From Candidatus Tectimicrobiota bacterium (GTDB taxonomy: Bacteria > JACPUC01), in the NCBI GenBank assembly GCA_016192455.1, contig JACPUC010000018.1:20593-84592 (forward strand): 64,000 nt of DNA, given 5' to 3'. Positions 1-64,000 of this stretch are shown here, one piece after another. The position numbers were made by a program, and so were the translations under genes. Position 1 is the stretch's first letter, and each line of letters starts with the position of its first letter. Below the pieces are notes generated by a model. That model saw only the letters and a list, made by a program, of their open reading frames with translations. It had not been told where the DNA came from and made no database searches.

Positions 1-642
1 CTCCCCCTTGTCGACCAGCGCTTCCACCTGGTTGAGCGGCGTGGGGTTCCCCTGCACGATGGGGAAGACGCCGGGTCGCGTCAACGGGCCCATCTGAACT
101 TGAATGAGGGCGAAATTCTTTTCGTTCACCTTCTGCTCGAACTGCTTGATGAGGTCTTTCTCTTGCTGGCGAATCTCCTCCACGATCTCCTTCTTGCGCT
201 GCTGGTAGGCGTCGCTCTCAAAGATCTGCGGCAGCCTCTCTTTCAGGGTGGAGATCAGCCCCTCCATTTGCTTCTTCAGACGCCGCCCCTGGCCCGCCGG
301 CAAGCGCAGGTGGCACGGTTGATCGGGGTCTTTGAAGTTGTAGACGAAGAGGTGGTCGTCGGGAACGCGCTCATCGCCGCGCAGGCTCTCGAGGATCTGC
401 TTGATCGTGCTCGTGCGCCCCGTGCCGACGAGACCGGTGACGAAGATGTTGTAGCCGCTGCTCTTCACCTCGAGGCCGAGCTGCAAGGCGCGCAGGGCTC
501 GGGCCTGGCCGATCACCTCGCTGCAGGCCACAATCTCGGCGGTCGTGGTGAACGGGAAGATCTCCGTGGGACACGTCCAGCGCAGTTGATCCGGCGCGAG
601 CTCTTTAGGTGTTTCCGCTTTGATCGTCGTTTGCTGCTCCAT
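1..642 (-). CDS. Lon-like ATP-dependent protease (AAA, COG1067 type), N-terminal part
   Basis: This is the first 214 codons of a gene that runs off the left edge. The ATG at 642-640 follows an AGGTGAGG ribosome-binding site. Residues 70-77 read GLVGTGRT, a Walker A loop with Arg in place of the usual Lys, as is typical of the LonB-like AAA family rather than classical Lon. The sequence GYNIFVTG just before it also fits that family. Residues 125-180 are a charged helical stretch (KKQMEGL, QQRKKEIVEEIRQQEKDL), matching the coiled insert of these proteins. The Ser/Lys protease domain would lie outside the window. The family is thought to act in cytoplasmic protein quality control. It is transcribed divergently from the next gene. 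Confidence 0.85.
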   Translation of the reverse strand, partial: MEQQTTIKAETPKELAPDQLRWTCPTEIFPFTTTAEIVACSEVIGQARALRALQLGLEVKSSGYNIFVTGLVGTGRTSTIKQILESLRGDERVPDDHLFVYNFKDPDQPCHLRLPAGQGRRLKKQMEGLISTLKERLPQIFESDAYQQRKKEIVEEIRQQEKDLIKQFEQKVNEKNFALIQVQMGPLTRPGVFPIVQGNPTPLNQVEALVDKGE

Positions 643-806
643 GGCCTCACCTAAAGGATAGAGGGAGGGACTGAGCGTCTCACCTCTCCCGACGCTGCGC
701 CCTCGCGTTCTTGGCAGTGCGCCTGCCGGCGCCCAGACCACTCCGCCGCGCGTCAATTCATCTCGGCATGGCCCAGTTGAGCCGCCTGTACGCCGCACAC
801 GCAAAA

Positions 807-836
807 ATACTAGAGCATACACAGCAGGAGCGTCAA
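807..836 (-). promoter_or_regulatory. Putative sigma70 promoter for the Lon-like gene
   Basis: Read on the minus strand, TTGACG (836-831) is followed after 18 bases by TAGTAT (812-807). This points toward the Lon-like gene and leaves an untranslated leader of roughly 160 bases. It is one of two oppositely facing promoters in the 423-base gap 643-1065, in which I see no gene. Confidence 0.4.
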
Positions 837-924
837 CGACTTCAATGCGGCACCTCGGTTGCGGCACCCTCCGTAGCCTGGCAGAGGAGCGACGTCCCGG
901 CCCGGTCGCACGCCAGCCCTGCTG

Positions 925-954
925 TTGACATTGTAGCGTCTGCCCCACTAAGAT
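925..954 (+). promoter_or_regulatory. Putative sigma70 promoter for the 1066 gene
   Basis: TTGACA (925-930) is followed after 18 bases by TAAGAT (949-954). The -35 is perfect and the -10 matches well at its outer positions. Transcription would start near 961, about 105 bases before the ATG at 1066. Confidence 0.45.
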
Positions 955-1065
955 GCCCGCCGGATGGGACGCAGCCGCGGCCAGGTTGGTGGGACGCCGC
1001 AGGGCGGCGCCGTCCATGCGGCCGCGGAAGGTGGGTGCACGTCTGCTCAGGATTGGGAGCGCAGC

Positions 1066-2055
1066 ATGAGTCTCCTGCCGTTGACCCTCGCGTGTGGCGA
1101 CTATGATCGCATGCGCGCCCTGCGCGATGGCAGCGTGCGCGCCGCGGGGATCGACCTGAACTACCTTGCCCTGCCGGTGGAAGAGATCTTCCTGCGCATG
1201 ACCAAGTTCCAGGAGTTCGAGGTCTCGGAGATGTCCCTCTCCTCGTACCTCATCCTGCGCTCGCGCGATGCCCACCCCTTCACGGCGATCCCCGTCTTCC
1301 CCTCCCGCATGTTCCGGCACTCCTGCATCTTCGCGCGCGCCGACCGCGGCATCAACCGCCCCGAGGACCTGAAGGGGAAGCGCGTCGGGGTGCCGGAGTA
1401 CCAGATGACGGCGGCCCTGTGGATTCGCGGCTTCCTACAGCACGACTACGGCGTGCGGCCGGAAGACCTGCAGTGGTTCCAGGGCGGGCTCATGCAAACC
1501 GGACGCGAGGAGAAGATCGAGCTCCACCTCAAGGGGATAGACCTACGGCACATCTCCGCGGAGACGACCCTGAATGCCATGCTGGAGCGCGGCGACCTCG
1601 ATGCCCTCCTCACCGCCCGCATGCCGGCCTGCTTCCTGCAGAGAACGGCGCCGGTGAAGCGGCTCTTCGAGAATTCCAAGGCGGTGGAGCAGGACTACTT
1701 CAAGCGCACCGGCATCTTCCCGATCATGCACACCCTGGTGATCCGCAACGACATCCTGGAGCGTCACCCCTGGGTGGCGGCGAACCTTTACAAGGCCTTC
1801 CAGGAGTCCAAGGCCCGCTGTCTGGAGGCGATGTACTTCAGCGGTGCCTTGCCCTACACCATCCCCTGGCTGATCCCGGCCATCGAGGAGGGCCGCCAGG
1901 TCCTGGGAGAGGACCCCTGGCCGTATGGGGTGAGGGCCAGCAGGGCGACGCTGGAGGCGCTGGTGCAGTACTCCTGCGAGCAGCAGCTCTCGGCACGCAA
2001 GATGGAGGTGGAGGAGATCTTCGTCCCCTCCACGGTGACGGAGACCACCGTGTAG
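1066..2055 (+). CDS. 4,5-dihydroxyphthalate decarboxylase-like / solute-binding-fold protein
   Basis: This 329-residue protein starts MSLLPLTLACGDYDR and has no signal peptide. That fits the soluble 4,5-dihydroxyphthalate-decarboxylase-like branch of the periplasmic-binding-protein fold. Family features are SLSSYL near residue 55, RADRGINRPEDLKGKRVGVP near 97-116 and FPIMHTLVIR near 220. The reading frame is open upstream to 964, but the ATG at 1066 has a GGGAG site at the right distance and is where homologues begin. Members of this family occur widely beside UbiD-type decarboxylases and acyl-CoA enzymes in uncultured soil bacteria, and most have no tested substrate. A role in phthalate or another aromatic acid is inference. 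Confidence 0.7.
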   Translation: MSLLPLTLACGDYDRMRALRDGSVRAAGIDLNYLALPVEEIFLRMTKFQEFEVSEMSLSSYLILRSRDAHPFTAIPVFPSRMFRHSCIFARADRGINRPEDLKGKRVGVPEYQMTAALWIRGFLQHDYGVRPEDLQWFQGGLMQTGREEKIELHLKGIDLRHISAETTLNAMLERGDLDALLTARMPACFLQRTAPVKRLFENSKAVEQDYFKRTGIFPIMHTLVIRNDILERHPWVAANLYKAFQESKARCLEAMYFSGALPYTIPWLIPAIEEGRQVLGEDPWPYGVRASRATLEALVQYSCEQQLSARKMEVEEIFVPSTVTETTV

Positions 2056-2173
2056 GGCGCGCCGCCGTGTCCACGGCAGCCCGCGCCTCGGTGCGGAGTT
2101 CGGGAGCGCAGCGGGCGCGGCCTCCCAGAAGCTCTGCGCTGTCACTCCCGCTCTCTTTCCCGACGATCGAGCG

Positions 2174-3064
2174 ATGGCAGTTCGCAAAGCGATCATCCCG
2201 GCCGCCGGATTAGGCACGCGCTTCCTCCCCGCGACCAAGGCGTCCCCCAAGGAGATCATCCCCCTCGTCGATAAGCCGGCCATCCAGTACGTCGTCGAGG
2301 AGGCCGTGGCCGCCGGCATCGAGGAGATCATCCTGGTGACGGCGCGGGGCAAGCAGGCCCTGGAGGATCACTTCGACCGAGCGCCGGAGCTCGAGGCGAT
2401 CCTGGAAGCCCGCGGCAAGCGTGACGAGCTGGGGGAGGTGCGCCGCCTGGCGGAGTTCGTGACCCTCATCGCAGTGCGGCAGAAGCAAGCCCTGGGACTG
2501 GGCCACGCGGTGCTCGTTGCCAAAGACCTCGTGGGGGATGAACCGTTCGCCGTGCTGCTGGGGGATGACATCATCGACCCAGCCCCTGGCCATGCCTCGG
2601 GGCTGGGTCAGCTCATCGCGCTCTTTGAACAGCGCCGGGAGCCCATCATCGCTCTGCAGGAGGTGCCGGACGATGAGCTGCGCCACTACGGCGTCATTCG
2701 CGGCGAGCCGCTGGGCGATGACCTCTGGCGTATCCATGACTTGGTGGAGAAACCCGAACCAGCGCTGGCGCCCTCGCGCCTGGCGGTCGTCGGCCGCTAT
2801 GTTCTGCCGCCGGAGATCTTCACCATCCTGGAGGAGACCCGGTTTGACGCCCACGGTGAAATCCAGCTCACGGAGGGGCTGCGCAGCCTGGCGCGCCTGC
2901 GGCCGCTGAACGGCTACTGCGTCCACGGACGCCGCTATGACACGGGGAACAAGCTCGGCTACCTCATCGCCACCGTGGAGCTTGGCTTGAAGCACCCGCA
3001 GCTTGGCGCGCCCTTCCGCGCCCACCTGGAGGCTCACCTGAAGGCTGGCGGCAAGGGGCGTTGA
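2174..3064 (+). CDS. galU: UTP-glucose-1-phosphate uridylyltransferase
   Basis: The protein makes UDP-glucose from UTP and glucose-1-phosphate, feeding envelope and exopolysaccharide sugar synthesis in the cytoplasm. It has 296 residues, normal for bacterial GalU. The nucleotide-binding signature AAGLGTRFLPATKASPKE lies at residues 10-27. LLGDDI near 129-134 provides the metal-binding Asp, and VEKP near 193 is the sugar-nucleotide loop. The C-terminal TGNKLGYLIATVELGLKHP is diagnostic of GalU against RfbA-type enzymes. It is followed after a short gap by thiL. Confidence 0.95.
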   Translation: MAVRKAIIPAAGLGTRFLPATKASPKEIIPLVDKPAIQYVVEEAVAAGIEEIILVTARGKQALEDHFDRAPELEAILEARGKRDELGEVRRLAEFVTLIAVRQKQALGLGHAVLVAKDLVGDEPFAVLLGDDIIDPAPGHASGLGQLIALFEQRREPIIALQEVPDDELRHYGVIRGEPLGDDLWRIHDLVEKPEPALAPSRLAVVGRYVLPPEIFTILEETRFDAHGEIQLTEGLRSLARLRPLNGYCVHGRRYDTGNKLGYLIATVELGLKHPQLGAPFRAHLEAHLKAGGKGR

Positions 3065-3190
3065 GCGGGCGTCGAGCGCTGGGCCGGGCGGCGGAAGGAA
3101 AGCTCCGCGGGCGCGCCGCGGGGGAAGAGCCGGGTGTCCCGCCAGGTGGCGCTGGGCGCGGCGCCGCGGCACTGGCCACGTTGGAACTCG

Positions 3191-4282
3191 ATGGAACGCG
3201 CCGGCTCGGGTGCAGAGGGGAATCGGTTCCAGCGCGAGGAGGACCTCCTGCGCCGCGTCCAATCCCTGCTGCACCGACCCGAGCCCCACGTCGTCACCGG
3301 CATCGGCGACGATTGCGCCGTCCTTGCCCTGCCCGGGGCGGTCGATCATCTCCTCGTCAGCACCGATCTCTTGCTCGAGCACATCCATTTCGAGCTGCAC
3401 CAGCAGACCTTCCAGCAGCTCGGCTACAAGGCCCTGGCGGTGAACCTCAGCGATCTTGCCGCCATGGGAGCCGATCCCCTGGCGGTCTTCGTGAGCCTCT
3501 GCCTGCCGCGCCGCTGCGCCGCCAGCGACATCGAGGCGCTCTATACCGGCATGGAAGAGCTGGCGCGCAGCGTCGGCGCGAGCATCGTCGGGGGCGACAC
3601 CTCGGCGTCCGCCGACAGCCTCATGCTCTCCCTCACCGTGCTCGGCTTGGCGCCGCCGGCGGCTGTCGTGCGGCGCAGCGGCGCGCAGCCCGGCGACCGC
3701 CTCTTCGTCACGGGGACCCTGGGGGATGCCGCGGCCGGGTTGGAGTTCCTGCAGCGGCAGGATACCGAGCCGCCTGCGTCCGCGAACCCCGCGGCTGCGG
3801 CAAGCGGCCCACCAGCGGGCTTTCCGGAGGCGGTCGTCCGCCAGCTCGCGCAGCGCTACCGCCTGCCGCGGCCTCGCCTTTCCGAGGGCCGCTGGTTGGC
3901 CCGCGGGGGCTTCGCCTCGGCTATGCTCGACCTGAGCGATGGGCTCAGCACGGACCTGCATCGCCTCTGCGAGGCTTCACGCGTGGGAGCGCGGCTCGTG
4001 CTCCAAGACCTCCCCCGCTCCACGGCCCTCGAGGCAGCCGCGGCGTTCTTGCAACACGGCACGGAACACTATACGTTACATGGGGGGGAAGATTATGAGC
4101 TGCTCGCCGCGGTTCCCGCCGAGAGGCGAGAGACTCTCCTGGCGCAGTGGCCCTTCCGGGATACGCTCCTGATGGAGATAGGCTGGGTTGTGCCCCCACA
4201 GCAGGGGGTGAAGCTGATCACCCTTGCAGAGAGGGAGGAGGTGTTACCCCCCGGAGGTTTCGACCATTTCGCACCAGGCTAA
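3191..4282 (+). CDS. thiL: Thiamine-monophosphate kinase
   Basis: ThiL phosphorylates thiamine monophosphate to thiamine diphosphate, the last step of cofactor synthesis. The protein shows GIGDDCAVL near residue 37, STDLLLEHIHF near 57, NLSDLAAMGA near 77 and GGDTSAS near 117 in the AIRS-type N-terminal domain. LDLSDGLSTDL lies near 245 and HGGEDYELLAAVP near 290 in the C-terminal domain. The frame is open from 3134; the ATG at 3191 gives 363 residues, near the family size. An Ala/Pro-rich insert lies around residues 195-210. The thiamine-diphosphate enzyme at 62662-63864 would be a user of the product. Confidence 0.92.
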   Translation: MERAGSGAEGNRFQREEDLLRRVQSLLHRPEPHVVTGIGDDCAVLALPGAVDHLLVSTDLLLEHIHFELHQQTFQQLGYKALAVNLSDLAAMGADPLAVFVSLCLPRRCAASDIEALYTGMEELARSVGASIVGGDTSASADSLMLSLTVLGLAPPAAVVRRSGAQPGDRLFVTGTLGDAAAGLEFLQRQDTEPPASANPAAAASGPPAGFPEAVVRQLAQRYRLPRPRLSEGRWLARGGFASAMLDLSDGLSTDLHRLCEASRVGARLVLQDLPRSTALEAAAAFLQHGTEHYTLHGGEDYELLAAVPAERRETLLAQWPFRDTLLMEIGWVVPPQQGVKLITLAEREEVLPPGGFDHFAPG

Positions 4283-4402
4283 CGGCGGGGAGGGCGCGCC
4301 GGCGGCCGTTCGGACCGCGGCGTGGCGCGGCACTGAGAGCATGGCGCGGCGCCCGGACCGTCCCTGGGTGGGCGCAACCTGTGCGAGGTTGAAAAGGCAG
4401 CG

Positions 4403-5692
4403 TTGGACCCGTCGCTCATTATTCGATTCATCCTCTTCGCGCTCCTCGTGGGCCTATTGGCCTTCTTCTCTAGTTGCGAGACCGCCCTCTTCTCCCTCAG
4501 CCGCTCCTACCGTGAAAAGCTCGGCGAGGAGCACTCCTTCCCATCGCAGCTCATCGCCCATCTCCTGCGCGATCCCCGCCGCCTCATCATCACGCTACTG
4601 TTGGGGAATGAACTCGCCAACATCGGCATCGGCATCACCGGCGCGTCGCTGGTGCTGCGTCTCCTCGGCGAAGGGGCGGACCTCCTGGCGATCGGGGCGT
4701 CGACCCTCATCCTCCTCATCGTGGGGGAGATCCTTCCGAAATCACTGGCGCTGCGGCACGCGCAGACTTACGCCCGCCAGGTGGCCCTGCCGCTGGAGTT
4801 CGTGGCGCGCCTCATCTTTCCCCTCCGCTGGCTCATGCAGCGGCTGGCGGACGGCCTGTTGCGCGCCCTTGGCGGGACGCGCGGGGAGGGAGAGGAGGCG
4901 TTCAACGAGGAGGAGTTCCGCGCCATGCTGGCGGCGGGTGAGGATGCCGGCGTCCTGCACGAGAGCGAGCGGGCGATGATCCAGAAGGTCCTCGCCTTCT
5001 CCGAGACCACCGTGTCGCAGGTGATGACGCCGCGCATCGATCTCGACGCCGTTGAGGTGCGGAGCACCCTCGAAGTGGTCATGGCGAGCGTCAAGGAGGG
5101 GCACTTCTCACGCATGCCCGTCTATGACCAGACCATCGACACCGTTGTCGGCATCCTCTATGCGAAAGACCTCTTGCGCTGGGAGACGCGGGCGAAACGA
5201 ATCGACGGGGAATCGGCGCAGCCCCAGCTCAACTTGCGGGAGCTGCTGCGCGAGCCCTACTTCGTGCCGGAGGGCAAGCGCGTCAGCGATCTCTTGCGCG
5301 AGTTTCAGCAGAAGAAAGTGCACATGGCCATCGTCCTCGACGAGTACGGCGGCGTGGCGGGACTGGTCACCATGGAGGACCTCCTGGAAGAGTTGGTGGG
5401 CGAGATCAGCGACGAGTTCGATCTGCCGGAAGCCGTCGGGGCGCCTTACCAGCAGCTTACCGAGAACCGCTACCGCATCTCCGCCAAGATGCCGATGGGG
5501 GGGGTGGAGGAGCTGCTGCAGCGCCCGCTGCCGCCGGGAGACTACGAGACCCTGGCCGGGTTTGTGCTGCACCTCTTCGGGCGGCTGCCGCGCCGCGGCG
5601 AGCATGTCGCCAGCAATGGCCTGACGTTCACCATCGAGAAGATGCGCGGCACCCGCATCCTCGAGATCACCGTCGATCGGCATCCTGACTAA
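4403..5692 (+). CDS. CNNM/CorC-family membrane protein (first of a pair)
   Basis: This is a 429-residue inner-membrane protein. The N-terminal DUF21 (CNNM) domain has about three to four membrane segments (residues 5-28, 65-80, 92-110, 130-150) and includes the family sequence [14 protein letters not shown]. Two cytosolic CBS repeats follow (about 205-330; [35 protein letters not shown]), then a CorC/HlyC domain (about 350-429). CNNM proteins are linked to Mg2+ or Co2+ export, and the older name hemolysin C is not supported functionally. The start is TTG at 4403 after AAAAGG. Its stop overlaps the start of the next gene by one base (TAATG), so translation is probably coupled. Confidence 0.88.
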
Positions 5693-6960
5693 TGGACCTG
5701 CTCATCACCGTCATCGTCGTGGGCCTCTGCGTCCTGGCCGAGGGATTCTTCTCCGGCTCGGAGATGGCCGTGGTCTCCTCGAACAAGTACAAGCTGAACC
5801 AGCAGGCGAAGGCCGGCCGCTGGGGGGCGCGCCTGCTGGCGCGCTGGATGGAGCGGCCCGAGCAGGTGCTGAGCGTCACCCTCACCGGCGCGAATCTCTC
5901 CGAGATCAGCGCCACCGTGCTGGCCACCATGTACCTGGTGCAAACCTACGGCGAGTCGGGCGAATTGTACGCGTTCCTCGTCATGGCGCCGATCATCCTG
6001 CTGTTCGGCGAAATCTTCCCGAAGACGATCTACCAGCACTTCGCCGACCGCCTGGCGCCGCTCGTCGTCTTCCCCCTGCGGGCGTTCTCCTACCTCATCT
6101 ACCCCGTGGGGCGAGGCTTGGGGCGGCTGAGCGAGAGCGTCGTGCAGACGGTGGGGACGGCGCCGAAGAACCCCTTCGTGCTGCGCGAGGAGCTGCAGAC
6201 CATGGCGCGCAAGAGCGTGCTGGAGGGGCGCGGCAAGTCCACGGCGTCGCGGCTCATCCACAACATTTTCTCGTTCACCGATACGACGGTGGATGAGGTG
6301 ATGGTGCCCCTCGTGGACCTGGTCGCCGTGAACAAGAATGACACACGCGAGGAGGCCATTCGGCGCGTGGAGCAGTATGGCTACTCGCGGCTGCCGGTGT
6401 ACGTCGATCGCATCTACAACATCGTCGGCATCGTGCATGCCCTCGATCTGCTGACCGCGGCGCCGAGCGCGCCGCTCGAGGATCTCACCCGTCCCGCCAC
6501 CTACGTGCCGGAAACGAAGCGGGTCAGTGTGCTCCTGCGGGAGATGCAGCAAGGGCGCCACCCGATGGTGGTGGTGGTGAACGAGTACGGCGCGGCCATC
6601 GGCATCGTGACGACGGAGGACCTTGTCGAGGAGATCGTCGGAGAAATCCACGACGAGTATGATCCGGCGCGCACCATGTTCGAGCGCTGCGAGGATGGCA
6701 GCCTGCTCTGCGATGCGCGCATCGAGCTCGATGAGCTTCGCGACCAGTTCGGCATCAATTTCCCGCCGGGGCTGTACGAGACCCTGGCCGGCCTCCTGAT
6801 GGAGCAGCTTGGCCGCATCCCGCAGCAGGGCGAGCGCCACCTCCTTGGCGCGCATGAGCTGCGCATCGAAGACGCCACCGAGCGCTGCGTCACCCGGGTG
6901 CGCATCACACGGCTGACGCCCGCAAACTCCCAGCGCCCCGCTGTCTCGCCCGCCTCCTGA
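5692..6960 (+). CDS. CNNM/CorC-family membrane protein (second of a pair)
   Basis: This 422-residue paralogue of the preceding gene has the same order: a DUF21 membrane domain (GFFSGSEMAVVSSNKY at about 17-32), CBS repeats (DEVMVPLVDLVAV near 200; VVNEYGAAIGIVTTEDLVEEI near 297) and a CorC/HlyC domain to about 405. It starts on the TAATG overlap with its neighbour. Tandem CNNM pairs are common, and the two may form a heteromeric cation exporter. That pairing is inference from the arrangement. Confidence 0.88.
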   Translation: MDLLITVIVVGLCVLAEGFFSGSEMAVVSSNKYKLNQQAKAGRWGARLLARWMERPEQVLSVTLTGANLSEISATVLATMYLVQTYGESGELYAFLVMAPIILLFGEIFPKTIYQHFADRLAPLVVFPLRAFSYLIYPVGRGLGRLSESVVQTVGTAPKNPFVLREELQTMARKSVLEGRGKSTASRLIHNIFSFTDTTVDEVMVPLVDLVAVNKNDTREEAIRRVEQYGYSRLPVYVDRIYNIVGIVHALDLLTAAPSAPLEDLTRPATYVPETKRVSVLLREMQQGRHPMVVVVNEYGAAIGIVTTEDLVEEIVGEIHDEYDPARTMFERCEDGSLLCDARIELDELRDQFGINFPPGLYETLAGLLMEQLGRIPQQGERHLLGAHELRIEDATERCVTRVRITRLTPANSQRPAVSPAS

Positions 6961-7204
6961 AATCCGCGCCTGGCGGCGCCGGCGGTAGGGTGTCGGCCCC
7001 GACCGCCGCTGCCGCACCCCTCACCCTCGGCCCCGCAGCGATGCGCGACGGCGCGGGGGACTCTCCCAGCCTTGCCCCACGTCGCGCCACGTGCGATACT
7101 GCACCGCGGTCCGTGCCCTGATTTCCCCCCCAGAGCGGCGAGGTGGTTGGTCGCAACGAGCCGCGCGTGGACAGTCGTCGAGGCACTCGGGGAAGGAGTG
7201 ACGT

Positions 7205-8644
7205 ATGACGAAGCAGAATGATCTGCGGAGCTGGATTGAGGAGGCTGACAAGCTCGGCGAGGTGCGCTACGTCGACGGCGCCCACTGGGTGCACGAGATG
7301 GGGGCCATCACCGAGATCGCCAGCGAGATGGACCCGATGCCGGCCGTCCTCTTCAATAACATCAAAGACTACCCCAGCGGCTACCGCCTGATCACGAACA
7401 CCCTGGCCTCGGTGCGCAAGGTGGCCCTCACCTTCGGCATGCCCACGAACCTCAGCAACCGCGAGTTCGTCGCCGCCTGGAGAGAGAAGGCGAAGAGCCT
7501 GCGGCCGATCCCGCCGGTCACCGTCAAGGATGGGCCGCTGCTCGAGAACGTCATCGAGGGCAAGGACGTTGATATCCTGAAGTTTCCGACGCCGAAGTGG
7601 CACGAGCACGACGGCGGGCGCTACATCGGCACCGGCGACATGTTCATCACCCGCGAGCCGGACGAAGGCTGGATCAACATCGGCACCTACCGGGTGATGA
7701 TCCATGACGAGAAGTCGGTCGGCGTGCACATTGCCCCGGCTCATCACGGCAGCATGCACATCCGCAAGGCGCTGGCCCGCAACGAGTCGGTGAAGGTCGC
7801 CATCTCCGTGGGGCACCATCCGGCATTCCTGAGCGTCGGCTCGATGGAGTTCCCCTACGGCTACTGCGAGTACGACTTTGTCGGCGCCTTGCAGGGGGCG
7901 CCGGTCGAGGTCCTTCAGGGTCCGTACACCGGCCTGCCGATGCCGGCGAACGCGGAGATCGTTCTCGAGGGAGAGATTGTTCCCGGCTCGGTGAAGTTTG
8001 AAGGCCCCTTCGGGGAGTGGACGGGCTACTACGCCAGCCCGCCGAAGGAAGACCCCATCGTGCACATCAAGACCGTCCTGCACCGCAACGATCCGATCAT
8101 CCTCGGGGCGCCGCCGGTGCGGCCGCCGGCCGAGCACGCCGTCTATCGCGCCTTCACCCGCGCCGCCCGCATCTGGGATGCCCTCGAAGCCGCCGGCGTG
8201 CCGGGCGTGAAGGGGGTCTGGTGCCACCCGGCGGGCGGTTCGCGCATGCTCAACATCGTTGCCATCGAGCAGAAGTTCGCCGGCCACGCCAAGCAGGCGG
8301 GGCTCATCGCGGCGCAGTGCCAGGCGGCGGCGTACGCCAACCGCTACACCATCGTGGTGGACGACGACATCGACCCCACGAGCACCTTCCAGGTCCTCTG
8401 GGCCTTGTGCACCCGCACCGACCCGGCGACCACCATCGAGATCATCACCCGCGCCATGCGCACCACCGATGACCCCATGGGCCCGCCCGACGGCTCCGGC
8501 GGCTTCGCCTCGCGCGCCATCATCGAAGCCTGCCGGCCGTATGAGTGGATCGACAAGTTCCCGCGCATCAGCGGCCCCAGCCTGGAGTTGAAGCAAGAGA
8601 TGCACGAGAAGTACGGGCACGTCTTCGAGATGCAGCACCGCTAA
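7205..8644 (+). CDS. UbiD-family prenylated-FMN decarboxylase
   Basis: UbiD-fold enzymes use prenylated FMN to (de)carboxylate aromatic or alpha,beta-unsaturated acids. This protein has 479 residues. Family landmarks are NIGTYRVMIHDEKSVGVH near 158-175 (cofactor and Mn2+/K+ binding), HHGSMHIRKA near 181, the acid-base Glu region EGPFGEWTGYY near 262-272, and the ordered C-terminal domain VVDDDIDPT near 385. A strong start context (GGAGTGACGT) precedes ATG 7205. No UbiX is nearby, so prFMN must come from elsewhere. The substrate cannot be told from sequence. An unrelated NTF2-like protein follows in the same direction. Confidence 0.9.
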   Translation: MTKQNDLRSWIEEADKLGEVRYVDGAHWVHEMGAITEIASEMDPMPAVLFNNIKDYPSGYRLITNTLASVRKVALTFGMPTNLSNREFVAAWREKAKSLRPIPPVTVKDGPLLENVIEGKDVDILKFPTPKWHEHDGGRYIGTGDMFITREPDEGWINIGTYRVMIHDEKSVGVHIAPAHHGSMHIRKALARNESVKVAISVGHHPAFLSVGSMEFPYGYCEYDFVGALQGAPVEVLQGPYTGLPMPANAEIVLEGEIVPGSVKFEGPFGEWTGYYASPPKEDPIVHIKTVLHRNDPIILGAPPVRPPAEHAVYRAFTRAARIWDALEAAGVPGVKGVWCHPAGGSRMLNIVAIEQKFAGHAKQAGLIAAQCQAAAYANRYTIVVDDDIDPTSTFQVLWALCTRTDPATTIEIITRAMRTTDDPMGPPDGSGGFASRAIIEACRPYEWIDKFPRISGPSLELKQEMHEKYGHVFEMQHR

Positions 8645-8759
8645 GGCCGAAGGAGGGGGCGAGGAGGCGGGGTGGACGTCGGCCGTCTGCGCGAGGGGGC
8701 GGAAACGCGGCCCCGCCGACGTTTCGAACAGGCTTCCCCGCAGCCCGCCGTGAGGGCGC

Positions 8760-9191
8760 ATGAGCCAGCAACGAGCTGCCCTGGAAGAGGCGAACCGCCG
8801 ATTCTATCGGGCTTTCGAGAGCCTGAAGCTGGAGCGCATGGAGGGCGTGTGGAGGCGCGACGGCCAAATCTGGTGCGTGCACCCCGGTTGGCCGCTCCTC
8901 AGCGGCTGGGAGGCCGTCATGCGGAGCTGGCGGCTGATCTTCGAGGCCACCCGCTACATCGAGTTCGAACTCACGAACGTCTCGATCCATGCCCCGGCTG
9001 ACGGGCGGGGCGGCCTCGGCTGGGTCCTCTGCCAGGAGAACTTCCTCAGCCACGTCGGCGGCCAGACCGTACGCAGCAACGTCCTCAGCACCAACGTCTT
9101 CGAGTGGCGCGAGGAGCGCTGGCAACTCTTGCACCACCACGGCTCGCAGATCGTCCGCGACGCCCTGCCGCCGGAGTTCGGCGGGGGGTGA
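8760..9191 (+). CDS. NTF2-like / SnoaL-type protein
   Basis: This 143-residue single-domain protein begins with a helix (residues 1-30) and runs into the cone-shaped NTF2 fold: VWRRDGQIWCVHPGWPLLSGWEAV near 30-53, then strands ending in EWREERWQLLHHHGS. The Trp-rich sequences and the HPGW segment match the family often annotated DUF4440/SnoaL. Some members are small-molecule isomerases or hydrolases, but many are uncharacterised. The 115-base spacing behind the UbiD gene suggests a shared transcript. A role in that pathway is inference. Confidence 0.75.
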   Translation: MSQQRAALEEANRRFYRAFESLKLERMEGVWRRDGQIWCVHPGWPLLSGWEAVMRSWRLIFEATRYIEFELTNVSIHAPADGRGGLGWVLCQENFLSHVGGQTVRSNVLSTNVFEWREERWQLLHHHGSQIVRDALPPEFGGG

Positions 9192-9318
9192 GGCGACTTT
9201 TCGAGTGGCGTTCGCGCGGGAGCGAGGCACCTCTCCTCTTTAGGGTCTTTCTCGCGTTCCACGTGTAGGCCATTTCGGTGGCGTTAGTATGGGTACTCAG
9301 ATGGAGGGGGATGCACCA

Positions 9319-10245
9319 ATGGCTGGTCACTGGAAAGAAGTCGTCAGGCTCCGTTTTAAGGGCAGTCGATTTCGGGACCACGCATTAGACATTGGCGCCA
9401 TTACCGAACTGAGCCGCTTTCAGAAGATGATAGCGGAGACTGCGAAGACTCTCTGGCGTGAAAGTCATCCCGAACGAGAACGGCTCCCAAAGCATTTCGA
9501 AGAACGCACGAGCCTTTGCCTACGCAGAATCGCAGAAGGAAGTGCCGTGGCTCCCTTGGAGGTATACATCGGAGGACCTACGCAAGAAGAATTATTTGAA
9601 CAGGATACTGCCGAAACCGAAGTTGAAGAAGCGATCGAGTTAGCCCATAAGGTCTTCCATGCCGCACAAATAGATGAACCACTACCCCCGATATTCCCGA
9701 AGACATTAATTCCAGAATACGAAAACTTTGGGCAGGGACTTGAGGATGATGAGGAAATCGAGATGATGATAGATGAGAAGGAACCAGCCCATGTAACTCC
9801 TACATCACGCTCCCGCTTAGCTGCGTTGGTTGATGTTCCACACGAAAATCAGGTTGATGTAACAGGCGAGGTACTAGAGGCCGATGTCAGACAAGGACGG
9901 TTCCAGGTATGGTTGGATGAGAAGACTGGCATTTCTGCGGTATTCTCTCCGGAGCAGGAAGACCATGTAACAGGTGCACTTCGGGACCACAATACATTGC
10001 GACTTCAAATCATTGGCGAAGGGGAGTTTTCTCCACAAGGCAAACTTTTGCGTATCACAAAAACGGAAAGGTTGTTACTTAAGACTCTGGCAGATGCGGA
10101 AGATGCTTACGATACCACCGTCAAGCCTATAGAAGATGTCCTGACCGAGTTAGCCCGAGAGGTTCCCCAGGAAGATTGGGATAAACTTCCGCCTGACCTT
10201 ACAGACAACCTCGATCACTACCTTTACGGAACACCTAAGCGATGA
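9319..10245 (+). CDS. Uncharacterised protein paired with a PIN toxin-like gene
   Basis: I do not recognise a named family. The ATG at 9319 has a strong GGAGGGGG site 8 bases upstream, so it is preferred over the frame-open ATG at 9289 and gives 308 residues. The N-terminal part (about 1-90) is helical and basic (WKEVVRLRFKGSRFRDHALD, FQKMIAETAKTLWRE). The middle (about 95-160) is very acidic (DDEEIEMMIDEKE). Residues about 170-250 look like a small beta-barrel (VDVTGEVLEADVRQGRFQVWLDE, HNTLRLQIIGEGEF). The tail is helical. The stop overlaps the PIN gene by ATGA, so the two are translationally coupled. Base composition is visibly AT-richer than the flanks, suggesting transfer. An antitoxin-like or guide role for the PIN nuclease is inference. 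Confidence 0.75.
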   Translation: MAGHWKEVVRLRFKGSRFRDHALDIGAITELSRFQKMIAETAKTLWRESHPERERLPKHFEERTSLCLRRIAEGSAVAPLEVYIGGPTQEELFEQDTAETEVEEAIELAHKVFHAAQIDEPLPPIFPKTLIPEYENFGQGLEDDEEIEMMIDEKEPAHVTPTSRSRLAALVDVPHENQVDVTGEVLEADVRQGRFQVWLDEKTGISAVFSPEQEDHVTGALRDHNTLRLQIIGEGEFSPQGKLLRITKTERLLLKTLADAEDAYDTTVKPIEDVLTELAREVPQEDWDKLPPDLTDNLDHYLYGTPKR

Positions 10246-10664
10246 GAACGGTCTTTGTCGACACACTTTACTGGGTTGCTAGAGTTCGACCGTGCGACCC
10301 TTGGGGAGAAGCTGCACGGCTGGCCAAATCGTCACTTGGGGCAGTTCGCCTCTTAACTACAGACGAAGTTCTAACCGAGTTCTTAACCGCTCTCTCGAGG
10401 GGAGGTGAACATCTGCGACGTCAAGCAGTAAGAATGGTACGAAGTATTCTTGACGATCCAAACGTTCAGGTCACTCCTCAGTCTCGAAATTCATTTCTTC
10501 GAGGCATTGAACTGTACGAACAACGTCCCGACAAAGAATACAGCTTAACCGATTGTATTTCAATGAGTACGATGAGGTCTCTATCAGTTGCTGAGGTGTT
10601 GACAAACGATACCCATTTCAACCAAGAAGGATTTCGAGTACTAATAACCAAGCAAGAATCCTAA
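10242..10664 (+). CDS. PIN-domain ribonuclease (VapC-like)
   Basis: This 140-residue single PIN domain has the acidic tetrad in order: D7 (FVDTLYW), E46 (VLTEFL), D104 (SLTDCIS) and D123 (LTNDTHF). PIN proteins are Mg2+-dependent RNases and often toxins of VapBC pairs. Here the upstream partner is 308 residues and unlike the small DNA-binding antitoxin VapB. The coding start lies on the ATGA overlap with that partner. AT-rich composition is shared with it. The gene may be a toxin, an RNA-processing enzyme or a defence effector; sequence alone does not decide. Confidence 0.85.
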   Translation: MRTVFVDTLYWVARVRPCDPWGEAARLAKSSLGAVRLLTTDEVLTEFLTALSRGGEHLRRQAVRMVRSILDDPNVQVTPQSRNSFLRGIELYEQRPDKEYSLTDCISMSTMRSLSVAEVLTNDTHFNQEGFRVLITKQES

Positions 10665-10853
10665 ACTGATAAGTGGGCACATCGAGACACGTTGCCCGGC
10701 GTGAAGCGGCTCTCTCCTTCTTGCAGCGAGGGCCACCCACCGATTTCCCCGCGCCCCACATTTCGTCCCCCTGTGCCCTGCCGCAATCTGCATGGCTTCG
10801 CGGGCGTGGTCAAGCATGTGCCGCAGCCGCACCGCATCATCATGCCGCGACAT
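10641..10853 (-). pseudogene. hepT: Truncated HepT (HEPN) toxin gene
   Basis: The frame starts at ATG 10853, overlapping the end of the MNT gene by 14 bases, the usual arrangement for mntA-hepT. The first 28 residues (starting MSRHDDAVRLRHMLDHARE) match the HepT N-terminal helix. After about 10770 similarity stops and the frame continues with unrelated Arg- and Gly-rich residues to a stop at 10641, inside the end of the PIN gene on the other strand. The HEPN catalytic RxxxxH motif is absent. This is a deletion or replacement remnant, and its break coincides with the edge of the AT-rich PIN island. Confidence 0.65.
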
Positions 10854-11139
10854 ACAGGTCCTCCGCCTCTTCCAAAATCTCATCGCGAAAGTAAGGGCTG
10901 AGGAAGCCAGGCGTGTTGAGGTCTACCTTGCGTCCCAGAATCTCCGAGAGTTCGCGTTCGATGGCAAAGAACCGCAGACCTACCCTCGTCTGCGGCTCGA
11001 ACTCGACGAGCATGTCAACATCGCTGTCGGGCCGGAAGTCCTCACGCAGGACGGAGCCGAACAATGCCAGGCGCCGGACGCGGTGCCGTTGGCAGAAATC
11101 GCGGATGGCTTCCGCCGGGATGTGAATGCGCGCGCTCAC
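10840..11139 (-). CDS. MNT-type nucleotidyltransferase (MntA antitoxin-like)
   Basis: This 99-residue minimal nucleotidyltransferase has LFGSVLREDFRPDSDVDMLVEF at about 27-48. It contains the GS(x)nDxD motif that binds ATP and metal, plus a third Asp in GRKVDLNTP near 73. In MNT-HEPN pairs, MntA AMPylates and neutralises the HepT RNase. It starts with GTG at 11139 after GAGGTGA. The partner gene immediately downstream is broken, so this appears to be an orphan antitoxin. It is divergent from mtaB across 230 bases. Confidence 0.85.
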   Translation of the reverse strand: MSARIHIPAEAIRDFCQRHRVRRLALFGSVLREDFRPDSDVDMLVEFEPQTRVGLRFFAIERELSEILGRKVDLNTPGFLSPYFRDEILEEAEDLYVAA

Positions 11140-11369
11140 GTTCGTTCACCTCGTGGCTAGCATACCATACTGCGCCCTCCTTGGCCGCCGGAGAAAGGAG
11201 CGGCCGGTCGTGCCCGGCCGGATGCCTCGGGCGTGCAGGCCTTCCGCCGCGCATCCTGTTCTGACAGAGCAACCCCTTGCCGCGCTTGATTTTCTAACCT
11301 CTCCCTCCCATAGTGTGAACACGCGACGTCTGCGAAAAGCGGGCGGGCGCGAAGGCAGAAGGACGCGGC

Positions 11370-12674
11370 ATGGCGACGGTGCAGATCACCACCCTCGGCT
11401 GCAAGCTGAACCAGTTCGAGTCCGCCGCCATGGCGACGAGCCTCGAGCAGGCGGGGCATACCCTCGCCGACTCCGCCGAGACGGCCGACGTCTACGTCAT
11501 CAACACCTGCACCGTCACCGAGCGCAGCGACGCGAAGTCGCGCAACATCGTGCGCCGGGCGCTGCGCGCCAACCCCTCCGGCTTCGTGGCGGCGGTGGGG
11601 TGCTACGCGCAGACGAAGCCGCAGGACCTTGCCGAGATTGCCGGCGTTGACCTCGTCCTCGGCAACCAGGAAAAGCTGCGTCTCGCCGCCTATCTGACGC
11701 ATCTGGAGAAGCGCCGCGCGCCGCGGGTGGAGGTCGGCGCGCTGCGGCCGGGGCTGGAGTTCCAGAAGGTGACGGTGCCCGCGCCGGGGGAGCGCACGCG
11801 GGCCTACCTGAAGATTCAGGACGGCTGCAGCGAGGCCTGCGCCTTCTGCGTCACCGTCAAGGCGCGCGGTCCCAGCCGCAGCCTGCCCGGGCCCGAGGTG
11901 CTCCGCCAGGCGGCCATGCTGGCGCGGCAGGGCTATCAGGAGATCATCCTCACCGGCGTGAACCTGGGCGAGTACGGGCGCGACCTCGATCCCCCCACGC
12001 ACCTCGCCGCCATCGTGCAGCGCCTGGCGACGCTCGATGGGATCGAACGCATCCGGCTCAGCTCGCTTGCCCCCTCCGAGTTCACCCCCGAGATCCTCGA
12101 CCTCATCGTCTCCTGCGAGAAGGTCTGCAAGCACCTCCATATCCCCATCCAGAGCGGCGACGACGCCGTGCTCCGCAGCATGCGGCGGAGCTACACCACC
12201 GCCGAGGTGCGCGAGCTCCTCGCCACCTTGACGAGCGCCCTGCCCACCATGAGCATCGGCTCCGATGTCATTGTCGGGTTCCCCGGCGAGAGTGAGCAGC
12301 ACTTCGAGAACAGCTACCGCTTCTTCGCCGAGCTGCCGCTCAACTACCTGCACGTCTTCCCGTACTCGAAGCGCGAGGGAACCGAGGCCTTCATCCTGCC
12401 CGGCCAGGTGTCGGAAGCCGTGAAGAAGCAGCGCAGCCAGCGCCTGCAGGCTCTCGGCAAGACGAAGAGCGCCGCCTTCGCGCGGCGTCTCATGGGCGGG
12501 CGGCTGCGGGTGCTCACGGAGCACCAGCGGGACGCCGAGAGTGGGCTGTTGCGGGGCGTGTCGGAGAACTACATCAAGGTGCTCTTCCCCGGCCCGGATG
12601 CGCTCTTTCGCCAACTCGCCCACGTGCAGCTCGTTGGTTGGCGGAACGGGCACGCCGTCGGCATGCTGGTGTAG
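11370..12674 (+). CDS. mtaB: tRNA t6A37 methylthiotransferase MtaB
   Basis: MtaB is a radical-SAM enzyme that adds a methylthio group to t6A at position 37 of tRNAs. The protein has 434 residues. The N-terminal UPF0004 domain has the three cluster-binding Cys at 11, 47 and 78 (TLGCKLNQFES, NTCTVTERSD, VGCYAQ). The radical-SAM motif is CSEACAFC (153-160). A TRAM-like C-terminal domain ends in VGWRNGHAVGMLV. CKLNQ distinguishes MtaB from MiaB and RimO. The ATG at 11370 begins exactly at the family N-terminus. Confidence 0.93.
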   Translation: MATVQITTLGCKLNQFESAAMATSLEQAGHTLADSAETADVYVINTCTVTERSDAKSRNIVRRALRANPSGFVAAVGCYAQTKPQDLAEIAGVDLVLGNQEKLRLAAYLTHLEKRRAPRVEVGALRPGLEFQKVTVPAPGERTRAYLKIQDGCSEACAFCVTVKARGPSRSLPGPEVLRQAAMLARQGYQEIILTGVNLGEYGRDLDPPTHLAAIVQRLATLDGIERIRLSSLAPSEFTPEILDLIVSCEKVCKHLHIPIQSGDDAVLRSMRRSYTTAEVRELLATLTSALPTMSIGSDVIVGFPGESEQHFENSYRFFAELPLNYLHVFPYSKREGTEAFILPGQVSEAVKKQRSQRLQALGKTKSAAFARRLMGGRLRVLTEHQRDAESGLLRGVSENYIKVLFPGPDALFRQLAHVQLVGWRNGHAVGMLV

Positions 12675-12837
12675 CGCTGCCAGGCAGGCTGCCAGGGCGT
12701 CGCAGGGAGGGCCGGCGGAGCGGAAGGGGGTGCGTGTTGGGCGGCCGGACGGCGGCGGGGAGATTTGTGGTCGGCGCGGCGGCAGCGCCCGCGCGGCCAC
12801 GGCTTCGCTTCTGCCGCAGTGAAGAGGCTGGACAGCC

Positions 12838-13635
12838 ATGACAAAAGTGGACTACCCGATCATCACCCTGACGACGGACTTCGGCCTCGAGGGGCCGTTC
12901 ATCGCCACCATGAAGGGTGTGATCCTGACCATCAACCCACAGGTCACGATCGTCGATGTGACGCACCAGATCCGCACCCACCGCGTGCGCGAAGCCGCCT
13001 TCCTCATCCGCAGCGTGGAACCTTACTTCCCGCGCAACAGCCTACACGTGGTGGTGGTTGATCCCGGCGTGGGAAGCGAGCGCCGGCCGCTCCTCGTGGT
13101 CACCGAACGGAGCATGCTGGTGGGACCGGACAACGGCGTCCTCTCACCGTTCTTCAGGGACGAGGGGTGCCGGGTCTACCACATCACGGCGGAGAAGTTT
13201 TTCCTCAGCCCCGTGAGCGCCACCTTCCATGGCCGGGATATCTTCGCACCGTGCGCCGCCTGGCTCTCGACCGGGATCAAGCCGGTTGCGGTCGGCCCGG
13301 AGGTGCACGACCCGGTGCGTCTCGACCTGCCGATCCCGCATCGCGTCGACGACGGCGCCATCCGCGGCGAAATCCTCTACATTGACCACTTCGGCAACCT
13401 CATCACCAACATCTCCGCTGATCTCCTGCGGGAGAGCAACCTGCCCTCCCCCGTCGTCCGCCTGGCCCAGCACCGGGTGCGCGGCGGCCTGCGCTGCTAC
13501 GAGGAATGCCCCCCCGGCAGCCTCGGCGCGCTCATCAATAGCTGGGGTCTCCTAGAAATCTTCGCGCCGCAGCAGAATGCGGCGAAGCTCCTCAATGTGG
13601 ACGTCGGCGAGCCCGTGCGCGTTGAGGCGGCTTGA
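12838..13635 (+). CDS. SAM hydroxide adenosyltransferase (DUF62 family)
   Basis: This 265-residue protein is of the family that splits S-adenosylmethionine with water to adenosine and methionine, related to SAM fluorinase and chlorinase. It opens with ITLTTDFGLEGPFIATMKG (residues 9-27), whose Asp binds the SAM ribose. It then has VVVVDPGVGSERRPL near 74-88, GPDNGVLSPF near 98-107 and HGRDIFAPCAAWL near 128-140 (RDxF), and IDHFGNLITNI near 181. The Asp-Arg-His triad expected of hydrolases is present, and the halogenase insertion loop is not seen. Physiological role in most bacteria is unclear. Confidence 0.9.
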   Translation: MTKVDYPIITLTTDFGLEGPFIATMKGVILTINPQVTIVDVTHQIRTHRVREAAFLIRSVEPYFPRNSLHVVVVDPGVGSERRPLLVVTERSMLVGPDNGVLSPFFRDEGCRVYHITAEKFFLSPVSATFHGRDIFAPCAAWLSTGIKPVAVGPEVHDPVRLDLPIPHRVDDGAIRGEILYIDHFGNLITNISADLLRESNLPSPVVRLAQHRVRGGLRCYEECPPGSLGALINSWGLLEIFAPQQNAAKLLNVDVGEPVRVEAA

Positions 13636-13807
13636 CGCCGCCATGTCGGAAGGACTCGACCCCCCCCCGGCCTCCACGCCGCCGGCGATCTGCCTCCTCC
13701 TCCCTGCTTCGATGTACGCGGCACGGCCGCCTGCCAGCCCGCCTCTCTCCCGCCGGCGGTCTGTTCCACGTCGTCTGTCGCGGGAATCCATTTCAGACCT
13801 ACCCGCA

Positions 13808-16800
13808 TCAGTTGTTTTGCGGCAGGAGACGGGAGGGGAGCTGAAAGAAGCGCTTGAAGATGTTGAGAACGCCGCGGCCAAGGTGCTCGAACGGCGTCGG
13901 TGTCACCTTCGGGTTTTGCAGGGAACCTTCGACCCTGAAGTAGCTCACCAGCAGGCGCCGGTTGTCGCCGGTGAGGATGTGCCCAAGGATGGGAAGCTTG
14001 CTGATGATCTTGTCGACCGTTTGCAACCACTGCACGCCGACGTCCAGTCGCAGGTCCAACGTGTCGAGGTTCACCGAGCCGACGGCGGTCGCCTTCGCCG
14101 CGGCGCTCTCCAAGGCGACGGTGGTCGTCTCCGCCACACCCTCCCGCAGCGTGAAGGAGCCGCCGAGGCGCTCATACGGGAGGCCACGGGCCGCCAGCGC
14201 GGGAGTCTTGCCTTCAAGGAGCTGCCAGAGGTTCAAGAGACTCAAAATCTTCCCGATCGTGGAGTAGCGCTGGATGTGGCCATTCGTGGCGGTGAGCGTC
14301 AGCTCGCCGTTCAGCGTGCGCGTGGCGCTCCCCTCGATGGTGAAACGTCCGGCCAGCTTCCCCTGGGCGGCCAGCCGTCCTTGCAGGACGTCGCCACGCA
14401 TCCAGACGTCCTCCAGCAGAGCTTCACTGGAGACGTCGCTGAGGTTCAGGTCGACCTCGAACGTCTGCTCGGCACGTTTTTGGAGGTGGAGGATCGAGCT
14501 CCCCGCGAAGGTGCCGCCGTAAAACGCCGCCGTGAGGTTGGCGAGGTGCAGGTCGCCGCCGCGAACCTCGAGGGCGCCGGTGAGGTTCTGGAAGACGTAG
14601 CGCTTGATCTCGCCCTGCTGGACCCGCAGGCTGCCCCGCAGCTTCCAGGCCTCCGGCAGGATCATCCAGTAGCTTCGTTCGAGCCGTCGGGCATGCCTTT
14701 TCACCAGGCTGATCTCCGCGCGCAGGTACTTCGACTTGGCGCGCGGCGGGGGGAGCAGCTCGTCGATGACGGCGCGCACGCGCTGGTAGTTTACCGACGG
14801 CGAGGGGGTGCGGTAACCGGGGAGGGTGCCCGACAGACGCAGCTCGGTGCCTCCCACCAGGACGTGCAGATTCGAGAGCCGCAGCTCGTTGTTAGAGAGC
14901 GTTGCCGCCAGCTCGAAGTCGATGGGGCGGGGCTCCTCGCCGGGGCGTTCTGGCTGCTGGACCAGCCGCCCGCGCGGCACCACCACGGTGCTCTCGAAGC
15001 GCAGGCTGGCATCCTGCGGCGAATGACCCGGCGGGGTGGGGAGGCTTGGAGTGCGAGGCGCTTGGTGCTGTGGCGGCGAGCGCTCGACGAGGACGGAGCC
15101 GCTCACCATCCCGGCCGCGCGATAGGCATGCGAGCCTTGCAGAAACGGCAGCAGCTCGTCAAAGCGCCAGCCATCGGTGTGCAGCCGGAGCCGCAGCGCC
15201 AGGGGATGGAACGTCGAGATGACCCCGCTGCCACTCAGGATGCCCGACATGGTTCGGAACCTGAGCGATTTCAGGACCGCGGACTCACCGGCGGTGATCT
15301 GGCCCTCCAGCTCGAGGCGGTTCGCGACGCCGGCCTCCTTCCTCATCCAGGTGCTGAACGTATAGCCGACGTTCTTGAGATCGACCGCCGACTCCACCCG
15401 CACGGAGGTTCCCTGACCCCGCAGTTGCAACCTGAGGTCGGGACGCCCCGTCATGGTCAGCGGCGGCGCCGTGTCGCCTGGCAGGAGCGCGAGGACGTCC
15501 CCGAGGTGCAGCGGCGCCTGCAGGTACAGCTCCCAGGGTCCGGCGTAGCGTCCCCTGGCGGTGAACGCGGTGCTCCCGAACGCGCCGGTCACCCCCGTTA
15601 GGGTGAGCGCGGCGTTCGAGAACTCAAAGGCGCCGCTCAGCGTGGCGAGAGGCAGCTTGAGCCGTGGATACTTCCCACCCAGGTCGACAAACCGCCCCGT
15701 CCCGTGAACCACCACCACCTCCTTCGGTGCCAACACCTTGCGGACCTGCAACGCCAGGGTGAGCCCTCCCGTCGCCTGGTTGATCGTGGCGGCCTCACGC
15801 CGCACGGCCGCGGGAACGTGGCGGGAGCGACTCAGACGAAGCGCGTCGGGCAGTGTCATGCTGGTGCTGAGCTGGAGATCGAACACGGACGGCCCTTCCA
15901 GCTCCTGCCGCAGGGCCAGGAACCAATCGAGCCCCGGCGCGGCAGGCGCCTGGCTCAAAGGGCTTGGCGAGGTGAGAAACTTTCCATAGCTCCCCTGCAT
16001 CTCGAGTGGGATGCCTCCCAGGTGCGCTCGCAGAGCGGAGGTGGCTACGAAGTCGTTGTGGAAGCGGATCTCTCCTGAAAGATGCTCGATTGGTTGATTC
16101 AGGGTGACCTGGAAGAGTGACGCGTTGGTGAGAGGTCCACGCCCTTCGAACACCCATGGCGTGTCCACCCCCAGCCGTTTCATGGCCTTCAGCTCAAGGA
16201 TGCTGCGACCTTTCAGGTCGCGCAGCGTCTCCACGAAGGCGCGCACCTTGGGACTCTTGTGCTTGCTGCGAAAGAGCTCGCGCAGTTCCTGGAGGTCGAC
16301 GTCGGCGCGCGTGCTCAGCCGCAAGAGGGGTTTGGAGAAGAGCTGCCACACAGTTCCCTGGAGTTGCGTCAAGCGTAGGTCGCCGATCCGCGCCGTCACC
16401 TCCGCGAACCGCAGCGTGTCGCCTTCGATGCGCAGCTCACCGGTGAGGGCGTCGACGGGCACACGCTCCTCGCCGGAGATGAGGGAGACGTTGGTGAGGC
16501 GCGCGCGCGCCTGGAACTGTTCCGGATTGCGGAGTTCCATCTTGCCGAAGAGAGCGGCGGGTTGGCCGCGCAGGTGCAACTCCTCGATGGCGACGGTGCC
16601 GGCCTTGAGGTCGTTGTCGAGGTCGTCAACAAGCTTCGCCGGCATGAGCCGCACGGGCAGGAGCTGCTTCAGTTCGGCAAGGTCCAGCGTCGGGATGCGC
16701 AGCGTGGCGTCCAGCCGGCGTTGGGAGCTGGCGAATTCCTCCAGGCGCGCCTTCGCCTCGATGCGGAGGTGCTGCAGGTCGAGGCGGGCATCGCTCAGGC

Positions 16801-18010
16801 GCAGGGTTGCGCCCTCGCGCTCCAAGCGCAGCGTCAGCGCTGCACGCGGGAAGCTGAGCGGGCCGCGGAACCAGCCGGGGTGCTGGAGGCGCAGCGGGCC
16901 AGCGGTGACCGCGAGCGAGGAGGTGAAGCGATTGAGGGGGCGACCCGCGAATTTCGCCTGCAGGGTTACCGTTCCCGTGGCAAAGGACGACGGCAGCCCT
17001 TGTGGCAGCAGGGGTTCCCAGTAGGGCGCAAAGCGCGACAGGGAGAAGTTCCCGACCTCCAGCTCGGCGGAGAGTTCCGCCCGGGCAAGATCGAAGCGTC
17101 CCCCCAGGGCGGCGTTCAGGTCGGCCAACCAGGCCGCGGCTGGAGAGGCAGGCGGGGCGGCGTCGGGAGCGGCGCCCGCGGCGGCCTCCGGCGGGCTGGC
17201 GGGGAGGGCGCCCGGAGAAGGCGGGGGGGCGCCGGCTGGCGCGGCATTTGCGCGAGTCGGGGAGTCGCCGTCGGGACGGAGAGCCAGGTCGAGCGTGAGG
17301 GGCGAGTGCTGCGCCCCGGCCTCGAGCGTGCCGCGCAGTCTGAGTCGCGGGTGCTTCGTTCCGGACGGCGGCGACTCCCCCGGCGTGACCCCCGAGAGCG
17401 CCAACTCAAGGTCTGCGAGTCGCACGTCGCGGGGTTCGCGGGAATCCCTGCGGTCAGTGAACGTGAGATTCCCCTTGTGGACCCTCAGTTCTCCCAGGTG
17501 CAGGGCGGTGAGCCATCCTCCGAGGTTCTGGAGCACCGCCGCGGGTGCCGCGGGGGGCGGGGCGGTCCCGGTAGTCGAGGTCGGCGATTGGTCCGCCGGC
17601 GCGGCGGGCGCGGGGGAGGTCCGTTGCCCTTCCACGATCCCCGGGGGTCCCAGGCTCCATCGGCCATCTGCGAGACGCGCGAGGTGCATCTCCGGCTTCA
17701 CCAGGCTGACGCGCGTGAAGACGAACTCGCCGTGCAGCAGAGGGCGCGGTTTGATTCCGAGGCGCAGCTCGCTCATCCGCAGAAAAGGAGCCTCCGCCCC
17801 AGGCAGGCTGAGGCGCACATCCCGAAACCGCACCGCCATTCCGGTATCGTAGCTCAGGCTCACATCGCCCAGCTCAACCTTGAGGTTGAAGGACTTCTCA
17901 AGCTGCGCCACCAGGTAGCTCTTGTAGGTATTGAGATCAAGCAGCGTCGGCAGCACCACCCAGGCCGCAATGAGGCCCAGGGCCAGGACGGCGCCGAGAG
18001 CCAGGAGCAC
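13808..18010 (-). CDS. AsmA-family (DUF748/DUF3971-type) envelope protein
   Basis: This 1400-residue protein has one N-terminal membrane anchor (about residues 1-22, VLALGLIAAWVVLP) and a long beta-rich body. Residues 25-130 match the AsmA N-terminal domain (LDLNTYKSYLVAQLEKSFN). The C-terminal region about 1230-1340 has the AsmA signature (GQLAGRFTIEG-type, LLNLWQLLEGK, GSVNLDTLDLRLDVGVQ). A Pro/Ala-rich linker lies around 240-290. AsmA/TamB-like proteins are thought to bridge the inner and outer membrane and move phospholipids. The start is GTG at 18010; no good ribosome site is visible and the frame stays open upstream. It is convergent with the adenosyltransferase gene. Confidence 0.85.
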   Translation of the reverse strand: MLLALGAVLALGLIAAWVVLPTLLDLNTYKSYLVAQLEKSFNLKVELGDVSLSYDTGMAVRFRDVRLSLPGAEAPFLRMSELRLGIKPRPLLHGEFVFTRVSLVKPEMHLARLADGRWSLGPPGIVEGQRTSPAPAAPADQSPTSTTGTAPPPAAPAAVLQNLGGWLTALHLGELRVHKGNLTFTDRRDSREPRDVRLADLELALSGVTPGESPPSGTKHPRLRLRGTLEAGAQHSPLTLDLALRPDGDSPTRANAAPAGAPPPSPGALPASPPEAAAGAAPDAAPPASPAAAWLADLNAALGGRFDLARAELSAELEVGNFSLSRFAPYWEPLLPQGLPSSFATGTVTLQAKFAGRPLNRFTSSLAVTAGPLRLQHPGWFRGPLSFPRAALTLRLEREGATLRLSDARLDLQHLRIEAKARLEEFASSQRRLDATLRIPTLDLAELKQLLPVRLMPAKLVDDLDNDLKAGTVAIEELHLRGQPAALFGKMELRNPEQFQARARLTNVSLISGEERVPVDALTGELRIEGDTLRFAEVTARIGDLRLTQLQGTVWQLFSKPLLRLSTRADVDLQELRELFRSKHKSPKVRAFVETLRDLKGRSILELKAMKRLGVDTPWVFEGRGPLTNASLFQVTLNQPIEHLSGEIRFHNDFVATSALRAHLGGIPLEMQGSYGKFLTSPSPLSQAPAAPGLDWFLALRQELEGPSVFDLQLSTSMTLPDALRLSRSRHVPAAVRREAATINQATGGLTLALQVRKVLAPKEVVVVHGTGRFVDLGGKYPRLKLPLATLSGAFEFSNAALTLTGVTGAFGSTAFTARGRYAGPWELYLQAPLHLGDVLALLPGDTAPPLTMTGRPDLRLQLRGQGTSVRVESAVDLKNVGYTFSTWMRKEAGVANRLELEGQITAGESAVLKSLRFRTMSGILSGSGVISTFHPLALRLRLHTDGWRFDELLPFLQGSHAYRAAGMVSGSVLVERSPPQHQAPRTPSLPTPPGHSPQDASLRFESTVVVPRGRLVQQPERPGEEPRPIDFELAATLSNNELRLSNLHVLVGGTELRLSGTLPGYRTPSPSVNYQRVRAVIDELLPPPRAKSKYLRAEISLVKRHARRLERSYWMILPEAWKLRGSLRVQQGEIKRYVFQNLTGALEVRGGDLHLANLTAAFYGGTFAGSSILHLQKRAEQTFEVDLNLSDVSSEALLEDVWMRGDVLQGRLAAQGKLAGRFTIEGSATRTLNGELTLTATNGHIQRYSTIGKILSLLNLWQLLEGKTPALAARGLPYERLGGSFTLREGVAETTTVALESAAAKATAVGSVNLDTLDLRLDVGVQWLQTVDKIISKLPILGHILTGDNRRLLVSYFRVEGSLQNPKVTPTPFEHLGRGVLNIFKRFFQLPSRLLPQNN

Positions 18011-18360
18011 GCGGGTGCGCGGAAAAGTCGGGGCTATGTCATGATCCTCCGGAAGAGTCCTGCTTGCCGCGGGCTGAGCAGCGGCGATGGAGTGAACAAG
18101 GCCGGCGGGCGAGGGAGAGCCGTGCGGGGCGGTGTCCGAGCCGGCCTCTGCGCGGCGGCCGCGATGAAGCCGGTGCGGCGCCGCGTCTCCTTCGGTGCCG
18201 CGGGGTGGTCAGGTTGGCGCCTACGCTCCTCGCCGGGCCCGGAGGGAGGAGGAATGACGCGCGGGACCAGCTCTCCGTGGCGCGCGGTTGACAGGCCGCG
18301 AGATGGCGCGACCCCGGCGCGGCGGCGTACCGCGTTCCCTCCCGCGCGCGAGGTGTGGGG
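18011..18360. other. Divergent intergenic region, no gene seen
   Basis: This is 350 GC-rich bases between the AsmA-like gene and the glycosyltransferase. TTGACA occurs at 18288-18293, but no -10 box lies at a fitting distance. I see no RNA gene or repeat. Confidence 0.4.
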
Positions 18361-19560
18361 ATGAGCGGCTTGCCGCACCAGGGAGCGGTCGGGCAGGTTG
18401 TCCTCTTCCACGCCGGGGCGATCGGCGATCTCCTCCTTTCGCGCGGGGTGCTCCTGGCGCTGCGGCAGACCCTGCCGCAGGCAACCTGGGAAGCTATCGG
18501 GTATCCTGAGCGCTTGCTCCTGCTACAGGACGAGCTTCGGCTCGCTCGCGCCGCCAGCTTCGATGCGGCATGGGTGCCGCGCTACCTCCGCGATCCCGCC
18601 GCCTGCCTCGACGCGCCGGCGGCGCTGCGGCAGCCGGGAACCCTCATCGTCAGCTTCGTCGATGGCATCCCCCCGGCAGGGGTGCCCAACCCCGTGGTGC
18701 GCCTGCGCGTCACCCCCGGACCGGCGGCGCTCTCCCCGCCGCGTTCCTCAATCGAGCGAGCGTCACGGCTCCCTGCGGAGTCAAGCCGGGGAAACGAACC
18801 GCGTCCGCCGCAGCAGAGAGAAGCTCCGCAGCATGTGAGCTCGCTCCTGCGGCAGCAGCTTGCGGCCTGCGGCGTTGTTCCCAACCTCGCCGCGGCGTCG
18901 GCCGCCGGCGCTGGGCCGGCAACGCCGCCTCCCCTGCGCTTCTCGACTGGCGCGCGGCAGGCGGCTTCGGCCTGGCTGCGGCAGAGGGGGATCCCGGGGC
19001 TCGCCGCCGGTGCAATCCCCGACCGGCCCATCGTTGCCCTTCACCCCGGCAGCGGCTCGGTCCAGAAGTGTTGGCCGGTCGAGCGCTTCGCTCTCCTGGC
19101 GGGGTGGCTGCGCCGGCAGTGCGGGGCGCGCCTGATCGTCTGTCTCGGACCGGCGGAGACCGAGCGTCTGGAGCCGCGGCAGTGGAACCTCGCCGAGGCC
19201 GACATCCTGCCTGCCGTGGCTCCTCCCCTCGACGTCCTCGGAGCCCTCCTGCGCCGCTGCCACCTCTTCATCGGCAACGACTCAGGGATCGCCCACCTGG
19301 CCGCCGCCGCCGGCTGTCCCAGCGTGGTCCTCTTCGGGGTCACGGACTGGCGCATCTGGCGGCCCCTGGGATCTCATGTCCATTGTATCGCTGCCGAGGG
19401 CGAAGCGCCAACGACGGACTGGCGCGGCGTTGACCCGGCGGCGGCGAGGGTGATCATGGAGCGCATCCCCATCGATCGGGTCTGCGAGCTGGTGGCGGGG
19501 CTCGATCGACAGCTCCTTGCCGAGTTGTGGCGGGAGCGCCTGCTGGAGGATCGCCTCTGA
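18361..19560 (+). CDS. Glycosyltransferase family 9 (heptosyltransferase-like)
   Basis: This 399-residue protein resembles ADP-heptose:LPS heptosyltransferases. FHAGAIGDLLLSRGVLLALR (about 17-36) is the N-terminal acceptor loop. IVALHPGSGSVQKCWPVERF near 224-243 and GNDSGIAHLAAAAGCPSVVLFG near 303-324 bind the nucleotide sugar in the second Rossmann domain. ATG 18361 follows GAGGTGTGGGG. The linker at about 118-190 is low-complexity and Arg/Pro/Ala-rich, longer than usual. Activity on lipopolysaccharide core is likely but the sugar is unknown. It implies an outer membrane with lipid-linked glycans. Confidence 0.82.
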   Translation: MSGLPHQGAVGQVVLFHAGAIGDLLLSRGVLLALRQTLPQATWEAIGYPERLLLLQDELRLARAASFDAAWVPRYLRDPAACLDAPAALRQPGTLIVSFVDGIPPAGVPNPVVRLRVTPGPAALSPPRSSIERASRLPAESSRGNEPRPPQQREAPQHVSSLLRQQLAACGVVPNLAAASAAGAGPATPPPLRFSTGARQAASAWLRQRGIPGLAAGAIPDRPIVALHPGSGSVQKCWPVERFALLAGWLRRQCGARLIVCLGPAETERLEPRQWNLAEADILPAVAPPLDVLGALLRRCHLFIGNDSGIAHLAAAAGCPSVVLFGVTDWRIWRPLGSHVHCIAAEGEAPTTDWRGVDPAAARVIMERIPIDRVCELVAGLDRQLLAELWRERLLEDRL

Positions 19561-19660
19561 GTGGCCGCCAGGGAGCCGAGCTGCGGACAACGCCGCGCAG
19601 ACCGAACGTCGGCGGCGGCCTTAGGCGCTCGATCCTTGGGATGGCGTGCTCGGGCCTCCC

Positions 19661-20752
19661 CTAGACGTTGAACCGAATGGTGATGACATCGCCATCGGCC
19701 ACCACGTACTCCTTACCCTCCATACGCAGCAGAGCGTGCTTGCGTGCTTCCGCCAGGGAGCCGAGGCGGAGCAGCTCCGGGCAGGGCACCACCTCCGCGC
19801 GGATGAAGCCTCGTTCGAGATCGGAATGAATCGTTCCCGCCGCCTTGGTGGCCGCGGCGCCCGCCGGCAGCAGCCAGGCCTTCACCTCATCCTCGCCGAC
19901 GGTATAGAAGGTGATCAGCCCGAGGGCTTCAAGCGATGCTTGGAGGAGGGCGGCGCGCGCCGTCCGGGTGATGCCGAGTTCTTCCATGAAGAGAGCTGCA
20001 TCGTCCGGTTCAAGTTGCTGCAGCTCGAGTTCCAGCTTGCCGCAGAGGACACAGAGGTGATCGGGCGGCGCCAGGACCGGTTGGAGCGTGGCCGTCACCG
20101 CCCTGCCTCGATCCTCTTGCTGGAGGGCTTCAGAGATGTTCAGCACGACCACCTGCGGCTTGGCCGAGAGGAGGCCGAAGCCGCGCAGCCGCGCCTGCTG
20201 AGCTTCGGTAAACCTGTGCCGCCGCAGTGGCAGGCCGTCTCCCAGCAGCACGGCGCAGTGCTCCAAAATCTCGATTTCCTCGGCTTCGACGGCCTTATCC
20301 CCCTTGGCGCGTCTCGCCTGCAGGCGTTCCAGGCGGCGCTCGACCACCTGGAGGTCCGAGAGGACAAGTTCCGTCGTCAGATCGGCGTAATCGCGCCCCG
20401 GGTCGACGGACCCTGCCGGGTGTGGCGCCAGCTCCGACTCGAAGGCGCGCACCACGTGCACCAGGGCATCGATCCCCTGGTAGGCCGACATGAGCTGGTC
20501 ACCGCGGCTCTTCACGCCGGCGCCGAAGAGCGTCCCCTCCACATCGACGAACTCAATGGCGGCATGGGTGCTCTTCTTCGGATCGTAGAGCGCGGCCAGC
20601 GCCTCCACCTGCTCGTCGGGAACCTTCACCGTCGCCAGGTGCAGGCGCACGGCTCCCTGCTGCTGCCGTGTGGGGGAGGAGTCGGGAGGTCGGAGGGCTT
20701 CAAAGATCGTCGTTTTGCCGCTGTTCGGCAAGCCGATGAAGGCGATGCGCAT
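19661..20752 (-). CDS. ychF: YchF/OLA1-family P-loop ATPase
   Basis: The protein has 363 residues, the typical YchF length. The G1 loop is GLPNSGKTT at residues 7-15, where GLPNVGKST is commoner. DVEGTLFGAG near 69 is the G3 region, and the altered G4 NISE near 205 gives YchF its ATP rather than GTP preference. A coiled-coil insert lies at about 130-170. The C-terminal TGS domain (GLITFYTVGEDEVKAWLL, AAGTIHSDLERGFIRAEVV) covers about 280-363. The frame is open to 20971, but ATG 20752 gives the family start MRIAFIGLP. YchF associates with ribosomes and stress responses. Confidence 0.9.
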   Translation of the reverse strand: MRIAFIGLPNSGKTTIFEALRPPDSSPTRQQQGAVRLHLATVKVPDEQVEALAALYDPKKSTHAAIEFVDVEGTLFGAGVKSRGDQLMSAYQGIDALVHVVRAFESELAPHPAGSVDPGRDYADLTTELVLSDLQVVERRLERLQARRAKGDKAVEAEEIEILEHCAVLLGDGLPLRRHRFTEAQQARLRGFGLLSAKPQVVVLNISEALQQEDRGRAVTATLQPVLAPPDHLCVLCGKLELELQQLEPDDAALFMEELGITRTARAALLQASLEALGLITFYTVGEDEVKAWLLPAGAAATKAAGTIHSDLERGFIRAEVVPCPELLRLGSLAEARKHALLRMEGKEYVVADGDVITIRFNV

Positions 20753-21000
20753 GACTCGGCCTCTCTCTTCATTGTTCTTGTCCGCGGCGCCGTGGCGCAG
20801 GGCCCGGCCTCGCGTCCACCCCAAGGGTGGCCGCCCAACCTCCGCACCTTCCCCCTTCAGCTCCCAAGCAGATTTCCCGCCAACCCTGAGGTCGGCGCGC
20901 AGCCGGCCCTGCGGCGCCTGCCGCCCTACTTCCGCCGCGCCGTAGCCCGCGCGCGCGCCATCCCCGTGCACTTGCCGGGCAGGATAAGGGCGATGGCGCC

Positions 21001-22842
21001 TCAGGAACTCTCGATGAGCTCGGGTTGGGGAGCGCCTTCAGGAGGACGCGGCGCCAGGGTGATGGTGTCGTGCTTCTCCACCGTCACCATCCCCGGCGGC
21101 ATCCCCTTGCGTTTCTTCACGTAGCGCCGACTCGTGACGATCACGTCGACGCGCGCTTGGTGGTGCGCCTTGCTGAAGTGCGCCGCCAGGCGCGCCGCCT
21201 GCTCGATGACGGAGTCGGGGAGCTTCTCGATCTTCGTGGGGTTGCGGATGACCACGTGGGACCCGGCGCTGCCCTGGGCATGCAACCAGACGTCATGCTC
21301 ACGTGCGATCTTCGTCATCAGGTAGTCATTGCCGCGGCTGTGCGCGCCGACGAGGATGTCCCAGCCATCCCGCGTGCGATAGTGCCGGACGCCATGCTTC
21401 GGGGCCTGGCGTGCTTTGCCCGCGGGCCGCCGCCGTTGCAGCTCCGGGAGGAGGGCCTGGGTCTCGCCCGCGTCCGCAATGCTCTGCACCTCCGCCGGGG
21501 TGGCGGCCTCCCGAAGGCCCCGTTGGACCGCCGCGAGCTCCGCGAGACGCTGGCGGCTCGTGGAAAGCTGCGCCGCAAGGATCGGCAAGGCCCGCCTCAC
21601 CTTGCGCTGGCGATCATAGTAGCGCTCGGCGTTCTGCACCGCGGTGAGGGAGGGATCGAGCGCAATGGCGACCTGCTGAAGCGGCGGCTCTCCCGCGGCC
21701 GGCGCGGCGCCAGACAGGTCCCACGCCGGCAGCTCGACAGCCGCCGCGCCCGCGGGGATATCGTGGAGGTGTGCCAGGAGCAGATCGCCCAGCCTGCCGC
21801 AGCCATCCTGCTCGTTGCAGCGCTCGACGTCCTCGGCAAGATGCTCCACCTTGCGGTGCTCCCGCTCCAGGGCCTGCTGGAGCATCGACAGGAGCCGCTC
21901 CTTGTCCCCCCGCAGGCGCTGCTGCGCAGCGAGCTCGCGGTAGTAGCGCTCTGCGGCGGCGCTCGGGCTGCTGTGGGTTTCCTCCTCCTCAGTCGGGGGG
22001 GCGCAAAGCGGAAAGGGGGCCAGGGCCGCCGCCGAGCCGTCGGGACGGCGGTAGATACGCGGCTGCGCAGGTCCCTCCAACGCCTGCCGCATCTCGCGCG
22101 CCGCTGCCCAGACGGCGGCAGGCTCGTCGGCGGACCAAACGGTCTGCCTCCGAGCTCGGGCGAGAAGTTCCCGTTGCATGGCCGGGCTCAAGCCCGCTAT
22201 GCTTGTCTTCAGGCGCTCGGTGGGCGTGCGCTGCGGCTGAAAATTCCATGCTTGGGCCAAGGCGCCGGCATCGAGCTCGTCCAGGGTGGGGGCGCGATAG
22301 GCCGGCGGGGGGGCGTAGGTCTCGCCGCGCAGGAGCAGGCGAACGCGGCTCTGCTCGGGGGTGACGGCGCGCAGGCAGTCGAGGATGCGACCAGTCGCGG
22401 CCTCGACCAGCACGAGGTTGCTGTGCCGGCCGGTGAGCTCGGCGATGAGTTCGATTGCCTCCAGCGCGAGCCCGGAGGCGGCGGAGAGGAAGCGCAGACG
22501 GACGAGACGCTCCCAGGGTGGCTGGCTGATCGCCTCCATCCGCGCCCCCTGGAGCGTTCGACGCAGGCTCTGGGCAAACGGCTGCTCGTGGTCGCTGTTG
22601 CGATCGGCGGCGGCAAGCGGGCCGGACGGCGCGGCCCGCCCGGCTCGCGAGGCTCCGAGGAGATAGAGGCACGAGAGGGAGGGCGCGGCGCTCAGCACCA
22701 GGTGGTGTTGCCGCCGCCGGGCCCGCAGCCCCAGCCGGAGTGTGGAGGCGTCGCCCACCGTGACCTCGGTGAGGGAGGCGCCGAGGAGATGCTCCTGCAG
22801 CTCGCGCACGATGAGGTGGAGGTAGGCAGCATCCATCGCCAT
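21001..22842 (-). CDS. rqcH: NFACT / Rqc2-RqcH ribosome-quality-control protein
   Basis: RqcH binds stalled 50S subunits and recruits tRNA-Ala to add C-terminal alanine tails for degradation. This protein has 613 residues. The NFACT-N domain starts MDAAYLHLIVRELQEHLLG. Helical coiled-coil arms lie at about 300-470. The NFACT-R domain near 490-560 contains GWDILVGAHSRGNDYLMTK and DVWLHAQGSAGSHVVIRN. The conserved Asp-Arg pair of NFACT-N appears as Glu-Arg here (WERLVRLRF near 110). The start may be MAMDAAY or the internal MDAAY. YchF lies next downstream on the same strand. Confidence 0.87.
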   Translation of the reverse strand: MAMDAAYLHLIVRELQEHLLGASLTEVTVGDASTLRLGLRARRRQHHLVLSAAPSLSCLYLLGASRAGRAAPSGPLAAADRNSDHEQPFAQSLRRTLQGARMEAISQPPWERLVRLRFLSAASGLALEAIELIAELTGRHSNLVLVEAATGRILDCLRAVTPEQSRVRLLLRGETYAPPPAYRAPTLDELDAGALAQAWNFQPQRTPTERLKTSIAGLSPAMQRELLARARRQTVWSADEPAAVWAAAREMRQALEGPAQPRIYRRPDGSAAALAPFPLCAPPTEEEETHSSPSAAAERYYRELAAQQRLRGDKERLLSMLQQALEREHRKVEHLAEDVERCNEQDGCGRLGDLLLAHLHDIPAGAAAVELPAWDLSGAAPAAGEPPLQQVAIALDPSLTAVQNAERYYDRQRKVRRALPILAAQLSTSRQRLAELAAVQRGLREAATPAEVQSIADAGETQALLPELQRRRPAGKARQAPKHGVRHYRTRDGWDILVGAHSRGNDYLMTKIAREHDVWLHAQGSAGSHVVIRNPTKIEKLPDSVIEQAARLAAHFSKAHHQARVDVIVTSRRYVKKRKGMPPGMVTVEKHDTITLAPRPPEGAPQPELIESS

Positions 22843-23048
22843 TCAATCTTGCGCCGCGGTGAGAGTGGATCCACGAGGGTCGCTCACACACATCAATCTG
22901 AGCTGCAGAAGACAGGCATGCAAACGGCGGAGCTGCGGGCGCGGGCCTGAGTTCAGGAATCAGCGGTGGCGGGAACGGCCGCCGATCATCATAATAAGCG
23001 GTGCGGAACGCTGTCAATTCCGAGCCGCGGGAGGCGGCTCGCTGTGAA

Positions 23049-23077
23049 CCCTTTCCCTTGCTTGACAAGGGAGAGGG
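23049..23077. repeat. Inverted repeat overlapping the yicC promoter
   Basis: TCCCTTG (23054-23060) and CAAGGGA (23066-23072) form a perfect 7-base stem around CTTGA, extended by partly matching CCCT/GAGGG arms. The right half covers the -35 box of the promoter below. It could be an operator or simply chance. Confidence 0.3.
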
Positions 23078-23090
23078 AAGAATCTATGAG
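23062..23090 (+). promoter_or_regulatory. Putative promoter of the yicC-gmk-coaBC-udg operon
   Basis: TTGACA (23062-23067) is followed after 17 bases by TATGAG (23085-23090). Transcription would begin near 23097. That leaves about 30 bases before ATG 23127 but only about 6 before ATG 23103, and so argues for the downstream YicC start. Confidence 0.45.
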
Positions 23091-23126
23091 AATGCTCTCA
23101 TTATGGCAACTCCAGATCCAGGCGGA

Positions 23127-24011
23127 ATGCAAAGCATGACCGGCTACGGCCGAGCCGAGGTTCAGATCGCGCCGTATCTCTGCAGTGTCGAGGCGCGCAG
23201 CGTCAACCATCGCTACCTCGACGCCTCGGTCAGGGTGCCGCGCGAGCTTACGGCACTCGAGCCGGTGCTGCGGAAGATTGTCCAGGGTCGCATTGCCCGC
23301 GGTCGGGTGGAGGTGTTCATCAACCTGCGCGAGCTGCCCGAGGTGGGCGGCACGAGCACCACCGTCAGCGTGAACCGCGAGCTGGCAGCGGCATACTGCG
23401 AGGCGTTGCGGTCCCTGAAGGAATACGTGAAGGTCGATGGGCCGGTGAACCTCGAGATGCTGGCACAGCTCCGGGATGTCTTCGTCATCGAGAAGCCGGG
23501 GCCGGATGTCGAGCGCTTGGGGTCGAAAATCTGCGAAGCCCTGGCCGCGGCGCTGGATGAGCTGGTGGCCATGCGGCAGACCGAAGGGCAGACCTTGCTG
23601 GCGGATATCCAGCAGCGTCTCGCATGCCTCCGCGAGCACGGCGATCTCGTGGCGGCGCGGCTCCCAGTGATTGTGCGGGAGTATCGCGACAAGCTGCGCC
23701 AACGGGTGGCGGCCCTGGTGAACGGGCTGGAGGTTGATCCCGAGCGCCTGGAGACGGAGGTGGTGTACGTTGCCGAGCGCCAGGACATCAGCGAGGAGCT
23801 GGTGCGCCTGCGCAGCCATTTCGACCACTTCGCGGGCCTCATGGAGCTGAGTGAGCCGATGGGCCGCAAGCTCGATTTCCTGCTGCAGGAGATGAACCGC
23901 GAAACCAACACCATCGCCTCGAAGGTGGCGGACAGCCAGGTTGCCCAGGACGTCGTCGAGATGAAGACCCTCATCGAGCAGATTCGCGAGCAGGTGCAGA
24001 ATCTGCAGTAG
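23127..24011 (+). CDS. yicC: YicC-family endoribonuclease
   Basis: YicC proteins are RNases with a role in sRNA and stationary-phase control. With the ATG at 23127 the protein is 294 residues and begins MQSMTGYGRAE, exactly the family N-terminus. An in-frame ATG at 23103 would add eight residues but lies almost on the predicted transcription start. Further signatures are EARSVNHRYLD near 21-31, and near the C-terminus KLDFLLQEMNRETNTIASK followed by VEMKTLIEQIREQVQN, diagnostic of YicC/DUF1732. It heads a tight operon with gmk 44 bases downstream. Confidence 0.92.
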   Translation: MQSMTGYGRAEVQIAPYLCSVEARSVNHRYLDASVRVPRELTALEPVLRKIVQGRIARGRVEVFINLRELPEVGGTSTTVSVNRELAAAYCEALRSLKEYVKVDGPVNLEMLAQLRDVFVIEKPGPDVERLGSKICEALAAALDELVAMRQTEGQTLLADIQQRLACLREHGDLVAARLPVIVREYRDKLRQRVAALVNGLEVDPERLETEVVYVAERQDISEELVRLRSHFDHFAGLMELSEPMGRKLDFLLQEMNRETNTIASKVADSQVAQDVVEMKTLIEQIREQVQNLQ

Positions 24012-24055
24012 GGCGAATCTCTCCTCCCCAGGACACCAACAGAGAGAAGCTGGCG

Positions 24056-24697
24056 ATGCCCCAGCGGCTGCACGTTCAACGGGGGTTGGTGTTCGTTGTC
24101 TCGGCGCCGTCCGGGGCCGGCAAAACGACGCTCTGCGGCCGCCTCGTGAAGGAGTACGGGGATTTCGACCTGTCGATCTCGACGACCACGCGGCCGCCGC
24201 GGCGGGGTGAGACGCAGGGGGTGGAGTACCGCTTCGTGAGCGTGGCGCAGTTCCGCGCCAAGATCGATGCCGGCGAGTTCGTCGAGTGGGCGGAGGTGCA
24301 TGGCAACTACTACGGCACCTCGCGGCGGTTCCTCGAGGAGCGCCTGAGCCAGGGACGGGATGTGCTCCTCGACATCGATGTGCAAGGGGGGCTGCAGCTC
24401 CGCCGTCACCTCCAGGAGAGTATCCTCATCTTCATCATGCCGCCGAGTCTCGAAACGCTCCAGCAGCGACTGCGCCAGCGCGGCGCCGATGCCGAGGCGG
24501 AGATCAAGCGGCGGCTGGAAGGAGCCAAGAAGGAGCTGGCGTGCGTGCGACAGTATGATTATGCCATCATCAATCGGGACATCACGGAGTCGCTCGCCCA
24601 GCTCAGGTCGATCATCCTTGCGGAGCGGCAGCGCAGTTCGCGCTACTGCCCACCGCCAGACATCGCCCCCTTTGTCCCCCGCGCGGGTGGATCATGA
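24056..24697 (+). CDS. gmk: Guanylate kinase
   Basis: Gmk converts GMP to GDP with ATP. The 213-residue protein has the P-loop SAPSGAGKTTL (16-26), the GMP-binding segment STTTRPPRRGETQGVEYRF near 42-60, and WAEVHGNYYGT near 80-90. ILIFIMPPSLETLQQRLRQRG near 124-144 is the lid region. It overlaps coaBC by ATGA. The C-terminal tail (SSRYCPPPDIAPFVPRAGGS) is a little longer than usual. Gmk and CoaBC genes are often separated by rpoZ, which is missing here. Confidence 0.95.
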   Translation: MPQRLHVQRGLVFVVSAPSGAGKTTLCGRLVKEYGDFDLSISTTTRPPRRGETQGVEYRFVSVAQFRAKIDAGEFVEWAEVHGNYYGTSRRFLEERLSQGRDVLLDIDVQGGLQLRRHLQESILIFIMPPSLETLQQRLRQRGADAEAEIKRRLEGAKKELACVRQYDYAIINRDITESLAQLRSIILAERQRSSRYCPPPDIAPFVPRAGGS

Positions 24698-25902
24698 ACC
24701 TTTCCAGCAAGCGCGTCCTCTTGGGAGTGTGCGGCGGCATCGCCGCCTACAAGGCGGTGGAGCTCCTCCGCCAGCTCAGCAAGCTGGGGGCGGAGGTGCA
24801 GGTGGTGCTGACGCGGCATGCCCAGGAGTTCGTCACCCCCCTGACGTTCCAGGCGCTCTCCGATCAGCCGCTCCTCACCGATATGTTCCGCCTCGAGCAG
24901 GAACGGGAGATCACCCATGTCGCCGCGGCGCAGCAAGCCGAGCTCTTCCTGGTGGCGCCGGCCACGGCGAACCTCATCGGCAAGTACGCCAACGGCATCG
25001 CCGATGATTTCCTCACCACCCTGCTGCTGGCGACGACCGCCCAGGTGATGCTGGCGCCGGCGATGAACACGAAGATGTACCTGCACCCGGCGACGCAGCA
25101 CAACCTCGCCACGCTGCGGGGCTGGGGGACGCTCATCGTCGAGCCGCAGGAGGGCGAGCTGGCCTGCAAGGAGATCGGCATCGGCAAGCTTGCCGCGGTC
25201 GAGACCATCGTCGAGGCGGCCTGCGCCTACTTTCGCCGCGGCCTCGAATTCGAGGGCGTCACTCTCCTCGTTACGGCGGGCCCCACGCGCGAGCCCCTCG
25301 ATGCGGTGCGCTTCCTCTCCAATGCCTCCAGCGGCAAGATGGGGTATGCCGTGGCCAGGGCCGCCCTGGCGCGCGGCGCCAAGGTCATCCTCATCAGCGG
25401 TCCCACGGCGCTGACGCCGCCGCCGGGGTGCACCTTCGTGGGGGTGGAGACGGCGCTCGAGATGTACGAGGCCGTCCTGCAGCACTTCCCGGCTGCCGAC
25501 GTGGTGGTGAAGACGGCGGCGGTGTCGGACTTCCGCTTCGTGGAGCGGCATCCGTACAAGATGAAGAAGGACGAGGCGCCGCTCAGCACCCACTTCCTCC
25601 GCAACCCCGACATCCTCCTCGAGCTGGGTCGCCGCAAGGGCAGGGCAGTGCTGGTGGGGTTCGCCGCCGAGACGCACGACGTGGTTGACTACGCGCGCGG
25701 CAAGCTGGTGGAGAAGAACCTCGATCTCATCGTGGCGAACGACATCAGTGATGGGCGCATCGGCATGGGGAGCGACACCAACCGCGTCACCATCATCAGC
25801 CGCAGCGGCGCGCTCGAGCACCTGCCGGAGAACAGCAAGGAGAAGGTCGCGGGCGCAATTCTCGACCGCGTGTTGCCGCTCCTGCCGCGCCGGGGTGCCT
25901 GA
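24694..25902 (+). CDS. coaBC: Bifunctional phosphopantothenoylcysteine decarboxylase/synthetase
   Basis: CoaBC makes 4'-phosphopantetheine from phosphopantothenate and cysteine, on the way to coenzyme A. The 402-residue protein has the flavoprotein CoaC half at 1-180: LLGVCGGIAAYKAVELLR, the active-site His in ITHVAAAQQAE near 71, and VMLAPAMNTKMY near 115. Its flexible loop carries the catalytic Cys (GELACKEIGIGKL near 156). The CoaB half at 185-402 shows LVTAGPTREPLDAVRFLSN, VVKTAAVSDFR near 270 and VANDIS near 348. The start overlaps gmk and the stop overlaps the next start (TGATG). Confidence 0.95.
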   Translation: MNLSSKRVLLGVCGGIAAYKAVELLRQLSKLGAEVQVVLTRHAQEFVTPLTFQALSDQPLLTDMFRLEQEREITHVAAAQQAELFLVAPATANLIGKYANGIADDFLTTLLLATTAQVMLAPAMNTKMYLHPATQHNLATLRGWGTLIVEPQEGELACKEIGIGKLAAVETIVEAACAYFRRGLEFEGVTLLVTAGPTREPLDAVRFLSNASSGKMGYAVARAALARGAKVILISGPTALTPPPGCTFVGVETALEMYEAVLQHFPAADVVVKTAAVSDFRFVERHPYKMKKDEAPLSTHFLRNPDILLELGRRKGRAVLVGFAAETHDVVDYARGKLVEKNLDLIVANDISDGRIGMGSDTNRVTIISRSGALEHLPENSKEKVAGAILDRVLPLLPRRGA

Positions 25903-26627
25903 TGGAAAGGAAGATCGCGGAATCGCGCCGGCCCGCTACCCGGGCTGAGGTTCGGCGGCAACTCTTCGCGGCACTGCGCGGGGCGTTGCAGTACCAGCGG
26001 AGCCTCGGCGTGGAGTGGCTGCCGGCCAGCGCCGCGCTGGGCGCTTTTCTGGCGGCGCGTCCTGGGGCCGCGACGCCGCCGACGCTTGCGTCGATCTCCG
26101 AAACCTACCGCGATTGCCAGCGCTGTCGCCTTGGCGCCACGCGGCAGAACCTGGTGTTCGGGGTCGGCAATCCGCATGCCAAGCTCGTCTTCGTGGGCGA
26201 GGCGCCAGGACGGGATGAGGACCTGCAAGGCGAGCCCTTCGTCGGCCGCGCCGGGCAATTGCTGACGCGCATCATCGAGGCCATGGGCCTGCGCCGCGAC
26301 GAGGTGTACATCTGCAATATCATCAAGTGCCGGCCGCCCCAGAACCGCAACCCGCGCGGCGATGAGATTGAAGCCTGTGAGCCGATTCTCCGTCAACAGC
26401 TCCGCGCCATCCAGCCGAAGCTCATCTGCACGCTCGGCACCGTTGCCACGCAAACCCTCCTGCGCAGCCAAGCATCCATCGGTGACCTGCGGGGCCGGTT
26501 CCACACCTACGAGGGCATTCCAGTCATGCCGACGTACCACCCAGCCTACCTGCTGCGGAATCCGGAGCAGAAGCGCGCGGTGTGGGAGGATATGAAGAAG
26601 GTCAAGGCCGAGTATGAGAAGGTTTAA
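25902..26627 (+). CDS. Uracil-DNA glycosylase, family 4 (Fe-S)
   Basis: The enzyme removes uracil from DNA and starts base-excision repair. It has 241 residues with a variable N-terminal 60. Cluster-binding Cys lie in CQRCRLG near 68-74 and further on in the domain. Motif A is [22 protein letters not shown] (about 91-112), followed by [14 protein letters not shown] near 130 and the motif-3 His in [13 protein letters not shown] near 208. Family 4 is typical of thermophiles and many uncultured phyla. It shares one base with coaBC, so it is the last gene of the operon. Confidence 0.92.
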
Positions 26628-26763
26628 TCACAGCCGTGGCGCCCTGGAACTCCTGGCGGCGTAAGGCGGGCCATGGCGGGGGGTGGGAAGGCAGCCGCCC
26701 CTCGAGGAGGCCGGGAGACGTTCATCCCGGCGCGCATTCATTTACTGTAGTGGTGCGGCTTCT

Positions 26764-27069
26764 ATGGCGTTCCATGTCTTTCGCGGCCATATCGTAAGTG
26801 AGCGGCAGATTTACTACATCGGCACCTCGCTGGCGCCGAAGCCTCTCGTCATCTTTCGTTCGCTCGACGAGCTGATCAAGTACTTTCCGCCTATCGAAAG
26901 CTCCGACGAGATCAGCTTCGCGCTGCCGGTCAACCTCCAGCCGAGCTCAGGCAACAGCTACGAAGTCATGAGCGAAGAGGAGCAGCAGCTCCTCCTGCGC
27001 GCGCTCCATCTCCTGCCCTGGGATATAGAGGCTTCGGAGGAGGGGAAGGGGAGAAGTATGCGACGCTGA
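26764..27069 (+). CDS. Small protein of unknown function
   Basis: This 101-residue protein begins MAFHVFRGHIVSERQIYYIG. I do not recognise a family. It has no membrane segment. The N-terminal half looks beta-rich with alternating hydrophobics (IYYIGT, KPLVIFRSLDELIKYF). The C-terminal half is helical and acidic (MSEEEQQLLLRALHLLPWDIEASEE). Codon use matches the neighbours, which supports it being real. The frame is open from 26683, but the ATG at 26764 starts the ordered part. It may be read from the end of the preceding operon, 136 bases away. Confidence 0.6.
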   Translation: MAFHVFRGHIVSERQIYYIGTSLAPKPLVIFRSLDELIKYFPPIESSDEISFALPVNLQPSSGNSYEVMSEEEQQLLLRALHLLPWDIEASEEGKGRSMRR

Positions 27070-27295
27070 TCGCGGCGCCGCGTTCTCTGCCCCCCTCCCG
27101 GCAGCCCTGCCGGGCCGCACGGCGCTTCCTCGGCTTGCGGCGCTCATCGCCGCCGCCGGCGTTCCTCCTCTTTCTCCTCCTCGTCAGTCTCGCGGCGCGA
27201 TAGCACCTGCCGCAGAGCGTCCCTCCGCGACATCCTCCCCCGCGGGAGATGCTTCCAGGTCCGGCCCGCAGGGCTGCTGATCCCTGCCGCGGTCC

Positions 27296-28366
27296 TCATG
27301 GTTTGGCCTGCGCCTGGAACTGCAGCTCCTCCTCGATGATCTTCTTCATTTCGTTGAACGAGACAGCTCCCGCGACGAGGCGACCGTTGATGTAGAAGGT
27401 GGGCGTGCTGTCGACGCCAAGCTTGCGGCCATCCTCGATGTCGTGGTCGATCTCGGCGTTGTACTTCTTGGCGGCGAAGCAGGCGTCGAACTTCCCGGCA
27501 TCCAGGTTGACCTGCTTCGCATACCCTTGCAGGTCCGCGTCGCTGAGCTTCTGCTGATTTGCGAAGAGGAGATCGTGGTACTCCCAGAACTTCCCCTGCT
27601 CATTGGCGCAGTTGGCCGCCAGCGCGGCAGGGCGACCGCGCTGGTGAATCGTCTCGAGGGGGTAGTCGCGGTACACGAGACGGACCTTCTCGGCGTACGT
27701 CGAAAGGACCTGCTTGAGGACCGGCTGCGAGCGGCTGCAGAAGGGGCACTCGAAATCGGAGAACTCGATGATGGTGATGAGCGCGTTCGCCGCGCCGGTG
27801 CTGGGGTCGTCGTCGGCGCTCACCTGCAGGCGCGGCGGCTGCAGGAACATCTCGATGCGGTACGCCCCGCGCAGCCGCTCCACGAACCGCTCGCGCTGCT
27901 CTTCGATGCGCCGTTCCCTGAGCAAGCCGTGAATGCGCTCCCGCACCTGCTCATAAGGAGCGCGGATGCGGTTCTGGTTGCGTTCAAAGAAGGCGCGCGC
28001 CTCTTGCTCGGTGACGGGCGCCACCTTCGAGACGATCTCCTCGTTGTACACCGCCTGCACGGTGCTCTGCCGCTTCGTCGCCTCGGCCTTCAGGAGGTGC
28101 TCCGTGAGCAGCGACTCCAGCCCGCGCCGGCGCAGGTCGAACATCCGGCTCTTGATCTGCATGATCTCGCGCTGCACGTTCGCATCGACCTCTTCGAGCG
28201 TGATCGGCTTGCCATCGAAGCGGGCGGCAAGCTCCGCCGCGCCGGCGGCGCCGCCGCCCGCAAACCGCGGGGGGACGCCAAGGCTGACGAGCAGCGCCAG
28301 GACGGCGAGGAGCACGGGACGGAGGAGCCGAGCGGATCGGGTCTGCCTGAGGGGTCGACTAGTCAT
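27296..28366 (-). CDS. Periplasmic SurA_N-like/DsbA-like thiol oxidoreductase fusion
   Basis: This 356-residue exported protein starts at ATG 28366 after GAGGAG. A signal peptide (LLRPVLLAVLALLVSLG, about 14-30) is followed by a SurA-type N-terminal helical segment, about 45-165 (FDGKPITLEEVDANVQRE, ESLLTEHLLKAEA, VTEQEARAFFERNQ). A DsbA/thioredoxin-4 domain covers about 185-350 with the active site ECPFCSRSQP, and the cis-Pro loop is VDSTPTFYINGR near 322. It probably makes or isomerises disulfides in the periplasm, with the N-terminal part acting as a chaperone-like arm. Which reaction it favours is not clear from CPFC alone. Confidence 0.85.
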   Translation of the reverse strand: MTSRPLRQTRSARLLRPVLLAVLALLVSLGVPPRFAGGGAAGAAELAARFDGKPITLEEVDANVQREIMQIKSRMFDLRRRGLESLLTEHLLKAEATKRQSTVQAVYNEEIVSKVAPVTEQEARAFFERNQNRIRAPYEQVRERIHGLLRERRIEEQRERFVERLRGAYRIEMFLQPPRLQVSADDDPSTGAANALITIIEFSDFECPFCSRSQPVLKQVLSTYAEKVRLVYRDYPLETIHQRGRPAALAANCANEQGKFWEYHDLLFANQQKLSDADLQGYAKQVNLDAGKFDACFAAKKYNAEIDHDIEDGRKLGVDSTPTFYINGRLVAGAVSFNEMKKIIEEELQFQAQAKP

Positions 28367-28538
28367 GGGAGAAGCTCCTCATCGTGAATGGGAGGAGAGG
28401 TGTGCGGGAGCGCCGGGCGCCTGCGGCGTGGGCCGGCGACCGTGCCGCGGGCAGACGCCTGTGCTAGAGTGTGGGCACCACCCAGCTCTGGATGGGATGC
28501 TCACCCAACGATCGCCCGCGAAGCGAGAGGGGGCCGCC

Positions 28539-28694
28539 ATGCCGCGCATCTTCTGGGTCACCTGCCCTGCCTGTGAAGGACGATTCTACTGTCACTACGA
28601 AGACCTCCGCCACGCCGGCGTACCCCTCCTCTGCCCTTACTGTCAGCATCGCTTCCTGGTTGAGGAGAGCAGCGCCATCGACGATCGCGGCTGA
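28539..28694 (+). CDS. 51-residue zinc-ribbon-like protein
   Basis: This short frame has a good start: ATG 28539 follows GAGAGGGGG. The protein starts MPRIFWVTCPACEGRFYCHY and has two CxxC knuckles (CPAC at 9-12 and CPYC at 32-35) separated by 19 residues, a rubredoxin/zinc-ribbon spacing. A third Cys (C18) lies between them. It lies alone between divergent and convergent genes. Function is unknown; it could be a small RNA- or protein-binding adaptor. Confidence 0.65.
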   Translation: MPRIFWVTCPACEGRFYCHYEDLRHAGVPLLCPYCQHRFLVEESSAIDDRG

Positions 28695-28823
28695 CGCCGA
28701 GCTCCCGCCCTTTTTCCCAGAACGCCACCTGCATCGCTGCCCGCGCGGCCGCTCTGCTCAGTCGGCCGGAGGTGCCGAGCGCGGCCCTGCTCTACCCCCT
28801 GCTCTCGGCGGCGGCGCCCGGCG

Positions 28824-30056
28824 TCACAGCGGCTTCTCGGCGGCGGTCGCCGGCAGCGCGGGGCGCAGTGCGATGGGCTTGATCACGAAGAGCGCGCTCA
28901 CGGCCCCCAGCAGCAGGGAGATGCCGGCAAAGTAGAAGAGCGCCACGCCGCCGTACCGGTCGGCGAGGAAACCGGCGAAGATCGGCGTGATGGCGGCCAG
29001 GAGCTGGTTGGCGCTGAAGATCAGCCCCACGACGCTCGCCCCCGTCTCCTCGGGGGTGGCGTCAAGCGCCGCCGCGAAGATGATCGGGCGTACCGAGAAG
29101 AGGAACATGCCGAGGAAGAAGAGGGTGATGAGGAAGGCCAGCCCTTGCCCGAGGGCGACGAGGAGCAGGCTGCAGAGGCCGGAGATGATGAAGGCGGTGA
29201 GCATGATCGTCATACGGCCGATGCGGTCGGAGAGCGCCCCCATCATCGGCCCGGCGAAGAGACTGGCGATGGAGGCGCTGCCCAGGTAGACGCCGATCAT
29301 CTTGGGGCTGAGGTGCCACTCCTTGGCGAGGTAGAGGGGCAGCAGCGTGATGATGGCCTGCTGGGCGGTGGTGCGCAGCGACGACACCGCGGAGAGCCAG
29401 AGCATGACGGGATGCTTGATGAGCTTCTTCAGTGCCATCCGGTACTCGGCCAGGTTCAGCCGTTTGCCCGGCCCGGAATCTCCCAGGCGGTCGGAGATGG
29501 TGAACCAGACCAGCAAGGCGAGGAGAAGTCCCGGCAGGATATTGAGAGCCGCCGCCGCGCGCCAGCTCAGGAAGGTGAGGACAAGCCCGAAGACGAGGGG
29601 GGAGAGGAGATCACCGAGGCCGGCGCCGAACTCGTGGGTGGACATGGCGAAGCCGCGGCGGTCCGGCATGAGGGAGGAGAGGAGCGACATGGCAGGGGGA
29701 TGCCACAAAGAGGCGCCAAAGCCAAGCAGCCCCATGGCAATCATGATGATGCCGATGCTGGGGGCCAGGCTGAGGAGGAGGTAGCCGAGGGAAGGGACGG
29801 CGAGGGCCAGCATGAGGGAGCCGGTGCGCTTGCCAAGGACGTCAACGAGCGCGCTTCCCGGCAAATTCACGCAGGCCGAGATGAAGAAACGCACCGAGCT
29901 CATCACGCCGATGTGCGCGTAGCTCAAGCCAAACTCGGCGGCGATGAACGGGCTCAGCAGCCCGAAGGCGCCGGTATTCCAATGCGTATCGAGGTGGCCC
30001 AGCGAGATGATGGAGAGGATTGCAGTGCGGGTGCGTTTCACAGTCCTCCTTTGCAT
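28824..30056 (-). CDS. MFS transporter (fosmidomycin-resistance-like)
   Basis: This 410-residue membrane protein has about 12 hydrophobic segments in two halves. The loop between segments 2 and 3 carries DVLGKRTGS, and the equivalent loop in the second half is GALSDRIGRMT, the MFS A-motif. GASLWHPPAMSLLSSLMPDRR near 115-135 resembles Fsr-type exporters. The start is ATG 30056; a GTG five codons in sits just behind AAGGAGG and is an alternative. Direction and substrate cannot be inferred. It lies downstream of the degenerate CoA ligase gene on the same strand. Confidence 0.85.
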   Translation of the reverse strand: MQRRTVKRTRTAILSIISLGHLDTHWNTGAFGLLSPFIAAEFGLSYAHIGVMSSVRFFISACVNLPGSALVDVLGKRTGSLMLALAVPSLGYLLLSLAPSIGIIMIAMGLLGFGASLWHPPAMSLLSSLMPDRRGFAMSTHEFGAGLGDLLSPLVFGLVLTFLSWRAAAALNILPGLLLALLVWFTISDRLGDSGPGKRLNLAEYRMALKKLIKHPVMLWLSAVSSLRTTAQQAIITLLPLYLAKEWHLSPKMIGVYLGSASIASLFAGPMMGALSDRIGRMTIMLTAFIISGLCSLLLVALGQGLAFLITLFFLGMFLFSVRPIIFAAALDATPEETGASVVGLIFSANQLLAAITPIFAGFLADRYGGVALFYFAGISLLLGAVSALFVIKPIALRPALPATAAEKPL

Positions 30057-30257
30057 CGACCTCTATCTCTCAGCGCCGGCGCCCCGGCAGCCTCCGCCGC
30101 GCGTCGCCCAGCGGGGCGTGCGGCGGAGCGTTCTCGGAGCCGGCGCCAGGGACATCCGTGAGGCTTCCTGCGGCGTGCCGCGCCAAGGCGGCGCCCCAGC
30201 GGCACCGCCGCCGGGGAACAGTGACGCGGCGGTGCTCCGAGGTCCGGGCGGTGAGGG

Positions 30258-31304
30258 TTACGCCACGGTGCGCCCTAGCACGCCCCCCTCGAAGAAGAGC
30301 CAAGTGCGCCCGTCGGCGGAAGGGCGCCGGTTGAGTCGAACGAGATCGCCGGTGTGGTACTTGATGATCGGCTGGGCGAGCTGCATGTAGCTCGTGTAGA
30401 CCAGCTCGCCCACCTCCCCGTCGCCGACGGGCTTCCCCGCGGCATCGAGCACCAGGCAGTGCCCGCAATCCTCCACGGCGTGTAGGCCCTCGCCTGAATG
30501 GAACCCCACCGCCACGACGCCGGTCTCATCGTGCAGCAGGACGCGGTGGACCTGCGCCCCCCAGGTGGCCGCGAGGTCGTCGCGCAGCGTGGCGGAGCCG
30601 GTCGTGTCTGCACCGGCGATGAAGAGGTGGCGGAGGCTCGTGCCGGCCAGATCGAACCCCTCCTGGCGGGCCGCTTCGCTCAAGGCCTGCACCTCCTCCA
30701 GGGTTGCCAGCATTGCCTGGGGCCGGCGCTGCTCGATCTGGCGCAGCCGCGCCTGGTGATCCAGGCCGCCGCCCGAGAGCATCATGGCGCCGAGACGCCG
30801 GACGCCGAAGTAGGCGCTCCAGAGGCCCAACCGCAGGTCCCAGTTGAACGGCAGGTAGCAGAGGGTGTCGGCGCGCAGCCCAGCGGCCCAGAAGAGGTAG
30901 GCCCACGGCTCTCCGTGCAGGGTGGCGCCGGCGTAAGAGAGCGGAATCTCCACGGGGGCGTTGCCGTTTCCCCGCTCCTGGAAGCGGAACAGCAGGTCAT
31001 CCTCGCGCAGCGCCAGGGCGTCTCCGTAGGGCGGTTTCGTTGGCTGGGCTGCGGCGAGGTCTGCCTTGCGTATGGTTGGCACCAAGCTCGCGAAGTCCTC
31101 CAGGCTGTGAACATCCTCCGGCCTGATGCCGGCGGCGGCGTAACGCTTCCGATACAGTGGGCTGTGCTCGTAAGCGTGCCGCAGGAGCGCCCGTAGCCGC
31201 CGCAGGTGCAGCGCTTCGAGCTGCGCCCGCGGCATCGTCTCCAGCAGCGGGTTCCAGAAGGTGCTGGCGGCGCTCTGTGGGTTGAGGAAGCTGCGAAACT
31301 CCAT
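30258..31304 (-). CDS. Degenerate, shortened phenylacetate-CoA-ligase-like protein
   Basis: The protein of 348 residues is clearly paralogous to the ligase at 31966 (SAASTFWNPLLETMPRAQLE; AHLRRLRALLRHAYEHSPLYRKRY-like start). The ATP-binding motif that reads TSGSTGTP in the paralogue is ERGNGNAP here. The protein also stops right after GGVLGRT, so the C-terminal lid domain with the catalytic Lys region (KGTNVYP) is missing. Such a protein should not form acyl-adenylates. It may be a pseudoenzyme with a binding or regulatory role, or a decaying gene whose frame is still open. ATG 31304 has GGAAGGT upstream and is preferred over ATG 31322. Confidence 0.8.
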   Translation of the reverse strand: MEFRSFLNPQSAASTFWNPLLETMPRAQLEALHLRRLRALLRHAYEHSPLYRKRYAAAGIRPEDVHSLEDFASLVPTIRKADLAAAQPTKPPYGDALALREDDLLFRFQERGNGNAPVEIPLSYAGATLHGEPWAYLFWAAGLRADTLCYLPFNWDLRLGLWSAYFGVRRLGAMMLSGGGLDHQARLRQIEQRRPQAMLATLEEVQALSEAARQEGFDLAGTSLRHLFIAGADTTGSATLRDDLAATWGAQVHRVLLHDETGVVAVGFHSGEGLHAVEDCGHCLVLDAAGKPVGDGEVGELVYTSYMQLAQPIIKYHTGDLVRLNRRPSADGRTWLFFEGGVLGRTVA

Positions 31305-31543
31305 GCCGCGTACCTTCCGCATGCAACCGTTCAGCCGAGGCTCCCTCGAACACGAATCTCCGCCCCAGGCGCCGCCGCGGTTGTTTGCGGAGCTCTCCCT
31401 GCCCGCGAGAGACCGCTTCGGGCGCGGTGCGGGTCATCATAGGGCAGGTATTTTGGGGGGGTCAAGCCGATTCGCTGCCCGGCGGCGTCGGGGCGCCGCC
31501 TGGACGCCGCCGCCGTGCCAACCTGCCGGGGGCGCGCCTCTTC

Positions 31544-31573
31544 TTGACACGTCACAGGGCTCTGTTCTAAGGT
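31544..31573 (+). promoter_or_regulatory. Putative promoter for the 31681 and 31966 genes
   Basis: TTGACA (31544-31549) is followed after 18 bases by TAAGGT (31568-31573). It lies in the 376-base divergent gap 31305-31680 and would drive the small GTG gene and the intact ligase. I see no other element in that gap. Confidence 0.4.
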
Positions 31574-31680
31574 AACGGCGAATGCGGCGCGAGGCCCGGC
31601 GCTCCGTCCCCTCTGCGGCAGCGGAGGCTGACCGGGCAGGCCGGGGCGGTGATCCTGGTGTCGCTCTCGGAGGTGCAAGG

Positions 31681-31866
31681 GTGACGCGCGAAGCTCTCCT
31701 CGCACGATTGCGGCGGATTCGCGATGAGATTGAGGCCGTGCGCCGCGAGACGGACAGCCCGGCCATCGACAGCGCCATGCGCAGCATGAGCATGTACTGC
31801 CACTTGGCGCGCTCGTACCTAGGGGATATTGACGCTATCTGCCCGGAGGTGGAGCAGGTTGACTGA
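31681..31866 (+). CDS. 61-residue helical protein of unknown function
   Basis: The start is GTG 31681 with an excellent GGAGGT site 7 bases upstream. The protein (TREALLARLRRIRDEIEAVRR at the N-terminus) is predicted to be one long amphipathic helix followed by a second (AIDSAMRSMSMYCHLARSYLGD). No family is recognised. It lies 99 bases before the intact CoA ligase and downstream of a putative promoter, so it is probably co-transcribed with it. Confidence 0.55.
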   Translation: MTREALLARLRRIRDEIEAVRRETDSPAIDSAMRSMSMYCHLARSYLGDIDAICPEVEQVD

Positions 31867-31965
31867 GAGCCCGGAGGGCGAGGGCGTGGCCCTGTCGTCG
31901 CAGTCCGCGGCAGGAGTTCCCGCCGCCTCTCCGGCGCCCTGCCGCTCGAACTTGGAGAGCCCACG

Positions 31966-33360
31966 ATGGTTCGACCCTTCCACAACGACCACGCAAACGC
32001 TTCCCCCTACTGGAACCCCGGGATGGAGACGATGCCGCGGGCGCAGCTCGATGCCCTGCATCTGCGGCGCATCCAGCTCATGATCCGCTTTGCGTACGAG
32101 AATTCGCCGTTCTACCGCAAGCTTTACCGCGAAGCCGGCTTCACCCCGGATGACATCCGCAGCCTCGACGATTTCATCCGCCTCGTGCCGGTCATCGACA
32201 AGAAGGACCTCGTGCAAGCGCAGGGTGCCGGCGCGCCCCCCTACGGCGACGCCCGGGCCCTGCCGGAGGAGTACAACCTCTACCGCTTCCAGACCTCCGG
32301 CTCCACCGGCACCCCCTTGCAGATTCCGTTCGGCTACTACAGCAGCGCGCAGTACGGCGAGCAGTGGGTCTACGGCTTCTGGGCCGTGGGCCTGCGCGCC
32401 TACCACACATTCTACTTCGCCTTCAACTGGGGCACCTTCGCGGGTTTCTGGAGCGCCTACTGGGGGGTGCGCCGCCTGGGCGCCACGGTGATCTCCGGCG
32501 GCGGCCTCGACACGAAGGGGCGCATCAACCACATCCTCCAGTCCAAGCCCGACGTCCTCGTCGCCACGCCCACCTACGCCTTGTACATGGCGGAAGTGGC
32601 GAAAGGGATGGGAGTTGACCTGCGGGAGACGACGATCAAATACTTCTACAGCGCCGGGGAACCCGGACCCAGCATCCCCACAACGCGACGGGCGATCGAG
32701 GAGGCGTGGGGGGCCAAGGCGTTTGAGCTGTACGGCATTGCGGAGGTCGGCGCCATTGCGCCGGGTTGCCCCCTCCAGGGGGGCGTGCACCTGGCCGAGG
32801 ATTGGGCGCACTCGCTGGTCCTTGGCGAGGACGGCAAGCCCGTGGCTGCGGGTGAGGTGGGCGAGAACGTCGTGACGAGCTACGTGCAACACGTGCAGCC
32901 GATCATCAAGTACCGCTCACATGACTTGGTGCGCCCGCGCTACGGCATCTGTGACTGCGGCCGCACCTGGACCTACTACGATGGCGGTGTGCTGGGCCGC
33001 ACCGACCACATGATCATTATCAAGGGCACGAACGTCTACCCGACGGCCGTGGAAGCCCTCCTCGGCGACGTGGCCGGGCTCTCCGAGCATTACGAGATTC
33101 ACGTCGACACCGAGGATAAGAGCGATAGCATCACCGTGAAGGTCGAGGCGGCGCGGGGTCTGCCGAGCGAGCAGTACGAGAAGGCGGCTCAGGAGGCAGC
33201 GCGGCTGCTCTACAAGTCCATCATGGTGCGGATCGGGATCAAGGTGCTGCCGCCCGAGTCCCTGCCGCGCTACGAGTTGAAGGCCAAACGCTTCTTTGAT
33301 CATCGACCGGCGGGGAAGGGGTGGGTGATGCGCGAGGGGACCGCCTCGGCGCCGCGCTAG
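31966..33360 (+). CDS. Phenylacetate-CoA-ligase-like AMP-forming enzyme
   Basis: This 464-residue member of the PaaK branch activates an aromatic or other carboxylic acid to its CoA ester through an acyl-AMP. Motifs are FQTSGSTGTPLQIPF near 107-121 (ATP loop), YSAGEPGP near 228 and ELYGIAEVGAIAPGC near 249 (adenine and substrate pocket). YRSHDLVRPRYGICDCGRTW near 315-334 is next; its CDCG pair is typical of PaaK. The C-terminal lid has MIIIKGTNVYPTAVE near 349. The intact gene contrasts with the decayed paralogue across the divergent promoter region. The real substrate is unknown. Confidence 0.88.
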   Translation: MVRPFHNDHANASPYWNPGMETMPRAQLDALHLRRIQLMIRFAYENSPFYRKLYREAGFTPDDIRSLDDFIRLVPVIDKKDLVQAQGAGAPPYGDARALPEEYNLYRFQTSGSTGTPLQIPFGYYSSAQYGEQWVYGFWAVGLRAYHTFYFAFNWGTFAGFWSAYWGVRRLGATVISGGGLDTKGRINHILQSKPDVLVATPTYALYMAEVAKGMGVDLRETTIKYFYSAGEPGPSIPTTRRAIEEAWGAKAFELYGIAEVGAIAPGCPLQGGVHLAEDWAHSLVLGEDGKPVAAGEVGENVVTSYVQHVQPIIKYRSHDLVRPRYGICDCGRTWTYYDGGVLGRTDHMIIIKGTNVYPTAVEALLGDVAGLSEHYEIHVDTEDKSDSITVKVEAARGLPSEQYEKAAQEAARLLYKSIMVRIGIKVLPPESLPRYELKAKRFFDHRPAGKGWVMREGTASAPR

Positions 33361-33446
33361 CGCCCCTCTCGTCGCGCCCGCCCGCAAGGTTCGAAAAGGC
33401 TCTGGAGTCAGGGAGGCTGACTCTGTGTAAGCCACGCTGTCACTCC

Positions 33447-33934
33447 TTACTTTCTCTCCTTAATGTCCTGACCCTCCGCTTCCGGCAGGAGCCGCCGCGG
33501 GGGTATCTCACCTTCCGTTCTCGTTTCGCTCGTTGACGAGGAGCTTGTCGAACCTCCAGTCTGAGACCCGGTCCCGGAAGGGTTGCCGTCTGTCTGGGAG
33601 CCCGACTGGGACGTGGTCCCGTCCTGAGAGGTGGCGCCGCTGCCGGAGGCGCTCCCGCGTTCGGGTCGCTGCTTCCGCTGGCGTTCGCATCCGTGCTCTG
33701 CCCGCTGTCGTTCGCGCTCGTCTCCCCGGAGCTGGTGCTGCTGCCATCGGTCGCCGGGGCGCCGCTCTCGGCGCTGCCGGAGTTGGCGGCCGCATCGTTG
33801 GGCGTGTCGCTCTTTCCCCTTCCCTGGCGAACCGAAAAAGTGCCCATCCAAGTCCTTGACGACCCCGCTCCGGAAATCTTGCGAGGTGGCGGGAGGATGC
33901 GGACGGCTGCGTCGTGGGTGCCCCACGCGTGCAA
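33447..33934 (-). other. Possible frameshifted low-complexity reading frame
   Basis: This lies in the 670-base gap between the CoA ligase and the acyl-CoA dehydrogenase. On the minus strand two overlapping frames give Ser/Thr/Gly/Asp/Asn-rich stretches that join if one base is missing near 33660: upstream SSGETSANDSGQSTDANASG, downstream SGSQTDGNPSGTGSQTGGST. It ends EGEIPPRRLLPEAE and stops at 33447. The other frames here are Arg-rich, as expected of shadows. It could be a frame-damaged gene for a linker-like protein, a sequencing error in one, or chance. No domain is recognised. Confidence 0.25.
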
Positions 33935-34033
33935 CGTCGGCGTCCCTCGGTTCGGCGAGAGGAGGCGGCATGTCCGGGGCGAAGCCTCGACGGTGCGGGG
34001 CGGGCTGTGGCGCGGTGGTCTTGACGAGGATCG

Positions 34034-35152
34034 TCAGGCGAAGAGCAGGGCGCGGGCGATGATGAGGCGCTGGATCTCCGATGAGCCGTCGTAGATGCGC
34101 ATGATGCGCACGTCGCGGTAGTAGCGCTCGACGATGTTCTCGTGCAGGCAGGCGCCGCGTTCGAAGAGCTGAATGGCACGGTCGGCGGCGCGCCAGGCGG
34201 TCTCGGTGGCGAGGAGCTTGGCCATCGAGGCCTCGGTGGAGCAGCGCTCGCCGCGATCCATGCGGGCCGCGGTGGTATAGAGGAGGAGCCGCGCCGCCTC
34301 GCACTCGATGGCGCAATCCGCCAGGAGATGCTGACCGTCGCCGCGGCGTGCGCGGGCCTCCGCCGCCATGCGCTCGAGGAGGCGCTGCGCCGCGCCCAGG
34401 CCGCCGGCGGCCATGCCGATCCGCCCCTTGTCGAGCGTGCGCATCGCCAACCTGAATCCCTGACCGAGCTCGCCGAGGAGGTTCGCGGCCGGGACCGTGC
34501 AGTCCGCAAGCACGAGCTCGCACGCAGCCGAGCCGCGCAACCCCATGAGCTCGTGTCGCTTGCCGATGGTGAAGCCGGGCGTGCCGCGCTCCACGAGGAA
34601 GGCGCTGATGCCGCCGTGGGCGCCTTTGGCGGGGTCGGTGACCGCGAAGACGGTGAAGTAGTCGGCGTGCGGCCCGTTCGTGACGAAAATCTTCCTGCCG
34701 TTGAGGACAAACGCCTCGCCGCGGCGGACGGCGCGCGTCTCGATGCGCGCGGCGTCGGAGCCGGCATTCGGCTCGGTGAGCGCAAAGGCGCTGAGGCGTT
34801 CGCCGCGGGCCAGCGGCGGCAGGTAGCAACGGCGCTGTTCTTCGCTGCCGCCATAGAGGATGCCCATGGCGCCGATGCCGATGTTTGTCGTAATGCGGGA
34901 GCGCACGCAGAGATTGGTGCGGGAGAGCTCCTCGATCGCCACCGCCTCATGGAGCAGCGGCAGCCCCAGCCCGCCGTAGTCCTTCGGGATGGCCATGCCG
35001 TAGAGCCCCAGCTCGGCGAGCCGCGCGTGAAGGCTGGCCGGGAACTCATCGTCACGGTCGAGGGTCGTCGCCAGGGGCTCGACTTCGGTGCGCACGAAGT
35101 GGCGTACATGGTCGCGCCACCGCAGCAGATCGTCAGAGAACGAGAAGTCCAT
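34034..35152 (-). CDS. Acyl-CoA dehydrogenase
   Basis: This 372-residue flavoenzyme introduces a C2-C3 double bond in an acyl-CoA and passes electrons to ETF. FAD and substrate contacts are visible: FALTEPNAGSDAARIETRAVR near 125-145, VTNGPHADYFTVFA near 157-170, and KGRIGMAAGGLGAAQRLLE near 242-260. The C-terminal segment is RIYDGSSEIQRLIIARAL near 350. The usual catalytic Glu in this last motif (YEG) is Asp here, a variation seen in some members. It has no CoA-ligase partner on its own strand, but the ligase gene faces it 670 bases away. Confidence 0.9.
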   Translation of the reverse strand: MDFSFSDDLLRWRDHVRHFVRTEVEPLATTLDRDDEFPASLHARLAELGLYGMAIPKDYGGLGLPLLHEAVAIEELSRTNLCVRSRITTNIGIGAMGILYGGSEEQRRCYLPPLARGERLSAFALTEPNAGSDAARIETRAVRRGEAFVLNGRKIFVTNGPHADYFTVFAVTDPAKGAHGGISAFLVERGTPGFTIGKRHELMGLRGSAACELVLADCTVPAANLLGELGQGFRLAMRTLDKGRIGMAAGGLGAAQRLLERMAAEARARRGDGQHLLADCAIECEAARLLLYTTAARMDRGERCSTEASMAKLLATETAWRAADRAIQLFERGACLHENIVERYYRDVRIMRIYDGSSEIQRLIIARALLFA

Positions 35153-35297
35153 CGCAGGTCGTCACCAGGGGCGAAGAGAGAGGAGGGGCGCAGCCGCCCT
35201 GCCTGCCGCCGCCGCTCCGGCCATGCTCGTCGTTCGGCTCAGGCTTGCCGCGGGGCAGCCATGACGCGGCGCGGCCGGAATCCGGCCCGAGCCGCGG

Positions 35298-36305
35298 CTA
35301 GCGCGTCCGCAGGTAGGTGAGATGCTCCTCTGCCTGGCGGCGCCATTTCGATTGCGCGGGGTTGTTCTCGCTGACGGAGAGGAACTTCTGCCATTGCTCG
35401 ATCGCTTTGCCGGGATCGAGCCGCTCGTAGGCGATGGCCAGGTTGTAGTGCGCGGAGGCGTGCAGGGGGTTGATCTGCAACGCCCGCTTCCACTGCGCCG
35501 CAGCCGCCTCCAGGCGCTCACCGCGGAAGTAGAGGCGACCGAGGTTGACCAGGGCGGGCACGTACGTCGGTTCCAGGTTGAGAACCCTGTTGTACGTGGT
35601 GAGAGCATCGTCGAGCCGGCCAGCATCTTCGTAGGCGAGAGCGAGGTTGTAGAGAACGTCGGGGTTCTGCGGCGTCTCCTTCAGGGCCTCCTCGAACTGG
35701 ACGATGGCGGCCTCGAACTTTCCTTCCAGGTAGAGCTGGTTGCCGCGCGCGAAGGAATCCTCCTGCGGTGACTTCCGGGGGGGCATCAGGGGAGCGCCTG
35801 GCGTGGCGGCCGCCGAGGAGGATGCCGCAGCCCTCGGCTCCTGCGCCGGCCTGGTGAGATCGCCGTAGATCCAGCCGCCGCGCCCTCCCGAGAGCGTGAT
35901 CCGATACCACCCAGACTTCTCTTCACGGGGGGTGAACCGCTCTCCCTCTGTGACGCGCGCCACGACGGGATGACTCGTGCTCGGCCCCTCCCGCACATTG
36001 GCGAGGTTGACGCTGACCTCAATCTGGCGACCGGCCGTGGCAGGCAGGTTCATTCCCGGCGGCGACACGGCCTGCGGCGGCTTGGGGGTCTCCATCTTGC
36101 TGGCGGCGGCTTCGCCGGCGCCGCTTCCGGTCTCTGGCGACGCCTTCTCGACGGCAGGGGTTGGGCGCGGAGGTGCAACCGAGCCGGCGGGCGGCGAGGC
36201 GGGCGCTTGGGGCTGACTCTGGGGGTACCCGTTGCCTGCTCTCCCCAGCGACAGAACCGCCACCGCCAGGCCCAAGCAGAGAAGCGACCAGGTCCACTTC
36301 ATCAC
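35298..36305 (-). CDS. Secreted SH3b and TPR repeat protein
   Basis: This 335-residue exported protein has a signal peptide (about 1-25), then a long Pro/Ala-rich linker (about 28-90). A bacterial SH3 domain covers about 93-155 (VSVNLANVREGPSTSHPVVARV, GWYRITLSGGRGGWIYGDLT). At least four tetratricopeptide repeats cover about 190-325 (GNQLYLEGKFEAAIVQFEEALK, VLYNLALAYEDAGRLDDALT, ALVNLGRLYFRGERLEAAAA, AHYNLAIAYERLDPGKAIEQ). It probably scaffolds complexes near peptidoglycan in the periplasm. No enzyme domain is present. Confidence 0.88.
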   Translation of the reverse strand: MMKWTWSLLCLGLAVAVLSLGRAGNGYPQSQPQAPASPPAGSVAPPRPTPAVEKASPETGSGAGEAAASKMETPKPPQAVSPPGMNLPATAGRQIEVSVNLANVREGPSTSHPVVARVTEGERFTPREEKSGWYRITLSGGRGGWIYGDLTRPAQEPRAAASSSAAATPGAPLMPPRKSPQEDSFARGNQLYLEGKFEAAIVQFEEALKETPQNPDVLYNLALAYEDAGRLDDALTTYNRVLNLEPTYVPALVNLGRLYFRGERLEAAAAQWKRALQINPLHASAHYNLAIAYERLDPGKAIEQWQKFLSVSENNPAQSKWRRQAEEHLTYLRTR

Positions 36306-37292
36306 GCACTACTCCATGCGCGGGGTGCGGAGCCTGGGGGGCCCAGGCCCTTGCGCCGCGATGCGCGCTCTCCATACGTCTAGACAGGCTGCTTCACCAC
36401 GCCGAGGTAAACCGAGGAGATCCCAGCGGCGGCATTCTACCACGAATGGGATTGAATCACCGCCCAAAGATGGTTCCGGCGGCAATGATCAACCGAGGAG
36501 GGAAGCCGCTGATCCGCGCCGGCCCTGCATCGCGGTGTGGTGGTCAAGGGAGCAGCCGATGGGACGTCACCGCGTCAGTTCGCGGCCTGGCGCTGCACGT
36601 CCAGCAGCGCCGGAACGACGCCGGGCGACCTCGGGAGAGGCGCTTGGCGGAGAGAGCCGCATTCCACGATCTTCTCGACCTCTTCCACTGCGGCCAGCGC
36701 AGCCGAGGGGGGCGGCAGTCCCGCCCGGCTGGGAAACCACGGAGACCTCCGCGCCCCGCGCAGGCGCCGCCGGCGCGACCGCCCGCAGGGCCGGCTATGC
36801 CTTCAGCCAAAGGAAGAGCGTCAGAATTCCAGCATGGGCCGTGGGGCGGCTTGACGTAACTGTGGCTGCGGGCGTGTGATCTTTCCGTTTCTCATCTCCT
36901 CCTGGGTCCCGCCATCAACTCCGCATCTTGATTCAAGGACCTGGAATCGAGAGGGGGGAATTCTCGCCACGGGAGGAAGCGAGGCCCATATCTTGCTAGC
37001 AAACGAAGGTAGGAGCTGGGCTGCAGGATGAACCATGGGCGGACGTTGAGCTGGACGCGTCCCCCCGCCGCGTCGAGCCTGCCGGCTCCTCGTCCTTTGC
37101 CGGAACGAGGAGGCGATCTTTCCAGGCGGCGCTCGATGATCGTCTGCCGCGCCAGGAGTTTCTCCTCATCGCCCTTAGCGCAGGGGCTGCGTTGGGGAGG
37201 AGACGGGAGCTTTTCCTGCTTCCCCTCCCAGGCAGCGTTGCCGATCCCCTGCTCGAGGCCCCGTGCGCAGTAAGGAAGGGGAGCGCCAAGGC
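36306..37292. other. Large intergenic stretch, nothing supported
   Basis: These 987 GC-rich bases separate the SH3/TPR gene from the signalling cluster. Frames here are short, Arg-rich and mutually overlapping. One minus-strand piece near 36590-36700 (AALAAVEEVEKIVECG) looks protein-like, but it lacks a start and any recognised domain, so it could be a worn gene remnant. I see no tRNA, riboswitch or repeat. Confidence 0.35.
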
Positions 37293-37595
37293 ATGCGTCG
37301 GATCGCCATAACCCAGGCCGAGGTTAACCTCGTGCTCGCCAAGGCCGCCGAAGATGAAACAGGCCGCGTGCTCTGCGCCGAAGGCACCGTTCTCTCCGCC
37401 AACCTCATCCGGCTCCTCACCAACCGGGGCGTGGTGACGCTCTACGTCGAGGGAGAGGATGAGCAGGCCAAGTCGCCCGAGCAACTGCTGCGGGAGTTGG
37501 ATGAGCGCTTCTCCCTAGTGGAGACCGACCCGCTCATGGAGCAGGTGAAGGCGCTCTTCCGGCGGCGTATTGTCGAAGGCACGTTAACGCACTGA
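37293..37595 (+). CDS. Small signalling-associated protein (HD-GYP N-terminal-like)
   Basis: This 100-residue protein starts MRRIAITQAEVNLVLAKAAE. The pattern of a leading strand, then GRVLCAEGTVLSANLIRLLTNRGVVTLYVEG (about 22-53), resembles the region found before HD-GYP and HDOD domains (the DUF3391-like LAEDV...GxxLLxKGxxLT...L...GI..VYV pattern). The C-terminal half is helical (PEQLLRELDERFSLVETDPLM). It lies just upstream of the HDOD and REC-GGDDF genes, so it is probably part of the same signalling unit. Similarity is by eye only. Confidence 0.65.
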   Translation: MRRIAITQAEVNLVLAKAAEDETGRVLCAEGTVLSANLIRLLTNRGVVTLYVEGEDEQAKSPEQLLRELDERFSLVETDPLMEQVKALFRRRIVEGTLTH

Positions 37596-37761
37596 GGGGA
37601 TTGCCTGGAGCCTGGAGGCACGGGCGGGGGGTAGCCTCCCCGTTAGGCGGCGGAGGCGGAGACAGGCGCAAGCCGGCGCGGCTTCGAGCGTTCGAGCCTT
37701 GCAGCCTTCCTGGACATAGATGGCGCAGTGCAGAAGAGCGTGCGCCCAAAGGGATTGGGAG

Positions 37762-38601
37762 ATGATCTCAGCGAGCGAGTTGCAGCGGAAGATCGAAGCC
37801 ATCAAGAACATCCCGACGGTGCCGGGGATCGTGCAGAAGATCGCCGAGATGGTCGAAAGCCCCAGCATGTCGGCGGCTGACGTGGGCAAGGTCATCGCGC
37901 AGGATCAGGTTCTCGCGGCGAAAGTGCTGCGCCTCATCAACTCCTCGTTCTATGGGTTCCCCGGCCGCATCTCCTCCCTGTCGCACGGCGTCGTGCTGCT
38001 GGGCTTCAACGTGATCAAGGGGCTGGTCCTGAGTGCGTCGGTCTTCGACATGCTCTCCGACGAGATGGCCGGCCTCTGGGAGCACTCGGTCGGCGCCTCC
38101 GCCGTGGCCGGGGTGATCGCACGCCACCGTGGCTATGCCGAGCCCGAGGAGGTTGCCACCGCCGGCCTCCTGCATGATATCGGCAAGGTCATCCTGGCGA
38201 TCGAGCTTCCCGAGGTGATGCAGCAGCTCGATGCGATCGTCGCGGCGAAGCGCGTCCCCCGCCTTCTCGCCGAGACCGAGGTGCTCGGCATCACCCACTG
38301 CCATGTGGCCCATTGGCTCTGCGCCAAGTGGAACCTGCCGGCGGCTCTGCGCGAGCCGCTCGTTTTCCACCACGCGCCGCAGCAGGCCAAGTTTGCCCCT
38401 GAGCAGACGGCGATGGTGCACCTGGCCAACATCCTCGTCCGGGCCCGTGGCTATGGTCACGGCGGCGACCCCTTCGTCCCGAAAATCAACGACCAAGCCT
38501 GGCAGCTCCTTGGCCTGTCGATGGACGACCTCGACGCGATCGTGGCGCGCCTCGACGTGGAGCTCGAGCGGGTCAACACGCACGATCTCTTCTCGGTGTA
38601 G
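37762..38601 (+). CDS. HDOD-domain signalling protein
   Basis: This 279-residue protein consists almost wholly of an HDOD domain. IPTVPGIVQKIAEMVESPSMSA near 15-36 starts it, followed by IAQDQVLAAKVLRLINSSFYG and ISSLSHGVVLLGFNVIKGLVLS near 75-97. TAGLLHDIGKVILAIELPE near 134 keeps the HD-like pair. HDOD proteins are non-catalytic or poorly understood relatives of HD phosphohydrolases, used in motility, c-di-GMP and stress signalling. ATG 37762 follows GGGAG. The diguanylate-cyclase-type gene starts 32 bases downstream. Confidence 0.88.
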   Translation: MISASELQRKIEAIKNIPTVPGIVQKIAEMVESPSMSAADVGKVIAQDQVLAAKVLRLINSSFYGFPGRISSLSHGVVLLGFNVIKGLVLSASVFDMLSDEMAGLWEHSVGASAVAGVIARHRGYAEPEEVATAGLLHDIGKVILAIELPEVMQQLDAIVAAKRVPRLLAETEVLGITHCHVAHWLCAKWNLPAALREPLVFHHAPQQAKFAPEQTAMVHLANILVRARGYGHGGDPFVPKINDQAWQLLGLSMDDLDAIVARLDVELERVNTHDLFSV

Positions 38602-38633
38602 CAGGGAAGCAGCGTGCTGGAGGGACGCTCGGC

Positions 38634-39608
38634 ATGCTTGAACCGCAGACGAAACGGGTGCTCCTCGTCGACCCGGACAGAGCCCGCGCCCAGCGGCTGG
38701 GGGAGACCCTCAGCGCGGCCGGGTACTACGCCTACGATGTGGAAGATGAGCGCCAGGCGTTGGATCTCATCTACAACGAGCCGCCCGACCTCATCCTTAT
38801 TGACTACCAGGTCCCGGAAGAGCATGGCGGCTATCTCTGCCAGTCCCTCAAGACGGACAACGTCTACAGCCACCTCCCCATCATCCTCATCCTTCCCCAG
38901 CCTCTCCAGCCCTGGAACTGGGAGAGCCTGCAGGTGGAGGATTTCCTCGTGCAGCCGTTCAGCGAGGCAGAGCTGTTGCTGCGCACCTCGCTCTGCTTCG
39001 CGCGCACCTCACGCGCCCTCGACGCCAACCCCCTCACGAGGCTGCCGGGCAACCACTCGATCATCCGCGAGATCGAGCGGCGCATCGCCGCCGGGGCGCC
39101 GTTTGCCCTCTGCTACCTCGACCTCGATCACTTCAAGGGGTACAACGACTACTACGGCTTCACACGGGGCGACGAGGTGCTGAGCATGACCGCGCGCCTC
39201 ATCACCATGGTGGTGCGCGGACTGAACTGCCCGGAAGGGTATGCCGGGCACATCGGCGGCGATGACTTCGTCTTCATCGTGCCGGCGGACAGGGCGGATG
39301 AAGCCTGCCAGCAGATCATCAGGAACTTCGACCTCATCGTCGCCAATTTCTACGATGTGAAAGACCGCCTGCGCGGCTACATCGAGGCGGTCGACCGGCA
39401 GGGCCAGTGCGGCCGGGTTCCCCTCCTGACGGTTTCCATTGCCGTGGTAACGAATGAGGGGCAGACCCTGCAGCACTACGGCGAATTCAGCAGCGTCGCC
39501 TCGGAGCTGAAGAAGTACGCCAAGAGCCAACCGGGGAGCGTCTACGTCAAGGATCGCCGGCGCGATGAGCCTGTCGGCGCCGGCCTCGCCAGCCCCGCCG
39601 CGCCGTAG
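38634..39608 (+). CDS. Response regulator with GGDDF diguanylate-cyclase-type domain
   Basis: This 324-residue protein starts with a receiver domain (residues 7-122; acidic pair D13/D15, phosphoacceptor D57 in LILIDYQVP). The GGDEF-family domain (about 128-305) has NPLTRLPGN at 132-140, YLDLDHFKGYNDYYG at 161-175 and the active-site motif GGDDF at 208-212. The fourth position is Asp rather than Glu. GGDDF occurs in some active cyclases but can also mark non-cyclase variants. No inhibitory RxxD site is seen just before it (PEGYAGHIGGDDF). It probably works with the HDOD protein encoded just before it. Confidence 0.88.
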   Translation: MLEPQTKRVLLVDPDRARAQRLGETLSAAGYYAYDVEDERQALDLIYNEPPDLILIDYQVPEEHGGYLCQSLKTDNVYSHLPIILILPQPLQPWNWESLQVEDFLVQPFSEAELLLRTSLCFARTSRALDANPLTRLPGNHSIIREIERRIAAGAPFALCYLDLDHFKGYNDYYGFTRGDEVLSMTARLITMVVRGLNCPEGYAGHIGGDDFVFIVPADRADEACQQIIRNFDLIVANFYDVKDRLRGYIEAVDRQGQCGRVPLLTVSIAVVTNEGQTLQHYGEFSSVASELKKYAKSQPGSVYVKDRRRDEPVGAGLASPAAP

Positions 39609-39743
39609 CGGCTACCCGCCCCGCCCGCATACCTTCTTCTGCTTCCCTCCTCCTCGGCGTCGAGATTGAAGCGAGCCGCGCAGCGCGGCACCGCGGGCCG
39701 TCCTCGGCGCATCCCCCGTCCGGCCCCCTCGTACGCCCTGCTG

Positions 39744-40880
39744 TCACCCCCGCCCTAAGATCGCTCGCAGCGCGTGGCTCAAGGCGTAGACGTTGCGGGG
39801 ATGAGAGTTGTACCCCATCAGGCCGATGCGCCACACCTTGCCGGCGATGGCGCCGATGCCGCCGCTGATCTCGATGTTGAACTCGTTGAGGAGCCGCTGA
39901 CGCACCGCGCGGTCATCCACGCCGGTGGGGATGCGGACGGTGGTCAGCGGTGGCAGGCGCACGTCGGGGCGCGCGAAGGGCGCCAACCCCAGCCCCTCGA
40001 GCTGCTCGACGAGAAGCGTGGAGTTGCGGGCATGGCGGGCGATGCGCGCCTCGATCCCCTCCTCGTGGAGCAGCCGCAGCGCCTCGCGCAAGGCATAGAC
40101 CGTGTTGATCGGCGCGGTGTGGTGGTAGACGCGCTCCTCCGACCAATAGCGGAACTGCTCCAGCACGTCGAAGTAGAAGCTCGGCACCCGGCTGCGACGC
40201 TTGCCGATGGCCGCGACGGCGCGCGGGCTGAAGGTCACCGGGGCCAGCCCCGGAGGCGCGCTGAGGCATTTCTGTGAACCGGCATAGGCGGCGTCGATAC
40301 CCCAGGCATCCACGTCCAACAGGCAGCCGCCAAGGGAGACGACGCAGTCCACGATGAAGAGCGCTTCGTGTTCACGGCACATGGCGCCGATCTCGGCGAG
40401 CGGGTGGAGCACCCCGGTGGAGGCTTCAGGGTGCACGATCGCCACCGCCTTGAGGTGGCGCTCCTGGGCAAGCTTCCGGCGCACCGCGGCGGGATCGACG
40501 GCGCTGCCCCACTCCGCCTCGAGGCGCACCAGCTCGCCGCCCAGCCGTTCCACCACCTCGCACATGCGGTTGCCGAAGAAGCCATTGACGCAGACAAGAA
40601 CGCGGTCGCCCGGCTCCACGAGGTTCGTGAACACCGCCTCCATGCCGCCCATGCCGGTGACCGGCAGGACGAAGGTGTGACGGTTGCTCGTCTGGAAGGC
40701 GTAGCGCAGGAGCTCCTGCACGTCATCCATGATCTCGAAGTAGAGCGCATCGAGGTGGCCGATGACGGGGCTGGCGAGGGCGCCGGCGACGCGCGGGTGG
40801 ATGTTGCTCGGCCCCGGCGTGAGGAGCAGGCGGTCGGGCACCGCCAGCGCGCCGAGGGATCGCGACGGCTCATAGGCCAT
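39744..40880 (-). CDS. Class V aminotransferase (serine/alanine-glyoxylate type), copy 1
   Basis: This 378-residue PLP enzyme begins MAYEPSRSLGALAVPDRLLLTPGPS, with LTPGPSNIHPRV typical of the alanine-glyoxylate/serine-pyruvate branch. PLP contacts are visible in the GMGGMEAVFTNLVEPGDRV segment near 79, in IVDCVVSLGGC near 183 with the ring-binding Asp, and in AGSQKCLSAPPGLAP near 205, whose Lys forms the Schiff base. KVWRIGLMGYNSHPRNVYAL near the C-terminus is family-specific. It may use serine, alanine or ureidoglycine with glyoxylate. A close tandem copy lies 140 bases upstream on the same strand. Confidence 0.88.
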   Translation of the reverse strand: MAYEPSRSLGALAVPDRLLLTPGPSNIHPRVAGALASPVIGHLDALYFEIMDDVQELLRYAFQTSNRHTFVLPVTGMGGMEAVFTNLVEPGDRVLVCVNGFFGNRMCEVVERLGGELVRLEAEWGSAVDPAAVRRKLAQERHLKAVAIVHPEASTGVLHPLAEIGAMCREHEALFIVDCVVSLGGCLLDVDAWGIDAAYAGSQKCLSAPPGLAPVTFSPRAVAAIGKRRSRVPSFYFDVLEQFRYWSEERVYHHTAPINTVYALREALRLLHEEGIEARIARHARNSTLLVEQLEGLGLAPFARPDVRLPPLTTVRIPTGVDDRAVRQRLLNEFNIEISGGIGAIAGKVWRIGLMGYNSHPRNVYALSHALRAILGRG

Positions 40881-41020
40881 GACAGCGCTCCTTCTGGAAG
40901 GGAGAGGGCAGCCTTCACCTCCCGGCGCGGCCGACTGAGGCGCGCCGGTGCGGCGCGGCGGGGCAGGCTCCGCGCTCCAGCGCCTTGCCCGCCGGCACGT
41001 GCTCTCGCCTGTCGGCTCCC

Positions 41021-42151
41021 TCAGCAGAGGATGGCGCGCAGCGCATGGCAGAGGTAGTAGACGTTGCGCGGATGCGAGGTGTAGCCCATGAGACCGATGC
41101 GCCACACCTTGCCTGCGATCGGCCCGAGGCCGCCGCCGATCTCCACGTTGTAGGCGTTGAGGAGGTGCCGGCGCACCGCCGCATCCTCAACTCCCGGAGG
41201 GAGGCGCACGGTGGTGAGCGACGGCAAGCGCACGTCGGCGCGCGCGAACGGCGCGATCCCGAGGCTGCCGAGCTGCTCGATGAGGAGCGCCGCGTTGCGC
41301 GCGTGGCGGGTGATGCGCGCCTCGAGCCCCTCCTCGTGGAGCAGCCGCAGCGCCTCGCGCAGGGCGTACATCATGCTGATCGGCCCGGTGTGGTGGTAGA
41401 CGCGCGCCTCCGACCAGTACTTGAAGAGCTCCGTGAGATCGAAGTAGAAGCTCGGAATGCGGCCGCGGCGCTTGCCGATCGCCTCCACGGCGCGCGGGCT
41501 GAAGGTCATGGGCGAGAGGCCGGGGGGGCAGCTCAGGCACTTCTGCGTGCCGCTGTAGGCGGCGTCCACCCCCCAGGCGTCGATCTGCAGCGGGCAGCCG
41601 CCGAGCGAGGTGACGCAATCAATGATGAAGAGCGCCTCGTGCTCCCGGCAGAGGGCGCCGATGGCCTCGAGCGGCTGCAAAACGCCGGTGGAGGTCTCGG
41701 CATGGACGAGCGCCACCGCCTTGATGGCTCGTTCCTGCCGGAGCTTCTGGCGCACCGCCTCGGGATCGATGCTCTGCCCCCACTCCACCTCAAGGCGCAG
41801 CGCCTCGCCCCCCAGGCGCTCGATGATGTCGCACATCCGCCCCCCGAAGAAGCCGTTGACGCAGACGAGCACGCGGTCGCCGGCCTCGACGAGATTCGTG
41901 AACACCGCCTCCATGCCGGCCATGCCGGTCGCCTGCAAGGCAAGGGTATGGCGGTTGCCCGTCTGGAAGGCGTAGCGCAGGAGGGCCTGCACGTCATCCA
42001 TGATTCCCAGGTAGACCGGATCGAGGTGGCCGGGCACCGGCGTGGCCAGGGCGCCGTACACGCGCGGATGGACGTTGCTGGGACCTGGACCCATGAGCAG
42101 GCGGTCGGGAACGGGAAGGGGCGCAATCGGCTGGGCGGGTTCATAGGCCAT
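41021..42151 (-). CDS. Class V aminotransferase (serine/alanine-glyoxylate type), copy 2
   Basis: This 376-residue protein is strongly similar to the adjacent copy along its whole length (MAYEPAQPIAPLPVPDRLLM; KVWRIGLMGYTSHPRNVYYL). The PLP Lys is in SGTQKCLSCPPGLSP and the ring Asp is in IIDCVTSLGGC. Differences from copy 1 fall in substrate-side segments (for example LALQATGMAGMEAVF against FVLPVTGMGGMEAVF), so the two may have different amino donors. The duplication looks recent, since spacing, orientation and N-terminal MAYEP are kept. Confidence 0.88.
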   Translation of the reverse strand: MAYEPAQPIAPLPVPDRLLMGPGPSNVHPRVYGALATPVPGHLDPVYLGIMDDVQALLRYAFQTGNRHTLALQATGMAGMEAVFTNLVEAGDRVLVCVNGFFGGRMCDIIERLGGEALRLEVEWGQSIDPEAVRQKLRQERAIKAVALVHAETSTGVLQPLEAIGALCREHEALFIIDCVTSLGGCPLQIDAWGVDAAYSGTQKCLSCPPGLSPMTFSPRAVEAIGKRRGRIPSFYFDLTELFKYWSEARVYHHTGPISMMYALREALRLLHEEGLEARITRHARNAALLIEQLGSLGIAPFARADVRLPSLTTVRLPPGVEDAAVRRHLLNAYNVEIGGGLGPIAGKVWRIGLMGYTSHPRNVYYLCHALRAILC

Positions 42152-42280
42152 GGTCCGTCTCCTGGTGCTGCGTCGTGGATGGGCTCTTCATGGGACCGAG
42201 CCGGTTCCAAGCTTGGCGCTGCGGCTCGGCGCCGAGCCACCCGGCGGGTTGTCAGACGGACGCAGGGTCGAGGTTGGAGG

Positions 42281-43522
42281 TTAACTTCCCGCCTGCGGCG
42301 CGCCAACCGCCGAGGCTGCCTCGGCCGGCGTCTCCTTGATGAGCTCGAGGATGACCGCGTCGGCCAGGAAGAGGCCGCGCCGGGTCAGGCGGCAGCGCTC
42401 CGGCGTCAGCTCGAGGAGGCCCTGCGCCACGAGGTGCTGGAGCGGCCGGGCGTAGTGCTCCTCGAACGCCACCCCGTGGTGCTCGGGGAAGCGGCGCAGG
42501 GCGATGCCCTCCCGCAGGCGCAATCCCAGCATCACCGCCTCGGTGCGCCGCGTGTCGGCATCAAGCCGCTCGCGCCAGTGTGCCGCGCGGCCGCGCTCCC
42601 GGATCGCCGCGGCGTAGTGCTCGGGCTTGCTGTGGTTGCGGAAGCGCTGGCCGTTGAGCTTCGACACGGCGCCGGCCCCGCAGCCCACATACTCGGCGTT
42701 CTCCCAATAGAGCTGGTTGTGACGGCTGCGGCGCCCCGGGCGGGCGAAGTTGGAGACCTCGTAGTGCTCATACCCCGCGGCCTCGGCGCTCTCCATGGCC
42801 GCCTCGTACATGGCGAGCTGCGCCTCCTCGTCGGGGAGCGGCAGGGCGCCGCGCTCCTGGAGGCTGAAGAACGGCGTCCCTTTCTCGATCGTGAGACAGT
42901 ACAGGGAGAGGTGCTCCGGCTCCAGGGCGATGGCATGGTCGAGGGAGCGGCGCCAGGTGGCGAGGTCCTGACCGGGGGCTCCGAACATGAGGTCGAGGTT
43001 GAGGTTCTCGACCCCCGCCCGGCGCGCCCGTCGCACCGCGGCGTCGATCTCGTCGGCGCGGTGGATGCGGTCGAGCTGGCGCAGGATGGTGTCGTCGAAG
43101 GACTGCGCCCCGAGGCTGAGGCGCGTGCAGCCGCTGCCCACGAGCACCGCGCAGACGGCGTCGCTGAGGCTACCCGGGTTTGCCTCGACGGTGAACTCCA
43201 ACTCGGTCCCTCGCCCGGCGGGTGTGTGAGGGGCGCGTGCGCGACAGGCCACCTCGCGGGCCGTCCTCAGCACCTCCTCCAGCAAGTCCGGCCGCAGCAG
43301 CGACGGCGTGCCGCCGCCGACGAAGATCGAGGCGATGCCGCGCCCCGGGCCGATGAGCTGGGGGACGCGGCGCAGCTCTTCCAGCAGCGCCGCCACGTAG
43401 GAGACCTGCTCCTCCCCTTGCCGTTCGGGATGATGCTCGAACGAGTTGAAGTCGCAGTAGGCGCACTTGTGACGGCAGAAGGGCACGTGGAGGTAGAGGG
43501 CGATGGACTGCGGCGGCGGCAT
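42281..43522 (-). CDS. hemW: HemW-like radical-SAM haem chaperone
   Basis: This 413-residue protein resembles HemW, formerly annotated as oxygen-independent coproporphyrinogen oxidase. LYLHVPFCRHKCAYCDFNS (9-27) carries the CxxxCxxC radical-SAM motif. IFVGGGTPSLL near 65, FTVEANPGSLS near 110, RLSLGAQSFDD near 134 and NLDLMFGAPGQ near 175 follow the TIM-barrel order. YEHYEVSNFARPGRRSRHN near 245-263 is the HemW signature. True HemN has an extra N-terminal segment and a fourth Cys that are not seen here. It would deliver haem to respiratory enzymes. Confidence 0.9.
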   Translation of the reverse strand: MPPPQSIALYLHVPFCRHKCAYCDFNSFEHHPERQGEEQVSYVAALLEELRRVPQLIGPGRGIASIFVGGGTPSLLRPDLLEEVLRTAREVACRARAPHTPAGRGTELEFTVEANPGSLSDAVCAVLVGSGCTRLSLGAQSFDDTILRQLDRIHRADEIDAAVRRARRAGVENLNLDLMFGAPGQDLATWRRSLDHAIALEPEHLSLYCLTIEKGTPFFSLQERGALPLPDEEAQLAMYEAAMESAEAAGYEHYEVSNFARPGRRSRHNQLYWENAEYVGCGAGAVSKLNGQRFRNHSKPEHYAAAIRERGRAAHWRERLDADTRRTEAVMLGLRLREGIALRRFPEHHGVAFEEHYARPLQHLVAQGLLELTPERCRLTRRGLFLADAVILELIKETPAEAASAVGAPQAGS

Positions 43523-43766
43523 TGAAGCGATGGCCTCCAGGTGGACCGTTCAGCGCGCTGGTTGCGGGGGCTAGGGCATGGCGACCTCTGCATGCGCAGG
43601 AGCCGTGCCGCCACTCTACCTTGTGTAGCGAGGAATGCAACGGTAAGATCGCCCGCGCGGCGTGGCTCGTCAACCGCCGATGCCGCGGCGGTGCCGCCGT
43701 TCAGGAAACGTTCGGCCCCCAGGGTGACGCCGGCGATGAGGGAGCGGCGGGGCGAAAGGAGGCGCG

Positions 43767-44915
43767 GTGCGGGATCGTGTGCGGCGCCGACATGTTCTGC
43801 TGGGGGGCGTGGCGTGGCTCATGGCGCTGGCCGCCGCCGGCTCCTCGCCGGCTGCGGAGAAACCCGCGCCACCGCTCTTCCTGCTCCCCAGCGCCGGCGT
43901 GGCGATCCCGCAGCACAGCTTCGTCTTCACGCCCTCATACGTGGCCGTGCATGAGAAGTTTGTGGAGGAGGAGGGGGTGCGCTTCTCCTACCACCTCCTG
44001 CCGGGGGTCGAGACGGTCACGGCGCTGGTTGAGGAGCGTATCGACCTGGCTCACCTGCCGGGGACGGAGCTGCTTCTGGCCGCCTCGCTGGGAGCTCCCC
44101 TGGTGGCGGTGGCGCAGACGAGCGACAAGCTCTCCTACGAGGTGGTCCTGCGAAGGGGGCGGGAGGAGGAGCAGCGCGAGGCTCGCGACCTCCCCCTCGC
44201 GCAGCGCCTGGCGCTGCTTCGGGCGGCGCTCTCTCGCGCACCGGCGCTGGCGATCAGCCGCGCCAACGCCACCGACCATCTCCTCCTGCTCCATCTCGCG
44301 CGCAGGCTGGGAAGGGCCGCGCCTGCTGTGGCTGACGGTAGAGAGGGGGGCGGGAGGAACAGGGTGGACGACGAGCGCGGCCGAGCCGCGCCAAGCGCCA
44401 GTCCCCTCTTCGTGGCGCCCGGCGGGCAGGCTGAGCAACTGCGGGCGATGCGCGACGGCCTCGCCGACGGCTTCGCCCAGGCTCCGCCGCTGTCGACCAT
44501 TGCTGCGCGGGAAGGCTATGGCAGCATTCTCCTGAGTGGGCCGCGGGGTGATTTCGCCGAGCTTTCTCCTTTCGCGGATGCCGTGCTGGTGGCGCAGGCG
44601 CAGCGCCTCGACTCGGCGCGGTCAACGCTGCGCCGGGTGCTGCGCGGCTATGCCAAGACCCTCCGCTTCCTGCGGACCGCCCAGGGCCGAACGGCCGCCC
44701 TGGCGAGCCTGCAGCGCATCTTTGCCAAGCTTCCCGCGGAGGTCATCGCCGAGGCGTACGACGCGTTGCGGCCTGTCTTCGCGGCGGATGGCGCTGTTGA
44801 TCCCACGGCTCTCCAACAGGCGCAGCGGCTCATGCTGGAGGCCGGGCTGCTGAGGGAGCCCCTCGACCTCGGGGTGCTGGTGCGGGCGGAGCTGCTCGAA
44901 AACGAGGCGCGCTGA
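43767..44915 (+). CDS. Periplasmic solute-binding protein (NMT1/SsuA-like)
   Basis: The start is GTG 43767 with a strong AAAGGAGG site 5 bases upstream. The 382-residue protein has a signal peptide containing RRRHVLLGGVAWLMALAAAG, with two consecutive Arg that could make it a Tat substrate. The SBP fold continues with LAHLPGTELLLAASLGAPLVAVA near 93-115. A low-complexity insert (GREGGGRNRVDDERGR near 195-210) interrupts the hinge region. ABC permease and ATPase genes are not present in the neighbourhood, so the ligand and transporter are unknown. Confidence 0.75.
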   Translation: MRDRVRRRHVLLGGVAWLMALAAAGSSPAAEKPAPPLFLLPSAGVAIPQHSFVFTPSYVAVHEKFVEEEGVRFSYHLLPGVETVTALVEERIDLAHLPGTELLLAASLGAPLVAVAQTSDKLSYEVVLRRGREEEQREARDLPLAQRLALLRAALSRAPALAISRANATDHLLLLHLARRLGRAAPAVADGREGGGRNRVDDERGRAAPSASPLFVAPGGQAEQLRAMRDGLADGFAQAPPLSTIAAREGYGSILLSGPRGDFAELSPFADAVLVAQAQRLDSARSTLRRVLRGYAKTLRFLRTAQGRTAALASLQRIFAKLPAEVIAEAYDALRPVFAADGAVDPTALQQAQRLMLEAGLLREPLDLGVLVRAELLENEAR

Positions 44916-44969
44916 GCGCGGCGCCGCAGCGGCGCGACACTGCGGTCGGCGCGGCGGCCGGGCCGGGCG

Positions 44970-45980
44970 CTAGCGGGCGAAGGTGCGGATGATGGTGGCG
45001 AGGTTCTCCACCACCCGCTCGGCGGGCAGGCCGAAGGAGGGGGAGTAGAAGAGCGGCAGGTCGATGAGGCCGTCGTAGCGGCTGAGCTGCTGGCGGCAGT
45101 CATCGGGCGTGCCGGCGATCGCCAGGGCATCAACCATGTCGTCGGTCACGGCCTCGACCATGCGCGGGATGTCGATGGTCTTGAACGCCTCGCGGATGGC
45201 GCGGGCCTGCTCGCCGAAGCCGTGCAGATCGAGGATCACGTCGTAGGACTTCACGGTGGCGTAGAAAGCGATCTGGTGCTTGGCCTCGCGGAGAGCAGTG
45301 GCGCGGTCCTCGTGCACGGCGGTGATGATGTAGCTCGTCAGTTCGAGGTCCTCGAGGCGGCGGCCGGCGCGCGCGGCGGCCTCGGCCATGGTGGGACGGG
45401 CGATCTCGGCGATGTAGCGGCGCGAGGCGATGGGGTGGCCCACCCAACCGTCGGCGACCTCGCCGACCAGCCGCAGCATGCCGCGGTTCACCCCAGCCAG
45501 GTAGATCGGGATGCGCGGGCGCACGGCAAAGGGACGCTCGAACTGCGGGATGGCGATGTTGTAGTACGTTCCCTTGTAGCGCAGCGGCTTGCCCTCGGCG
45601 TGCCGCCAGTAGGCGCGGATGAGCTCGATGGCCTCGCGCATGCGCCCCAGGGGGTGGCTGAAGGGGACGCTGTACCAGTACTCGTTCATCGCCTTCGTGC
45701 CGCTGCCAAGCCCGAGCACCATGCGCCCGCCGGAGAGCTCGTCGATGTCCATCGCCGCGGCGGCGTCGAGCATGGGGGTGCGCATGAAGGCGTAGGCAAT
45801 GCCCGTGCCGACGCGCACACGCTGGGTGGCCGCGGCCATCGCCGTCACCGCCACGAAGCCGTTGCGGTTGAAGAACTCGATCGTCCAGACGGAATCGAAT
45901 CCCGAGCGCTCCGCCTCCTGGGCGAGGCGAACCATGTCCGCGAGAGGGACGTTCGTCAGCGACATTGCAACCTTTTCCAT
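44970..45980 (-). CDS. LLM-class flavin (F420-type) oxidoreductase
   Basis: This 336-residue luciferase-like TIM-barrel protein has DMVRLAQEAERSGFDSVWTIE near 15-35, RVRVGTGIAYAFMRTPMLDA near 54-73, and DELSGGRMVLGLGSGTKAMNEYW near 80-102. IPIYLAGVNRGMLRLVGEVADGWVG near 157-181 and IAGTPDDCRQQLSRY near 288 complete the bacterial-luciferase/F420 family pattern. The cofactor could be F420 or FMN and the substrate is open. GGAGAACC precedes ATG 45980. It is convergent with the solute-binding-protein gene across 54 bases. Confidence 0.88.
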   Translation of the reverse strand: MEKVAMSLTNVPLADMVRLAQEAERSGFDSVWTIEFFNRNGFVAVTAMAAATQRVRVGTGIAYAFMRTPMLDAAAAMDIDELSGGRMVLGLGSGTKAMNEYWYSVPFSHPLGRMREAIELIRAYWRHAEGKPLRYKGTYYNIAIPQFERPFAVRPRIPIYLAGVNRGMLRLVGEVADGWVGHPIASRRYIAEIARPTMAEAAARAGRRLEDLELTSYIITAVHEDRATALREAKHQIAFYATVKSYDVILDLHGFGEQARAIREAFKTIDIPRMVEAVTDDMVDALAIAGTPDDCRQQLSRYDGLIDLPLFYSPSFGLPAERVVENLATIIRTFAR

Positions 45981-46355
45981 CGGAGGTTCTCCAGGCTCGG
46001 TGGCTCGACGGCGCAGCGCAAGCGCGCGATGGTGAGGTCTGGCGGATCGCCCCGCAGCCCGGCGGGAGTGAGGCGGCGCGCCTGCCGGACGCGCGCCGGC
46101 CGGCGCCGCGGCCGTGGCGGCTCCCTCAGCGGGGCTTCACGCGGCGGGGAGCGACCCCGCCTGCGGGAGGATAGCAGGAGCGTCGGCGCGCGGTCAACGA
46201 GAGGCGGGCGCAGACGGGCACGGTTGCCGCGCCGCACGGCGAGGCCAATACTAATGCCGAATGCCGCGGCTGCAACCCAGGCGGGCGAGACGGGAATCCT
46301 CGCGGTTCGGTGAAGCCGGCAGAGGTCGGCAGCGTCAATGGACGGAGGGAAAGGC
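45981..46355. other. Divergent intergenic region, nothing supported
   Basis: These 375 bases lie between the LLM oxidoreductase and the universal stress protein. Frames in it are short and overlap one another. I found no clear promoter pair, RNA gene or repeat. Confidence 0.4.
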
Positions 46356-46775
46356 ATGTTCAAACGCATCCTGGTAGCGCTTGACGGTTCACCGCTCGCC
46401 GAGCAGATCCTGCCTCACGTGAAGGAGCTGGCGGTTCAGAGCAAGGCGACGATCTTCCTGCTCCGGGTGGCGTTGGCCCACACCTTTCCGGGGGTCGATC
46501 CGACCGAGCACCAGGTGAAGGTTGTTGCCGAGGCTGAAGAATACATCGAGAGGCTGCGCCAGCAGATGGCCGGGGAGGGCTTGAAGGTTCAGGCGGCGGT
46601 GCGGTATGGACATGATGCCGAGGAGATTCTCGACCATTCCGAGATGAACGAGATCGACCTCGTCGCCATGTCAACGCACGGGCGCAGCGGCGTGCGCCGG
46701 TGGGTGCTGGGGAGTGTGGCCGAAAAGGTGCTGCGGCATTCAAAGGTGCCCATCCTGCTCTTCCGGGCCGCTTAA
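46356..46775 (+). CDS. Universal stress protein (UspA family)
   Basis: This 139-residue protein starts MFKRILVALDGSPLAEQIL. The ATP-binding residues are kept: the D10-G pair at the N-terminus and the C-terminal loop GRSGVRRWVLGSVAEKVLRHS near 112-132. That places it among ATP-binding Usp proteins. ATG 46356 has GGAGGGAAAGGC just upstream; an in-frame ATG at 46338 would add six residues and is less likely. Usp proteins bind ATP and respond to starvation, oxidative stress or respiratory arrest. Confidence 0.92.
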   Translation: MFKRILVALDGSPLAEQILPHVKELAVQSKATIFLLRVALAHTFPGVDPTEHQVKVVAEAEEYIERLRQQMAGEGLKVQAAVRYGHDAEEILDHSEMNEIDLVAMSTHGRSGVRRWVLGSVAEKVLRHSKVPILLFRAA

Positions 46776-47004
46776 TCATAGTTCGGACCCATCTCCAGCA
46801 GCGCGGCTGGTTTGGCGGTGGGAGAATCTCGCTGGCGCCAGCCTGATCCGCGACGCTTCCGTTGGGGCGCCGCGCGAAGGGTGTGGTTCTTCAACGCGAG
46901 TGCGCCGGCGGTCGCCGGGGTTGGGATGAGACGCAGTGTGGCAGTGCAGCCGAGGCGCGCGGATCGCTCCGGCTCGGCTGCCGGTCGAGGATGAGGAAGC
47001 TTCA

Positions 47005-47565
47005 GTGGACCACTATCCGGATTACCTGAACAAGTGCGTCTGGGTGCGCGGCGCGCGGCTCGCCATGCGGGCTGCGCGGCCGGAGGATGCTCCCCGCCTC
47101 CTGGAGTTCTGTCGGCGTATGCCCGCCGAGGCGAACCCGTTTCGCCTCAGCCTTCCCGTTGGCGCGCTGGCGGCGCCCGCCACGGCGGAGCTGGCGCTCC
47201 TGGATGCCGCGCGCTCCGTCACCATCGTGGTGGAGCAGCAGCCGCCGGTGGGCGCCCGGCAGGGCGCCATCGTCGCCCTCGGAAGCTATCGAGTCGAGCC
47301 GGTCAAGGGAGCGGCGCCCACCTCGCCCAACCGCCTCGGCGAGCTGGGAATCCTGGTGTCTGAGGAGTGGCGCCAGGAGGTTGAGAGCACCCTCATCCAT
47401 CACGTCCTGACGGCCGCGATTGAGTTTCGCATCGACGGCCTCTTCGGCATCGCGGTGCGACGGCTCCCCGAGATGCGCGCCACCCTCGCGGCCAGCAGCG
47501 AGCTGGCCATGTTGAGCGCCAGCGAGTCCGCGCTGCGGGTGGACTTCGACTTCTCTCGCGTCTAA
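47005..47565 (+). CDS. GNAT-superfamily acyltransferase-like protein
   Basis: This 186-residue protein has MRAARPEDAPRLLEFCRRMPAE near 13-34, the N-terminal strand-helix of GNAT proteins. AIVALGSYRV near 90 and LGELGILVSEEWRQEVESTLIHHVLTAA near 110-137 resemble the CoA-binding strand-turn-helix. The canonical R/QxxGxG/A loop is not clear (EEWRQEVEST in its place), so CoA binding may be altered. It starts with GTG 47005 after GAGGAAGC. It follows the UspA gene by 229 bases, and GNAT domains are linked to Usp proteins in several bacteria. Confidence 0.6.
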   Translation: MDHYPDYLNKCVWVRGARLAMRAARPEDAPRLLEFCRRMPAEANPFRLSLPVGALAAPATAELALLDAARSVTIVVEQQPPVGARQGAIVALGSYRVEPVKGAAPTSPNRLGELGILVSEEWRQEVESTLIHHVLTAAIEFRIDGLFGIAVRRLPEMRATLAASSELAMLSASESALRVDFDFSRV

Positions 47566-47734
47566 ACCCGCTGCCCAGTTCTGGGCTCACCCTGTCGAAA
47601 CCTTTGCGGCACACGGGGTGGCCTCTCGCCCGCCGCTCCACTAGGCGGGCAACGTTGCGAGGCGACGGCCGCGCCAGGTTGCCCCGACAGGACGCCGGCG
47701 TCCGGGAGGCCGCGGGGGAGGAACCGAAGCGAGC

Positions 47735-48223
47735 GTGATCCAGGTCCTCCTCTGGGCGCTCATCCTGCTCCTCCTCTTTCTCGGCGTGCTGGGGGTCTTC
47801 CTGCCGATGCTGCCCGGCACGGCGCTCATCCTGGCCGCGGCGGTCTTGCATGGCGCGGCGACGGGGTTCGAGGCCGTGTCACCGGCCGTCATCGCGGTGC
47901 TCGCCGGCATCACGCTCCTCTCCTATTTCCTGGATTACGTCGCCGGGGTGATTGGCGCGCAGCGCGCCGGCGCCAGCCGCTGGGGGATCGCCGGGTCGCT
48001 TGCGGGGACGTTGGTGGGCCTCGTCCTCTTCAGCCTGCCGGGGATGCTCATCGGCATGTTCGCGGGGGCGGCGCTCTGCGAGTGGGCGTTCGCCGGCAGG
48101 GACTGGCGCGCGGCCCTGCGCGCCGGCGGCGGCAGCCTCCTCGGCATGCTCGCCGGCGTGCTGGCAAAGTTCGTCATGGCGGTGGCGATGATCGCCATCT
48201 TCTTCTGGTCGGTATCCAAGTGA
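47735..48223 (+). CDS. DUF456 membrane protein
   Basis: This 162-residue protein has four to five hydrophobic segments (about 3-28, 32-45, 48-75, 85-110, 130-158), rich in Gly and Leu. The pattern GVFLPMLPGTALILAAAVLHG near 18-38 and YFLDYVAGVIGAQRAGASRWG near 68-88 is characteristic of DUF456. Family function is unknown. The start is GTG 47735 following a GGAGG-containing region (GGGGGAGGAACC). It has no partner genes in an operon that I can see. Confidence 0.85.
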   Translation: MIQVLLWALILLLLFLGVLGVFLPMLPGTALILAAAVLHGAATGFEAVSPAVIAVLAGITLLSYFLDYVAGVIGAQRAGASRWGIAGSLAGTLVGLVLFSLPGMLIGMFAGAALCEWAFAGRDWRAALRAGGGSLLGMLAGVLAKFVMAVAMIAIFFWSVSK

Positions 48224-48403
48224 CGACCAGCCTGGACCTGCACGCCCTCCCCCCGAAACAGCATCGGTTGCAACCTGCACGAGAGACGCTATGATGCCGC
48301 GAAAGCAGGGCGCCTGACGGCAGACGCGCCCGCCCATGACGGCCCACCTATGGTCGGCCGCTTTGTCTCAGAGCGGCGTGCCCCAGCCGCAAGGGATCGG
48401 AGC

Positions 48404-48685
48404 ATGCGACTCACCCCGGAGATGATCGCCCGCCTGGCCAGGCGGATTTCCGAGCAGCTCGTGGCGCAGGGGGTTGTGGGGCTGACGGGCGCGGCGCAGG
48501 ACCTCCAGGCCCTCATCCGCCGCGTCCTTGCCGAGGAGTTGAAACGCGAGGACGATCTGAACGACGAGGTGCGGCGCGTGCTCCAGGGCCACGCCAAGGA
48601 GATCGCCAAGGGGGGAGTGGATCACCAGCGGATGTTCCAGATGGTGAAGAGCAAGCTGGCGCAGGAACGCGGCATCGTCCTCTAG
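48404..48685 (+). CDS. DUF507 family protein, copy 1
   Basis: This 93-residue all-helical protein begins MRLTPEMIARLARRISEQLV and continues with ALIRRVLAEELKREDDLNDEVRRVLQGHAKEI, the DUF507 pattern. ATG 48404 follows GGGATCGGAGC. DUF507 proteins are uncharacterised and occur in deltaproteobacteria, Aquificae, NC10-like and other phyla, often in tandem pairs as here. Function is unknown. Confidence 0.88.
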   Translation: MRLTPEMIARLARRISEQLVAQGVVGLTGAAQDLQALIRRVLAEELKREDDLNDEVRRVLQGHAKEIAKGGVDHQRMFQMVKSKLAQERGIVL

Positions 48686-48825
48686 CCCGGCGGCCGAGAG
48701 ACCTCCCCGGGTTTTGCGTGAGGCTCGCCGCCAGCAGCGCCGTCGGCGCCAGGCGTGAAGCGCGGGCGGCACAACCCCGCTCTGGACTGTCAAACTCAAG
48801 GTCCCGCGCAGGAGGAGGGTCGCCC

Positions 48826-49104
48826 ATGCGCCTGTCCGACGATCAGATCACGCACCTCACCAACCTCCTGGCCGGGGAGCTGGGGAAGAGTCAGCTCATC
48901 ACCCTGAAAAAGACGCTGGCCGAGGCGCGCCAGGTGATTGCGCGCGAGTTGCGCGACGAGCTGCGCGGCGAGGACGAGATTGATGCCGAGGTGCGGCGGC
49001 GGCTGGCCTCCTACTCCCGGCGCATCCGCGAGGGCACGAGCGAGTGGGAGGTGATGTACCAGCAGCACTACCAGCAGGCCTTGCGCCGGCGCGGCTTGGC
49101 CTAG
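48826..49104 (+). CDS. DUF507 family protein, copy 2
   Basis: This 92-residue paralogue of the preceding gene starts MRLSDDQITHLTNLLAGELG and has RDELRGEDEIDAEVRRRLASYSRRI and EVMYQQHYQQALRRRGL. ATG 48826 has GGAGGAGGG upstream. The two copies share the helical register (a DD/EDEID acidic turn followed by EVRRxL) but differ in the C-terminal third. They may form a heterodimer. Tandem DUF507 pairs are a family trait rather than a local oddity. Confidence 0.88.
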   Translation: MRLSDDQITHLTNLLAGELGKSQLITLKKTLAEARQVIARELRDELRGEDEIDAEVRRRLASYSRRIREGTSEWEVMYQQHYQQALRRRGLA

Positions 49105-49215
49105 CCGCGGCGCGGTCGGGCAGGTGCGTCCAGCCCGCCGGCGCGACACGGGAGCGACCTTCCCTTGTTCCACCCTCCTCCCATGAGCTTCCCACCCGCG
49201 GATCGGGACTCGATC

Positions 49216-50343
49216 ATGGTTGACTTCACGACGCTGCGTCAGGAGTTTCCTGTGACGGCAGAGTACGTCTACCTGAACCACGCCGGCGTCTCGCCCATCT
49301 CGCGCCGGGCGGCGGCTGCCGGGCGCCGCTTCCTCGACGAGTACGAGCGCCACGGCTACGAGCTGAACGCCGCCTGGGAGCGGCGCGCCGAGGAGGTGCG
49401 GCGGACGTTCGCCGCCTGGATCGGCGGCGACGCGGCGGGGGTCGCCTTCGTGAAGAACACCACGGAGGGCCTCCTGATCGTTGCCAACGGCTTCCCCTGG
49501 AAGGCGGGGGAGAACGTCGTCATCAGCAACGTCGAGTTCCCGGCCAATGTCTACCCCTGGCTGAACCTGGCGCGCCGCGGCGTGGAGACGCGCATGGCGC
49601 CGATGCGCGACGGCCGCCTGCAGCTCGACGACATCGTGGACCTCATCGACGCGCGCACCCGCGTCCTCTCCCTGAGCCATGTCGAGTACGCGAACGGCTT
49701 CCGGAACGATCTGGCGGCGCTCGGCGAGGTCTGCCGGCGGCGCCGCATCTTCTTCTGCGTCGATGCGATCCAGTCGCTGGGGGTGCTGCCCCTCGACCTG
49801 CGGGCGACGCAGGTGGATTTCCTCAGCGCCGATGGCCATAAGTGGCTGCTGGCGCCGGAGGGGTGCGGCTTCATCTACTGCGCGCCGCAGGCCCTCGATC
49901 GCCTCGAAGCCCACAACGTGGGGTGGAAGAGCGTGGTCAACTACACCGACTATGCCACCTACGACCTCACCCTCCTTCCGAATGCGCAGCGGTTCGAGGA
50001 GGGATCGCTGAACATGCTCGGCATCCACGTGCTTGGGGAGGCGCTTGACCTGTTGGTGGGGTGCGGGCAGGAAGCGGTGTGGGAGCGTGTGCGCGGGCTT
50101 CTCGATGCAGCCGTGGAGGGGCTGCGCCGGCGAGGGTATGAGGTGCTGACGCCGCTGGCGCCGGCCGATCGCTCCGGCATCCTCCTCTTCCGCAGCCCGC
50201 GATGGAGTGCCGAAGAGGTGGCGCGGCGCCTGCGGCAGGCGAGGGTCGTCTGCGCCGTGCGCGGGGGCGGCGTGCGCATCTCACCGCATTGCTACAATAC
50301 CGAGGAGGAGATCGCCTGCTTCCTCGAGGCGCTGCGGGCGTGA
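49216..50343 (+). CDS. Class V aminotransferase (cysteine-desulfurase/isopenicillin-epimerase-like)
   Basis: This 375-residue PLP enzyme has YLNHAGVSPISRRA near 20-33, NTTEGLLIVANGFPW near 84-98, and FCVDAIQSLGVLPLDL near 181 with the PLP-ring Asp. LSADGHKWLLAPEGCGFIYC near 204-223 holds the PLP Lys. The C-terminal RVVCAVRGGGVRISPHCYNTEEEI is common to SufS-like and CsdA-like proteins. The mobile active-site Cys segment of desulfurases is not obvious, so a transaminase, epimerase or lyase role is equally possible. The frame is open from 49165 and ATG 49183 is an alternative start. Confidence 0.85.
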   Translation: MVDFTTLRQEFPVTAEYVYLNHAGVSPISRRAAAAGRRFLDEYERHGYELNAAWERRAEEVRRTFAAWIGGDAAGVAFVKNTTEGLLIVANGFPWKAGENVVISNVEFPANVYPWLNLARRGVETRMAPMRDGRLQLDDIVDLIDARTRVLSLSHVEYANGFRNDLAALGEVCRRRRIFFCVDAIQSLGVLPLDLRATQVDFLSADGHKWLLAPEGCGFIYCAPQALDRLEAHNVGWKSVVNYTDYATYDLTLLPNAQRFEEGSLNMLGIHVLGEALDLLVGCGQEAVWERVRGLLDAAVEGLRRRGYEVLTPLAPADRSGILLFRSPRWSAEEVARRLRQARVVCAVRGGGVRISPHCYNTEEEIACFLEALRA

Positions 50344-50447
50344 CGACCACGCCGCGCCGAGATAGGCGAGCCGAGAAAGATGCACGGAGGCGCAACCCGG
50401 AGCCACCGAAGACGAAGCCGCAGGGGCTAGGGGTGGAGGGGTGGGTA

Positions 50448-50459
50448 GCGAACCGCCCC
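50448..50459. repeat. Half-site of the 61230 palindrome
   Basis: GCGAACCGCCCC here is identical to the right half of the 28-base palindrome at 61230-61257. Its left arm has decayed to GTGGGTA. It lies in the 288-base gap 50344-50631, in which I see no gene. It suggests a dispersed repeat with two copies in this window. Confidence 0.4.
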
Positions 50460-50631
50460 GACGGGCGTGGAGGCAGAAATTCAGGGGCGGTTCAAGGGTT
50501 GGGTTGCACTGCCGTACGCCGCGGCGCCGCCATGCGCTCCTCGTTCTCGGCTGGTGCTGTGCAGCCCGCCGCGAGCACTCCCCAGGCCGCGCCGAGGGCT
50601 GCGCCTGGCTCGGCGGGTGTGCGACGCGACC

Positions 50632-51426
50632 CTACGCCCCCTTGAAGACAGGTGGGCGCTTCTCGAAGAAGGCCCGCAGCCCCTCCTCGAAGTCGGCACT
50701 CTTGGCGAGCTCGCCCTGCACGGCGCACTCCGCGTCGAGCTGTTCTTCCAGGCTGATCCCCAGGCTGCGGTTGATGAGGTTCTTGATGCCGCCGACCGCG
50801 GCCGTCGGCGCCCCGGCGAAGCGCTCGGCCGCCTTTCTCGTGGCGGCGTCAAAATCAGCCGGCGAGACGACCTGGTTGAGCAGGCCGAGCGCCAGCGCCT
50901 CGCGGGCATCCAGGAAATCGCCGGTCATGAGCAGCTCGGTGGCCCGCGCCATGCCGAGCATGCGCGGCAGGAAGTAGCTCCCCCCCGTGTCGGGACAGAG
51001 GCCGAGCCGCACGAAGGCCTGGTTGAAGCGCGCCGTCTCCACCGCCAGCCGATAGTCGCAGGCGAGCGCCAGGTTGCAGCCGGCGCCGGCGGCCACGCCG
51101 TTGACGGCGGCGATGATCGGCTTGGGCATGGTGCGCATGATCTTCACGCAGTGGTGCAGCCCCTGGATGAGCTCGACGAGCTTGACGCTGCGGTTCGGGT
51201 CATCGAGGAGGCTGCGCATGTAGCCGACGTCCCCCCCGGCGCAGAAGGCGCGCCCGCTGCCGGTGAGCACCACCACCCGGATGCGGCCGTCGTGGGCGCA
51301 GCTTGCCATCGCGTGCGACAGCTCGGCGGCCGTCTCCAGGTTGATCGGGTTCAGCTCGGCGGGGCGGTTCATGCGGATGGTGGCGATGGCGGCGTCCTGC
51401 TCAAAGAGAAGGGTGGAGTAGGCCAT
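50632..51426 (-). CDS. Enoyl-CoA hydratase/isomerase (PaaG-like)
   Basis: This 264-residue crotonase-fold protein has oxyanion-hole segments GRAFCAGGDVGYM near 58-70 and VNGVAAGAGCNLALACD near 102-118. Its active-site loop FVRLGLCPDTGGSYFLPRMLG near 131-151 has Asp in the PDTGG position as in PaaG-type isomerases, not the paired Glu of classical hydratase. It would act on a ring-derived enoyl-CoA such as an epoxyphenylacetyl-CoA-like compound, but the exact substrate is unknown. It matches the phenylacetate-ligase-like genes elsewhere in the window in theme, not in operon. Confidence 0.9.
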   Translation of the reverse strand: MAYSTLLFEQDAAIATIRMNRPAELNPINLETAAELSHAMASCAHDGRIRVVVLTGSGRAFCAGGDVGYMRSLLDDPNRSVKLVELIQGLHHCVKIMRTMPKPIIAAVNGVAAGAGCNLALACDYRLAVETARFNQAFVRLGLCPDTGGSYFLPRMLGMARATELLMTGDFLDAREALALGLLNQVVSPADFDAATRKAAERFAGAPTAAVGGIKNLINRSLGISLEEQLDAECAVQGELAKSADFEEGLRAFFEKRPPVFKGA

Positions 51427-51481
51427 AGTGCGCTCCCTGATGCGTGTGCGGTGTCGTCATGGCAGCGTGCGCGGTCGCCAG

Positions 51482-52282
51482 CTACGAGGGCGGCTCGGAG
51501 GGGTGCTCGGCGCGACGGGGGGGTTGAGGAGCCTGCGCGCTCTGCACCGCGGGGCTTGCCGGAACCGCCGCCGCGCGCCCTTTGGCGATCTCCCCCTCCG
51601 TGCGGGGCTCGTCAAAGTGGCGGTGGCGAATATCGGTGCCGTGCAGCATGTAGATAACCATTTCGGCGATGTTCGTGGCGTGGTCGGCAATGCGTTCGAG
51701 GTACTTGGCGACGAAGGTGAGCCGCATGGCGCGGCTGATGTTGGTGGAGGATTCGAGCATGTAGGTAAGCAGTTCGCGGAAGATTTGCTCCATATAGTTA
51801 TCAACGATGGCGTCATCGGCGCAGACCTGTCGTGCCAAGGCCTCGTCCTCATTCACCATGGCGTCGAGGCTGTTCTTGATCATCTCCTGGGCTTTCTGAG
51901 CCATGAGCGGCAGGTCGATGTAGGGTTTCAGGCGCTCCTCCTCGTTCAGCTCGAGCACCCGTTCCGCGATGTTGGCGGCCTGGTCTCCCACCCGTTCGAG
52001 GTCGGTGGAAATCTTCAAGCCGGTGGTAATGAAGCGGAGATCGCGCCCGGCCGGCTGCCGCAGGGCGAGAATCCGCCAACAGATCTCATCGATCTCCATC
52101 TCCAGCTCATCGATCTCGGAGTCCGTATCGATGACCTTCTGGGCTAGGACGGAACTACGATCAAGGAGGGCCTTCATGGTGTCGGCAATACTCTCCTCGA
52201 CGCGCGCTCCCATGAAGAGGATCTTCTCCTTGAGCTCGCGGAGTTCTCGTTCAAAGGCGCTGCTCAGATGTTCCCGAGCCAT
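51482..52282 (-). CDS. phoU: PhoU-family phosphate regulator
   Basis: This 266-residue protein consists of two PhoU repeats. The first is about 5-115 (LRELKEKILFMGARVEESIAD, RFITTGLKISTDLERVGDQAANIAE) and the second about 120-220 (MRLTFVAKYLERIADHATNIAEMVIYMLHG). The E/DxxxD motifs of both repeats, which bind metals, are present. PhoU restrains the PhoR-PhoB signal and phosphate uptake. A 40-residue Ala/Pro-rich tail (AVPASPAVQSAQAPQPPRRA) is longer than usual. The frame opens at 52378, but ATG 52282 gives the normal N-terminus. No pst genes are adjacent. Confidence 0.92.
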   Translation of the reverse strand: MAREHLSSAFERELRELKEKILFMGARVEESIADTMKALLDRSSVLAQKVIDTDSEIDELEMEIDEICWRILALRQPAGRDLRFITTGLKISTDLERVGDQAANIAERVLELNEEERLKPYIDLPLMAQKAQEMIKNSLDAMVNEDEALARQVCADDAIVDNYMEQIFRELLTYMLESSTNISRAMRLTFVAKYLERIADHATNIAEMVIYMLHGTDIRHRHFDEPRTEGEIAKGRAAAVPASPAVQSAQAPQPPRRAEHPSEPPS

Positions 52283-52531
52283 CACCACCCCAGGACTCCC
52301 CCCTGCGCGCAGCGCCGCGCGACGACAAGCGGCGCCCTTCGCCATCCCCCCAGCACGCCTCGATGCGCTACTCATCACACTACACGTCTTGGCGCAAAAA
52401 GGAAAGGGAAATCAGCACACCCCAGGGGCGAAGGAGCAGCGGAGGAGGCGGAGAAGATAGCCAGCGGGCGGAGGAGCGGCCCAGCGCGCGGAGCGAGGAT
52501 TCCGGCTGCCTCCGGATGGGGGAGGAAATTC

Positions 52532-52560
52532 TTGTCAATGTGGAGTGGCTGTGGTATATA
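52532..52560 (+). promoter_or_regulatory. Putative sigma70 promoter of the lys operon
   Basis: TTGTCA (52532-52537) is followed after 17 bases by TATATA (52555-52560). Transcription would begin near 52567 and give a leader of about 185 bases before lysW. I see no lysine-riboswitch or T-box motif in that leader. The promoter lies in the 469-base gap 52283-52751 between phoU and lysW, which has no other supported feature. Confidence 0.55.
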
Positions 52561-52751
52561 GGCGGCGCGTTTTCCTTGGATGCGCTCCCAGCCCGATCAG
52601 CAAGTGCGTAGGCTCGAGCCAGTGGGGTTGTGCGGTGCGGTGACTCCCCTTCCCGCCCCGGCGATCCGCGCGTTCCAGGCGCGAAGGCACGCCCCTCCCA
52701 CTGGACCCCGAGCGTGCATCAGAATGAACGCAGAACGTAGAGGAGTGGAGA

Positions 52752-52916
52752 ATGGCAGAGTGCATTGAATGTGGGGCCGAGGTTGAGACGAGCGAAGATG
52801 CCGAGGAAGGCGAAATCATCGAATGTCCCGAATGTGGCGTGGAGCTGGAGATCATCAGTGTGGAGCCACTCGAGCTGGCGCTGGCTCCGGAGGAAGAAGA
52901 AGACTGGGGTGAATAA
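52752..52916 (+). CDS. lysW: Amino-group carrier protein LysW
   Basis: LysW is a tiny acidic carrier to which intermediates of lysine synthesis are attached through the gamma-carboxyl of its last Glu. This 54-residue protein starts [20 protein letters not shown]. It has two Cys pairs (C4/C7 and C25/C28) forming a zinc site and ends in the invariant EDWGE. ATG 52752 follows GAGGAGTGGAGA. The small size makes it easy to miss. It directly precedes lysX and heads the operon. Confidence 0.95.
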
Positions 52917-53042
52917 GCAGGACTGGACACCGGACGGGTGCGCCGGCGCACTGCTTGCTGCCGCAGGTGGTCCAGTCAGGTGCGACGAGGTGCGATTCCT
53001 CCCCACCCGTCGTGCAGGTCGTGGGGGAAGGTGAGGCGATCC

Positions 53043-53882
53043 ATGCGAATTGGCGTGCTCTGCTCGCGCCTCCGGGTGGAGGAGAAACTTCTCTTCCAAG
53101 AGATGGAGCGGCGCGGCTTGAGCTACGGAAAGATCGACGACCGCGAGATCATCCTCGACTTGAGCAACCTCGAGGTGTCCTACGACGTCATCCTGGAGCG
53201 CTGCATCAATCACTCGCGGGCTTTGCACACCCTTTGCGTGCTGAACGCCCGCGGTGTCCGCACGGTCAACACCTATCGCGTGGCCCTGACGTGCGGCGAT
53301 AAGCTCTTGACCACGAATGCCCTGGCGGCGAATGGGGTGCCCACGCCGCGCACCCTCATCGCCTACACGCCAGAGTCCGCCCTGGCGGCGATCGAGCGGC
53401 TCGGCTACCCGGTGGTGTTGAAACCCACCGTCGGCTCGTGGGGCCGGCTGCTCTCGAAGGTGAATGACCGCGAAGCCGCCGAGGCGCTGCTCGAGCACAA
53501 GCAGATTCTCGGCTCCTACCACCACTCCACCTTCTACATCCAGGAGTACGTCGAGAAGCCGGGGCGCGACATCCGGGCCTTCGTCATCGGCGAGGAGACG
53601 ATCTGCGCCATCTACCGGACCTCCGCGCACTGGATCACGAACACCGCCCGTGGTGGCGTCGCCAGCAACTGCCCGGTGACGCCGGCGATCCACGATCTCT
53701 GCCAGCGCGCCGCCAAGGCAGTGGGGGGCGGCGTCCTCGCCATCGATCTGCTCGAGACCGAGGACGGCCTGCTCGTCAATGAAGTGAACTACACGATGGA
53801 GTTCCGCAACAGCATCGCTCCCACCGGCGTGAACATCCCGCAGCGCGTCATCGACTATGTTGTCAAGGTGGGACAGCAATGA
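53043..53882 (+). CDS. lysX: LysW-aminoadipate ligase LysX
   Basis: LysX is an ATP-grasp ligase that joins alpha-aminoadipate (or glutamate) to the C-terminal Glu of LysW. The 279-residue protein starts [40 protein letters not shown] near 78-97 precedes the ATP-binding lobe. [17 protein letters not shown] near 123-139 and [20 protein letters not shown] near 162-181 are ATP contacts, and [14 protein letters not shown] near 244 carries the metal-binding residues of the LysX/RimK group. Its stop overlaps the lysY start (ATGATG). Specificity for aminoadipate against glutamate, hence lysine against ornithine, cannot be settled by eye. Confidence 0.93.
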
Positions 53883-54922
53883 TGCGCGTCGCCATCGTCG
53901 GGGGCTCCGGGTACGTCGGCGGGGAGATGCTGCGGTTGCTCCTCGATCATCCGCGCACGGAGGTGGTGCAGGTCACCTCGGAGCGGCAGGCGGGCAAGTA
54001 TGTCACCTCCGTGCACCCGAACCTGCGCGGCAGGACGCGCCTGAAGTTCAGCCGCTTCGACGAGCTGCGGCCGGCGGACCTGCTGGTGAGCTGCCTGCCC
54101 CATGGCGAGAGCATGCAGCGCATAAAGGCGCTGGCCGAGCTGGCGCCGCGCCTCATCGACACGAGCGCCGATTTCCGCCTGCGCGATGCCGCGGCCTACC
54201 CGGTCTGGTACGGTCACGAGCACCCCGAACCGGGGCTCCTCGAGCAATTCGTCTACGGCTTGCCGGAGCTGCACCGCGAGGAACTGGCAACGGCGCGTTT
54301 CGTCTCGGGGACCGGCTGCCTGGCCACCTCGGCGATCCTGGCGCTGGCGCCGCTGCTGCGCAGCGGAGTGGTGCGGCTTGATCCCATCATCATCGAGTGC
54401 AAGGTAGGATCCTCGGCAGGGGGCAATGCCCCCTCCCCCGCGACCCACCATCCTGAACGGCGCGATAGCCTGCGCTCCTTCCAGCCGGTTGGCCATCGCC
54501 ACACGGCGGAAATCGTCCAGGAGCTGAGCTTTAACGGCGCCGTCCCCGGCGTGCTCATGAGCGCCACCGCCGTGGGGCTGGTGCGCGGCATCCTCTGCAC
54601 CGCGCACGCCTTCCTGAAGGATGCCCTCGATGAGAAGGCGGTGTGGGGCATCTACCGCGACTTCTACGGCAAGGAACCGTTCATCCGCATCGTCAAGGAG
54701 CGGCGCGGCATCTACCGCACCCCGGAGCCGAAGATCCTCGCCGGCTCGAACTACTGCGACGTCGGCTTCGAGCTCGATCCGACCAGCAACCGCATCGTCG
54801 TGCTCTCGGCCCTCGACAACCTCATGAAGGGAGCCGCCGGCAACGCCGTGCAGGCCCTCAACGTGATGGCCGGCTGGCAGGAGACGACCGGCCTGGGTTT
54901 CCCCGGCCTCCACCCCGTGTGA
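53879..54922 (+). CDS. lysY: LysW-aminoadipate-6-phosphate reductase LysY
   Basis: LysY reduces the LysW-bound acyl phosphate to a semialdehyde with NADPH, like ArgC. The 347-residue protein has the NADP loop [20 protein letters not shown] (6-25). The active-site Cys is in [20 protein letters not shown] near 141, and the His side is [13 protein letters not shown] near 182. [12 protein letters not shown] and KVGSSAGG near 177 match both LysY and ArgC; the operon context selects LysY. The start at 53879 shares bases with lysX; an alternative ATG lies one codon in. Confidence 0.92.
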
Positions 54923-54951
54923 GCCCGCCGCTCTCTCCGGGAGCCCCTTCG

Positions 54952-55755
54952 ATGCTCGTCGTCAAGGTGGGTGGCAGCGCCGGGATCGACCTGGCGGCGG
55001 TCTGCGACGATGTGGCGCGGCACGTCCTGGCGGGGACGCGGCTCATCCTCGTGCACGGCGGCTCGCACGAGACGAACGTGGTGGCGGAGAAGCTCGGCGT
55101 GCCGCCGCGTTTCGTGACCTCCGTCTCCGGTTTCCAAAGCCGCTACACCGATCGGGCCACCCTCGAAATCTTCGAGATGGTCTACTGCGGCAAAACGAAC
55201 AAGGCGATCGTCGAGATGTTGCAGGCGCGGGGCGTCAACGCGCTCGGCCTCTCCGGCCTCGACGGCGCCCTCCTCACCGGGGTCCGCAAGGGGACCCTGA
55301 AGGTCATCGAGGGGGGCAAGCGCAAGCTCCTGCGCGGCGATTTCACCGGCAAGGTGGAGCGGGTGAATGTGGCGCTCCTCGATCTGCTCCTCGCCCATGG
55401 CTACACCCCCGTCGTAACGCCCCCCGCCCTGAGCTACGAGGGCGAAGCGATGAACGTCGACGGCGACCGCGCCGCCGCCGTGATCGCCCAGCAGATGAAG
55501 GCGGAGTGTCTCGTCATCCTGTCGAACGTGCCGGGGCTGCTGCGGGACGTGCATGACGAGGGGAGCCTGATCAGGACCATCCCGGCGGCCGCGGTCGAGG
55601 ACTACATGGGGGTCGCCCAGGGCCGCATGCGCATGAAGGTGCTGGGAGCGTCGGAGGCCATTGCGGGCGGCGTGGGCGCGGTGCTCTTCGCGGATGCCCG
55701 CGTACCCCAGCCGCTCACCAGGGCGCTGGCGGGGCAGGGCACGAAAATCGCCTAG
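54952..55755 (+). CDS. lysZ: LysW-aminoadipate kinase LysZ
   Basis: LysZ phosphorylates the LysW-bound aminoadipate. The 267-residue protein starts MLVVKVGGSAGIDLAAVC, then LILVHGGSHETNVVAEKLG near 33-51. YTDRATLEIFEMVYCGKTNK near 63-82 and NALGLSGLDGALLTGVRKGT near 94-113 are diagnostic of LysZ rather than ArgB. ALSYEGEAMNVDGDRAAAVIA near 159 and LVILSNVPGLLRDV near 186 form the nucleotide site. ATG 54952 is 29 bases after lysY; an upstream in-frame stretch to 54643 overlaps lysY and is a shadow. Confidence 0.93.
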   Translation: MLVVKVGGSAGIDLAAVCDDVARHVLAGTRLILVHGGSHETNVVAEKLGVPPRFVTSVSGFQSRYTDRATLEIFEMVYCGKTNKAIVEMLQARGVNALGLSGLDGALLTGVRKGTLKVIEGGKRKLLRGDFTGKVERVNVALLDLLLAHGYTPVVTPPALSYEGEAMNVDGDRAAAVIAQQMKAECLVILSNVPGLLRDVHDEGSLIRTIPAAAVEDYMGVAQGRMRMKVLGASEAIAGGVGAVLFADARVPQPLTRALAGQGTKIA

Positions 55756-55861
55756 CGATCACGCCGGTGAGCGCCCACGGCCCCGCCTGGAGTTTTTTGC
55801 TCGACGCCGATTGCGGACGCTTTCCAACCTTCAACCACACCTCCTGACCGCGTCACCTGCA

Positions 55862-57067
55862 ATGGACGGCATATCTGTTCAAACCGGAGGGCAAGCGACG
55901 ATTTCCCCACAGACGTGCCGCGCCTGGGAGGATGCCCACAGCGTCGGCATGTATGCCAAACGCGACATCGTGCTGGTGCGCGGCGAAGGGGCCACCGTCT
56001 GGGACGGCGCCGGGCGCGCCTACCTTGACTGCACCGCGGGCGTCGGGGTTGCCAACGTCGGCCACGCCAACGCCGCCGTTGCCGACGCCGTCAGCCGGCA
56101 GGCGCGCCTCCTTGTCACCTGCCATGGCATGTTCTACAACGATGCCCGCGCCCGCCTCCTGAAGCAGCTTGCCGACATCGCCCCGCCCGGCATTGATCGC
56201 TTCTTCCTCTGCAACTCCGGCTCCGAGGCGGTCGAAGGGGCGCTGAAGTTCGCGCGCATGGCCACCGGGCGCAGCGAGGTGGTGGCCATGGTGCGGGGCT
56301 TTCACGGCAAAACGTTCGGGGCGCTCAGCGCCACCTGGGAGGCGAAGTACCGCGAGCCGTTCGAGCCCCTCGTCCCCGGCTTCCGGCATGTCCCCCTCAA
56401 CGATGCCGCCGTGCTGGCGGAGGCCGTCAGCGAGCGCACGGCGGCGGTTCTCCTCGAAATCATTCAAGGCGAAGGGGGCATCCGGCCGGCGTCGGCGGAG
56501 TTCCTCGAGGCGGCGCGGCGGCTCTGCGATGAGCGCGGCGCGCTGCTCATCGTTGACGAGGTGCAGACGGGGTTGGGCCGCACGGGAAGCTGGTTCGCCT
56601 GCCAGGGGATGGGCCTGCGACCGGACCTCGTGACCATGGCGAAAGCCCTGGGCGGCGGGCTGGCGATGGGAGCCGTCGGGGTGGGCCCGCGAGTCGAGAA
56701 CCTGCAGCGCCTGACGCACACCACGACCTTCGGCGGCGCGCCGATTGCCTGTGCCGCCGCGTCGGCGGTCATCGCCGAGGTGCGGCGGCTCGACCTGCTG
56801 CGGCATGCGGCGGAGGCGGGCGGCGCCTTCATCGACCGCCTGCGCGTCCTCAACCTCCGCAAGGTGCGCGAGGTGCGCGGCCGCGGCCTCATGGTGGGGG
56901 TCGAGCTGCGGCAGAAGGCCGGGCCGTTCCTGCTGCCGCTGGCGGAGCGCGGCGTGCTGGCGATGTTGGCGGGGAACCTGGTGCTGCGCTTCCTGCCGCC
57001 CCTGGTCATTTCCGAGGCGGAGCTTGAGCGCGTGGCCGCCGCCCTCGAGGAGGTGCTGCATGCCTGA
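55862..57067 (+). CDS. lysJ: LysW-lysine semialdehyde aminotransferase LysJ
   Basis: LysJ moves an amino group from glutamate to the LysW-bound semialdehyde, a class III PLP reaction like ArgD. The 401-residue protein has FFLCNSGSEAVEGALKFAR near 117-135 and VVAMVRGFHGKTFGALSAT near 142-160. LLEIIQGEGGIRPAS and LLIVDEVQTGLGRTGSWFA near 223-241 follow, the Asp binding the PLP ring. The Schiff-base Lys is in VTMAKALGGGLAMGAVG near 255-271. ATG 55862 is the start that fits; an in-frame stretch before it overlaps lysZ. Its stop overlaps lysK by eight bases. Confidence 0.92.
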   Translation: MDGISVQTGGQATISPQTCRAWEDAHSVGMYAKRDIVLVRGEGATVWDGAGRAYLDCTAGVGVANVGHANAAVADAVSRQARLLVTCHGMFYNDARARLLKQLADIAPPGIDRFFLCNSGSEAVEGALKFARMATGRSEVVAMVRGFHGKTFGALSATWEAKYREPFEPLVPGFRHVPLNDAAVLAEAVSERTAAVLLEIIQGEGGIRPASAEFLEAARRLCDERGALLIVDEVQTGLGRTGSWFACQGMGLRPDLVTMAKALGGGLAMGAVGVGPRVENLQRLTHTTTFGGAPIACAAASAVIAEVRRLDLLRHAAEAGGAFIDRLRVLNLRKVREVRGRGLMVGVELRQKAGPFLLPLAERGVLAMLAGNLVLRFLPPLVISEAELERVAAALEEVLHA

Positions 57068-58091
57068 TCCCGTTGCCCTCTTGCGCGGCGCCCTGGAGAT
57101 TTACTCGCCGAGCGGCCGGGAAGAAGAGATAGGGCGCTACCTCTGCGAGCAGATGCGCGCCTTCGGCCTGCGGGCGGAGCTCGACGGCGCCGGCAACGCC
57201 GTCGGGGCGCGTGGGTCCGGCCCGCGGCAGATCGTCATGCTCGGCCACATGGATACGGTGCCCGGCTTCATCCCGGTGCTCGAGGAGGAGGGACGGCTCT
57301 ATGGCCGCGGCGCGGTGGATGCCAAGGCGGCGCTGGCCACCTTCATTGCCGCGACGAGCCGCCTCCCCGAGCGCGCCGACACCACCTACCTCATCGTCTG
57401 CGCCGTCGAGGAGGAATGCCCCACCAGCCGCGGCGCGCGCTACGCGCTCGACCGCTACCGGCCCTCCTGCGCCATCATCGGCGAGCCGAGCGGCGCGGGC
57501 AGCATCACGCTTGGCTACAAGGGGCGCCTTGCCCTGGGCTACCGCGTGGAGCAGCCGTGCGTGCACAGCGCGGTGGATATGGGGCGCGCGGCCGAGCGGG
57601 CGGTTGACTTCTGGCTGGCGGTAAAGGAGATGACCGCGGAGTATGCCGCGCCCTCCCGCTTTGAACGTCTCGACGCGGCGCTCATGAGCTTCCAGACCGG
57701 CGGCGACGGCCTCACCGAGCACGCGGCGCTAGAGATCAGCCTGCGCTTGCCGCCCGGCTTCGAGGTCGCCCGCCTGCGGAAGCGCCTGGAGGCCCTGCAT
57801 CCCGATGCCTCCCTGGAGGTGCGCGAGAGCCTGCCCGCCTTCAAGGCGGAGAAGAACACCCCGCTGGTGCGCGCCTTTCTCCAGGCCATCCGGTCCCGCG
57901 GCCTGCGCCCCACCTTCAAGGTGAAGACCGGCACCGCGGACATGAACCTCCTCGGGCCGGCCTGGGGCTGCCCCATCGTGGCCTATGGGCCGGGGGACTC
58001 GAGCCTCGACCACACCCCGCACGAGCACCTCGACCTCGCCGAGTATCAGCTAGCGATTGACATCCTCGCGGACGTCCTCTCCCGCCTCTAG
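57060..58091 (+). CDS. lysK: LysW-lysine hydrolase LysK
   Basis: LysK cleaves LysW-lysine, releasing lysine and recycling the carrier. The 343-residue zinc peptidase of the M20 family has the metal sites in order: [12 protein letters not shown] near 60 (His), [15 protein letters not shown] near 80-94 (bridging Asp), and [16 protein letters not shown] near 112-127 (the Glu pair with the catalytic base). [15 protein letters not shown] near 141 follows, and the last His is in [14 protein letters not shown] near 320. It overlaps lysJ by eight bases. The last 42 bases overlap the convergent gene's 3' end. Confidence 0.93.
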
Positions 58092-59354
58092 CGGTACGAT
58101 CACGCCCTGCCGCACCGTCAAGAGGAAGACCTCCTTGCGGGCCTCGCCGTCGGCGCCGAACGAGGTGCGGCCCATGAGGCCGGGGAAATCCGTGGTCTGT
58201 TCCAGGGCGTCGCGGAGCGCGGCGCGCTGCGCTGCCAGCGTTGGCTGCGCGAAGATGCGGCCGCGCCGGGCGGCGTCGTGCAGGATGCGCAGCGTGTCGT
58301 ACGCCGCCACCGCCGCGGCTGGCGGCGCCAGGCGCTGGGAGGAGGACCCCAGCGGTGGCTCCGCGAAGCGCCGGCGGAAGTCCTGCCAGGGGGCGAAAGG
58401 TCGCTCCGGCCAGTAGTCGGTAGCGAAGATGACGCCGTCCACGCTCTCCCCTCCGATCTCCGTGAAGAGCGGGTTGCTGAACGAGGGGTCGCCGAAGATC
58501 GGCAGCCTCAAGCCGCCTCGCCGCAGGGCGCGGACCGCCATGGCGGCGTGGTGGGGGAAGGCGATGACGATCATGCCATCGGCCCGTTGCGCGCCGAGCT
58601 CCGGCGCGGCGGCGCCCAGCCGGTCCTGCTCGAGGAAGTCGGCGGCATGCAGGCTGCGCACGTCGGCGAGCCGGCGCCCGGTCAGCGCCGAAAACTGCCG
58701 GCGCAGCGCGAGCCCCCGAAGGAAGGGCGTCCGCGCGTCGTTCTCAACCCAGAGGACCGGCCGCTGCACGCCGTGCTGGCGCAGCCACCAGGGAAGGAGG
58801 CGCCTCCAGGCGCGATTCGGCAGGGAGGTGTTGCGGAAAGCCCAGGGCCGATACATCTCGAGCAGCTCCTCCGCCGTGGCTGAGGCGGTGATGATCGGGG
58901 TGCGGCCGTAGACCGCCTCCCAGAAAACCGTCGGGGCCGTGTCGCTGAGGAGGGGCCCGATGATCGCCTGCACCTTCTCCTCGTGGATCAGCGCGTAGGC
59001 GGCCAGGGCCGCGGCATCCGGGTTCGAGCGGCTGTCCCGGACCACGAGTTCCAGGCGCTCCGGAGCCAGCGCGGAGGTCGGCGCGGAGCGTTCCCTGACG
59101 AGGTCATCAAAGCCGAGCCGCAGGGCGCGAAGCTGGGCTTCTCCCCACCAGGCGTCCCGCCCGCTCAGCGCGGTCAGGACGCCGATGCGCAGCGCCCGCC
59201 GAGGGGCGGCCGGTTCCCCTGTCGGTTCTTGCGCGGCGGCGGGAGGGTCGCCGCCGGGGCCTTGCGCCGTCGAGGGCTGCGCGGTGCAGAGCAGCAGGAT
59301 GGCAAGCAGGAGGGCGGTCCAAGTCCATGTCCACGCCCCCCGTGCCCCGTTCAC
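58050..59354 (-). CDS. Branched-chain-amino-acid-type solute-binding protein
   Basis: This protein of about 434 residues from GTG 59354 has a signal peptide (TWTWTALLLAILLLCTAQ, about 9-26) and a LivJ-type periplasmic-binding fold. LRIGVLTALSGRDAWWGEAQLRALRLGFDDL near 49-79 starts it. VQAIIGPLLSDTAPTVFWEAVYGRTPIITASATAEEL near 120-156 and VDGVIFATDYWPERPFAPWQDF near 305-326 follow. The frame extends upstream to 59699, with ATGs at 59468 and 59462. The extra piece is Arg-rich, lacks a good ribosome site and overlaps a promoter for the next gene, so the compact GTG start is preferred. No permease genes are nearby. Confidence 0.75.
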   Translation of the reverse strand: MNGARGAWTWTWTALLLAILLLCTAQPSTAQGPGGDPPAAAQEPTGEPAAPRRALRIGVLTALSGRDAWWGEAQLRALRLGFDDLVRERSAPTSALAPERLELVVRDSRSNPDAAALAAYALIHEEKVQAIIGPLLSDTAPTVFWEAVYGRTPIITASATAEELLEMYRPWAFRNTSLPNRAWRRLLPWWLRQHGVQRPVLWVENDARTPFLRGLALRRQFSALTGRRLADVRSLHAADFLEQDRLGAAAPELGAQRADGMIVIAFPHHAAMAVRALRRGGLRLPIFGDPSFSNPLFTEIGGESVDGVIFATDYWPERPFAPWQDFRRRFAEPPLGSSSQRLAPPAAAVAAYDTLRILHDAARRGRIFAQPTLAAQRAALRDALEQTTDFPGLMGRTSFGADGEARKEVFLLTVRQGVIVPLEAGEDVREDVNR

Positions 59355-59444
59355 TCCATGATGGCGGCGCGCCAGGCGCGCTGCCGGGTTCAGGTGGCGG
59401 CGCGGAACGTCAGGCAGGCGCTTCTGCGACAGGATGGTCAAGTC

Positions 59445-59473
59445 TTGACGGCGTCGCATCATGTTCATATTGT
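59445..59473 (+). promoter_or_regulatory. Putative promoter of the OYE-like gene
   Basis: TTGACG (59445-59450) is followed after 17 bases by TATTGT (59468-59473). Transcription would start near 59480, about 220 bases before ATG 59699. Confidence 0.35.
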
Positions 59474-59698
59474 CTTTGATAAGCTCAATGCCCGATCCTG
59501 GGATAAGGCATGGGGGCCGCCGCGTGCACGCGTCGGCAGGAACTTCGACCGCGTGGCGGCCTGTGTCACCGCCTGAGCCGCGCGGCTCAGCGCCGCGCCG
59601 GCAGCCGGTGGCGCGATGGTCCGGTGGATCGCAGCGGCGGCGCTGTCCGGGGCGCCGGAACAGAGCATGCGGCCCCTCTGCGTGGAGACGAGACGCCA

Positions 59699-61141
59699 AT
59701 GAAACTCATGGAACCGCTGCGGATCAATAGCACGACGATTCATTGCCGGGTGCTCGTGCCCGCCATGGTGACGCGGTTATCGGGCGAGGATGGCTACGTG
59801 AACCAGGCAATTCGGGACCGCTACGTGCGCTACGCCATGGGCGAGGTTGGTCTTCTCGTCGTCGAAGCCATGGCCATCCACGGCAACAAGAGCGGGCCGC
59901 TCTTGCGCATCAGCGAGGACCGCTTCATCCCCGGCCTGCGCGACATGGTGCGCGAGGTGCACGAGGCCAGCGACACCAAGATCGTGCCGCAGATCATCCA
60001 TTTCCTGAAAATCTCCCGGCGCGGCTGGCGCCAGAAGGTGGAGGACCTCAGCCGGGAGGAGATCAAACTCATCGTCGAGCAGTTCGGCAACGCCGCCTAC
60101 CGCGCCCGCCAGGCGGAGTTCGATGGCGTCGAGCTGCACATGGCGCACGCCTACACCATGTCCTCCTTCCTCTCCATGCGCAACAAGCGCAAGGATGAGT
60201 ACGGCGGCAAAACCCTCGAGGATCGCATGCGCGCCATGGGTGAGGTGATCACGCGGGTGCGGCAGGCGGTGGGGGATGACTTCGCGGTCGGCGTGCGCTT
60301 CGACGCCGAAGAGGGCATCAAGAAGGGCTATACCCTGAACGACTCGCGCGAGTTCGCCCTGCGCATGGCGCAGCTCGGGGCTGATTATATCAGCCTGTCG
60401 GCGGGGGGCAAGTTCGAGGATGCCATCATCCGGCCCGGCCACATCGTCTACCCTTACACCGGCTACAGCGGTGACAAATGCATGCCCGGCGATTACTACC
60501 CCGACGGCACGAACCTCTACCTCGCCGAGGGGATCAAACGCTACCTCGTCGAGCGCGGCTACCAGACGCCGCTCGTGTGCGCCGGCAAAATCTCGCACGC
60601 GGAGCATGCCGAAGAAATCCTGCAGAAAGGCTGGGCGGATATCATCGGCATGGCGCGCGCCAACCTGGCAGACGCCGACTGGGCGAAGAAAGTCAGGGAA
60701 GGGCGCGAGAAGGAAATCATCCGCTGCATCTACTGCAACGTCTGCAAGAACCTCGATGAAACCCACAACGAGGTCATCTGCTACCTCTGGCCCAAGGGGA
60801 CGTTGCACGCCCCCCTGTGGAAGCCGGGGGGCAACCCGGTGTGGCCCACCGACGGCAAGCTGACCGCGGCGGTCACCCCCTCCGAGATCAAACTGAGTTG
60901 GGAGGAGGCAAGCCATGCCGACGGCGTCTGCGGCTACGACCTCTTCCGCCGCGAAGGGGATGGCCAGTACGAGTGGTTCACGGCGACGACGCGCACCAAT
61001 TACCGCGACCAGCTCGCCATCGCCGGGCGCGCGTACAAGTACTACGTCCAGGCCTATACCGAGGCGGGGATGCGCTCCACCCCCACGGAGGTGGTGGAGG
61101 CGACCATTCCCTTCCCTGACTATGCCACGGCTTCAGCCTAG
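59699..61141 (+). CDS. Old-Yellow-Enzyme-family oxidoreductase with a C-terminal FnIII-like domain
   Basis: This 480-residue protein has an FMN-binding TIM barrel at about 1-345 (LRINSTTIHCRVLVPAMVTR, FDGVELHMAHAYTMSSFLS near 141-159, VGVRFDAEEG near 197, ADIIGMARANLADADW near 313-328). A Cys cluster follows at 343, 346, 349 and 361, as in the 2,4-dienoyl-CoA-reductase branch, which would hold an Fe-S cluster. The second half of that branch, the FAD/NADH domain, is absent. Residues about 385-470 instead resemble a fibronectin-III beta-sandwich (PSEIKLSWEEASHADGVCGYD, AGRAYKYYVQAYTEAGMRS). The substrate is unknown. ATG 59699 begins the family N-terminus. Confidence 0.85.
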   Translation: MKLMEPLRINSTTIHCRVLVPAMVTRLSGEDGYVNQAIRDRYVRYAMGEVGLLVVEAMAIHGNKSGPLLRISEDRFIPGLRDMVREVHEASDTKIVPQIIHFLKISRRGWRQKVEDLSREEIKLIVEQFGNAAYRARQAEFDGVELHMAHAYTMSSFLSMRNKRKDEYGGKTLEDRMRAMGEVITRVRQAVGDDFAVGVRFDAEEGIKKGYTLNDSREFALRMAQLGADYISLSAGGKFEDAIIRPGHIVYPYTGYSGDKCMPGDYYPDGTNLYLAEGIKRYLVERGYQTPLVCAGKISHAEHAEEILQKGWADIIGMARANLADADWAKKVREGREKEIIRCIYCNVCKNLDETHNEVICYLWPKGTLHAPLWKPGGNPVWPTDGKLTAAVTPSEIKLSWEEASHADGVCGYDLFRREGDGQYEWFTATTRTNYRDQLAIAGRAYKYYVQAYTEAGMRSTPTEVVEATIPFPDYATASA

Positions 61142-61229
61142 GGCAGTTCCCCCTGGGCCTTCGGCCCACCCGCAAGGTCATGAAAATAAGCGGACACTTC
61201 TTTCTCAGCAGGCTTTCATGCCATCGACC

Positions 61230-61257
61230 GTAGGGGCGGTTCGCGAACCGCCCCTAC
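61230..61257. repeat. 28-base perfect palindrome
   Basis: The sequence from GTAGGGGCGG to CCGCCCCTAC reads the same on both strands around the centre TTCGCGAA. It can fold as a perfect hairpin in RNA or extrude as a cruciform. A matching half-site lies at 50448-50459. It resembles dispersed REP/MITE-like elements. Confidence 0.8.
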
Positions 61258-61332
61258 CATCGGCATGCAAGAAACCGTGGAGGAAGGCGGATCTCGGTGT
61301 GCATCCGCGTCCATCGGTGGTTTCTTCCCCTA

Positions 61333-61395
61333 CCTTCTCCGCGTCCTCTGCGTCTCCGCTGAACCGCAGAGGTGCAGAGAGCGCAGAGGTGAAGG
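61333..61395. repeat. Imperfect inverted repeat of the CTCTGCG type
   Basis: The left arm contains CCTCTGCGTCTCCGC and the right arm contains CGCAGAGGTGCAGAGAGCGC. Together they form an imperfect 63-base inverted repeat starting CCTTC and ending GAAGG. Its sequence resembles dispersed REP-like elements known from many bacterial genomes. Confidence 0.6.
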
Positions 61396-61950
61396 AAACT
61401 GGCCGCACCACCGTCAGCCTCACCATCACGTCAAATCAACCACGTAGAAGCTTATTTGCGAAGCAGTCCACGCAAACAAGATCGGTTACCATGCCATTAC
61501 AGGAATGTTTGCCGCGTGAAGACCAGGAAAGGTCTCGCCAACACTCTCATCAGGCGCAAGGTCCTCACAAGGGAATGCTCATGAAACTTATGACGCCGTG
61601 AGGCTAGAGAGAAAGACTCCCGCGTCAGGGGGAGAGGTTGCCGAGACGCCTCGTTGCGGTACGTTTCTCATCTTCGCGCCCTGCTTATTCAGCGCCTGGT
61701 TGATGCTGCACCTCCAGGGTTGCCGCCGCCGCGCCAGCCCGTGTTCGCGGAAAAGGGGAGCATGCGTTCCGGCCGGCGGGCGCACAACTCCTGGTTGACC
61801 TACGTTGTTCCGGCTGCCGCGATCAGGGGCCCCCGCCTTGATGACGGCGGCATTCCATGCTACGGTTTGCCGGCGTTGCGGACTCCTGAACCTTGCCCTG
61901 CCCGCGCGAGCGGGCTTCGCCACTTCACGACTCGAGATGAAGAGGGCAAC

Positions 61951-62379
61951 ATGAGCAGCAGCCACGAGCAGAAGCCGCGCACACCTCTTGCCGAGCAGTT
62001 CTCATGGCGCACGTTGACCTACGAGGAGCACCTGTTCCTCAAAGTCAGCCTGGTGATGAGCGCGCGGGAGAGTCTCCTGGTGGAGAGTCTCGTCCTTCGT
62101 ACCATGCGCGGCGACCAGCTTGTCGATGAGTTTCGCTGCGATGTTGAGCGTGGTCCCTATGGCCTGTTTGGCTTCCTTCCCGCCGGCCAGCAGTTCGCCT
62201 TCACGAACATTGCCATGGATGCCCGCGGCGCCGATCGCGTCGTCGGGACGTATCGCTTCCACCGTCTCGCGCCGGGGGAAGACCTTGGGCTACTCTCGGT
62301 GCAGGACCTGAAGCGGCGCGCCGAGGGCCTTGCGTCGCCGGAGGTGATGAGCTGCGAGCATCGCCTTGAGATCAGGTGA
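61951..62379 (+). CDS. Uncharacterised 142-residue protein
   Basis: ATG 61951 has AAGAGGGC upstream. The protein starts MSSSHEQKPRTPLAEQFSWR. The body looks like an all-beta domain (HLFLKVSLVMSARESLLVESLVLR, LVDEFRCDVERGPYGLFGFLPAGQQFAF, DRVVGTYRFHRLAPGEDLGLLS). It has no membrane segment or catalytic pattern I can name. Codon use fits the surroundings. It stands alone between the repeat cluster and the thiamine-diphosphate enzyme genes. Confidence 0.6.
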   Translation: MSSSHEQKPRTPLAEQFSWRTLTYEEHLFLKVSLVMSARESLLVESLVLRTMRGDQLVDEFRCDVERGPYGLFGFLPAGQQFAFTNIAMDARGADRVVGTYRFHRLAPGEDLGLLSVQDLKRRAEGLASPEVMSCEHRLEIR

Positions 62380-62661
62380 GGACACCTCGGGCCACCGGCG
62401 CGGCAGGCTGCCCGGGCGGCGTCCCGCGCCTGTTGAGCGAGCGGGCGTTTGACCGCACGTTCGCCGTCCCTTACCCTGGCAGCCAGCCAAAGGTGCGCCG
62501 GCGGCCGGGACTCATTGTCGGGACTTGTTCCAGGAACGCGTGCCGAACCGCCTGGGTGACTGGAGGCGCACGGTTGTCCGGGCAGCCTGCAAGAGTCGAA
62601 CCCTGGCCCAGGATGAAGCACCTGCGGGCGACTGCCGGGATGACTGCGGAAGGAGGAGGCG

Positions 62662-63165
62662 ATGACTGAAGGAGAAGCCGCGACACAGCTCCTTGCCGGA
62701 ATGAAGCAGGCTGGAATCAACTTCGTGACGACGCTGCCGGATATCAACCTCCTTGCCCTCATCACGCTCCTGGAGCAGGACCAGGAGATCACCCACGTGC
62801 CGCTCTGCCGCGAGGAGGAGGGCATCGGCATCTGCGCCGGCGCCTTCCTGGTCGGCAAGCGCGTTGCCATCATCATGCAGAACGGCGGCCTGCTGAATAG
62901 CTGCAACGGCATCGCCACCACCGCCCTGCAGTTTGAGATTCCCATGGTCCTGATGATCTACTACGCCGGCGACGCCGGAGACCGCGGCTTCGCAACCGTA
63001 GGCGCGCTGACCGAACCGGTGCTGCGCGGGCTTGGTCTGCGCACCTACATCCTGCGCGAGCCTGAGAAGATCGTCTGGACGTTGAAGGGGGCGCTGACTC
63101 TGGCCGAGGATTCCAGGCGCCCGGTGGCGGTGCTCTTGACGAAGGATGTCCTCGGACGGCGCTAG
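62662..63165 (+). CDS. Thiamine-diphosphate decarboxylase alpha subunit (ComD/sulfopyruvate type)
   Basis: This 167-residue protein is the N-terminal pyrimidine-binding half of a ThDP enzyme: FVTTLPDINLLALITLLEQ near 21-39, HVPLCREEEGIGICAGAFLVGKR near 45-67 containing the cofactor-activating Glu, then MQNGGLLNSCNGIATTALQF near 73-92. The split architecture is as in sulfopyruvate decarboxylase (ComDE) and phosphonopyruvate decarboxylase. ATG 62662 follows GGAGGAGGCG. The partner subunit is 63 bases downstream. The substrate is a 2-oxo acid; which one is open. Confidence 0.85.
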   Translation: MTEGEAATQLLAGMKQAGINFVTTLPDINLLALITLLEQDQEITHVPLCREEEGIGICAGAFLVGKRVAIIMQNGGLLNSCNGIATTALQFEIPMVLMIYYAGDAGDRGFATVGALTEPVLRGLGLRTYILREPEKIVWTLKGALTLAEDSRRPVAVLLTKDVLGRR

Positions 63166-63228
63166 CAGGGTGCACGGCGGGCGGCGGCGCCGCCGGCGTG
63201 CCGGGCGTGCCTCCCGCGAGAGGGAACG

Positions 63229-63864
63229 ATGATGAGACGCTGGGAATGTTTGAAGGCGATTGCCGCTGATGTGGGTGATGCGCTCGTGGTCACCAGCGCC
63301 GGAGCGAACACGTTCGAGTGGAACACGTTTCGTCCGAGCGACGGCAACCTGCAGGTGAAAACGCTGGGGCTCACCTGCTCGATTGGCTTGGGCCTCGCCC
63401 TCGGCCTGCCCCAGCGCACGGTCATCGCCCTGGATGGCGACGGCTCCTTGCTGATGAACCTTTGCGGCCTACCGACGATTGCGCGCATGAAGCCCGGCAA
63501 CTTCCTCCACATCGTCTTCGATAACGAGTGCTACGAGTCCTCCGGCGCAACCGCGACCGCCACGAGCGCCGGGGCGGACCTGGTGACGTGCGCCCAGGGC
63601 GCCGGCTATCCGAGGGCCGTCTGGGCCCAGAGCGTGGAGGATTTCCACGCCCAGGTCATGCAGGCCATCGAGAGCCGGACGCTGACCTTCCTCGGCGCCA
63701 AAGTCACGCTCGAGCGCTGTATGGTGAAGCCCCTCGAAGTCGATGAGGTGGAGAACAAATATCGCTTCATGCGCTTCGTCGAGCGCACCACGGGGAAGAA
63801 ACTCATCGTGCACGGGTTGCCAGCCAGCTACCAGAAGCTTGCTGGTCAACCGATCCCCACCTAG
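63229..63864 (+). CDS. Thiamine-diphosphate decarboxylase beta subunit (ComE/sulfopyruvate type)
   Basis: This 211-residue protein is the diphosphate-binding half. VVTSAGANTFEWNTF near 20-34 starts it. LGLTCSIGLGLALGLPQRTVIALDGDGSLLMNLCGLPTIAR near 46-86 contains GDGSLLMN, the Mg-ThDP motif. NFLHIVFDNECYESSGATATATSAG near 91-115 provides the second Asn of the GDG-(N)n-N pattern. Together with the alpha subunit it should form an alpha-beta decarboxylase. The C-terminal 40 residues (YRFMRFVERTTGKKLIVHGLP) are an extension of unknown role. Confidence 0.85.
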   Translation: MMRRWECLKAIAADVGDALVVTSAGANTFEWNTFRPSDGNLQVKTLGLTCSIGLGLALGLPQRTVIALDGDGSLLMNLCGLPTIARMKPGNFLHIVFDNECYESSGATATATSAGADLVTCAQGAGYPRAVWAQSVEDFHAQVMQAIESRTLTFLGAKVTLERCMVKPLEVDEVENKYRFMRFVERTTGKKLIVHGLPASYQKLAGQPIPT

Positions 63865-64000
63865 TACTTAGTTGCGTTATTTCTTGTTACATGCTATGAT
63901 GGGGGCATGAACACCTCATCCGTCCCCATTACGTTGAGTCAGGAGGAGCGACAGACCCTGGAGCGCTGGCGCCGCACCCCGACGACCGAGCAGCGCCGGG
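63865..64000 (+). mobile_element. Left end of an IS630-family insertion sequence
   Basis: Right after the decarboxylase stop, the sequence turns AT-rich (TAGTACTTAGTTGCGTTATT at 63863-63882) and leads to a transposase start. IS630 elements insert at TA, consistent with a boundary here. The exact terminal inverted repeat cannot be confirmed without the right end, which is outside the window. Confidence 0.6.
63907..64000 (+). CDS. IS630-family transposase, N-terminal fragment
   Basis: The frame runs from ATG 63907 to the window edge (31 codons): it reads MNTSSVPITLSQEERQTLER and continues WRRTPTTEQRR. ITLSxEERxxLERW followed by T..QR is the helix-turn-helix start of IS630-type transposases. 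The DDE catalytic part is beyond the edge. The preceding gene seems complete, so the insertion probably did not disrupt it. Confidence 0.8.
   Translation, partial: MNTSSVPITLSQEERQTLERWRRTPTTEQRR

Follow-up and report, generated by a model that had tools for sequence, protein, structure and literature searches.

The gene pair and its genomic setting

The 64-kb window (the whole stretch of DNA analysed here) contains a gene for a PIN-domain protein preceded by an overlapping gene for a 308-residue partner. The earlier note, made from the letters of the DNA, had suggested an unusual toxin-antitoxin or defence pair; the open reading frames, their coordinates, the ATGA overlap and the four acidic residues of the PIN protein (D7, E46, D104 and D123) were all found as it had given them (Table 1). 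An alternative upstream ATG is listed for the large gene at 9289; the start at 9319 is supported because GGAGGGGG lies 8 nt upstream and because a homologue opens with the same MAGHWKEVVRLR. Both genes are genuinely coding, since a Nitrospinota MAG keeps the same two genes in the same order (50% identity for the partner and 57% for the PIN protein). The pair had also been called AT-richer than its surroundings, and indeed its GC content is 48.6%, against 67.4% for the window, with GC3 values of 46% and 39% for the two genes; this contrast, and the fact that no other part of the 64 kb of equal length is richer in AT, make it almost certainly a foreign islet, recently acquired by horizontal transfer.

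Table 1. Positions of the features discussed (window coordinates unless a locus or accession is named)
Feature	Position	Strand	Evidence
GGAGGGGG, resembling a ribosome-binding site, 8 nt ahead of the start of the 308-residue gene	9303..9310	+	sequence
308-residue partner (probable antitoxin), predicted M32A-like module plus C-terminal PIN-neutralising tail	9319..10245	+	308-codon ORF, PADLOC, tail HMM
Module similar to PDC-M32A (residues 6-252), with the acidic middle and a strand-rich (possibly OB-like) segment inside it	9334..10074	+	PADLOC PDLC04575, E=1.8e-45
Tail of antitoxin type (residues 267-308, VKPIEDVLTELAREVPQEDWDKLPPDLTDNLDHYLYGTPKR); small antitoxins linked to PIN have homologous C-termini	10117..10242	+	independent tail HMM, E=1e-19
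Overlapping stop and start codons (ATGA), by which the two genes are likely coupled in translation	10242..10245	+	sequence
Predicted PIN-domain RNase, VapC-like toxin, 140 codons	10242..10664	+	Pfam PF01850, E=1.7e-7
Orphan 61-aa phage ORF	L008:3058-3243 (MaMV-DL02); LMM01 NC_008562 near 19605-19766; also MaMV-DL01		identity to HsdS tail

According to Pfam, the pair is bordered on one side by a SnoaL-like gene and on the other by a minimal nucleotidyltransferase gene on the opposite strand; genes of housekeeping appearance lie further out, some of which we take to be UbiD-like and MtaB-like. By appearance, the neighbours are ordinary genes of metabolism and tRNA modification, and no defence island was seen around the pair. 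A search of its own genome returned a single copy of the large protein and a single copy of its tail. As a side observation, a minimal nucleotidyltransferase gene (NTP_transf_2) stands beside a PIN pair both in the window (10840-11139, minus strand) and in genome G294 (L077:6628-6960), possibly by coincidence or possibly because both sites belong to a shared toxin-antitoxin hotspot. A MNT/HEPN remnant downstream of the pair was considered and rejected: the nucleotidyltransferase is clear, and the suspected HEPN remnant has no Pfam match.

The PIN protein

The closest solved relative of the PIN family profile is VapC20 of Mycobacterium tuberculosis (E=3.4e-21), a 23S rRNA endonuclease. D7, E46, D104 and D123 are invariant in nine PIN relatives, and a sequence added later, from locus L030, has Asn in place of D7. 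This PIN (L077:6065-6496), which also has a different start overlapping the end of its antitoxin gene, is possibly an inactivated toxin, as far as the substitution can indicate. Relatives of the window PIN occur on plasmids of Microcystis (53% identity), Stanieria (50%), Salinibacter (35%) and Nostoc (30%), each preceded by a gene for a small protein. The closest one found (62% identical) belongs to genome G253 and another (52%) lies beside a HicB-like antitoxin, while the PINs of the fusion relatives described below are 36-57% identical. The PIN tree is poorly resolved and gives no support to monophyly of the fusion-associated PINs. AlphaFold models of two PIN sequences were of too low confidence for fold searches.

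Domain architecture of the large protein

The partner had been thought to belong to no described family, which holds for Pfam and NCBIfam, where the 308-residue protein has no match, and fails for PADLOC, where residues 6-252 align to positions 4-250 of the 375-position PDC-M32A profile. A PDB sequence search with the protein returned nothing usable, and a family-profile match (9hnh_A) was restricted to two short stretches. The C-terminal third of PDC-M32A is absent from the window protein and a tail of about 42 residues, ending in ...LPPDLTDNLDHYLYGTPKR, stands in its stead. As read from its sequence, the large protein is thus a chimaera of an M32A-like module and a PIN-antitoxin tail. The three regions earlier distinguished in it fared unequally: the middle is clearly acidic (net charge -18 over residues 90-165), the N-terminus is hardly basic (+3 over residues 1-90), and the beta-barrel-like segment does correspond to strands at about 178-256 in an AlphaFold model, but that model is too poor to be trusted or used for fold searches (mean pLDDT 53; three partner sequences predicted). 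Structure prediction yielded neither a confident structure nor a confident model of the complex.

PDC-M32A and PDC-S02 are listed in PADLOC as phage-defence candidates, and PDC-M32 appears as a prediction in PMC12429752, so that PDC-M32A is itself only a candidate anti-phage system. Like PDC-M32, the window pair consists of two overlapping genes with the large one first; unlike it, the pair contains no M32B match, the partner gene being PIN. The canonical M32A proteins (368-401 aa) examined come from plasmids of Limnohabitans, Rhodococcus, Rhizobium and Sinomonas, from viral contig L021 and from genomes G195 and G460. All seven are followed by M32B and none by PIN, whereas PIN, as detected with a custom PIN HMM, lies directly downstream of all seven fusions, six of them intact (window, L002, L025, L030, L031 and L032) and one with a broken antitoxin (L033). 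The difference (7/7 against 0/7; Fisher p=0.0006) concerns fusions retrieved with tail-containing profiles, which favour tail-bearers; whether PIN lay next door played no part in the searches. The antitoxins of the other intact pairs are 34-54% identical to the window protein and all six pairs keep the gene order and the tight junction. The question whether homologues of the large protein always precede PIN thus has a double answer: canonical M32A homologues have M32B and no PIN, and every tail-bearing one has PIN. Since the homologues without PIN are exactly those without the tail, the link with PIN runs through the tail, a segment that the earlier note had not singled out. Whole-genome sampling covered about 900 genomes; when viral contigs were scanned for the fusion, a single canonical M32A and a phage tail were all that came up, and a stricter tail pattern returned none.

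Distribution of the tail

An independent tail HMM was built from eight tail proteins (small antitoxins and the PDC-S02-like protein of locus L036), with no M32A fusion included. It recovers all six intact fusions, always at the C-terminus (E=1.9e-10 to 2.3e-21), and none of the canonical M32A proteins (best E=9.8). The same tail, or its core, forms the C-terminus of most of the small proteins that precede the plasmid PIN relatives. The N-termini of the small tail antitoxins differ, being MazE/AbrB-like, AF2212-like or HicB-like, or Phd in genome G104; the HicB-like label is our own reading, with just a weak UPF0150-like match for one protein. In a second, large phylum, that of genome G163, whose members have a cyanobacterial appearance, the tail was present in 46 of 386 genomes, and PIN directly followed 24 of the 31 tail proteins examined. 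Neither Pfam nor NCBIfam contains a model for the tail family, and its motif HDHYIYGTPK was not met in word searches of a partial library of open-access literature.

The tail is also carried by larger proteins. In genome G253 (L036:979-2039), a 215-residue protein with a PDC-S02-like N-terminus (PADLOC, E=7e-8) ends in the tail and is followed by the closest PIN mentioned above. In genomes G731, G733, G747 and G776, the tail forms the C-terminus of a type I specificity subunit of about 550 residues (Methylase_S checked for G731 and G747). The order HsdM (with a HSDR_N domain), HsdS-tail, PIN was found at L073:997-5035, L074:4978-9025 and L075:2605-6664; the flanks retrieved for these three loci contain no HsdR. 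On a Skermanella plasmid, an HsdS with 53% identity is without the tail region, and no neighbouring gene is annotated as PIN; tail and PIN are therefore gained or lost together in HsdS as in M32A. The HsdM-HsdS(tail)-PIN operons, for which no earlier description turned up in the partial open-access library searched, apparently encode a restriction-type complex wired to a PIN RNase.

Finally, the tail occurs in phages. The Microcystis phages LMM01, MaMV-DL01 and MaMV-DL02 contain a 61-aa ORF, unannotated in LMM01, that matches the HsdS tail of G731 with 92.6% identity over 54 aa (55/59 in a fuller alignment); no PIN lies beside it at the MaMV-DL02 locus (L008), the one checked. We regard it as a candidate phage-borne antitoxin with a possible counter-defence role, which would fit a phage that retains just the putatively inhibitory peptide. 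The YGTPK form of the tail lies within ORFs of other function on three IMG/VR contigs (L022, L023 and L024), at loci without PIN; L023 is a 198-kb viral contig with the tail in a reverse-strand ORF ending near 1597. This form had no match among cultured phages.

Proposed function and alternatives

We propose that the window encodes a VapBC-like modular toxin-antitoxin pair whose antitoxin is unusually large, a reading that we consider probable. The PIN protein would be a growth-arresting RNase, and the last 42 or so residues of the 308-residue protein would bind and block it in the manner of linear neutralising elements. The M32A-like module of about 250 residues would replace the usual small DNA-binding domain and serve to regulate or to sense; upon its degradation, or upon a disturbance of which phage infection is the most plausible cause, the tail would release PIN and growth would stop. 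Sequence comparison supports the module boundaries, the tail's homology with the small antitoxins linked to PIN, the strict co-occurrence of fusion and PIN, and the foreign origin. We infer from homology, with good comparative support, that the tail would neutralise PIN, by analogy that the M32A module may sense, and further that PIN may target RNA and serve an anti-phage role by abortive infection. The initial suggestion of an unusual toxin-antitoxin or defence pair is supported. The variety of N-terminal modules joined to the tail and PIN, and the position of canonical M32A/M32B beside type I restriction genes described below, also speak for the proposal. Counted against the proposal are the D7N PIN of L030, the broken antitoxin of L033 and the absence of a surrounding defence island.

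As in VapBC systems such as VapC20, a PIN gene with four acidic residues follows an antitoxin-type gene with an ATGA overlap, and the antitoxin ends, by homology, in a neutralising-type segment; the usual antitoxin is small, whereas this one has 308 residues and no recognised DNA-binding domain. Panacea antitoxins join exchangeable linear neutralising elements to folded, possibly sensory domains (PMC10440598), and by the same logic the tail would keep PIN inactive and the M32A module may decide on its release; the window protein differs in its M32A-like domain and its distinct, putatively neutralising PIN-specific tail. The HsdM-HsdS(tail)-PIN operons resemble the window pair in bearing the same C-terminal tail on a defence component with PIN directly downstream and differ in having a type I specificity subunit as the carrier. 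In PrrC-EcoprrI, a restriction-guarded anticodon nuclease, a translation-blocking RNase is kept silent by a defence protein (PMC3874168); the concept is alike and the proteins are unrelated, so this is an analogy only. No prior description of such a fusion pair was found in the open-access literature searched.

A wider reading, which we advance tentatively, is that the 'DHYxYGTPK' tail may be a portable PIN safety catch on restriction or defence components (M32A-like, PDC-S02-like and HsdS), such that interference with them would free the RNase and lead to abortive infection, and that the phages LMM01, MaMV-DL01 and MaMV-DL02 may answer with the tail alone. The defined peptide ties the uncharacterised PDC-M32A to a well-understood toxin class and turns this domain into a testable question, namely what makes the module let PIN go. 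The tail also offers a sequence handle by which host components connected to PIN toxins can be found, and it supplies a concrete candidate for phage counter-defence.

The strongest alternative, unlikely in our view yet the one to be taken most seriously, is an ordinary addiction module of the VapBC type, chromosomal or mobile, in which the M32A-like part would do no more than provide a scaffold for autorepression, by dimerising or by binding DNA or RNA, without any phage sensing. Other N-termini joined to this tail are DNA-binding antitoxin domains of the classic autoregulatory kind, and the AT-rich islet and the low prevalence (matches of any kind in 10 of 386 genomes) also fit. However, no DNA-binding domain is recognised in the M32A-like part, which is large and is common to a defence candidate, no clear promoter-proximal palindrome for autoregulation was seen in 9150-9330, and the other large tail carriers are defence proteins. 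Improbable, in our judgement, is a RNA-targeting effector complex in which the M32A-like protein would bring PIN to foreign nucleic acid, with the tail as a docking peptide and not an inhibitor: the HsdM-HsdS(tail)-PIN operons without HsdR in their fetched flanks would fit a tethered PIN, and the M32A segment may, in the low-confidence model, be a nucleic-acid-binding fold, but tail carriers are mostly small antitoxins with nothing to target, and the tail alone in phages suits an inhibitor better than a recruiter. That PIN and its partner are unrelated neighbours in a decaying or chance pair, as L030 and L033 might suggest, is ruled out for practical purposes by the linkage conserved across the six intact pairs at the identities given above.

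Regarding canonical PDC-M32A/M32B, we observed that it adjoins type I restriction genes at three loci, L021, L034 and L007 (HsdR-like, HsdM-like and an annotated R subunit), hinting that PDC-M32 may be a restriction-associated accessory.
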